From contig PARB01000084.1 of the NCBI GenBank assembly GCA_002709505.1, positions 1 to 34,642 on the forward strand: DNA of 34,642 nucleotides, given 5' to 3'. The notes under the pieces were generated by a model. It was not told where the DNA came from. It searched no databases and worked only from the letters and a program-made list of their open reading frames with translations. This stretch comes from Paracoccaceae bacterium (lineage in GTDB: Bacteria > Pseudomonadota > Alphaproteobacteria > Rhizobiales > Stappiaceae). The translations under genes were made by a program, and so were the position numbers. Below are positions 1 through 34,642 of this stretch, one piece after another (position 1 is the stretch's first letter; each line of letters begins with the position of its first letter).

Positions 1-174
1 GCCGGGCGCGGCCCCGCTCGGACACAGGCCGACCCGGTCGCCGATCGCGGGAAAGACCGCAAGGCTGTCGATCAGATGGTAGCCATCGGCGCGTTGACCG
101 GTCACATGCAGCGCGTAGTTGAGTTTCGCCCGCGCCAGGCGCGCGTGAGCGGTCGGTCTCGCGGTCTCGGTCAT
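1..174 (-). CDS. ispE: 4-diphosphocytidyl-2-C-methyl-D-erythritol kinase, N-terminal part
   Basis: This is the first 58 codons of a gene that leaves the window at base 1. It is missing from simple frame lists because it has no stop here. The start reads [20 protein letters not shown] and continues [18 protein letters not shown], which matches the GHMP-kinase N-terminus of IspE (AKxNxxLHVxGxRxDGYHxLxS). IspE phosphorylates CDP-methylerythritol in the non-mevalonate isoprenoid pathway in the cytoplasm. The ATP-binding GHMP motif lies beyond the window. The ATG (172-174) follows the TPR gene's stop by 10 bp on the same strand, so the two probably share a transcript. Identification is firm for the visible part. 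Confidence 0.9.
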
Positions 175-184
175 GCGTCCAGCG

Positions 185-1960
185 TCAGCCGCCGTTGTCT
201 TTCAGGTCCTGTCCGACGGTCGCGGCGGGAATCGCGCCGTCCTCGCGCAGGCCGTTCTCGATCTTGTCGAGGATCTTCGGCAGTTCTTCGGGTTCCGGAT
301 CCAGGTCGCGGGCGTGGTTCCACTGGAAGCGGGCTTCCAGCCGCCGGTCGACCTTCCAGTAGGCGTCGCCGAGGTGATCGTTGATGATCGGATCTTCGGG
401 GCGCAGCGCCACGGCCTTTTCCAGCTCGACGACGGCTTCCTCGTAGCGACCGAGCTTGTAGTAGGCCCAGCCGAGACTGTCGACGATGTAGCCGTCGCGC
501 GGGCGCAACTCCACCGCCTTGCGGATCATGTCGAGCGCTTCCGAAAGTTTCAGGCCGCGATCGACAAGGGAATAGCCAAGATAGTTCAGCACCAGCGGCT
601 GATCGGGGGAAAGTGCCAGCGACTGGCGGAAATCGGCCTCTGCCGGTCCCCAGTCCTTCAGCCGTTCGCGGCAGATGCCGCGGTAGTAGAACAGCGCCCA
701 GTGCTTGGGCTCCGGCTCGGAAATCGTGTCGATGCCCCGGGAATAGATCGCGTCGGCCTCGGCGAACATCTTGTGCGACCGCAGCACATTGCCGAGCGCG
801 GTGACGGCGTCGAGATCGCTCGGATCCTCCTCGACGAGGGCCGAGAGGTGGGCGCGCGATTCGTCCAGTTTCTCGAGCGCATTGTAGTTCAGCCCGATCT
901 GGATCTCTGCGTCGCGCTTCAGCGGCGAGGAGGCCTCGACACCATTGAGGATCGTGATCGAGCGTTCGTATTTCTGCTGCCGGTCGAAGAGGCCGGCCAG
1001 CGCGATGGCGGCAACGTCGGCGTCATTGTCGAGATGGAGCGAGAGCTGCAGGAACACGGCCGCGAGTTCCTCGCCGCCGTCTCGGCCAAGCGCCGCGCCG
1101 AGGCCATAGAGCACTTCCGCCGCCCCGGTGCGCGCATTCTCCGCGATCCGGCCGATGTCCTTGCCGCTTTCGATCAGCTTGCGGGTCTGAACGAGCACAG
1201 GATGGTCCGGCAGGATCATGTCGTATTGGTCGAGAACCTCGTAGGCCTTGTCCGTGTCTCCGGCCTTGGCGAGCGCGCGTGCATAGGCGTCGATCACCCT
1301 GAGTGCGCCGCGGTCGGCCTCATAGGCGGCCTTGAGGTTTTCAAGCGCGTCCTCGTTTCGGCCCGCGTGATCCTGGATGAGGGCGGAATGATAGGCGACG
1401 AAGACGGTGTACCAGTCCGGGCCTTCCAGGGCCGCGATCCGGGCGAGCGCTGCATCGGTCTCGCCGCGTTCCTCAAGCGCCCATGCGGCGACAAGACCGG
1501 AGGTGAGGACCGCGAGCGGCCCGCGACCGCCGTCAGCGAGCAGGGTTTCGCTCAGGTCCGGCTTTCCCGCCCGCAGTGCTTCCACGGCCAGCATCAGCTG
1601 CGCCATGAAGTGGTCGGGCTGCTCGTTCGACAGCCGTTCGGCCAGCACCAGCGCCTCGTCGAGATTGCCGTTGGCCAGCTTCAGCACGAAGGTCCGGTCG
1701 AGGAGATAGGGGTTGCCCGGGTCCTGCTCCAGCGCTTCTCCGAAGAAGGCGGCCGCATTTTCCAGATCGTTGTTCTGACCAGCGAGGCGCCCCGACAGAT
1801 AGCTGCCGCTGAGCGTCATCGGCAGGCCGAATTCCGTGCCGCTTTGGCGAGATTCGGCCTTCGCGGCGACAGGCTGCGCTGCCACCACGGCAGCTGCGAC
1901 GCTCAGTCCGGCAGCGAAAAACAGACGTCGGGCGGACGAAATCGGAGGGTAACGCTTCAT
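185..1960 (-). CDS. Secreted tetratricopeptide-repeat protein
   Basis: The protein has 591 residues from the chosen ATG at 1958-1960. It opens with a signal-peptide-like segment ([20 protein letters not shown], then an Ala/Val-rich stretch ending near AAKA). The rest is almost entirely helical with TPR-like 34-residue units. The clearest are near the C-terminus ([50 protein letters not shown]). An in-frame ATG 48 bp upstream would put a charged segment before the signal peptide and has no ribosome site, so I prefer the inner start. TPR arrays are protein-binding scaffolds. This type often lies next to ispE in Hyphomicrobiales, and its exact role is unknown. It probably acts in the periplasm or at the outer membrane. 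Confidence 0.85.
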
Positions 1961-2266
1961 GGTGTGAGACTTGCTTCCCCTGCTTGCGCACGCTTCGAGA
2001 CGAGTCATGCGACCAGTAACCTAACCGAGGATGGCTTTATTGTGTCCATGCCGCAAGCAGTACCCGCAGCACGGCTGCCGCGGCGTCGGAGCACTGCGAG
2101 ATATGGTGCGCCGAGCCGGAACGGCAACGAGATGGCGCCCGCCTGCGTGTCAAAAAACCTTTGTTTCGTGCACTGCATCATTTAAGTGGGGAGCGTCCGG
2201 TAGGGACGGGCGCCGCGTCCGACTGACGGTTCGCGGGCGTGCCGGCAAAAGAGGGAACTGCGCGCG
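1961..2266. other. Divergent intergenic region, TPR gene / ppdK
   Basis: These 306 bp separate the outward-facing TPR gene and ppdK and must hold both promoters. The stretch is less GC-rich than the genes around 2140-2185. A GAGGGA ribosome site lies about 12 bases before the ppdK ATG. I see no convincing hairpin, repeat, small gene or known operator here. Confidence 0.6.
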
Positions 2267-4953
<2,687 letters not shown>

Positions 4954-4957
<4 letters not shown>

Positions 4958-5910
4958 CCCGTGTGCCGGCAAGCCTGTCGCAGTTGCGCGGGGGCGGCAA
5001 GGCCGCCCTTGCGCGGGCGATCTCGGCGGTCGAGACGCAGGCCGACAGCGCCGAGCTGACCCGCTTCCTCGACGAGGCAACCCGCAACGGGCGGGCGCAG
5101 GTGCTTGGCCTGACCGGTCCGCCCGGCGTCGGCAAGTCGACGCTGACCAACGCGCTGATCCGCGCCTATCGGGGGCGGGGCGAGAGCGTCGGCGTCATCG
5201 CCGTCGATCCGTCCTCCCAAGTGACCGGCGGCGCGCTTCTGGGCGACCGCACGCGGCTCAGCACCGATCCTGCGGATACCGGCATTTTCGTGCGCTCCAT
5301 GGCCGCGCGGGACCGGCTCGGCGGCTTGTCCGATCACGCGATTGCCGCCGTCGTGCTGATGCGCGCGGTGATGGACCGGGTGATCGTGGAATCGGTCGGC
5401 ATCGGCCAGTCGGAATCCGACGTCGCCCATGCGGTCGACACGCTGGTGCTGTGCATCCAGCCCGGCTCCGGCGACAGCCTGCAGTTCATGAAGGCGGGGG
5501 TGATGGAACTGCCCGACCTCGTCGCCGTGACCAAGGCCGACATGGGCGCGCTGGCGCGGCGTGCGCAGGCCGATGTCGCCGGTGCGCTGTCCCTGGCGCG
5601 TCCGGTCGACAGCGACCGGCTTCCGGACGTCCTGACGGTGTCTGCGACCAGCGGCGAGGGGCTCGACGGCCTGGTCGCCGCCTGCGATGCCTTCGGCTTG
5701 CAGGCCGAGCGCAGCGGTCGGATGGCTGCCCGCCGGGCGGTGCAGGAGCGCCATTGGGTCGACGATGCCGTCCGCCGCCGGTTCGGGTCCGTCGGCCATG
5801 GCGCCTGCGATGTCGGGGCCGCGCTGGCTGAGGCCGGCGGCCCGTTTTCCGCGATTGCTTCGCTCGACCGGTCGATGCGCCAAAGGCTCGGACTTACCGA
5901 AACCCGCTGA
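4954..5910 (+). CDS. meaB: MeaB/ArgK-type G3E GTPase (acyl-CoA mutase chaperone)
   Basis: The protein has 318 residues. It carries a Walker A motif GPPGVGKS at residues 55-62, followed by VDPSSQVTGGALLGDRTR, ESVGIGQSE, the base-specificity motif TKAD and a SATSGEG loop. This is the MeaB/ArgK signature. Family members load and protect adenosylcobalamin-dependent methylmalonyl- or ethylmalonyl-CoA mutases using GTP. The ATG overlaps the ppdK stop (4954-4957), and a GGAGGGAGG ribosome site sits inside the ppdK end, so translation is coupled. No mutase gene is in the window. Its 3' end overlaps the convergent glycosyltransferase gene by 17 bp. Family assignment is firm; the mutase partner is inferred. 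Confidence 0.9.
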
Positions 5911-6739
5911 ACGTTTGCGAAAGCGCCGTGCGCAGCCATATGCCCGCCGGCGATCCCAGTCCGCGCAGCAGGGACTGCCGGCTGTCCCGGTAGACGCTGC
6001 TGCCGGGAACGTCGCGTCCGGGCTCGTTTGCGTCGAAGATCGAATAGACCAGCCCGAGTGCGGCGGCATTGACCACCCGGTGCGGATGACGGCTCCGGAT
6101 TTCCTCGATCGCGCGCGTATAGGCGATGGGGCCGGTGGCGACGATGGTCGGAGTGAAGCCGACCCCGCAGCGCACCGGGTCATAGGTCTCCAGATTGTGC
6201 CAGACGCGTTCGATCACGGCCTTGAGAAAGGGGTGACGCGGCGCGCAGACGATGTGCCACTGCTGGAATTCCCGCTCAATGCCGTGGTCGGGCCAGTGCC
6301 CCCAGCCGTGGTAGCGAGAGCCGGGCGCATCGTCCCATGTCGACAGCAGGAAGGCATCGTCCGCCTCAAGGATTTCCGAAAGCGGACGGCGGGCGGTCGA
6401 CTTGATGTCGAGATAGACGCCGCCGGATTCGTAAAGCCGCACATAACGGAAGATATCCGCCTTCGCCGCGCCGTAGTCGTCGTGGATGCGGTCGAAGAGC
6501 GCGAGGCGCTCCCGGCCGCAGGCTCTCAGGATGCAGTCCCGCACGTCGTCGTCATCGTAGAGACGATGCTCCCAGCCGGGATTGAGCGCCTTGAGATTTT
6601 CGATGTTGCGCTGAAGGGCCGGGGTGAGGGCGGACCGGCAGCGGATGGTCTGGTGAATGACGTTTGAAACGAGCACAGCGCGCAATCCGGCAATGAAATA
6701 CCTGGGCCGGACGTTAGGGAATGCGCGGATTGCTGGCAA
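5894..6739 (-). CDS. Glycosyltransferase with sugar-binding DxD-like motif (Gly_transf_sug/capsular type)
   Basis: The frame encodes up to 281 residues. The diagnostic core is VIHQTIRC near residue 28, NPGWEHRLYDDDD near 53-65, AAKADIFRYVRLYESGGVYLD near 91-111, then DIKS. This is the pattern of the OCH1/capsule-type sugar transferases that use UDP- or GDP-sugars. The usual second Asp of DxD is replaced by Lys (D-I-K), a variant I believe occurs in related capsule-type proteins. The start is uncertain: the 6739 codon is TTG, and a GTG at 6674-6676 would begin just before VIHQ. The substrate cannot be told. The gene stands alone, converging on meaB. Confidence 0.75.
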   Translation of the reverse strand: MPAIRAFPNVRPRYFIAGLRAVLVSNVIHQTIRCRSALTPALQRNIENLKALNPGWEHRLYDDDDVRDCILRACGRERLALFDRIHDDYGAAKADIFRYVRLYESGGVYLDIKSTARRPLSEILEADDAFLLSTWDDAPGSRYHGWGHWPDHGIEREFQQWHIVCAPRHPFLKAVIERVWHNLETYDPVRCGVGFTPTIVATGPIAYTRAIEEIRSRHPHRVVNAAALGLVYSIFDANEPGRDVPGSSVYRDSRQSLLRGLGSPAGIWLRTALSQTFSGFR

Positions 6740-6771
6740 CCGCCCCGACGCGTTTCTGGTGCGCCCGCGAT

Positions 6772-9033
6772 CTAGGCGGAGAGCGAAATCGCGGTTGCCG
6801 GTTCCCGGTCGGCGGCAAGGCGCGCCTCGGTCGCGGGAACATGGTCCGGCGCGACCGGACGGGACAGGTAGAACCCCTGCAGCCGGTCGCAGTTGGTGCG
6901 CTGCAGGATCGCCGCCTGCTGGCGCGTCTCGATGCCTTCCGCGACCACCTTCATACCGAGCGCCTCGCCGAGATCGATGATCGTGGAGAGGATCGAATGG
7001 GCGTGGGGCGCGACCTCGAGATCGGCGATGAAGCTGCGGTCGATCTTCAGCGTGTCGAAGGGGAAGCGGCGCAGATAGCTCAGGCTCGAATAGCCGACGC
7101 CGAAATCGTCCAGCGCGACGCGGATGCCCATCTCCTGCACCTGCTTGAGCGTGGACAGGATGTTGCTGTCGTTGTCGGCGAAGACCGTTTCCGTGACCTC
7201 GATCTCCAGCCGGGTCGGCTCGAAGTCGCAGGCCTCCAGCGTCTCGCGCAGGTCGTCGATGAACCGCGGGTGGCGGAACTGGCTCGGGGAGACGTTGACG
7301 GCCAGCCCCAGATGCGGCCAGGCGGCGGCATCCTGGCAGGCCTTGCGCAGGACATAGAGGCCGAGTTCGTTGATCAGGCCGATCTCCTCTGCGATCGGGA
7401 CGAAGACGCTGGGGCTGACCGGCCCCATCTTCGGATCGGTCCAGCGCAAAAGCGCCTCGACCGACAGCATGGTCGCGCCGTCGATGGTGGTCTGCGGCTG
7501 ATAGACGACCGTCAGCCGGTCCTGTCCGATCGCGTCGCGCAGCGCATGGGCGAGATTCTCGCGCGTGCGGACATGTTCTTCCATGCTGATGTCGAAGAAG
7601 GCCCAGCGGCCGCGGCCCGCGCCCTTGGCCGAATAGAGCGCGATGTCCGCCTTGCGCAGCAACTCGCCCATCGACAGGCTGTCTTCCGGGGCGATCGCCG
7701 CGCCGACGCTGAGGCTGACGTGCAGGTGGGTCCCGCTGATGTACATGGGAATCGCGAAACGGTCCTGGATGCGGCGCAGCACATGCTCGATCGCCGTGCG
7801 CGATGCATAGCCGGGAAGGATCAGGGCGAATTCGTCGCCGCTGATGCGGGCAAGGGTCGCCTCGTCAGGCACCAGCACGCGCAGGCGGCGGGCGGCCTCG
7901 CGGATGACTTCGTCGCCGGCGGCGTGGCCAAGCGTGTCGTTGATGTCCTTGAAATGGTCGAGGTCGATGTAGATGACCCCGATGAGGCCCTTGTCGGCGT
8001 CCCAACCGGCGAGTTCGTCACGGAAGCGGTTGGCGAAGAAGTCCCGGTTCGCCAGCCCGGTCAGGCTGTCGTGCAGGGCGGCGTGCTGGGCGCGGGCCTC
8101 GCTCTCGGCAAGGCGCCGGGTGTTCTGGCGGGTGTAGAACAGAACGACGCCGGTCAGGACCGCGATCGTTGCGGCGAGAAAGAACAGCACCGGCCCGACG
8201 CCCGACAGGATCTTGGTCCCCGGCTTGTTCGCCGTCCAGGTCAGATAGCCGATCGGCACGCCGAGCGGCGAGCGCAGGTCGAAGGTTGCCGTATCGCGGG
8301 GCCGGTCCGCGCCCGGGGACGCGCTCAGGCCGTTGACGCCGGAGCGGGTCTCCAGGGCGAACAGGCGGGAGCCTTGCAGCTTCTTCACGCTGACCAGAAC
8401 CGCCGGCGGACGCCGGTTGGCGACGAACTGCTTGAGCTCGGGGGAAATGGCGGTGACGGAGACGAAGGCAAGCTCGCCCTCGTGGAGCGCAAAACCGGTT
8501 TCGTGAATGGAGCGCGTGAAGCCGTTGAGCGGGCGTTCGATCACGAAGAGCCCGGAGGGAAGCGGCCTGAAGCCGGTGATGAACTTCGCCCGGGTGCGGG
8601 CGATCAGCGGCCAGATGCTCGACACCAGCGCGCGACTCTGGTCTGTGTCGATCTGCTGGCCGCGCAACGCATTGTAGATCGGCTCGCCGGTCTCGCCGAC
8701 GATGACGGTCTGGTCATGTCCGTGATTGGCGTAGAGCCAATGTCCGAGATTGGCGTCGAGCCACTGGGTGCTGACGCTGAGCGGGCGCGTGTAGTAGTCG
8801 GCAAGATCCCAGACCGCCGCGCCTTCCTGTTCCTTTGCCAGGATTTCAAGCTGGAGTTGCGTGCTGCCGCGCAGGAGCTGGCGCTCGCTTTCCAGCGCCG
8901 CGTGATCCGCGGACTGGGACGTATAGGCGATCAGGGCAACGGAAAAGGCGATTGCAAGCAGAACCAGTCCCACCACCGGGAACAGGATTGCATTTGCAAG
9001 TCTCGCGCCGTTGTCCGTCTTGTTGATTGTCAT
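6772..9033 (-). CDS. Membrane GGDEF-EAL protein with periplasmic CHASE4-like sensor
   Basis: The protein has 753 residues. TM1 lies at about residues 12-38 and TM2 at about 268-292, flanking a roughly 230-residue periplasmic domain that resembles CHASE4. A GGDEF domain follows with the active-site motif as SGDEF (398-402). There is no RxxD inhibitory site at the usual position. The EAL domain is intact: EALLRW (E526), NVSPSQF, EVTET, DDFGVGYSSLSYL, KIDRSF, VAEGIET and QGFYLSRP. All phosphodiesterase residues are therefore present, so c-di-GMP hydrolysis is likely, while the cyclase half may be active or regulatory. The start has a GAGG site 5-8 bases upstream. A TTAA-N6-TTAAC element lies about 65-80 bp upstream. 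Confidence 0.93.
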   Translation of the reverse strand: MTINKTDNGARLANAILFPVVGLVLLAIAFSVALIAYTSQSADHAALESERQLLRGSTQLQLEILAKEQEGAAVWDLADYYTRPLSVSTQWLDANLGHWLYANHGHDQTVIVGETGEPIYNALRGQQIDTDQSRALVSSIWPLIARTRAKFITGFRPLPSGLFVIERPLNGFTRSIHETGFALHEGELAFVSVTAISPELKQFVANRRPPAVLVSVKKLQGSRLFALETRSGVNGLSASPGADRPRDTATFDLRSPLGVPIGYLTWTANKPGTKILSGVGPVLFFLAATIAVLTGVVLFYTRQNTRRLAESEARAQHAALHDSLTGLANRDFFANRFRDELAGWDADKGLIGVIYIDLDHFKDINDTLGHAAGDEVIREAARRLRVLVPDEATLARISGDEFALILPGYASRTAIEHVLRRIQDRFAIPMYISGTHLHVSLSVGAAIAPEDSLSMGELLRKADIALYSAKGAGRGRWAFFDISMEEHVRTRENLAHALRDAIGQDRLTVVYQPQTTIDGATMLSVEALLRWTDPKMGPVSPSVFVPIAEEIGLINELGLYVLRKACQDAAAWPHLGLAVNVSPSQFRHPRFIDDLRETLEACDFEPTRLEIEVTETVFADNDSNILSTLKQVQEMGIRVALDDFGVGYSSLSYLRRFPFDTLKIDRSFIADLEVAPHAHSILSTIIDLGEALGMKVVAEGIETRQQAAILQRTNCDRLQGFYLSRPVAPDHVPATEARLAADREPATAISLSA

Positions 9034-9097
9034 CTACGCCTCTTTAGGTGCGGACAATCGTTGCACGGTCCGTTTAATAAATGGCATCGAAGCGTAG

Positions 9098-9112
9098 TTA
9101 AAGCGCGTTAAC
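9098..9112. promoter_or_regulatory. CtrA-like box, 6-bp spacer variant
   Basis: TTAA (9098-9101) and TTAAC (9108-9112) are separated by 6 bases and followed by CAT. The canonical CtrA box has a 7-base spacer, so this is a weak candidate. It lies in the 5' region of the minus-strand GGDEF-EAL gene, where a promoter is expected. Confidence 0.25.
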
Positions 9113-9186
9113 CATTTTGAAGGTTGCGCGATGATTCGCAAGCGGCTGTCGCCGCATGGGAGCGGTGGCGCCGGATTTTCGGACGC

Positions 9187-9348
9187 TCAGCCCGGCTTGC
9201 CGTCAACGGGGCGGCGGGTCGCTCGGCAGCGGCGGGAGCAGAATTTCACCTCGTCCCAGACCGCGTCCCATTTGCGCCGCCAGGTGAAGGGCCGGCCGCA
9301 GGCCGCGCAGGCCTTTTGGGGAAGGTCGCGTTTCTTGCGCATTTTCAT
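9187..9348 (-). CDS. DUF2256 small zinc-ribbon-like protein
   Basis: A 53-residue protein, MKMRKKRDLPQKACAACGRP then FTWRRKWDAVWDEVKFCSRR and CRATRRPVDGKPG. Two Cys pairs (CAAC and CSRRC) and the FTWRRKW..WDEVKFCS core are diagnostic of DUF2256. The protein is probably a small metal-binding module; its function is unknown. The ATG at 9346-9348 overlaps the stop of the DUF393 gene (ATGA), so it is translationally coupled. An alternative in-frame ATG lies two codons in. I recall DUF2256 often sitting next to or fused with photolyase-like proteins, but no photolyase is in this window. Confidence 0.85.
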   Translation of the reverse strand: MKMRKKRDLPQKACAACGRPFTWRRKWDAVWDEVKFCSRRCRATRRPVDGKPG

Positions 9349-9749
9349 GTCTGCGCGGATCGCTCTGCCGATTTTGCCCGCGCGGTCGCGCGGAGTCGAC
9401 GGTTGCGCTGCTGCCAGGCGAGGAAGCCGCGATAGCCGACTTCGGCGAGCTGCCGGATGCCGGGAACCGAAAACACCCAGGCCGCATGCCGGAAGCCGGG
9501 CAGGGCGCGCCAGATCCGGGCGAAGGCGCCGACACCGATATGCCAGGAGCCGTCCCTGTCCCGGACGTGGAAGCGCCCGAGCAACTCCTCCCGGGTCTTG
9601 CCGTCGGGAAGGGCGTCATCGCTCAGGCGGGTGATGTCGCGCCAGTCGATGGCCTGTGCCGTGTCGATGCGGGAGTAGAAGCGGATCTCGGCACGACAGA
9701 CCGGACAGTCGCCATCGTGAAAGACGGTGATCGCAGGGGTGCTCGTCAC
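9345..9749 (-). CDS. DUF393 thiol-disulfide oxidoreductase-like protein
   Basis: The protein has 134 residues starting at GTG (9747-9749). Near the N-terminus, VFHDGDCPVCRAEI holds the CxxC typical of DUF393 (COG3011), a thioredoxin-like family. WRDI, GVGAFARIWRALPGF and later Trp-rich helices also fit the family. The exact substrate is unknown. The start codon overlaps the gpx stop by 4 bp, and the stop overlaps the DUF2256 start by 4 bp, so the three genes form one tightly coupled operon. An upstream in-frame extension overlaps gpx and looks like shadow coding. Confidence 0.85.
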   Translation of the reverse strand: MTSTPAITVFHDGDCPVCRAEIRFYSRIDTAQAIDWRDITRLSDDALPDGKTREELLGRFHVRDRDGSWHIGVGAFARIWRALPGFRHAAWVFSVPGIRQLAEVGYRGFLAWQQRNRRLRATARAKSAERSAQT

Positions 9750-10309
9750 GATGCCCTGCTTTCCGTCAGGCTGCGCAGGATGGCGTCGCGCAGCTTCGGC
9801 GAATCGGGCGCCGTCATCGGCGTGTACCAGTCGATCAGCCGGCCGTCGGGGCCGATCAGGTACTTGTGGAAGTTCCAGCGCGGCTTGCCGAGCGGCCCTG
9901 CCTGCGCGCTCGCCCATTTGTAGAAGGGCGTCGCATTGTCGCCGACCACGGTGGTCTTGTTGGTCAGGGGAAAATCGACCCGGTAGGCCGATTGCGTGAA
10001 GTCCTCGATGTCGGATTCCGTTCCCGGCTCCTGGCCGCCGAAGTCGTTGGACGGCACGCCGATCACCACGAGACCCTTGTCGCGGTGCTCCTCGTAGAGA
10101 GCCTGAAGGGGCGCATATTGCTGGGTGAAGCTGCAGCGCGAGGCCGTGTTGACCACCAGCACCGTCTTGCCCTTGTAGGCCGACAGCGGCAGGGGCGTGC
10201 CGTCGATCGCGGTGAGGGAAAAATCGTGGGCGGTGCGCGCGTCCTGCGCGACCGCGGCCGGTGCGAGTGCTGCGGTCATAACCATGGCCAGTCCAATGCG
10301 TGACAGCAT
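9746..10309 (-). CDS. gpx: Secreted glutathione peroxidase family protein
   Basis: The protein has 187 residues from an ATG preceded by AAGGAGA six bases away. The N-terminus (MLSRIGLAMVMTAALAPAAV then AQDA) is a signal peptide, so the enzyme is probably periplasmic. The thioredoxin fold has NTASRCSFTQQY (Cys59 in place of selenocysteine), PSNDFGGQEPGTE (Gln) and PRWNFHKYLI (Trp/Asn), the Gpx catalytic tetrad region. It reduces hydroperoxides. Cys-type bacterial members usually rely on thioredoxin-like donors rather than glutathione. The downstream coupled DUF393 protein has a CxxC and could be functionally linked, which is inference. Confidence 0.92.
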   Translation of the reverse strand: MLSRIGLAMVMTAALAPAAVAQDARTAHDFSLTAIDGTPLPLSAYKGKTVLVVNTASRCSFTQQYAPLQALYEEHRDKGLVVIGVPSNDFGGQEPGTESDIEDFTQSAYRVDFPLTNKTTVVGDNATPFYKWASAQAGPLGKPRWNFHKYLIGPDGRLIDWYTPMTAPDSPKLRDAILRSLTESRAS

Positions 10310-10399
10310 GACGGTCTCCTTGATCGGTTCAGGGAGATTACGCAGCACGGTCACCGGCGGATCGACCGCGGTCCCGGACGAAATGCCGCAGCCGGTCCG

Positions 10400-11113
10400 T
10401 CAGGTGATCAGTTGCAGGCCGCGGAAGCTGACGTGGCCGTCGCGCCCGACGATGATGTGATCGTGCAGCGCGATGCCGAGCGGCTTGGCGATCTCGGCGA
10501 TCTGGTTGGTCATCTGGATGTCAGCGCGCGAGGGCGTCGGATCGCCGGAGGGGTGGTTGTGCACCAGAACGATGGCGCTGGCTGAGAGTTCCAGCGCCCG
10601 TTTCATGACCTCGCGCGGATAGACCGGCGTGTGGTCGACGGTGCCGCGCTGCTGCACCTCGTCGGCGATCAGCGCGTTCTTCTTGTCCAGAAAGAGGATG
10701 CGGAACTCTTCCCGGTCCGAGTAGGCCATGGCGGTGCGCACATAGTCGAGCACCGCCGACCAGGAGGACAGGATCTGCTTGCCCTGCACCTGGCCGCGCA
10801 GGAAGCGTTGCGCGACCGCATGGGCAAGCTTCAGCTCCACCACCACCCGGTCGCCGACGCCGCGCACCTCCTTGAGGCGGGCGGGCGGGGCGGCGAGCAC
10901 TTCCGCGAAGGACCCGAAGCGCGCGATCAGCGCCTTGGCGATGGGCTTGGTGTCGGCCCGCTTGATCGGCGAAAACAGCAGGAGCTCCAGAAGCTCGTAG
11001 TCCTGGAGCGCCTCGTGTCCGCCGTCGCGGAAGCGCTGGCGCAGCCGGTCGCGGTGCCCGTGGAAATGCGGTGTGGAGCCGGCGTCGGAAAATCCGTTGC
11101 TGTCCTGGCTCAT
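10400..11113 (-). CDS. radC: RadC/JAB-domain protein
   Basis: The protein has 237 residues. A helix-hairpin-helix region ([20 protein letters not shown], about 80-100) precedes a JAB/MPN domain with the metal motif [14 protein letters not shown] (His185, His187, Asp198). This is the full RadC architecture. The catalytic metalloprotease-like motif is intact. Despite the historical name, a direct repair role is doubtful and the cellular substrate is unknown. The start ATG at 11111-11113 follows the map stop by 21 bp, so radC is probably cotranscribed with map. Confidence 0.95.
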
Positions 11114-11134
11114 CTACACGGGGCCTCCGCGCTG

Positions 11135-11968
11135 TCAGGAGGGGGTGTGCGCGGCGGGATTGTCGAGCCCGGCTGGCGACAGCGTGAAGATCTCGCAGCC
11201 GTCCTCGGTGATGCCGACCGAATGTTCGAACTGCGCCGACAGCGAGCGGTCGCGGGTCACGGCCGTCCAGCCGTCCGACAGCACCTTCACATGCGGGCGG
11301 CCCAGATTGACCATCGGCTCGATGGTGAAGATCATTCCCGGCTTCAACTCGATGCCTTCGCCCGGCCGGCCGTAATGCAGGATGTTGGGCATGTCGTGAA
11401 ACAGGCGCCCGACGCCATGGCCGCAGAAGTCCCGCACGACCGAACAGCGCTCGGCCTCGACATAGGACTGGATCGCCGCGCCGATGTCGCCGGTGGTGTT
11501 GCCCGGACGGGCGGCCTCGATGCCGCGCAAAAGCGACTGGTAGGTCACCTCGATCAGCCGCTCTGCCGCGCGCTTGGGACGGCCGACCGTGTACATGCGG
11601 CTGGAATCGCCGTGCCAGCCGTCGAGAATGAAGGTGACGTCGATGTTGACGATGTCCCCCTCCTTCAGGGGCTTTTCGTTGGGAATGCCGTGGCACACCA
11701 CGTGGTTGATCGAGGTGCAGCTCGACCGTGTGTAGCCGCGATAGTTCAGCGTCGCCGGGATCGCGTTGTGCTCCGCGCCGAAGGCGAAGACGAAATCGTC
11801 GATCTCCTGCGTCGTCGTGCCCGGCTTGACCAGGTCGACGAGCGCGTCGAGACAGCGGGCCGTCAGCTGTCCGGCGCGATGCATCGCCTCGAAGTCCTTC
11901 GGACCGTAGAGACGGATCTGGCCGGTGTTCTTGAGTGGAGCCGTGTCGGCGTCGATGTATGTGACCAT
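11135..11968 (-). CDS. map: Methionine aminopeptidase, type I
   Basis: The protein has 277 residues starting MVTYIDADTAPLKNTGQIRL. It removes the N-terminal Met from nascent proteins. The five metal ligands are all visible: Asp110 (GDIVNIDV), Asp121 (HGDSSRMY), His184 (CGHGVGRLFH), Glu217 (FTIEPM) and Glu248 (FEHSVGIT). His93 in VVCHGIPN contacts substrate. Upstream in-frame codons run toward the tRNA region and look non-coding. A GGA lies about 8 bases before the chosen ATG. The map-radC order on one strand suggests an operon. Confidence 0.97.
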   Translation of the reverse strand: MVTYIDADTAPLKNTGQIRLYGPKDFEAMHRAGQLTARCLDALVDLVKPGTTTQEIDDFVFAFGAEHNAIPATLNYRGYTRSSCTSINHVVCHGIPNEKPLKEGDIVNIDVTFILDGWHGDSSRMYTVGRPKRAAERLIEVTYQSLLRGIEAARPGNTTGDIGAAIQSYVEAERCSVVRDFCGHGVGRLFHDMPNILHYGRPGEGIELKPGMIFTIEPMVNLGRPHVKVLSDGWTAVTRDRSLSAQFEHSVGITEDGCEIFTLSPAGLDNPAAHTPS

Positions 11969-12230
11969 CGGATTTCCGTATGCATGAGGCAAAGCCCGGC
12001 GCGCCATGGATCGGGACCGCCGCGACGACGGCGGCAGTCCGGCGGGCCGCACAGGCATTCGCGCGTGTCCTTGACCTGACGTATAGCCATAAAACGCAGA
12101 GACCACGGGTGCAATGCGCTTTCCGCCGCGCCTGGGGGATTCTGGCGGATGCGCCGCACGCGCGCGGGCGGCGTCGACACGGGGTGTTGCCTCTTGCGCG
12201 CCCGCGCGCGGGCGAGTACCCAGAACGTGC

Positions 12231-12315
12231 GCGGACGTGGTGGAACTGGTAGACACAAGGGACTTAAAATCCCTCGGCCTCGGTCATGCGGGTTCGAGTC
12301 CCGCCGTCCGCACCA
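12231..12315 (+). tRNA. tRNA-Leu (anticodon UAA)
   Basis: The 85-nt cloverleaf begins GCGGACG (12231-12237) and pairs with CGTCCGC (12305-12311), followed by discriminator A and an encoded CCA (12313-12315). The anticodon stem AGGGA/TCCCT encloses the loop CTTAAAA with anticodon TAA at 12265-12267. The T arm GCGGGTTCGAGTCCCGC is perfect, and a long variable arm (CGGCCTCGGTCAT region) marks a class II leucine tRNA. No intrinsic terminator is visible before trkH. Confidence 0.97.
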
Positions 12316-12422
12316 GTTGCAAGGTCCGTCAAAGCCGGCCAAGAGGGTGCATGGCAATGGCGGCGCGACAGTTTCGGCGAGACGCGCCAGATGGATCGTA
12401 GACGACGAAAGACGCCCGACAC

Positions 12423-13868
12423 GTGATCTCGCTTCGCCCCGTTCTCAATGTTCTCGGCTTCCTCTATGTGGGCCTTGCCACCGCCATGCTGATCCCGGCC
12501 ATGGTGGATGTGGCCGCGCGCAATGCCGACTGGCAGGCCTTCGTCATGTCGGCGCTGGTCACCGGGCTGATCGGGCTGTTGCTCTCCGTCGCCGTCGGCG
12601 GGTCGCTGAGCGAGGGGCTGAACATGCGCCAGACCTTCGTGCTCACCACGCTTTCCTGGATGACGTTGCCGGCCTTCGGGGCGCTGCCGTTCCTATGGCT
12701 CGGCATCGGCTATGCCGACGCGGTGTTCGAGGCCGTCTCCGGCTTCACCACCACCGGCTCGACCGTGCTGTCTGGCCTCGACGGCCTGCCGCCGGGGCTG
12801 CTCGTCTGGCGCTCGCTGATGCAGTGGATGGGCGGCGTCGGCATCATCGTCATGGCCATCGTGCTTTTGCCGTTCCTCAAGATCGGCGGAATGCAGCTGT
12901 TCCAGACGGAAAGCTCCGACCGCAGCGAGAAGATCGTGGCGCGCTCGATCGAGCTGGTGCGGCTGATCGGCGTCTCCTACCTGTTCCTGACGCTTCTGTG
13001 CGCGCTGGCCTATTGGGTCACCGGCATGAGCGTGTTCGATGCGGTCAACCACGCTTTCACCACCATCGCCACCGGCGGCTATTCCACCCACGACGTGTCC
13101 TTCAGCTATTTCACCAATCCGGCGACCGCCTGGGTCGCCATCGTGTTCATGCTGATCGGGTCGCTGCCCTTCGTGCTCCTGATCCAGGCGCTGCGCGGCG
13201 AGCCGCTGGCCCTGTGGCGCGACCCGCAGGTGCGCGCCTTCTTCGGCTTCGTGGTGCTGGTATCGCTGGCGGTCACGGTCTATCTCGGCCTGCAGCACCG
13301 GGTGCCCTTCGGCGATGCGCTGCGCATGTCGGCCTTCAACATGGTCTCCGTGGTGACCGGCACCGGCTATGCCTTCGGCGACTACACCACCTGGGGCGCG
13401 CCGATCATCGTGCTGGTGCTTTTGCTGAAATTCGTCGGCGGCTGCACGGGGTCGACCACGGGCGGCATCAAGATCTTCCGCTTTCTGGTGTTCTTCGGCA
13501 CGGTGCGCGCGCATCTGCGCCGGATGGTCCGGCCCAACCGCGTGCTGCCGGAATCCTATGGCAAGGCGCGGCTGACCAACGAGCTCTCCTTCTCGGTCCT
13601 GGCGTTCCTGGTGGTCTATATGGGCACGGTCGGCGTGCTGACGCTGGTGCTCGCCGGCTTCGACCTCGATCTCGTGACGGCGCTCTCGGCGGCGGCGACC
13701 GCGGTCGGCAACGTCGGGCCGGGGCTTGGCCCGATCATCGGACCGACCGGCAACTTCGCGCCGCTTCCCGATGGCGCCAAGTGGATCCTGTCCTTCGCCA
13801 TGCTGATGGGGCGCCTCGAACTCTTCACCGTTCTCGTGCTGCTCGACCCGGATTTCTGGTCGCGCTGA
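12423..13868 (+). CDS. trkH: TrkH-family potassium uptake channel subunit
   Basis: The protein has 481 residues starting at GTG (12423). It is very hydrophobic throughout, with four membrane-pore-membrane repeats. The selectivity-filter loops are [38 protein letters not shown] and [12 protein letters not shown], all with the conserved glycine. [15 protein letters not shown], a TrkH hallmark, is near residue 340. It forms the K+ translocating subunit in the inner membrane and needs a TrkA-type regulator encoded elsewhere. No strong ribosome site is visible. Confidence 0.95.
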
Positions 13869-13897
13869 GACGTCCGTCCGTCAGGAGGCCTTTCGTC

Positions 13898-14602
13898 TTG
13901 CAGTTTCCCGAAGCTCTGGTCAGCGGGCGGCTCACGCGCCGCTACAAGCGGTTTCTTGCCGATGTCGTGCTGGATGATACGGGCGAGGAGATCACCGCCC
14001 ATTGCGCCAATCCGGGCGCGATGCTGGGCCTGACGGCGCCGGGATCGCGCGTCTATCTCTCGCGCTCCGACAATCCGAAACGTAGGCTGAAATACTCCTG
14101 GGAGCTGATCGAGGCCGACGAAACGCTGGTGGGCATCAACACCGCCCATCCCAATGCGCTGGTCGAGGAAGCGCTGCAGGCCGGGCTGGTCCCGGAGCTT
14201 TCAGGCTTCGCAAGTCTGCGCCGCGAGGTCAAATACGGCCGCAACTCGCGCATCGACATCCTGCTGGAGGCGGAGAGCGCGCCGCCGGTCTATGTCGAGG
14301 TGAAGAACGTGCATCTGATGCGCGCGGCCGGGCTTGCGGAATTTCCCGATTCGGTGACCGCCCGGGGGGCGAAACATCTCGTCGAGATGTCGGACATGGT
14401 GGCCGCCGGCGCGCGCGCCGCGATGGTCTATCTGGTGCAGCGGGGCGATTGCGAAACGCTGTCGCTCGCCCGCGACATCGACCCGGCCTATGCGGCGGCC
14501 TTCGACGCGGCGCGGGCGGCCGGCGTCGAGGCCTATGCGCTCGGCTGCAGCGTCAGCCCGAGCGAGATCGTCGCCGACCGGACTGTCGCGCTTAACCCGT
14601 GA
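13898..14602 (+). CDS. sfsA: SfsA (sugar fermentation stimulation protein homologue)
   Basis: The protein has 234 residues. It starts with TTG (13898-13900), chosen because AGGAGG lies about eight bases upstream and [20 protein letters not shown] matches the family N-terminus. [36 protein letters not shown] and YVEVKNVHL (a PD-(D/E)xK-like core) are characteristic. The family binds DNA and its physiological role is unclear. It is 29 bp downstream of trkH, and its stop is 4 bp from the convergent L,D-transpeptidase stop. Confidence 0.93.
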
Positions 14603-14606
14603 CGCC

Positions 14607-15323
14607 TTAGGCGACGCCGCCGGGACCCTGCTTCACCACGATGGGGGCGTTGTTCGGCACCCGGGCCGCCAGGTCGATGACGTCCTGGTTGAGCAGGCGC
14701 ACGCAGCCCGACGAGACCGCCTTGCCGATGGACCAGACCTCCATCGTGCCGTGCACCCGGTAGATCGTGTCGCGTCCGCCCTCGAAGATGTAGAGCGCGC
14801 GGGCGCCGAGCGGGTTCTGAAGGCCCGGCTCCATGCCGTTGCGGTATTTCTCCAGTTCCGGCTCGCGCTCGATCATCTCCGCCGGCGGCGTCCAGGTCGG
14901 CCAGGCGCGCTTGTAGGCTATGCGCGCGCGCCCGCCCCAGGAGAAGCCGGCACGGCCGATGCCGACGCCGTAGCGCAGCGCCTGGCCGTTCTCCATCACC
15001 AGGTAGAGGAAGCGGTTCGGGGTGTCGACGACCAGCGTCCCGGGGCGCTCCTGGGTCGGATAATCCACCACCTGGCGGAAGTAGACCGGATCGAGCTTGC
15101 GCAGGTCGACGGCGGGAATCGGGAATTTCTCCTGCGGCATCGCCGCATACATCGCCAGGTAATAGGGATCGATCGCGGAGGGGCCGGCGACAACGGGGGC
15201 CGGACGCCGTGCCGTTCCTGTGGTGCAGCCGGCAAGAGCGAGCCCGGCCGCCCCGGTGATCAGGGCGCGGCGTGTCAGGAGGCTTGAAGAAGGAGCAGCG
15301 GTATGTGTCATCGTGTGTCGCAT
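14607..15323 (-). CDS. L,D-transpeptidase (YkuD) lipoprotein
   Basis: The protein has 238 residues (or 234 if the ATG at 15309-15311 is used). A twin-Arg-like LLTRRALITGAAG segment precedes the lipobox LAGC, so it is likely exported and lipidated. The YkuD catalytic region is intact: YRVHGTMEVWSIGKAVSSGC followed by VRL, with the nucleophile Cys near residue 207. Family members make 3-3 crosslinks in peptidoglycan or attach proteins to it. Neither start candidate has a clear ribosome site. The gene stands between sfsA (convergent) and a small secreted protein on the same strand. Confidence 0.92.
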   Translation of the reverse strand: MRHTMTHTAAPSSSLLTRRALITGAAGLALAGCTTGTARRPAPVVAGPSAIDPYYLAMYAAMPQEKFPIPAVDLRKLDPVYFRQVVDYPTQERPGTLVVDTPNRFLYLVMENGQALRYGVGIGRAGFSWGGRARIAYKRAWPTWTPPAEMIEREPELEKYRNGMEPGLQNPLGARALYIFEGGRDTIYRVHGTMEVWSIGKAVSSGCVRLLNQDVIDLAARVPNNAPIVVKQGPGGVA

Positions 15324-15396
15324 GTCATGAGAAAAGCAAGGCAGCCGGCGGTCTGCGCGGCGGCGGAACGGTCTGCGTGGCCGGTGTCGGTCGCGC

Positions 15397-15765
15397 TCAG
15401 CGCGGAGGCGGCGTCAGCCGGCCCATCGCAACCGGTGCGGGTTCCTGCCAGACGACCTGCAGGTGCCGTCCCCTGACGGGCGCCGGCACGGCGAGGGGCG
15501 GTGCGAGCGGAAGGATGTAGCCGACACAGGCGCCCGCGCGCGGGCAGGTTTTCGATGTGAAGGCACCGCTTCGCTCATCGGCCGCGTCGAGCTGTGCGAC
15601 GCTTGAGGTCGCGTCCGCACCGGCGGGCAGGGCCGCGGCTGCGAGCGAGACCGGGTGCGACGCCAGGCTCAATGCACGCGCCGCCGATGCGTCGATGTGC
15701 ACCGACGCCAGCAGCAGAAGGGCAAAGATGACCGCGCGCCGGGCGCTGAGGCGAAAAATATTCAT
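15397..15765 (-). CDS. Small secreted protein of unknown function
   Basis: A 122-residue product starting MNIFRLSARRAVIFALLLLA, then SVHIDASAARA, which is a clear signal peptide. The mature part is Ala/Pro-rich with two Cys (KTCPRAGACVGY) that may pair. I recognise no family. The start has no obvious ribosome site, but two inverted repeats sit directly upstream. It could be a real envelope protein or a spurious frame. The signal peptide and position in an otherwise empty stretch argue for a gene. Confidence 0.55.
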   Translation of the reverse strand: MNIFRLSARRAVIFALLLLASVHIDASAARALSLASHPVSLAAAALPAGADATSSVAQLDAADERSGAFTSKTCPRAGACVGYILPLAPPLAVPAPVRGRHLQVVWQEPAPVAMGRLTPPPR

Positions 15766-15810
15766 AGGCTGTTATAGCCTTCGAAAATGCGCCGAAATAT
15801 GGGCATTTTC
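15766..15810. promoter_or_regulatory. Stacked inverted repeats upstream of the small secreted protein
   Basis: AGGCT-GTTAT-AGCCT (15766-15780) abuts the ATG of the secreted-protein gene. GAAAATGC (15783-15790) and GCATTTTC (15803-15810) form a second perfect inverted repeat with a 12-base gap. They could be an operator or mRNA structures. A T6 run follows at 15815-15820 on the plus strand. Confidence 0.35.
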
Positions 15811-15869
15811 TCACTTTTTTGCGAGTGGGCAGCTGCCTTGCGCGTCCTGCAGGGCAGCTGCGCCTGCGC

Positions 15870-16379
15870 TCAGCCCTGGGTGCTCTTGGCGATCGGCGGC
15901 TGAAACTGCCAGCCCATGTCCCAGGGAAAATAGATCCAGGTGTCCTGCGAGACCTCGGTGACGAAAGTGTCGACCAGCGGCCGGCCCATCGGCTTGGCGT
16001 AGACGGTGGCGAAATGCGCATCCGGCAGCATGTCGCGCACGACGCGGGCCGTCTTGCCGGTGTCGACGAGATCGTCGATCACGAGCACGCTTGCGCCCTT
16101 GCCGCCCTTCAGGTTGATGACGTCGTGGTCGACGGGCTTGATGACCTGCAAGGCACCCTGTTCCTCGTAGTCGTGGTAGGAGGCGATGCAGACGGTCTCG
16201 ATCATGCGGATGCCGAGCTCCCGGGCAACGATGGCCGCCGGTACGAGGCCGCCTCGGGTGATGCAGACAATCGCTTCCCACGTTCCCTGACCCGACAGGC
16301 GCCACGCAAGGGCGCGGCTGTCGCGGTGGAACTGGTCCCAGGAAACGGGAAAGGCTTTCGGCTGTTGCGGGTCTTCCAT
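15870..16379 (-). CDS. gpt: Xanthine/guanine phosphoribosyltransferase
   Basis: The protein has 169 residues from the ATG at 16377-16379, with AGGA about 12 bases upstream. The PRPP-binding motif [14 protein letters not shown] spans about residues 98-111. [18 protein letters not shown] and the C-terminal [11 protein letters not shown] segment match bacterial XGPRT. It salvages xanthine and guanine to XMP and GMP using PRPP, at the membrane or in the cytoplasm. It follows the molybdopterin-binding gene by 31 bp on the same strand, so they are probably an operon. Confidence 0.93.
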
Positions 16380-16410
16380 CGGGGTCGTGTCCTGTTCGAA
16401 AGGCGAGAGG

Positions 16411-17157
16411 TCAGGTGGAAATCTGGTCGGCGACGGCAGTACGGATCGCATCGGCGGCCGCGTTCATGGCGGCGATGTCGCGCGAGCGCACGACGATCTG
16501 GGTGGAGAAACGCCCGTCGTTGGAGCGCGGGTAGGAGCCGATCATCACGCCGGGATGTGCGTCCTGGATCGCGCCGAGCGCGGCCGCGATCCGGCTTTCC
16601 GGCACATCCGCGTCGATGGCGGTGGAATGCATCTTCAGGCCCGTCTTCAGCGTCGGGCCGATCGCGTCCAGCATGGCCTGCATCACCGCCGGCACGCCGG
16701 CCATGACATGCACGTTGCCGATGCGAAAGCCGGGAGCCTTGGAAACGGCGTTTTCGATCAGGTCGGCGCCTTGCGGGATCCGCGCCATGCGCAGCCGCGC
16801 CTCGGTCAGCTGACCCTTCGGATAGAAGGCGGTGAGGATTTCCACGGCGCGCGGGTCGTGGTCGACGGGCACGCCGAAGGCCTTGCCGATGGCATCGGCG
16901 GTGATGTCGTCGTGGGTCGGGCCGATGCCGCCGGAGGTGAAGACATAGGTGTAGCGCGCGCGCAGCGCGTTGACCGCCTCGACGATCCGCTCTTCCACGT
17001 CGGGCACGATGCGGACCTCCGACAGGTCGACGCCGATGGCGGTCAGGAACTCGGCCAGATAGCCGATGTTCTTGTCCTTGGTCCGGCCGGAGAGAATCTC
17101 GTCACCGATCACCACGAAGCCGGCCGTCACGATGTCGCCGGTCGCTTGCGTTGTCAT
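16411..17157 (-). CDS. CinA-type molybdopterin-binding domain protein
   Basis: The protein has 248 residues from an ATG preceded by GGAGAG. It begins with [19 protein letters not shown] and contains [20 protein letters not shown], the MoCF/CinA N-terminal signature. It lacks the C-terminal nicotinamide-nucleotide amidase domain of full CinA. Related stand-alone proteins are annotated as competence/damage-inducible or molybdopterin-binding proteins. The activity is uncertain; an ADP-ribose or FAD pyrophosphatase-like function has been described for relatives. It lies just upstream of gpt in the same operon. Confidence 0.88.
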
Positions 17158-17200
17158 TCCGTCGTCTCTCCGGTTGCGCGCTGGATCACCTTGCCCGGCC

Positions 17201-18397
17201 TCACCGGCCTTCGGGCGGGCGCCATCCATACAGCCAATCGAGGCGCGCGAGAAGCCGTTCCCCGCCAAGCCCCTTCATGACGGTGTCGCGCGCGAGCGCC
17301 ATCGGGCCGGACATGTGATAGACCCGGTCATTGGCTCTCGCCAGACGCAACACGCTCTCGGCCCGGTCCTGCCGTTCGGCCTGATAGCGGGCGAGCGCAT
17401 CGGGAAGATGGTCGGTCGTGTCGATGGCACGGGCGAGCGCGTCGGCATCCTCGATCGACATGCCGGCCCCTTGCGCGGCGAAGGGCAGCATGGCGTGAGC
17501 GGCGTCGCCCAGCAGCGCGAAACGGCCGTTGACCCAGCTGGTGCCCGGATCCATCCCGCACAGCGCCCACTTGAGATAGCCGTCGGGCAGGGAGAGCAGG
17601 TCCCGGCATTCGCTCGGCCAGGAGCCGAAGCGGGCGAGCAGGGCGTTCGTGTCGGCCGGCGTGGACCAGCTTTCCTCCTGCCAGTCCTCGGCAACGAGCG
17701 CGACGATGTTGAACTGACGTCCCCCGGACACCGGATAATGCACGACATGGGCGCGGCGGCCGAGCCACAGGCCGCTGGTTCCGCGCCATCTTGCCGGCAC
17801 CCGGTCGACGGGCACCACGGCGCGGTAGGCCGTGCGGCCGCTGAAGACGGCCTGGCGCAGATCCATGACGCGGCGGCGGACGTTCGACCACACGCCGTCG
17901 GCGCCGACGAGCGCCCCGCCGCTCAGGTGGTCGTTGCCCTTTTCGGTCTCGATCTCGACCTGCACCGCATCGGCGTTCTGGCGGGCATGGCGCACGCGGG
18001 TGCCGAGCCGCAGATCGATCCCGGCGGAGGCTTTCGCCGCGTTCAAAAGGACCTGCTGAAGGTCGCCGCGATGGATGACGAGATAGGGCGCGCCGTAGCG
18101 GGCTTCGGCGGTCTGTCCGAGGGGGATTTCGGCAATCGGCTTGCCGGTGCGCGCCGACATCACCCGGATCGCCTCGGGCGCGACCGCGTGCCGGCGCACC
18201 GCCTCTTCCAGTCCGAGATCGCGCAGCACGTGGAGGGCGTTCGGCGACAGTTGCAGGCCCGAGCCGATCGGGTCCAGCGCGGGCGCGGCCTCCAGAACGG
18301 TGACCGGGCGGGCGCGGCGCGACAGGGCAATCGCCGCCGTCAGTCCGCCGATCCCTGCGCCGGCGATGAAAAGGGTGTCCTGCATGGAGGAGGCCAT
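17201..18397 (-). CDS. FAD-dependent monooxygenase (UbiH/salicylate hydroxylase-like)
   Basis: The protein has 398 residues. The N-terminal Rossmann motif is IAGAGIGGLTAAIAL with a downstream Glu (VLEAAP). The DG motif is LVGADGVWSNVR, and the GD motif FALLGDAAHAMLPFAAQGAG binds the ribityl chain. This is the class A flavoprotein hydroxylase fold acting with NAD(P)H and O2, often on aromatic acids. The substrate cannot be read from the sequence. Two in-frame ATGs (18397 and 18385) are possible starts; AAGGCG precedes the first. It lies 78 bp downstream of the zf-CHCC gene on the same strand. Confidence 0.9.
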   Translation of the reverse strand: MASSMQDTLFIAGAGIGGLTAAIALSRRARPVTVLEAAPALDPIGSGLQLSPNALHVLRDLGLEEAVRRHAVAPEAIRVMSARTGKPIAEIPLGQTAEARYGAPYLVIHRGDLQQVLLNAAKASAGIDLRLGTRVRHARQNADAVQVEIETEKGNDHLSGGALVGADGVWSNVRRRVMDLRQAVFSGRTAYRAVVPVDRVPARWRGTSGLWLGRRAHVVHYPVSGGRQFNIVALVAEDWQEESWSTPADTNALLARFGSWPSECRDLLSLPDGYLKWALCGMDPGTSWVNGRFALLGDAAHAMLPFAAQGAGMSIEDADALARAIDTTDHLPDALARYQAERQDRAESVLRLARANDRVYHMSGPMALARDTVMKGLGGERLLARLDWLYGWRPPEGR

Positions 18398-18475
18398 ATG
18401 CGCCTTGTCGTCAAAGCCGGTCGCGCGTCGCTCCGCCGGAATGCGGCAAAGGGGCGCCTCGCGACAGGCGCCGGG

Positions 18476-18727
18476 TCAGGCCGATGCGGCGGCGGGGGTC
18501 CAGACGCAGTCGGCAGGGTCGGCCTCGGAGGGGGCAAGCGCCGGGTTGTGGACATAGAGCGTCGAGCAATAGGGACACACGATCTCGCTGTCGCTGCCCA
18601 TGTCCAGATAGACATGCGGGTGATCGAAAGGCGGCTTGGCGCCAATGCACTTAAATTCCTTCGCGCCGATCTCTATGCGTTCGAGACCGGTGTCGTTTTG
18701 GAAGTAGGGGACGACACCATCCGCCAT
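18476..18727 (-). CDS. Zinc-finger zf-CHCC domain protein
   Basis: An 83-residue protein. The core EFKCIGAKPPFDHPHVYLDM then SEIVCPYCSTLY gives the Cys-His-Cys-Cys zinc set of zf-CHCC, the domain also found in the NDUFS6/complex I 13-kDa subunit. The start MADGVVPYFQND matches the usual N-terminus of bacterial members; an ATG three codons upstream is also possible. It may have a role in respiratory complex or Fe-S protein maturation by homology to NDUFS6, which is inference. Confidence 0.87.
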   Translation of the reverse strand: MADGVVPYFQNDTGLERIEIGAKEFKCIGAKPPFDHPHVYLDMGSDSEIVCPYCSTLYVHNPALAPSEADPADCVWTPAAASA

Positions 18728-18935
18728 CGTGACCATCCGTCGTTTGTCGTGGTTGCCAGTTGCGCGGACCATACGCAGGAAGAGGGCGCTTGAACAGGGG
18801 GCGCGGGCCGGAAATGCACCCGCCGCACAGCCCGGAGCCCGCACCCGGCGGCCGGGCGCCTCCACCCGCCGGCGGTGCCCGCATCGGCGGGGGTTTCATC
18901 CCCATCCGCTGGCACTATCTTAGCGGCTCCTGTTT

Positions 18936-18950
18936 TTACGTTTACGTTAA
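18936..18950. promoter_or_regulatory. CtrA-like box, one mismatch
   Basis: TTAC-GTTTACG-TTAA matches the CtrA consensus TTAA-N7-TTAA with one mismatch. It lies 12 bp before the first alpha/beta hydrolase ATG, in the 235-bp divergent gap with the zf-CHCC gene. Binding at this position would more likely block than activate the hydrolase gene. Weak evidence by itself. Confidence 0.3.
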
Positions 18951-18962
18951 GGTCAAACCATC

Positions 18963-19730
18963 ATGCCGCATTTCGAGTCCGCCGGTCTTCGGCTCGCCTA
19001 TCTGGACGAGGGCCGCGGAGAGCCCATCCTGCTGATCCACGGCTTTGCCTCGAACAAACAGGTGAACTGGGTCTATCCCGGCTGGGTCGAGATGCTGGTC
19101 AAGGCCGGACGCCGGGTGATCGCCATCGACAATCGCGGCCATGGCGAAAGTCATGGGAGCCACAATCCGGATGACTATGGCGCGCCGACGATGGCCGAGG
19201 ACGCAAGGCGGCTTCTCGATCACCTCGACCTGCCCCGGGTGGACGTCATGGGCTACTCCATGGGGGCGCGCATCTCGGCCTTCCTGACGCTCAATCATCC
19301 CGAACGGGTGCGCAGCGCCATTTTCGGCGGGCTCGGCTACGGCATGATCACCGGGGTCGGCAATCCCGAGCCGATCGCCGCAGCACTTGAGGCGGAAAAG
19401 CTCTCCGACGTCAGGGATCGCACGGGCCGTGCGTTCCGGGCGTTTGCCGACCAGACCAAGTCCGACCGCCTGGCGCTGGCCGCCTGCATGCGCTCCTCGC
19501 GCCAGAAGATCTCGAAGGAAGAAGTCGCCCGGATCACCCAGCCGGTGCTCGTCGCCGTCGGGACCCGTGACGAGATCGCCGGCTCGGCGTCGGAGCTTGC
19601 CGCGCTGATGCCGCGCGCCGAGGTGCTCGACATCCCGAACCGCGATCACATGGTCGCGGTCGGCGACAAGGTCTACAAGGCCGGCGTGCTCGCCTTCCTG
19701 GAATCGGTCGCACGTGAGGGTCGGGGATGA
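18963..19730 (+). CDS. Alpha/beta-fold hydrolase 1
   Basis: The protein has 255 residues. HGFASNK holds the oxyanion HG motif, GYSMGA carries the nucleophile Ser99, GTRDEIAG supplies the acidic residue and NRDHMVAVGD the His. This is a complete catalytic triad of the alpha/beta hydrolase fold (esterase, lipase or C-C hydrolase type). No signal peptide is seen, so it is cytoplasmic. The substrate is unknown. Its stop overlaps the start of hydrolase 2 by 4 bp. Confidence 0.9.
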   Translation: MPHFESAGLRLAYLDEGRGEPILLIHGFASNKQVNWVYPGWVEMLVKAGRRVIAIDNRGHGESHGSHNPDDYGAPTMAEDARRLLDHLDLPRVDVMGYSMGARISAFLTLNHPERVRSAIFGGLGYGMITGVGNPEPIAAALEAEKLSDVRDRTGRAFRAFADQTKSDRLALAACMRSSRQKISKEEVARITQPVLVAVGTRDEIAGSASELAALMPRAEVLDIPNRDHMVAVGDKVYKAGVLAFLESVAREGRG

Positions 19731-20599
19731 GCGCGCGGCAGATCGATCTCACCGGTGCGGACGGCAACCGGCTCGTCGCCGACGTCTTCGGCGACAGGGG
19801 CCGCCCGGCGCTGCTTTTCCATGGCGGGGGGCAGACCCGTCACGCGTGGGACGCGACCGGGGGCCGGCTCGCCAAGGTCGGCCTGCAGGCCTGGAGCGTC
19901 GACCAGCGCGGCCATGGCGACAGCGACTGGGTGGAGGCCGGCGGATACCGTTTCGAGGATTTCGGGCGCGACGTGGTTGCGCTGTCGGACCGGATCGCCG
20001 ATGAGGCCGGGCACCGCCCGATCGCGATCGGCGCCTCGCTTGGCGGGATCGCGTCGCTGCTGGCTGAGGGCATGCTGAAGCCCGGCAGCCTGTCGGCGCT
20101 GGTGCTTGTCGACATCACGCCGCGGATGGATCCGTCCGGCGTCAACAAGATCATCTCCTTCATGTCGGAGCGCATGCACGACGGCTTCGGTTCCGTCGAG
20201 GAGGCCGCCGATGCCATCGCCAGCTACCTGCCGCACCGCTCCCGGCCGAAGTCGCTCGACGGGCTGTCCAAGAACCTGCGCCGGCATTCCGACGGCCGCT
20301 ACCGCTGGCACTGGGATCCGCGCTTCATCGAGCAGAGGCACGATGGCGACGCGGACGAGCCGCATCACATCGAGGCGGACCTGATGGCGGCGGCACGCGC
20401 GCTCACCATCCCGGTGCTGCTGGTGCGCGGCGCGCGGTCGGAACTCGTCACCGACGCGCATGTCGAGGAGTTCATGACGCTGGTGCCGCATGCGCAATAT
20501 GCCGACGTCAAGGGAGCAGGCCACATGGTCGCCGGCGACCGCAACGACGCCTTCGCCGGCGCCGTGGTGTCCTTCCTCGACCGCCTGAAGGCCGCCTGA
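19727..20599 (+). CDS. Alpha/beta-fold hydrolase 2
   Basis: The protein has 290 residues. LLFHGGGQTRHAW is the oxyanion region, DQRGHGDSDW is typical of haloperoxidase/epoxide-hydrolase-like members, GASLGG holds Ser104, and VKGAGHMVAGDRNDAF holds the catalytic His. The ATG overlaps the stop of hydrolase 1 (ATGA), so the two are coupled. They share only the fold, not close sequence, so this is not a recent tandem duplication. The substrate is unknown. Confidence 0.9.
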   Translation: MSARQIDLTGADGNRLVADVFGDRGRPALLFHGGGQTRHAWDATGGRLAKVGLQAWSVDQRGHGDSDWVEAGGYRFEDFGRDVVALSDRIADEAGHRPIAIGASLGGIASLLAEGMLKPGSLSALVLVDITPRMDPSGVNKIISFMSERMHDGFGSVEEAADAIASYLPHRSRPKSLDGLSKNLRRHSDGRYRWHWDPRFIEQRHDGDADEPHHIEADLMAAARALTIPVLLVRGARSELVTDAHVEEFMTLVPHAQYADVKGAGHMVAGDRNDAFAGAVVSFLDRLKAA

Positions 20600-20740
20600 C
20601 ACGCCGGTGTTTCGCGGCGCTTTTCCCCGCAATCCCCTGCGTCTTCGGGCTGTGGACAACTCCCGGCGGCGCGGTTCGCCGTTGCGGGGCGGGTTCTGCC
20701 TGAGCGGTAATTTTTTTCAGGAAATCAGCGATTTACATGG

Positions 20741-20756
20741 TTAACCGAGTGTTAAG
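20741..20756. promoter_or_regulatory. CtrA-type box (exact TTAA-N7-TTAA)
   Basis: TTAA-CCGAGTG-TTAA matches the alphaproteobacterial CtrA consensus without mismatch, except that G replaces the optional final C. It sits between two convergent genes, and the micro-ORF ATG (20773) starts 17 bases after it. Binding is predicted only. Confidence 0.45.
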
Positions 20757-20786
20757 TCGCAGCTTTAACGGCATGACTCATCACTT

Positions 20787-20814
20787 CAAGAAGATGCTGG
20801 ATCTTCTTGTTTTT
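20787..20814 (+). terminator. Hairpin with T-run
   Basis: CAAGAAGAT (20787-20795) pairs perfectly with ATCTTCTTG (20801-20809) across the loop GCTGG, followed by T5 (20810-20814). The stem is AT-rich, so termination would be weak. It may instead be part of the micro-ORF 20773-20838, whose codons it spans. Confidence 0.4.
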
Positions 20815-21030
20815 GCACAGCAAGTCGCGCCAACTTAATGTGTGTCGGGAGGGGTGGCTTCATCCAGAGCATGAAGCGGCTCAAAGACAGAATCAATCCC
20901 GGTCCGGCCGGCAGGGAATCAGTCCTGCGCGGCTGCGTCAAGGCGGGTCTCCCGGATCCGGCCTCTCCGGCCTCGGCTTGATCCTGAGGCTGCGCGGAAT
21001 CGGTTAACAAAGTGACTCCGCGCCGCGCGT

Positions 21031-21861
21031 TCATCGACCGGTGAAGCTGGGCGTTCTCTTTTCCAGGAAGGCGCTGCGGCCTTCGGCAAAGTCGGCGCTG
21101 TCGAAACAGGCATCGGCAAGCCGCTCGCAGGCCTCGCGGTCCTGCGGGGACATCGCGCCTGCCACGGCGTCGATCCCGGCCTTCGCGGCGGCGAGTGTGA
21201 GCGGGGCGCCGAGGGCGATCGTCGCGGCGAGGTCGCGCGTTGCCGCCTCGAGGTCGCCGGGCGCAACGAGCGTGTCCACCAGGCCGACGTCGCGGGCCTT
21301 TGCGGCGTCGAGCCGCTGGGCTGTGAAGAACATCAGCTTGGCGCGGGAGGGCCCGACGAGGCGGACGATGTCGGCGATGGCCGACGGCGGATAGGCAATG
21401 CCGAGGCGGGCGGCGGGGATGCCGAAGTGCGCCGTCTCGTCGGCGATGCGCAGGTCGCAGGCAGCGGCGAGGCCAAGCCCGCCGCCGAGGCAGAAGCCGC
21501 GCACCATGGCGATCGTCGGCAAGGGGCACTCGCGCAAGGCGTCGAAGGCGGCGACATTGGTCGCCTCATAGGCCTGCGCGGAGCGAGCGTCCTTGCGAAG
21601 GGTGGCGAACTCGGAAATATCCGCCCCGGCGACAAAGGTCGCATCCCCGGCGCCGCGCAGGACCACGCAGCGCAGTCCGGGCGTCGCGGCAAGGGCGGCA
21701 AGCGCGCCGGGAAGGGCGCGCCACATCTCCAGCGTGACGGCGTTGCGCCGGGCGGGATTGTGAACGATGAGCCAGCCGGTCGCTCCCTCGACGCGGGTCT
21801 CGATGCGGGGGCTGTCGGGCGTGTCGTGGTCGCTGCCCCGCGTCGTGCTGTCATTTGTCAT
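21031..21861 (-). CDS. Crotonase-fold (enoyl-CoA hydratase/isomerase superfamily) protein, non-canonical active site
   Basis: The protein has 276 residues. The crotonase core is present: the oxyanion-hole segment FVAGADISEF and the loop RGFCLGGGLGLAAACDLRIA. Both catalytic glutamates of true hydratases (GGGxEL and PE in the rat enzyme) are replaced: Gly130 in GGGLGL and Ala150 in FGIPAARLG. It therefore probably does not hydrate enoyl-CoA by the standard mechanism, though CoA-ester binding is likely. The start ATG (21859-21861) has GGGGA about six bases upstream. The neighbours give no pathway. Confidence 0.88.
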   Translation of the reverse strand: MTNDSTTRGSDHDTPDSPRIETRVEGATGWLIVHNPARRNAVTLEMWRALPGALAALAATPGLRCVVLRGAGDATFVAGADISEFATLRKDARSAQAYEATNVAAFDALRECPLPTIAMVRGFCLGGGLGLAAACDLRIADETAHFGIPAARLGIAYPPSAIADIVRLVGPSRAKLMFFTAQRLDAAKARDVGLVDTLVAPGDLEAATRDLAATIALGAPLTLAAAKAGIDAVAGAMSPQDREACERLADACFDSADFAEGRSAFLEKRTPSFTGR

Positions 21862-22092
21862 GCCGGTCCCCATCTCCCGCCGTGGTCGCCCGGTTTTGGC
21901 AGGGCCTTGGCCGATTGTCCAATGGTCCGCAAGGACGCGCCTGCATCGACCCTGCCAGAAATCCCGAGGCGATTGCTTGGCTATGGTCATTCTGCGGTCA
22001 ATGGCTATATGATTTCTGCAACTGAAGACTGCTTGGGTGCGCGCTCGCCGGCCGGAACCGGAGGCGAAGCCGCGACAGCACAGGAGGCAGAG

Positions 22093-22935
22093 ATGCCGCA
22101 ATCCCAGCAAATTTCCGAAGCGGCGGGCCTGCCGCGTCACGACCCCGTGTGGGAGAGGTTGCGCGAGGAGGCCGAGGCGATGGTGCGCTGCGAGCCGGCG
22201 CTCGCCTCCTTCGCCTATGAGACGGTGCTCAATCACGACCGTCTCGAGGAGGCCGTGGTGCACCGGCTCGCCGACCGGCTCGGCCATGTCGTCGTGTCGC
22301 CCTCGCTGATCCGCCAGACCTATCTGGAGGCGCTTGCCGACAGCCCCGCGCTTGGCGACACGTTCCGCGTCGACCTCGTTGCGGTCTACGACCGCGATCC
22401 GGCCTGCACCCGGTTCCTGGAGCCGCTGCTCTACTTCAAGGGCTTTCACGCGCTGCAGACGCACCGGCTGGCGAACTGGCTGTGGCGGCGCGGGCGCAAG
22501 GATTTCGCGCTCTATCTGCAAAGCCGCAATTCCGAGATCTTCCAGGTCGACATCCACCCGGCCGTGCCGGTCGGCAACGGCGTGTTCATGGATCACGCCA
22601 CCGGCATCGTCATCGGGGCGACGGCACAGATCGAGGACAATGTCTCGATCCTGCAGAACGTCACCCTCGGCGGCACCGGCAAGGAGGAGGGCGACCGCCA
22701 TCCCAAGATCCGTCACGGCGTCCTCATCGGCGCCGGCGCCAAGGTGCTCGGCAACATCGAGATCGGCCATTGCTCGAAGGTGGCGTCCGGCTCGGTGGTG
22801 CTCGCCGACGTGCCGGCCAACTCGACGGTCGCCGGCGTTCCGGCGCGCGTCGTCGGCAAGGCCGGCTGCAGCGAGCCGTCGCGCACGATGGACCAGCTCA
22901 TCGTGCCCGAGGCGGGCGGGACCTCCGACGGCTGA
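22093..22935 (+). CDS. cysE: Serine O-acetyltransferase
   Basis: The protein has 280 residues. The N-terminal helical domain (WERLREEAEAMVRCEPALAS) is followed by a left-handed beta-helix with hexapeptide repeats and the active-site segments DIHPAVPVGNGVFMDHATGI and LGGTGKEEGDRHPKI. It makes O-acetylserine, the first step of cysteine synthesis, and is usually inhibited by cysteine. The start at 22093 has a perfect AGGAGG five bases upstream. An in-frame ATG at 22010 would add 28 residues and is less likely. DUF3126 follows 265 bp downstream, a linkage I recall from related genomes. Confidence 0.96.
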   Translation: MPQSQQISEAAGLPRHDPVWERLREEAEAMVRCEPALASFAYETVLNHDRLEEAVVHRLADRLGHVVVSPSLIRQTYLEALADSPALGDTFRVDLVAVYDRDPACTRFLEPLLYFKGFHALQTHRLANWLWRRGRKDFALYLQSRNSEIFQVDIHPAVPVGNGVFMDHATGIVIGATAQIEDNVSILQNVTLGGTGKEEGDRHPKIRHGVLIGAGAKVLGNIEIGHCSKVASGSVVLADVPANSTVAGVPARVVGKAGCSEPSRTMDQLIVPEAGGTSDG

Positions 22936-23159
22936 ACGTTTTGCGCCCGCGCGCAGACCCTGTGTGGAGCCCCCTGCGCACCGCTTTCGCTCGCCGAATT
23001 CGGGGAGCGTTTGGGGAAAGGCCGGGTTAGCTCTTGGTTCGCGGCCGCGAATGTGTAGGCTTGCGCGCTTCAGAACGGGTCGAACTGCGTGATGTGCCGG
23101 CGTGTCAGGTCTTGACGATTGCCGGCGCAGGGTGCATCGCGACCCGATGACACATCCCG

Positions 23160-23182
23160 GACCGCCGCGTGGCGCGGCGGTC
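23160..23182 (+). other. GC-rich hairpin in the DUF3126 leader
   Basis: GACCGCCGCG and CGCGGCGGTC form a perfect 10-bp stem with a TGG loop, ending six bases before the AAAGGAG ribosome site. No T-run follows, so it is not an intrinsic terminator. It may affect translation or protect the mRNA. Confidence 0.5.
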
Positions 23183-23200
23183 AGTCCAAAGGAGCTCTCC

Positions 23201-23416
23201 GTGAAGCCTGACGAAATCCGCAAGCTCGAGGCCTATCTGAAGAAGAAATTCGAACTTCCGAAGCTTGCCGTCCGGGCGCGGCCCAACAAGGACGATTCCG
23301 CGGAAGTCTATATCGGCGACGAATTCATCGGCGTTCTCTACCGCGACGATGACGACGACGATCTGAGCTGGAGCTTCCAGATGTCCATCCTCGAGTTCGA
23401 TATCGAGGAAAGCTGA
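23201..23416 (+). CDS. DUF3126 family protein
   Basis: A 71-residue acidic protein starting at GTG with AAAGGAG seven bases upstream. MKPDEIRKLEAYLKKKFELP, then DDSAEVYIGDEFIGVLYRDD and FQMSILEFDIEE, match DUF3126, a small alphaproteobacterial family. Function is unknown. I recall it commonly sitting beside cysE. A run of six Asp (RDDDDDDLS) is notable. No export signal. Confidence 0.9.
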   Translation: MKPDEIRKLEAYLKKKFELPKLAVRARPNKDDSAEVYIGDEFIGVLYRDDDDDDLSWSFQMSILEFDIEES

Positions 23417-23531
23417 CGCGTCCGCCGACGGACCGCCGGAGCGGGTGAGGCGTCGAGGACGCCGTTGCACCGCATCCGGCGTCCGTCCGGCATCGTCGTC
23501 TCTCAGGCTGCTCCCAGGCTGCCGGATCCGG

Positions 23532-24239
23532 CTAGGGTGCGAAGGAGGCGACCAGCCTCGCGATGGCGCCGTCCATGGCGCGCCAGTCCGCGAGATGCAC
23601 CTGGCGAAAGCGATAGGTCGCCATCAGACCGGTTCCGGTCCGGACCGTGCGTTCGCAGTTTGCCGCCAGCGCCTGGTCGCGCGGCGTGAAGCAGCGCGCG
23701 GCGAACAGTTTCCCGCCATCACGTGCGTGGGCAACGAAATCCGTGCCCGCCAGCCCGTCGCCGGCAAGCGGCAGCAGGGCCAGTCCCTCCGGCCCCGGAA
23801 AAGCCTCCCCGGCGGAGAGGGACATCCACACCCGTTCAAAACGTTCGTTGGTATCCAGCCCGCCCGCGTCGGCGCGCAGCGCCAGCGACATCACGGCCGA
23901 GCGGTCGCCGGGATCGGCGAAGGACCGCGCATTTGCTTGCGTATATCCTTCAAGCGACGGCCACAGCACCGCCAGATGCAGCGTTTCAACGGCGCCGGCG
24001 CCGGCGCGCTCGTCGGAGTGTCGCATCATGTTGGCGGGAATGCTCTGGGCGATGGCGCCGATACTGACCGGCACGCGCTCCGGGCTCTGCGTCCAGCTGC
24101 TCGGCTGGCTCGTATAGGTCATCCACTTTCCGACCGTATGCGCGACGAGCGCCGTGCCGACGAGGGCAAGCGCCACGACCATCGGCGTGAAATGCCGCGC
24201 CCGCATCCCCGTTCCGTTCGGCAAGGTCATCGGCATCAT
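23532..24239 (-). CDS. Conserved membrane-anchored protein of unknown function
   Basis: The protein has 235 residues. A single membrane segment (about 18-36, FTPMVVALALVGTALVAHTV) is followed by an extracytoplasmic domain. Recognisable conserved pieces are SIPANMMRHSDERAGAG, LHLAVLWPSLEGYTQ and AARCFTPRDQALAANCERTV. I recall similar uncharacterised proteins in Hyphomicrobiales but cannot name a domain. Two Cys in the C-terminal half may form a disulfide. The ATG pair has a GGAG about 11 bases upstream. It is divergent from the small membrane gene at 24467, with CtrA-like boxes between. Confidence 0.8.
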   Translation of the reverse strand: MMPMTLPNGTGMRARHFTPMVVALALVGTALVAHTVGKWMTYTSQPSSWTQSPERVPVSIGAIAQSIPANMMRHSDERAGAGAVETLHLAVLWPSLEGYTQANARSFADPGDRSAVMSLALRADAGGLDTNERFERVWMSLSAGEAFPGPEGLALLPLAGDGLAGTDFVAHARDGGKLFAARCFTPRDQALAANCERTVRTGTGLMATYRFRQVHLADWRAMDGAIARLVASFAP

Positions 24240-24356
24240 GCGCGAACTCCGGCGGCCGGCGTCGTCCCGGCCGCGATCGGGGCCGCAGTGTCCCGTCGGG
24301 GGACGTCTGTCCCGTCCTGACGCGGATCATGGGGCCAAGGGTTCGCCATTTTATGG

Positions 24357-24371
24357 TTACCGGTGTGTTAA
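24357..24371. promoter_or_regulatory. CtrA-like box, one mismatch
   Basis: TTAC-CGGTGTG-TTAA differs from TTAA-N7-TTAA at one base. It lies 118 bp upstream of the 24239 start (minus) and 95 bp upstream of the 24467 start (plus), in a 227-bp divergent gap that also has an exact box. Confidence 0.35.
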
Positions 24372-24444
24372 TGCGTCAATCGAAACGGCACGCGAATTGC
24401 TGGAAGGAGAGCAGAGTTTCTGATTAAGGTTCGGTGAGATTTGG

Positions 24445-24460
24445 TTAACGGGAGGTTAAC
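24445..24460. promoter_or_regulatory. CtrA box (exact TTAA-N7-TTAAC)
   Basis: TTAA-CGGGAGG-TTAAC is a full match to the CtrA consensus, six bases before the ATG of the small membrane protein. It contains or overlaps the GGGAGG ribosome-site candidate. Its position suggests either repression of the plus-strand gene or control of the divergent gene. Confidence 0.55.
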
Positions 24461-24466
24461 AGGCGA

Positions 24467-24784
24467 ATGACTGACTTGGCGCTGGCGGCATACATCGGAA
24501 GTGCCGGTTTCGTGGTGGCCGGGATTCTCGGCAGTTTCTATCAGCTTTTGACCGGTGAGCCGTTGAAGTTCGCGATTTCCGTGGAGACCTGGCTGAAGGG
24601 CGTGTTCTCCTGCCTTTTGTGCGTTTTCGCGGGCCCGTTCATCATCATGCGCAACGCGATTCGCGGCCGGAAGATCGAACAGCGCCCGATCGGCTGGCTC
24701 GTGGCATCCTCCACCATTGCCGGCATGTGGTCGATCTGCTCGGGCGTTTTCGTGCTGCAGGTCGCGTTTATGATCTTGCTCTAG
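24467..24784 (+). CDS. Small membrane protein with three membrane segments
   Basis: The protein has 105 residues. Membrane segments lie at about 8-28, 44-63 and 77-103, with a basic loop ([13 protein letters not shown]) between the second and third that should face the cytoplasm. It resembles an uncharacterised Hyphomicrobiales family (possibly DUF6949; not certain). There are three Cys in the membrane segments. The ATG directly follows a CtrA box. The gamma carbonic anhydrase gene follows 58 bp later and could be cotranscribed. Confidence 0.82.
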
Positions 24785-24842
24785 CTGCGCTGGCCGGCGC
24801 GGACCGGCCCGCAGGGTCCCGTTTCCCGATCAGGAGATTGCG

Positions 24843-25391
24843 ATGGCCATTTATCGGCTCGACGACCGGACGCCGGAATTGCCGGATGCCGGCGACTTCT
24901 GGATTGCCCCCGACGCGTCCGTTATCGGCGCCGTGGTGCTGAAACCTCATGCCAGCGTCTGGTTCGGCGCGGTTCTGCGCGGCGACAACGAGACGATTAC
25001 GCTTGGCGAGCGCACCAATGTGCAGGACGGATGCGTGTTGCACACCGACATGGGCTATCCGCTGGAGATCGGCCGAGATTGCACCATCGGCCACAAGGCC
25101 ATTCTCCATGGCTGCACGATCGGGGACAACAGTCTCGTCGGCATGGGCGCGACCGTCCTGAACGGCGCGCGCATCGGGCGCAATTGCATCATCGGCGCCA
25201 ATGCGCTGATCGCGGAAGGCAAGGAAATCCCCGACAATTCGCTGGTGGTCGGCATGCCCGGACGGGTCGTGCGCGAGCTGGACGCGGCGGCGGCGCAAGG
25301 CATCACGGCGTCAGCGCAAGGCTATGTTCGCAACTGGCAGAGGTTTCTCGCCGGCCTGACCCGGCTTCCCGACGGAAGGCCGGCCGACTGA
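24843..25391 (+). CDS. Gamma carbonic anhydrase family protein
   Basis: The protein has 182 residues. A left-handed beta-helix of hexapeptide repeats is visible throughout. The zinc ligands are His67 (VLHTD), His84 and His89 (GHKAILHG), in the order found in Cam/CamH-type proteins. Members are carbonic anhydrases or acyltransferase-like relatives (YrdA, PaaY, CaiE), so enzyme activity is likely but not proven. AGGAG precedes the ATG at good spacing. No intrinsic terminator for this strand; the downstream hairpin serves the opposite strand. Confidence 0.93.
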
Positions 25392-25401
25392 AGACCGGAC
25401 G

Positions 25402-25433
25402 AAAAAAATGGGCCGGTCCCGAAGGACCGGCCC
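25402..25433 (-). terminator. Intrinsic terminator with UUCG loop for the BTLCP gene
   Basis: On the minus strand, GGGCCGGTCC and GGACCGGCCC form a perfect 10-bp stem closed by a TTCG tetraloop (C-UUCG-G), then A and T7. It lies 66 bp after the stop of the transglutaminase-like gene. Confidence 0.9.
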
Positions 25434-25499
25434 GACAACCCGACCTGGGTGTGGGGAGGGGGGATAAGCCGGATTGCCAAAAGTTGGGCGTCTGGTGCG

Positions 25500-26117
25500 T
25501 CAGTTGGAGAGGCTGGCAACCGTGCTGACCCGATGGTCGCTGATTGCCGCCCATTTCGCCGGATTGCGAGCGGATTGCAGCTTCACGAACCGGTAGGGCG
25601 TCGAGTACCAGGGCAGCACCGCCTCGATCTGGTTGTCGAGAATGATGTCGCCTTGATCGGTGCGCACGGTCAGGACGGCGTGACCGGCATTGTTGGTGTC
25701 CTTGACGACCGTGATGAGCAGGGCGCTCTTCGGCCATCCGCGCTTTTGCAGCACGCGCTGCTTTTCAAGCACGTATTCCTCGCAGTCGCCGGCCCCGGAG
25801 CTTGGAAACGTCCAGTATTCCTCCACGCCAAAAAGTTCGACATCCGTGACGGGACGAATCTGGCGGTTCACCTCCGCGTTGACAGCGAGCAGTTCGTTCC
25901 ACCGCTCCCGGTCGAGCTTCACCACCACGGCATTCCGGTTCTGCGACCGGCATTCGGACGGGTTTTCGCTGCAGAACCCGACATGGCCGGCGGGAGCGCG
26001 GGTCGCGCCTCCGACTTCCATGAAGCGTCCGGTGGGCGTGTCCGCTTGTGCCGTTGTGGCGGTGGCGGCGACGATGCATGCGAAGGTTACTGCGATTGCT
26101 TTGCTTGCGATGTTCAT
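25500..26117 (-). CDS. Transglutaminase-like cysteine peptidase (BTLCP)
   Basis: The protein has 205 residues. A signal peptide (MNIASKAIAVTFACIVAATA then TTAQA) targets the periplasm. The triad is Cys112 (GAGDCEEYVLEK), His146 (NNAGHAVLTVRT) and Asp161 (IILDNQ), as in bacterial transglutaminase-like cysteine proteinases (PF06035, the LapG family). LapG cleaves surface adhesins under c-di-GMP control, but no LapD or adhesin gene is nearby, so that role is only a possibility. AAGGGATAG precedes the ATG. A strong terminator follows the gene. Confidence 0.92.
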   Translation of the reverse strand: MNIASKAIAVTFACIVAATATTAQADTPTGRFMEVGGATRAPAGHVGFCSENPSECRSQNRNAVVVKLDRERWNELLAVNAEVNRQIRPVTDVELFGVEEYWTFPSSGAGDCEEYVLEKQRVLQKRGWPKSALLITVVKDTNNAGHAVLTVRTDQGDIILDNQIEAVLPWYSTPYRFVKLQSARNPAKWAAISDHRVSTVASLSN

Positions 26118-26637
26118 GTCTATCCCTTCCCCAAGGTTGGATAGATCATGCGGATCGCGCTTTTATTTCAAAATAAAAAGCAAAGTTACATTAAAATCAA
26201 AGTCTATTTGAATTCTAAGATAATAATAGTCGAATTGAATTCTATTTTGATTCAAATTTTAGCGGTTTTCCTGCCCGACGCGCGCAAGGGCGCAGGCGCG
26301 GCAGCCGGTGCTGACCAGGGTTCCGGCGCAGCGCGCTCGGGGCGCGCGCCGTCCAGCACGCTGCCAATGCGCGGTCAACGCGTTGATTTAAAGAGGATTT
26401 TATCCTGAGCGATCGGCATCTTGCGGCCTGGCGTGGTGCCGGCAGACCCGCGCGACGGCAGGGTCCCGACGACCGGCGGTCGTCTTCCGCCGGGCCTGGC
26501 GCTATCCGCGCGAGACCGGGCGATCCGGGGCGCGACGGGGGGTGTCATCCGCCGTTACGGCCCGTGTCGGACATGAGTCTGAGTGGAGATTTTTTTGAAA
26601 AAAAAAAGCGAGAGCGACGGTGCGATCCGGCTGGCGG
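26118..26637. other. Long intergenic region with AT-rich island
   Basis: These 520 bp lie between the PilZ stop and the BTLCP start (both minus), so the BTLCP promoter should be near 26118-26200. Bases 26158-26265 are strikingly AT-rich with several inverted repeats. AGGAT-TTT-ATCCT (26394-26406) is a perfect short palindrome. T7-G-A10 at 26590-26607 lies just past the PilZ stop, without a clear stem. I see no convincing gene. Confidence 0.6.
26158..26265. promoter_or_regulatory. AT-rich island with inverted repeats upstream of BTLCP
   Basis: Within a GC-rich genome this stretch is mostly A and T. TTTTATTT-CA-AAATAAAA is a perfect inverted repeat (about 26161-26178). ATTTGAAT and ATTCAAAT form another pair about 40 bases apart, and GAATTC occurs twice. 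Such regions bind nucleoid or Ros/MucR-type silencers in this group; this is inference. Confidence 0.45.
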
Positions 26638-27258
26638 TCAGGAAATATGCCGCTCGAGGAGATCGCGGTTCTGGATGTTTGCGAATTCGACCGCAATGCC
26701 GTCCTCGGTGTGGCGCACGATCCGCGCCCGCATCTTGCCGATGTCGATGGCGATCCCGAGTTCGGGGCGCACATCGGTCTTCAGGGATGCGCCGGACAGC
26801 GACACGTCGACGATGCGGCACTTGTAGGAGCGCCCGTCCGGCAGCACGATCTTGGTGACCGGGTTCTTCGGGGTGAAACGCTCGTGCCTGCGGTCTTCCG
26901 GCAGGTTGAGGATGTCGCGGTTCGCCAGCCAGGTGAGAACATTCGCCAGCTTGTCGCGCTTTCGGGCCGTGGCATTGAGGCGGATGGCAAAACCGCCCTC
27001 GATCTCGCGCACGACCTCGCCCTCGACACGTCCGATGTGATCGAGATAGGCGACGACACGTTCGCCGACGCGGGCGCTGACAGGGGCGACCAATGCGGCG
27101 CCGCCGGGCGACATGTCGACGACCTGGCAGGGATACTCGCGCCGGTCCTCCAGCATGAAGCGCCCGAGGATGTTGACGGGAACACGGCTATGCCGGCGCC
27201 GATCGAGCCGCTTCGCGGCTTCCGACGTCTGATATGTAAGTGCCGTGGCGTGCGCCAT
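26638..27258 (-). CDS. Tandem PilZ-domain protein
   Basis: The protein has 206 residues with two PilZ domains. The first has RRRHSRVPVN (20-29) and DMSPGGAAL; the second has EDRRHERFTPK (about 121-131) and DVSLSGASL. Both keep the RxxxR and (D/N)xSxxG c-di-GMP binding motifs. It is probably cytoplasmic, and there is no output domain besides PilZ. It lies 115 bp downstream of the PAS_5 gene on the same strand and may share a transcript. The GGDEF-EAL protein elsewhere in the window could affect its ligand pool. Confidence 0.9.
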   Translation of the reverse strand: MAHATALTYQTSEAAKRLDRRRHSRVPVNILGRFMLEDRREYPCQVVDMSPGGAALVAPVSARVGERVVAYLDHIGRVEGEVVREIEGGFAIRLNATARKRDKLANVLTWLANRDILNLPEDRRHERFTPKNPVTKIVLPDGRSYKCRIVDVSLSGASLKTDVRPELGIAIDIGKMRARIVRHTEDGIAVEFANIQNRDLLERHIS

Positions 27259-27373
27259 CCGTCATCGACCTTCCCTGAAGCGCAACGGCAGGACGTGCCG
27301 GAATTGCGCTGCATCCTGAAAATAGGGAAGGACGGTTAATAGACGGTAATTGCCGGCGGCGAAGACACGGCCC

Positions 27374-28015
27374 TCAGGACTTGCCGCCGTCGATGACCAT
27401 CAGATGCTGGACCTGGCGGCCGCTGCCGGCGACGGATGCCGGAACGAAACCCGCCTCATGCCGAATGCTTGGCACGGTGCTCGTGCGGCGAACCATGCTG
27501 GAGGACAGAAAGGCCGGACGCTCGTCGGGCCAGATCAGCCGGACGCTCTTGACGGTCTGGGACAGGATCGGGTGCATGCCCGCCCAGTAGGGCTGTTCCA
27601 AAGCGACACAGGCGCCGAGCACGCGGTTGCATCCCTCTCCGGGAATATGCAGCGGCAGCAGGATCATTTCCATGTCGACGCTCTGGCCGCGCTCGGTAAA
27701 GCCGCTCAGGCCGACCACGGCCGCGGCCGCATCCTCGGTGATGGCGGCGAGCAGGGTCGCCAGCGCTTCATGGTCTTCCTCCGACCAGCCGCGCAGGATA
27801 TTGCGGTTTTTCAGCTCCCGGCAGTGCAGGGAGCACAGGCGCGTGCCCGCGAGCCGGTAGCGGTAGGTCTGGGCGTCGATCAGCTCGAGAATGAAGGTGT
27901 CGCCGAGGATGCTGCGGATGCTTCCCGGTTCGATCTCGCTGCGGTCGGGGGCCGGGCGGCCGTCGCGCAGGGCGTCCCAATAATCGTACAGGCGCTGTGT
28001 CACCGGGTGTTTCAT
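27374..28015 (-). CDS. PAS_5 (DUF) single-PAS-domain protein
   Basis: The protein has 213 residues from the ATG at 28013-28015 with AGGA close upstream. MKHPVTQRLYDYWDALRDGR, then PAPDRSEIEPGSIRSILGDT and RYRLAGTRLCSLHCRELKNR, match the PAS_5 family (PF07310), which includes Caulobacter MopJ, a polar cell-cycle modulator. It has no enzymatic output domain. A longer upstream in-frame extension lacks a start signal and overlaps the intergenic region. A near-CtrA box lies 139 bp upstream. Confidence 0.85.
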   Translation of the reverse strand: MKHPVTQRLYDYWDALRDGRPAPDRSEIEPGSIRSILGDTFILELIDAQTYRYRLAGTRLCSLHCRELKNRNILRGWSEEDHEALATLLAAITEDAAAAVVGLSGFTERGQSVDMEMILLPLHIPGEGCNRVLGACVALEQPYWAGMHPILSQTVKSVRLIWPDERPAFLSSSMVRRTSTVPSIRHEAGFVPASVAGSGRQVQHLMVIDGGKS

Positions 28016-28153
28016 GATCCTGAGGCCCCTCGTTCCGGTTCCGGTTGGGCCGTATTGCCGGCGTCCGTGTCCCGGATTGGAACGCTGGACGGGGCAATCG
28101 GCCGCTCGCGGTGAAACGAAGCACGCCCTGTGCCACGCATTCGATCTTTCGCG

Positions 28154-28168
28154 TTTACCGCCGGTTAA
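28154..28168. promoter_or_regulatory. CtrA-like box, one mismatch
   Basis: TTTA-CCGCCGG-TTAA, one base off the CtrA consensus, followed by GGTTAACG. It lies upstream of the PAS_5 gene (minus) and of the putative small RNA (plus). Confidence 0.3.
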
Positions 28169-28169
28169 G

Positions 28170-28327
28170 GTTAACGAAACCTTTCGATTGTCGGAGACGG
28201 GCAGGCACGTCACCATCGTCTCGTTGGTTTTGCTGACGTGACGAGCACAAGCGCCCCATCCGACGGTGCGGCGCATCGACCCTTGGAACCGCCATGCGTG
28301 CCGCCGGCATGCCGGCGGTTTCTTTTT
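28170..28327 (+). ncRNA. Candidate small RNA ending at orphan terminator
   Basis: A strong plus-strand terminator (28301-28327) has no coding gene upstream on its strand for more than 2 kb, which implies an unannotated transcript. The 5' end given here is a guess placed after the CtrA-like box. An internal inverted repeat (28206-28240) could form a stem. No known RNA family is recognised. Confidence 0.35.
28301..28327 (+). terminator. Intrinsic terminator without an upstream gene
   Basis: CCGCCGG-CATG-CCGGCGG is a perfect stem within an 18-base palindrome (28301-28318), followed by TTTCTTTTT. This is a classic intrinsic terminator for plus-strand transcription. Confidence 0.8.
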
Positions 28328-28421
28328 GTCCGGGCCTCAGGCGACTTGATCTGTTCTCCAATTTGTCCAAGTTGCGGTGTTGACCGCACGTGTCCCGTGC
28401 CGGCGAGCCGCACTGTGCCAG

Positions 28422-28451
28422 TCGGGATCGCGCCAATCGGGATCGCGCCAC
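28422..28451. repeat. 15-bp tandem repeat upstream of rhomboid gene
   Basis: TCGGGATCGCGCCAA (28422-28436) is followed directly by TCGGGATCGCGCCAC (28437-28451), identical at 14 of 15 bases. The repeat ends 12 bp before the rhomboid ATG and may be a duplicated regulator site or replication slippage. Confidence 0.8.
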
Positions 28452-28463
28452 AAGGGAACCGCA

Positions 28464-29228
28464 ATGACCGTACCCGACATCCGGGGCTCTTCGCCGGAGC
28501 TGCCGCCGCCCTCCCAGCCGATCTTCAACCTGCCGCCGGTGATCACCTGGCTGGCCGGCATCCTGATCGCGATCCATGTCGTGAGCACGCTGTTCCTGTC
28601 GCGCGACGCGGCGTTCGAACTGATCATCGCCTTCGGGTTTCTGCCCGCGCGCTATTCCGCAGACTTCCTGCCGGGCGTGGCATTGCCGGGCGGGGCGGGG
28701 GCCGATGTGTGGACCTTCCTGACCTATGCGTTCCTGCATGGCGGATGGGCGCATCTCTTCGTCAATGTGCTGTGGATGGCGGTGTTCGGCAGCGCGGTCG
28801 CGCGCCGGCTCGGGACCCTGCGCTTCCTGCTGCTCTCCGCGCTTTGCGCGATCTCCGGCGCTCTCCTGCACCTTTACCTGCATTTCGGCGAACCGGTCCC
28901 GATGATCGGCGCATCGGCCGCGATTTCGGGACAGATGGCGGCGGCCACCCGTTTCGTGTTTCAGGATGGCGGTCCGCTCGGCACATTCCGCCGCGCGGAC
29001 AATGCGGCCTATCTGGTCCCAGCCAAGGGGGTTGTCGACTCGCTCGCGAATCCGCGGGTCGCGATGTTTCTCACGGTCTGGTTCGGGATCAACCTGGTGT
29101 TCGGGCTGATCTCCACGCCATTCGGCGGATCGAGCGGGAGCGTTGCCTGGGAGGCCCATATCGGCGGTTTCGTCGCCGGTTTCGCGTTGTTTTCGCTGTT
29201 CGATCCGGTGCCGCGCCGGCGCGGGTGA
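28464..29228 (+). CDS. Rhomboid family intramembrane serine protease
   Basis: The protein has 254 residues from an ATG with AAGGGA upstream. It has about six membrane segments. The fold signature is HGGWAHLFVNVLWMAVFGS (His/Asn), the catalytic Ser151 in MIGASAAISG and His232 in WEAHIGGFVAGF. The usual GASGA has Ala in place of the second Gly, which should still allow activity. It cleaves membrane-protein substrates within the inner membrane; the substrate is unknown. A long hydrophilic insert (about 168-198) between the Ser helix and the next is notable. Confidence 0.92.
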   Translation: MTVPDIRGSSPELPPPSQPIFNLPPVITWLAGILIAIHVVSTLFLSRDAAFELIIAFGFLPARYSADFLPGVALPGGAGADVWTFLTYAFLHGGWAHLFVNVLWMAVFGSAVARRLGTLRFLLLSALCAISGALLHLYLHFGEPVPMIGASAAISGQMAAATRFVFQDGGPLGTFRRADNAAYLVPAKGVVDSLANPRVAMFLTVWFGINLVFGLISTPFGGSSGSVAWEAHIGGFVAGFALFSLFDPVPRRRG

Positions 29229-29289
29229 CCGTGCCCGACCCCGGCAATTGCGGATTGCACCCCCGACAGGATTTGTCATGATGAGACAG

Positions 29290-29309
29290 GCGCGCCCCTC
29301 GGGGCGCGC
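29290..29309. other. GC-rich hairpin between rhomboid and CBS genes
   Basis: GCGCGCCCC and GGGGCGCGC are complementary over 9 bp with a TC centre. No T-run follows on either strand. It may protect mRNA ends or slow Rho-dependent read-through. Confidence 0.4.
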
Positions 29310-29347
29310 GTGAGGGACCAATTCTGGCTTCACGGGAGGAGGCGCGC

Positions 29348-29779
29348 ATGACAGTCGCATCGATTTTGAATCAGAAGGGCCGGGACGTGGTGACGGAGCG
29401 CGCCGGTACCAGCTTGCGCGAGATCTGCTCGATCCTGGGCACGCGCCGGATCGGCGCCATCGTGATCACCGGGCAGGACGGCAAGATCGAGGGCATCATC
29501 TCCGAGCGGGATGTGGTGCGGGCGATTTCTCAGCACGGGGTCGATGCGCTCGACCGCCCGGTCTCCGATTTCATGACGGCCTCGGTGGTGACCTGCGAGC
29601 CGCAGGAGACCGTGAACTCGGTCATGGCGCGGATGACCGGCGGCCGCTTCCGCCACGTACCGGTGGTGCAGGACGGAAAGCTGGCCGGCCTGATCTCGAT
29701 CGGCGACGCGGTGAAGCACCGCATGGCGCAGATCGAGCGCGAGGCGGAGGACATGCGCAACTACATTGCCATGACGTGA
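29348..29779 (+). CDS. Two-CBS-domain protein
   Basis: The protein has 143 residues formed almost wholly of a CBS pair (about 8-65 and 73-133). GTRRIGAIVIT, GIISERDVVRAIS, VSDFMTASVVTCEP, GRFRHVPVVQDGKLAGLISI and GDAVKHRM are typical. The pair (Bateman module) binds adenine nucleotides. As a stand-alone protein it probably senses energy state or regulates a partner. GGGAGGAGG precedes the ATG. A strong terminator follows. Confidence 0.94.
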   Translation: MTVASILNQKGRDVVTERAGTSLREICSILGTRRIGAIVITGQDGKIEGIISERDVVRAISQHGVDALDRPVSDFMTASVVTCEPQETVNSVMARMTGGRFRHVPVVQDGKLAGLISIGDAVKHRMAQIEREAEDMRNYIAMT

Positions 29780-29825
29780 CGGCGCGTTCCCCCGGATCGA
29801 CGGATCCGGGAGCGGCAAAAACAAG

Positions 29826-29858
29826 CGGCACGCGCGCGGGCGCGTGCCGTTTTCGTTT
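29826..29858 (+). terminator. Intrinsic terminator of the CBS gene
   Basis: CGGCACGCG and CGCGTGCCG form a 9-bp stem with a CGCGGG loop, followed by TTTTCGTTT, 47 bp after the CBS stop. Confidence 0.85.
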
Positions 29859-29910
29859 GAAGAGGTGTCTGGAGGCAAGCGCTGCGGCGCACCGCGGGCC
29901 GGGGTGCCGC

Positions 29911-30366
29911 TCAGCTCTTGCCGTAGACGACGTCCGGATCATAGACCCGCGCGTCGCCGGTCGGCTCCAGGCGGGGCGAGCCGTCCGGGCCCAGTTCCAC
30001 GCGGCGGTAGAAGCAGGACTTGTAGCCGACGTGGCAGGTGGCGCCATTGCCGGCGACGCGGACCTTCAGGACAATCGCGTCCTGATCGCAGTCGGTGAGA
30101 ACCTCCACCACCTGCTGGACCTGGCCCGAGGTCTCGCCCTTTTTCCAGAAGCTCTGGCGCGAGCGGCTCCAGTACCAGGCCTCGCCCGTCTTGAGCGTGC
30201 GGGCGAGCGCCTCGGCGTTCATGTAGCCGACCATCAGCACGGACCCGTCGTCCGCGTCCGTCACGACGCAGGCGATCAGCCCGTCCGCGTCGAACTTCGG
30301 CTGAAAGCCAGTGCCTGTCTCGATGTCGGTCTTGTCGCCGCGCGCAGCGAAAATCGTGTCGCTCAT
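29911..30366 (-). CDS. hisI: Phosphoribosyl-AMP cyclohydrolase
   Basis: The protein has 151 residues. It opens the adenine ring of PR-AMP in histidine synthesis. [36 protein letters not shown] is the family core (positions about 47-82). The metal-binding segments [11 protein letters not shown] and [13 protein letters not shown] are intact. It is the stand-alone HisI form without the HisE part. It follows folE by 43 bp on the same strand, an arrangement common in alphaproteobacteria. Confidence 0.96.
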
Positions 30367-30409
30367 GTCCGTCCGTTCGTTGCGCGCGCCTGTGCCGCCC
30401 GTGCCGGGA

Positions 30410-31045
30410 TCAGCCGCGCCTTGTGTCGCGCACCAGGCTCATGAAGCGGACCTGTTCGCTCGGATCGTCGCGGAAGACGCCGGTGAACTGGGTCGTGATC
30501 GTTGAGACGCCACGCTTCTGGACGCCGCGCATGGTCATGCACTGGTGCTCGGCTTCCAGCATAACGGCGATGCCGCGCGGGGCAAGATGGGTGTCCATCG
30601 CCTCGGTGATCTGCGCCGTGAGGTTTTCCTGCGTCTGCAGGCGCTTGGCGAAGATGTCGACCACACGGGCGATCTTCGACAGGCCGACCACGCCCTCGGT
30701 CGGGTAATAGGCGACATGCGCCTCGCCGACGAAGGGCAGCATGTGGTGCTCGCAATGGGAAAAGAACGGAATCCCGCGTACGAGCACGATGTCGTCATAG
30801 CCGCCGACGTCCTCGAAGGTGCGCTTCAGGTGTTCGGCCGGATCCTGGTCGTAGCCGGAGAAGATCTCCTTATACGCCTTGGCGACACGCTTGGGCGTGT
30901 CGAGCACGCCTTCGCGAGTCGGATCGTCGCCCGCCCAGGCGAGCAGCGTGCGCACGGCAGCTTCCGCTTCCTCGCGCGTGGGTCGCGCCAGCGGGGTCTC
31001 GGTGCTGTCGTCGCGCTGCGCGACCGGGTTTAGAATGGCATCCAT
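30410..31045 (-). CDS. folE: GTP cyclohydrolase I
   Basis: The protein has 211 residues from the ATG at 31043-31045, with GGGGGAG upstream. It converts GTP to dihydroneopterin triphosphate, the first step of folate synthesis. The zinc ligands are Cys98 and His101 ([12 protein letters not shown]) and Cys169 ([12 protein letters not shown]). [20 protein letters not shown] and the C-terminal [10 protein letters not shown] are also conserved. It heads a folE-hisI transcript. Confidence 0.97.
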
Positions 31046-31312
31046 TGCGGGCTCCCCCGTTTGTACTCTCTTACGCATGCGATACGCTGACCCCGTCGCT
31101 TCGGACCACATGAATCATCAGGTGCGACAATCCTTTCGCGGCGAGATCGCACGGCAATCTGGTTGAATTGCGGCACCGCGCCCGGCTCCGTGATCGCAGG
31201 GCAGCGTGACAAAGGACAGGTCCCGTTTCTTTCGCGCGCTGCTCCCTATATAAGGGGAAGAACGGGCTGTGAAGCTGGAACGCCGGTGTCACGCTTTCTT
31301 GATGAGGCACGT

Positions 31313-31759
31313 ATGCTTGACGACGTCTACAACGCGAAAATCCTGGAACTGGCCGGCAATATCCCCCGTATCGGTCATCTTCAAGCGCCTGATGCATCTG
31401 CAAAGGCTCACTCTAAGTTGTGCGGTTCGACGGTCAATGTCGACTTAAAAGTGCATGATGGTGTTGTGACCGATTTTGCGCATGAGGTCAAAGCATGCGC
31501 GCTGGGCCAAGCATCCTCCGCGATCATGGCGCGCAACATCGTCGGCGCGAGTGCCGCCGAGCTCAGGGATGTGCGCCAGCGCATGTGGGCGATGCTCAAG
31601 GAGGGCGGCCCGCCGCCGGAGGGCCGCTTCGCCGAATGCGCCTTCCTGGAGCCGGTGCGCGCCTACAAGGCCCGCCACGCCTCCACGATGCTGACTTTCG
31701 ACGCTGTGGTCGACGCGCTGGACAAGATCGACGCGGCCCGCGGCTCGGATGCCGCCTGA
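31313..31759 (+). CDS. IscU/NifU N-terminal-like Fe-S scaffold protein
   Basis: The protein has 148 residues starting MLDDVYNAKILELAGNIPRI, with GAGG about nine bases upstream. It has the three cluster-ligand cysteines of IscU in order: Cys37 (KLCGSTV), Cys62 (KACALGQASS) and Cys109 (ECAFLEPVRAYKARHAST). It therefore can probably hold a nascent Fe-S cluster. It stands outside any isc or suf operon, next to folE and yidD, an arrangement I recall in this order. The role relative to the main SUF system is unknown. CTATATAA at about 31246-31253 may be the promoter -10. Confidence 0.9.
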   Translation: MLDDVYNAKILELAGNIPRIGHLQAPDASAKAHSKLCGSTVNVDLKVHDGVVTDFAHEVKACALGQASSAIMARNIVGASAAELRDVRQRMWAMLKEGGPPPEGRFAECAFLEPVRAYKARHASTMLTFDAVVDALDKIDAARGSDAA

Positions 31760-31812
31760 AACGAGCGCCGCGCCGCGGCGCGGCGTCTGACGGGCTTTGA
31801 AAGGCCGACGTC

Positions 31813-32172
31813 ATGTGTCCTTCGACATCGCCCAGGAGCGCCGGGCCCAGGAGCGCCGGCCGGACCGGTTTCGGCGCGCGCATTGCGCTCGGGTTGATCC
31901 GCGTCTACCAGCTGACGCTTTCGGCCTTCATCGGGCGCTCCTGCCGCTATGCGCCGAGCTGTTCGGAATATACCTCCGACGCCATTCGCCGCCATGGCCT
32001 GTGGGCCGGCGTCTGGATCGGCCTTGCCCGGTTGCAGCGCTGCCGGCCGGGCGGGGGCAGCGGTTTCGATCCCGTGCCCGAGACCTGCGATCACAGTCGC
32101 CACCGCTTCCGCCCCTGGCGGTTCGGGCGCTGGAAATCCGATCATATCGACCCGTCGACACGGCTCGACTGA
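31813..32172 (+). CDS. yidD: YidD membrane protein insertion efficiency factor
   Basis: The protein has 119 residues. The core IRVYQLTLSAFIGRSCRYAP then SCSEYTSDAIRRHGLWAGVW and RLQRCRPGG is diagnostic. It helps YidC/Sec insert inner-membrane proteins and associates with the membrane by an amphipathic helix. It is not in the usual rnpA-yidC context here. The N-terminus has a short internal duplication (SAGPRSAGR), from a repeated AGGAGCGCCGG. Confidence 0.93.
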   Translation: MCPSTSPRSAGPRSAGRTGFGARIALGLIRVYQLTLSAFIGRSCRYAPSCSEYTSDAIRRHGLWAGVWIGLARLQRCRPGGGSGFDPVPETCDHSRHRFRPWRFGRWKSDHIDPSTRLD

Positions 32173-32244
32173 AGCCATGCATTTTCTTGGCCCGGCATGC
32201 AGATCGCGCGCGAGACGCGACGCATTTCAGGGAGTAATGCGGCA

Positions 32245-32271
32245 ATGACTTTCTTCCGTTTTCGGGCGTAG
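32245..32271 (+). CDS. Possible 8-residue leader peptide
   Basis: ATG at 32245 begins MTFFRFRA then TAG (32269-32271). GGGAG lies about 11 bases upstream, whereas the following GNAT-C39 gene, starting 4 bases after the stop, has no ribosome site of its own. This leader could pass ribosomes to it by reinitiation. Confidence 0.3.
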   Translation: MTFFRFRA

Positions 32272-32275
32272 CGCG

Positions 32276-33394
32276 ATGTTGTCCAGCAGTTTACCGGACG
32301 TTGAAATACGCCTGGCCCAGATGTCCGACCTTCCCGACCTGTTGCGCCTTGAAAACGCGTGCTTTTCCGGCGACCGCATTTCGCGGCGCAGCTTTCGCCG
32401 TTTTCTGGAAAGCGCCGGCGCCTCCTGTCTCGTCGCCGAGGCAAACGGGCAGATGCTTGGATATGCGCTGCTGCTGTTTCGCTCCGGCACGGCGCTGGCG
32501 CGGCTCTATTCGTTTGCCGTCGATCCGGCAGCGCGCGGCTCCGGCCTGTCGCGCCGGTTGCTTGCCGCCGCCGAGGCGGACGCCTTCGAGCGCGAGCGCA
32601 TCCTGCTGCGGCTGGAGGTGCGCGAGGACAATGCGCCGGCCCGTGCGCTCTACGAGCGGGCCGGCTATCGGCGCCACGGGCGGGTTGCGGATTACTATGA
32701 GGACGGCACGGCCGCGATCCGCATGGAAAAGCTGCTGCACGACGAGGCGGCGCCGCCTTCCGCTGTGCCCTATTTTTCGCAGACGACCGATTTCACCTGC
32801 GGCCCCGCCTGCCTGATGATGGCGCTGAAGCACCTCGGTGCGGTCGAGACGCTCGACGAGCGGCTGGAGCTGCGCCTGTGGCGGGAAACGACGACGATCT
32901 ATCTGGCTTCCGGACATGGCGGCTGCGGCCCCTTCGGCATGGCGGTCGCCGCCGCCCATCGCGGTGTCGAGGCCGAGGTGCGGCTGGCGCCGGGCGGGCA
33001 TCTGTTCCTGTCGTCGGTGCGCGATCCGGACAAGCGCCGGGTGATGGAGATCGTCCAGGACGACTACCGGGGCGAAGCCGCCCGGCTCGGCATCGACAGC
33101 ACCGGCGAGCCGCTCTCGGCCCCGGACCTCGCCGAAGCGGTGCGCGGCGGGGCGCTGGCGATCGTGCTGATCTCCGAGTACCGGATGCTGGGGCGGCGCG
33201 GCCCGCATTGGGTGCTGGTGCAGGGGCAGGATCCGCGCCACTTGTTCATTCACGACCCCTGGCTCGGCTACGAGGGCTATGAAACGCCGCAGGATGCTGC
33301 CAACCTGCCGATCCCTTTCGCGGAATTCGATCGCATGGCACGCTGGGGCAAGCCGCCGGTCCGCGCTCAGATCCTCCTCAAGAAGGCACTGTAG
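32276..33394 (+). CDS. GNAT acetyltransferase fused to C39-like peptidase domain
   Basis: The protein has 372 residues. Residues about 9-153 are a RimI-like GNAT domain (FAVDPAARGSGLSRRLL carries the acetyl-CoA loop, and NAPARALYERAGYRRHGRV is the typical end). Residues about 163-370 are a C39/papain-like peptidase domain: VPYFSQTTDFTCGPACLMMA with Gln169 and Cys175, His311 (GPHWVLVQG) and Asp327 (IHDPWLG), so the triad is complete. There is no ABC transporter domain, so it is not a bacteriocin exporter. The stop is three bases before the next ATG. Together they look like a peptide/amide-forming and editing unit; substrates are unknown. Confidence 0.88.
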   Translation: MLSSSLPDVEIRLAQMSDLPDLLRLENACFSGDRISRRSFRRFLESAGASCLVAEANGQMLGYALLLFRSGTALARLYSFAVDPAARGSGLSRRLLAAAEADAFERERILLRLEVREDNAPARALYERAGYRRHGRVADYYEDGTAAIRMEKLLHDEAAPPSAVPYFSQTTDFTCGPACLMMALKHLGAVETLDERLELRLWRETTTIYLASGHGGCGPFGMAVAAAHRGVEAEVRLAPGGHLFLSSVRDPDKRRVMEIVQDDYRGEAARLGIDSTGEPLSAPDLAEAVRGGALAIVLISEYRMLGRRGPHWVLVQGQDPRHLFIHDPWLGYEGYETPQDAANLPIPFAEFDRMARWGKPPVRAQILLKKAL

Positions 33395-33397
33395 GTC

Positions 33398-34642
33398 ATG
33401 GCCACATGGGTCGTACTCGTCGACAATCCCAAGGATGTCTCCAACGCCGACACGCCGCACAAGGTGATGAGCGTGCGCGACTACCTAATGCGGCCGAAGC
33501 TTTTCACCGGCACGCATCCCAATATCATCAACCTGTCGCGCTCCTACGCCTATCAGGGCGCGGGCTATTACGCCTCGCTGCTGGCCGAGGCGCGCCAGCA
33601 CCGCGTGCTGCCCAACGTCGAGACGATGATCGAGCTGTCCCGCAAGGGACTCTACCGTCATGCGCTCCCGGAGCTCGAGGACAGCCTCAACCGCTGCCTC
33701 GCCAAGGCGGACAAGGACGCCGTCGGCGAGCGCATCCTCGTGTGCCTCGGCTACAGCAGCGTCGCCGCGCTGGAACCCTTCGCGCGTCTGCTGTTCGACT
33801 GGTACCGCGCGCCGATCCTCGAGGTGACGCGCACCTCCGCCGACTGGTCGGCGATCGCCCGCATCCGTACGGTGTCGATTTCCGATCTCGATGCGGAGCG
33901 CCGCGCCTTCATGATGGAGAGCCTGGAGCGCTACACCCATCGCGCCTGGCGCGCGCCGAAGCAGCGCGTGCCGATGAAATATTCGCTCGCCGTGCTGTCC
34001 GACCCGAAGGAGGAGCTGCCGCCCTCCAGCCAGGCGTCGCTGCGCCACATGGCCAAGGTCGCCGCGCGTCAGGGGGTGGAACTCGTGCCCATCGGCAAGG
34101 GCGACCTCGACCGGCTGGCGCAACATGACGCGCTCTTCATCCGCGAGACGACGAATATCGACAATCACACCTATCGCTTCGCCCGCCGCGCGACGCAGGA
34201 GCGCATGCCGGTGATCGACGATCCGGTCTCCATGATCCGCTGCACCAACAAGGTCTATCTGGCCGAACTGATGGAAAGCCACGGCGTGCCGGTGCCGCGC
34301 ACCGCGATCCTTTCCAGCGTCAAGGAGGCGGCCGGCCTTGAACAGCGGCTCGGCTCGCCGGTGGTCCTCAAGATCCCGGACGGTTCCTTCAGCCGGGGCG
34401 TCTTTCGCGTTTCGGGCGAGGCGGAGATCGCGAAAAAGCTGAAACTGCTGCTCGACGACAGCGACATCATCATCGCCCAGGAATATTGCCCGACGGAATT
34501 CGACTGGCGCATCGGCGTGCTCGACGGCGAGCCTTTGTTCTCCGTGCAGTATCTGATGGCGAAGAAGCACTGGCAGATCGTCAAGCACGAGGACGGCAAG
34601 CAGGCCAAGGAGGGCAGCTTCCGCTCCGTGTCGCTGGCCGAA
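33398..34642 (+). CDS. RimK-like ATP-grasp ligase with N-terminal RLAN domain (3' partial)
   Basis: 415 codons are open to the window edge with no stop. The N-terminal part (ATWVVLVDNPKDVSNADTPH to about residue 155) fits the RLAN domain. The ATP-grasp part begins near residue 280 (MIRCTNKVYLAELMESHGVP then VPRTAI), with PVVLKIPDGSFSRGVFRV (Lys325) and AQEYCPTEFDWRIGVLDGEP. RimK-type enzymes ligate amino acids to carboxylates with ATP. The metal-binding C-terminus lies beyond the window. It follows the GNAT-C39 gene by three bases, so the two are surely cotranscribed. A GCS2-type ligase gene may lie further on; this cannot be checked here. Confidence 0.87.
   Translation, partial: MATWVVLVDNPKDVSNADTPHKVMSVRDYLMRPKLFTGTHPNIINLSRSYAYQGAGYYASLLAEARQHRVLPNVETMIELSRKGLYRHALPELEDSLNRCLAKADKDAVGERILVCLGYSSVAALEPFARLLFDWYRAPILEVTRTSADWSAIARIRTVSISDLDAERRAFMMESLERYTHRAWRAPKQRVPMKYSLAVLSDPKEELPPSSQASLRHMAKVAARQGVELVPIGKGDLDRLAQHDALFIRETTNIDNHTYRFARRATQERMPVIDDPVSMIRCTNKVYLAELMESHGVPVPRTAILSSVKEAAGLEQRLGSPVVLKIPDGSFSRGVFRVSGEAEIAKKLKLLLDDSDIIIAQEYCPTEFDWRIGVLDGEPLFSVQYLMAKKHWQIVKHEDGKQAKEGSFRSVSLAE

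What the first reader, a model, noticed from the sequence alone, without database searches (positions are those of the whole stretch)
32276..34642. GNAT-C39 peptidase fusion coupled to an RLAN/RimK-like ATP-grasp ligase
Three enzyme activities (acyltransferase, thiol peptidase/amidase with a complete Cys175-His311-Asp327 triad, and ATP-dependent amide ligase) sit in two genes three bases apart. Computational work on ATP-grasp amidoligases (as I recall, by Aravind and colleagues) predicted similar neighbourhoods, but I know of no proven product. The set could make an acylated oligopeptide or tag a protein. The peptidase half has no ABC exporter, unlike bacteriocin C39 proteins, so it may act as an editing or deconjugating enzyme in the cytoplasm.
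Basis: partly seen in the sequence, partly recalled or inferred. Interest (0 to 1): 0.75.

Follow-up and report, generated by a model that had tools for sequence, protein, structure and literature searches.

The report
Acetyltransferase–peptide-ligase pair with optional peptidase
Two neighbouring genes encode an N-acetyltransferase fused to a papain-like peptidase and an ATP-driven amino-acid ligase; the partnership is widespread in related bacteria, probably makes a small capped peptide, and its product is unknown to me.

Summary
Window 32276-33394 encodes a GNAT-DUF3335 (papain/C39-like) fusion with the stated triad. A ligase gene, RLAN plus RimK-like ATP-grasp, follows three bases later and is cut by the contig end; an intact 486-aa copy lies in a same-genus genome (411 of 415 shared residues identical).

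In 397 genomes of the phylum RLAN occurs in 81, DUF3335 in 63, both in 62; in 60 of those 62 the genes lie within 3 kb, in four arrangements. The interpretation needs correcting: the constant partner of the ligase is the GNAT, not the peptidase. A GNAT of one subfamily lies within 1.5 kb of 141 of 143 ligase genes examined; DUF3335 is in only 91 of the 143 stretches and changes state about 20 times on the ligase tree. One lineage fuses GNAT to the ligase.

No GCS2 gene follows the intact copy, but another RLAN operon type (ligase, GCS2, N-formylglutamate amidohydrolase) exists elsewhere. A canonical RimK is a separate gene in the same genome. No conserved precursor peptide was found.

Best reading: GNAT and ligase make a short N-acyl-capped peptide, as N-acetylglutaminylglutamine synthetase does; the peptidase is an optional trimming or recycling enzyme.

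The parts
32276..32752 (+). GNAT (N-alpha-acetyltransferase-like) domain of the fusion; E114 and Y126 have the spacing of the RimI general base and acid
   Evidence: Pfam; profile hits to N-terminal acetyltransferase structures; Foldseek top hits RimI/Ard1; E 42 of 42, Y 41 of 42 in the GNAT alignment
32753..33394 (+). DUF3335 papain/C39-like thiol hydrolase domain (Q169, C175, H311, D327), to the TAG stop
   Evidence: Pfam; conservation; stop codon
33398..34642 (+). RLAN-RimK-like ATP-grasp ligase, truncated by the contig end (415 of about 486 residues)
   Evidence: intact copy L033:6210-7670
33473..33919 (+). RLAN domain (PF14401) of the ligase, with N45, G56, Y57, S60, R66 and P72 invariant in 38 ligases
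33980..34642 (+). RimK-type pre-ATP-grasp and ATP-grasp region (incomplete in the window)
   Evidence: RimK-family match over residues 239-393; start by inference from the secondary structure of the Roseibium model
33380..33386 (+). AAGAAGG, possible ribosome-binding site of the ligase gene, inside the end of the fusion gene
   Evidence: sequence; inference

Best explanation
The two genes encode a GNAT plus RLAN-ligase module that builds a short N-acyl-capped peptide (or capped amino-acid conjugate) in the cytoplasm. Proposed steps: the ligase activates a carboxylate as acyl phosphate with ATP and joins it to the amine of an amino acid; the GNAT acylates the free alpha-amine of the starter or the product; where present, the DUF3335 thiol hydrolase trims, recycles or releases the product. 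Shown: domain identities, conserved catalytic residues, near-constant GNAT-ligase coupling, and that the peptidase is an optional add-on. Inferred: all substrates, the order of steps, that the product is a small peptide rather than a modified protein, and the role of the peptidase.
For: 141 of 143 RLAN ligase genes have a GNAT of one subfamily within 1.5 kb, and no hit lies farther out in the fetched DNA. A GNAT-RLAN-ATP-grasp fusion of 656 aa exists; the three genomes of that genus with RLAN hits have open frames of 660-667 codons there (one of the three was fetched). GNAT plus RimK-type ATP-grasp in one chain is also the make-up of an Ngg homologue, and Ngg makes the dipeptide of the osmolyte NAGGN (passages of PMC8070244). 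GNAT profile and fold lie nearest to N-terminal acetyltransferases and keep a Glu/Tyr pair 12 residues apart as RimI does (Glu103, Tyr115; passage of PMC3347575). The ligase model lies nearest to RimK, ArgX and LysX structures. Three residues that hold the glutamate chain in P. aeruginosa RimK (R64, R189, N262; passage of PMC10092738) align with R249, R371 and N453, invariant in 38 of 38 (numbers read off the HMMER alignment by hand). No conserved precursor gene was found nearby.
Against: I found no biochemistry for any member. RimI-like plus RimK-like chemistry fits protein modification about as well. Of the other RimK contacts, S68 falls on a variable position (253: S 18, A 13, N 4, G 2, Q 1 of 38) and S7, R8 and S14 were not aligned; R371 and N453 are probably general ATP-grasp residues (inference), so the glutamate hint rests mainly on R249. 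Similarity to Ngg is at superfamily level (31% over 58 residues) and Ngg lacks RLAN. With the single window sequence the first GNAT hits in the PDB are uncharacterised acetyltransferases. In a P. aeruginosa plasmid copy no GNAT gene is annotated within 4 kb; in G227 the GNAT-DUF3335 gene is on another contig.
Confidence: 0.42

Rival explanations
1. [quoted passage not shown]
For: Nearest folds include the protein modifiers RimI/Ard1 and RimK/LysX; RimB cuts the glutamate tail that RimK adds (passage in PMC12239564), a precedent for a ligase-protease pair.
Against: No target gene keeps a place beside the pair. The S6-type RimK is a separate gene in the same genome, and in 61 relatives RimK presence is unrelated to RLAN presence (11 of 28 with RLAN, 9 of 33 without, Fisher p 0.41). 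The would-be eraser is absent from 52 of 143 ligase stretches, although some of those genomes hold it elsewhere (G066).
Confidence: 0.27
2. Degradation or salvage module: the peptidase and GNAT detoxify or inactivate an imported peptide or amino-acid analogue and the ligase conjugates the fragments.
For: Some related GNATs are resistance enzymes (NCBIfam hits far below cut-off); the peptidase is the variable part.
Against: No transporter or resistance gene keeps a place beside the pair; GNAT profile similarity is highest to N-terminal acetyltransferases. The broad presence within families does not look like an acquired resistance gene (inference).
Confidence: 0.12
3. Ribosomally made peptide pathway (graspetide or microviridin type): ATP-grasp cross-linking, GNAT capping, C39 leader removal.
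For: Microviridin clusters join ATP-grasp ligases with a GNAT (recalled); C39 peptidases cut leaders (passages of PMC8939145); the graspetide ligase PsnB is among the top 20 fold matches of the ligase (rank 16).
Against: No conserved small ORF within 700 bases: of 1354 ORFs of 20-110 aa at 75 non-redundant loci the best cluster spans 3 loci, against 2 loci among 1088 ORFs in a control zone 1.5-2.2 kb away. The DUF3335 domain is not fused to an ABC transporter.
Confidence: 0.06
4. Poly-alpha-glutamate or other homopolymer synthesis as in RimK, with the GNAT capping the chain and the peptidase limiting its length.
For: RimK makes free poly-glutamate (passage of PMC12239564); R249, R371 and N453 match glutamate-chain contacts of RimK.
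Against: The extra RLAN domain, with its own invariant residues, suggests another substrate; RimK contact S68 is not conserved here and S7, R8, S14 were not aligned.
Confidence: 0.13

Closest known systems
RLAN/RimK-like ATP-grasp neighbourhoods of Iyer et al. 2009 (Mol Biosyst 5:1636; not held, known by recall and by citation in PMC10318531)
   Same: PMC10318531 says DUF3335 members are often fused to GNAT domains that might act as peptide ligases or acetylate, citing that paper (passage). By recall that work also named RLAN and predicted peptide or metabolite synthesis.
   Different: I could not read it, so I cannot say whether it already separates GNAT-type from GCS2-type operons, shows the GNAT-ligase fusion, or shows that the peptidase is dispensable.
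N-acetylglutaminylglutamine synthetase Ngg (TIGR03103) of the NAGGN osmolyte operon
   Same: GNAT plus RimK-type ATP-grasp in one unit, and a peptidase gene in the P. aeruginosa operon.
   Different: No RLAN in the Ngg homologue scanned, only superfamily-level similarity. Ngg over cut-off coexists in 21 of 28 RLAN genomes among 61 relatives, but the window's own draft genome has none over cut-off.
RimK (S6:glutamate ligase) and RimB
   Same: ATP-grasp core, some active-site residues, idea of a ligase with an opposing peptidase.
   Different: No Rimk_N match in this ligase, an extra RLAN domain, a thiol rather than aspartic peptidase, a near-constant GNAT partner; RimK proper is elsewhere in the genome.
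RimI / Ard1 N-alpha-acetyltransferases
   Same: Fold, Glu and Tyr pair.
   Different: Below the RimI cut-off (82.9 against 86.4 bits); linked to the RLAN ligase.
C39 leader peptidases of bacteriocin exporters
   Same: Papain-like Cys-His-Asp site; weak profile match to a PCAT peptidase (E 0.013).
   Different: Own Pfam family, no ABC transporter domain, fused to GNAT.
RLAN-GCS2-FGase operons (G405 L099; Legionella adelaidensis plasmid)
   Same: RLAN ligase, and in G405 a C39-like peptidase gene beside it.
   Different: GCS2 and N-formylglutamate amidohydrolase genes instead of the GNAT.

Membership tests
RLAN ATP-grasp ligases (PF14401) | RLAN domain over the curated cut-off | tested here: met
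   140.8 bits against 25
DUF3335 (PF11814) | domain over cut-off with papain-like catalytic residues | tested here: met
   254.8 bits against 25; C and H 34 of 34, D 30 and E 4 of 34
RimK, S6 glutamate ligase | Rimk_N pre-ATP-grasp domain (PF18030) | tested here: not met
   Own-genome search finds one Rimk_N, on contig C66, not the RLAN ligase; Pfam scan of the ligase lists none at 1e-3
RimK, S6 glutamate ligase | TIGR00768 family cut-off | tested here: not met
   57.2 bits against 143.4, on the truncated protein
RimK, S6 glutamate ligase | glutamylates ribosomal protein S6 | not testable with these tools
   needs enzyme assay
RimI, S18-alanine acetyltransferase | TIGR01575 cut-off | tested here: not met
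   82.9 bits against 86.4
Ngg, N-acetylglutaminylglutamine synthetase | TIGR03103 full-length match over cut-off | tested here: not met
   fusion scores 20.4 bits against 569; the ligase has no listed match
Ngg, N-acetylglutaminylglutamine synthetase | acetylates glutamine and forms a dipeptide | not testable with these tools
   needs enzyme assay
C39 bacteriocin exporter peptidase | peptidase fused to or beside an ABC exporter | tested here: not met
   no such domain in the fusion; one ABC-ATPase-like cluster (by eye) has 7 genes in 5 of 31 families with no fixed place
Graspetide RiPP pathway | linked precursor peptide | tested here: not met
   no conserved small ORF in 75 non-redundant loci; by sequence only, fast-evolving precursors could be missed
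GCS2-type RLAN operon | GCS2 gene beside the ligase | tested here: not met
   not visible in the window; in intact relative L033 the next gene is a class II tRNA synthetase; own-genome GCS2 is on contig C103

The most novel reading that the evidence does not exclude
A common, uncharacterised bacterial pathway makes a class of N-acyl-capped short peptides with an RLAN ligase, primed by one of two interchangeable enzymes (usually a GNAT, rarely a GCS2-type ligase with N-formylglutamate amidohydrolase), and equipped in many lineages with its own thiol hydrolase for turnover. The product would be a new family of intracellular metabolites.
Probability: 0.3. Interest if true: 0.75.

Novelty: new member of a known kind. 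Interest (0 to 1): 0.5.

Why it matters
A ligase family found in about a fifth of the sampled genomes of its phylum (81 of 397) has no product that I could find. The near-constant GNAT-ligase partnership, the fusion form and the optional peptidase turn a vague prediction into a two-enzyme assay with clear controls. A product would be a widespread but unseen metabolite or modification.

Tried and rejected
RLAN as a second glutathione-synthetase-like N-terminal domain: the motif looked similar by eye, but hhalign gave probability 3.2% at best (12 GshB sequences, low diversity) and about 0.2% with a partly mistranslated set; dropped as unsupported.

GCS2 partner at this locus: GCS2 occurs in 56 of 61 relatives; in the 28 with RLAN it is on another contig or more than 1 Mb away (compared by eye); dropped for this locus.

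RimK replacement: RimK and RLAN presence are unrelated in 61 relatives. The association of Ngg with RLAN (21 of 28 against 7 of 33) is probably shared ancestry inside the window's own family; not used as evidence.

Phage carriage: no match among 50,697 phage records. The viral structure library was not searched and VIA alignment was unavailable. Foldseek of the whole fusion shows only acetyltransferase matches in the 50 rows listed, so the DUF3335 half has no structural neighbour from that search; a profile of that half found only weak matches (PCAT peptidase E 0.013; butirosin BtrH-like E 0.049).

Literature: Iyer 2009 could not be opened. Searches on RLAN/ATP-grasp/RimK (7), DUF3335, PF11814, GNAT-C39 (11), RimK-like with C39 and GCS (12), Iyer's title words (31), RefSeq-like names, PF14401 and RLAN domain (66), and RimK with GCS2 and FGase (91) listed no functional study of this pair that I recognised. 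I saw listings, starts of abstracts and passages of seven papers only; subscription papers are not covered.

Biases: one search kept the best 80 of at least 589 relatives, so these are close relatives, by title mostly alphaproteobacteria. From, 9 of the 20 stretches entered; in all 67 stretches, 63 with a ligase. The 143 loci include two identical ligase pairs. In one search two rows (L177, L183) were dropped, L064 was labelled by hand, and three rows labelled 'none' (L168, L169, L184) do have a GNAT by profile. In one search two loci (L094, L187) count as lacking DUF3335 within 1.5 kb but have it at 1.8-1.9 kb. by BLAST gave 50 GNAT-C39, 27 GNAT and 3 none of 80; by profile all 80 have the GNAT. 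Counts use coordinates copied by hand; one search uses presence lists copied by hand.

Full report
What is there. The window is an entire contig (C84, 34,642 bases) of a draft genome, 85% complete; the nearest named relatives of the ligase are alphaproteobacteria such as Roseibium, so I take it for one (inference). Its last 2.4 kb carry two genes on the + strand. The first (32276-33394) joins a GNAT domain to a DUF3335 domain, a papain/C39-like family. The second (33398 to the contig end) starts three bases after the stop and holds an RLAN domain followed by a RimK-type ATP-grasp. It is cut at 415 residues. In a same-genus genome the pair is complete: the ligase is 486 aa, 411 of the shared 415 residues are identical, and 370 of 372 in the fusion. 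Codon differences are mainly synonymous (38 against 6), as expected of genes under protein-level selection. Other genes checked nearby are housekeeping: YidD, GTP cyclohydrolase I and phosphoribosyl-AMP cyclohydrolase in the window, and a class II tRNA synthetase after the ligase in the relative.

Are the enzymes intact? In 34 fusions C and H do not vary and position 327 is D (30) or E (4); Q169 does not vary. The GNAT keeps E114 (42 of 42) and Y126 (41 of 42), 12 residues apart, the spacing of the RimI general base Glu103 and acid Tyr115 (passage in PMC3347575). In 38 ligases K285, K325, R371, E451, N453 and N455 do not vary, and neither do the six RLAN residues that I counted. AlphaFold models are confident (90.4 and 91.4 mean pLDDT). 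The ligase matches RimK, ArgX and LysX first, with D-Ala-D-Ala ligases and the graspetide ligase PsnB also in the top 20; the fusion matches RimI and Ard1 through its GNAT. The GNAT profile finds N-terminal acetyltransferases first; the single window sequence finds two uncharacterised acetyltransferases first.

Is the pairing real? In 61 close relatives all 25 genomes with DUF3335 are among the 28 with RLAN. In 397 genomes of the phylum RLAN is in 81, DUF3335 in 63 and both in 62 (hypergeometric p 3e-54, a figure that ignores kinship). In 60 of the 62 the two lie within 3 kb: 29 with the fusion upstream in tandem, 21 divergent, 7 with the fusion downstream, 3 convergent; in 2 they are unlinked. 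Four arrangements in different lineages mean that the linkage was made or kept repeatedly, which is better evidence than the raw count. In 67 stretches of up to 18 kb from 31 genome families, the pair is the one cluster present throughout; the next largest cluster has 8 genes in 7 families at distances from 0.1 to 4.5 kb.

What is the core? The RLAN loci without DUF3335 resolve this. With a profile of the GNAT, 141 of 143 ligase loci (63 unnamed, 80 named) have this GNAT within 1.5 kb, and no hit lies farther out in the fetched DNA. DUF3335 is within 1.5 kb in 89, a little farther in 2, and absent from 52 stretches, of which 50 hold the GNAT; some of these genomes hold DUF3335 elsewhere (for example G066). 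On the ligase tree the DUF3335 state needs at least 20 changes, 15 of them forced by well-supported branches, so the peptidase has been lost or gained often. In genome G351 (same phylum, another class) a lone GNAT follows the ligase and a GNAT-DUF3335 gene starts about 1.5 kb beyond the ligase's end. In family f43 the GNAT is fused in front of RLAN and ATP-grasp (656 aa), while a GNAT-DUF3335 gene lies convergently beside it. So the GNAT-ligase couple is the enzyme system and the peptidase an accessory.

Exceptions. In G227 the GNAT-DUF3335 gene is on another contig. In G405 the ligase sits between a C39-like peptidase gene (Peptidase_C39_2) and genes for GCS2 and N-formylglutamate amidohydrolase; a Legionella adelaidensis plasmid has the same ligase-GCS2-amidohydrolase order. 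A P. aeruginosa plasmid copy has no annotated GNAT within 4 kb.

How it probably works. GNAT plus RimK-type ATP-grasp in one polypeptide is the make-up of an Ngg homologue; Ngg acetylates glutamine and forms the dipeptide bond of the osmolyte NAGGN, and its P. aeruginosa operon also holds a peptidase gene (passages of PMC8070244). By analogy the present couple should make a small N-acyl-capped peptide. Three residues that contact the glutamate chain in P. aeruginosa RimK map on invariant residues here (R64 to R249, R189 to R371, N262 to N453), while S68 maps on a variable one; this hints at an amino-acid or peptide carboxylate. The DUF3335 domain would trim or recycle. The chemistry of the domains is established family knowledge; substrates and order are inference. 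Protein tagging is the main rival and cannot be excluded.

Is it a known family? It is a member of the RLAN and DUF3335 families. It is not RimK (no Rimk_N; a RimK proper sits on contig C66), not RimI by cut-off (just under), not Ngg by cut-off, not a bacteriocin C39 protein, and shows no graspetide precursor. The association of DUF3335 with GNAT is in print (PMC10318531, passage, citing Iyer 2009, which I recall but could not open). My literature searches listed no functional study of the pair in an open-licence library. I therefore file it as a new member of a predicted but uncharacterised kind; what is added here is the counted GNAT-ligase coupling, the fusion, the dispensable peptidase and the alternative GCS2 operon, any of which the unread paper may already contain.

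Noticed in passing
L099 (G405) 2884-6984; L203 (Legionella adelaidensis plasmid) 41-3232: A second RLAN operon type: RLAN ligase with GCS2 and N-formylglutamate amidohydrolase, plus a C39-like peptidase gene in G405, and no GNAT seen.
   Followed up: partly
L112 (G230, contig C15), also G280 contig C39: Extra DUF3335 copies away from RLAN in genomes that also hold the normal pair; the one in L112 mapped had no GNAT hit, and two genes near it fall in a cluster that looked like ABC ATPases by eye.
   Followed up: no
G068 contig C2 203188-203802 (L113): The only DUF3335 genome of 63 without RLAN; a short 233-235 aa protein without GNAT.
   Followed up: no
L204 (P. aeruginosa plasmid pZYPA1927) 3791-5380: An RLAN ligase near a glutamate/aspartate ABC transporter, pagP and an aminotransferase, with no annotated GNAT near it.
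   Followed up: no
L094 (G351) 3722-7750: Ligase, then a lone GNAT, then a separate GNAT-DUF3335 gene: two related GNATs at one locus.
   Followed up: partly
G027 contig C8 14084-14534 and contig C47 2137-3785: Both the RLAN ligase and the Ngg gene of this draft genome are broken into pieces, perhaps assembly errors.
   Followed up: no
window 29348-29779: A 143-aa ORF whose sequence looks like a CBS-domain-pair protein; not tested.
   Followed up: no
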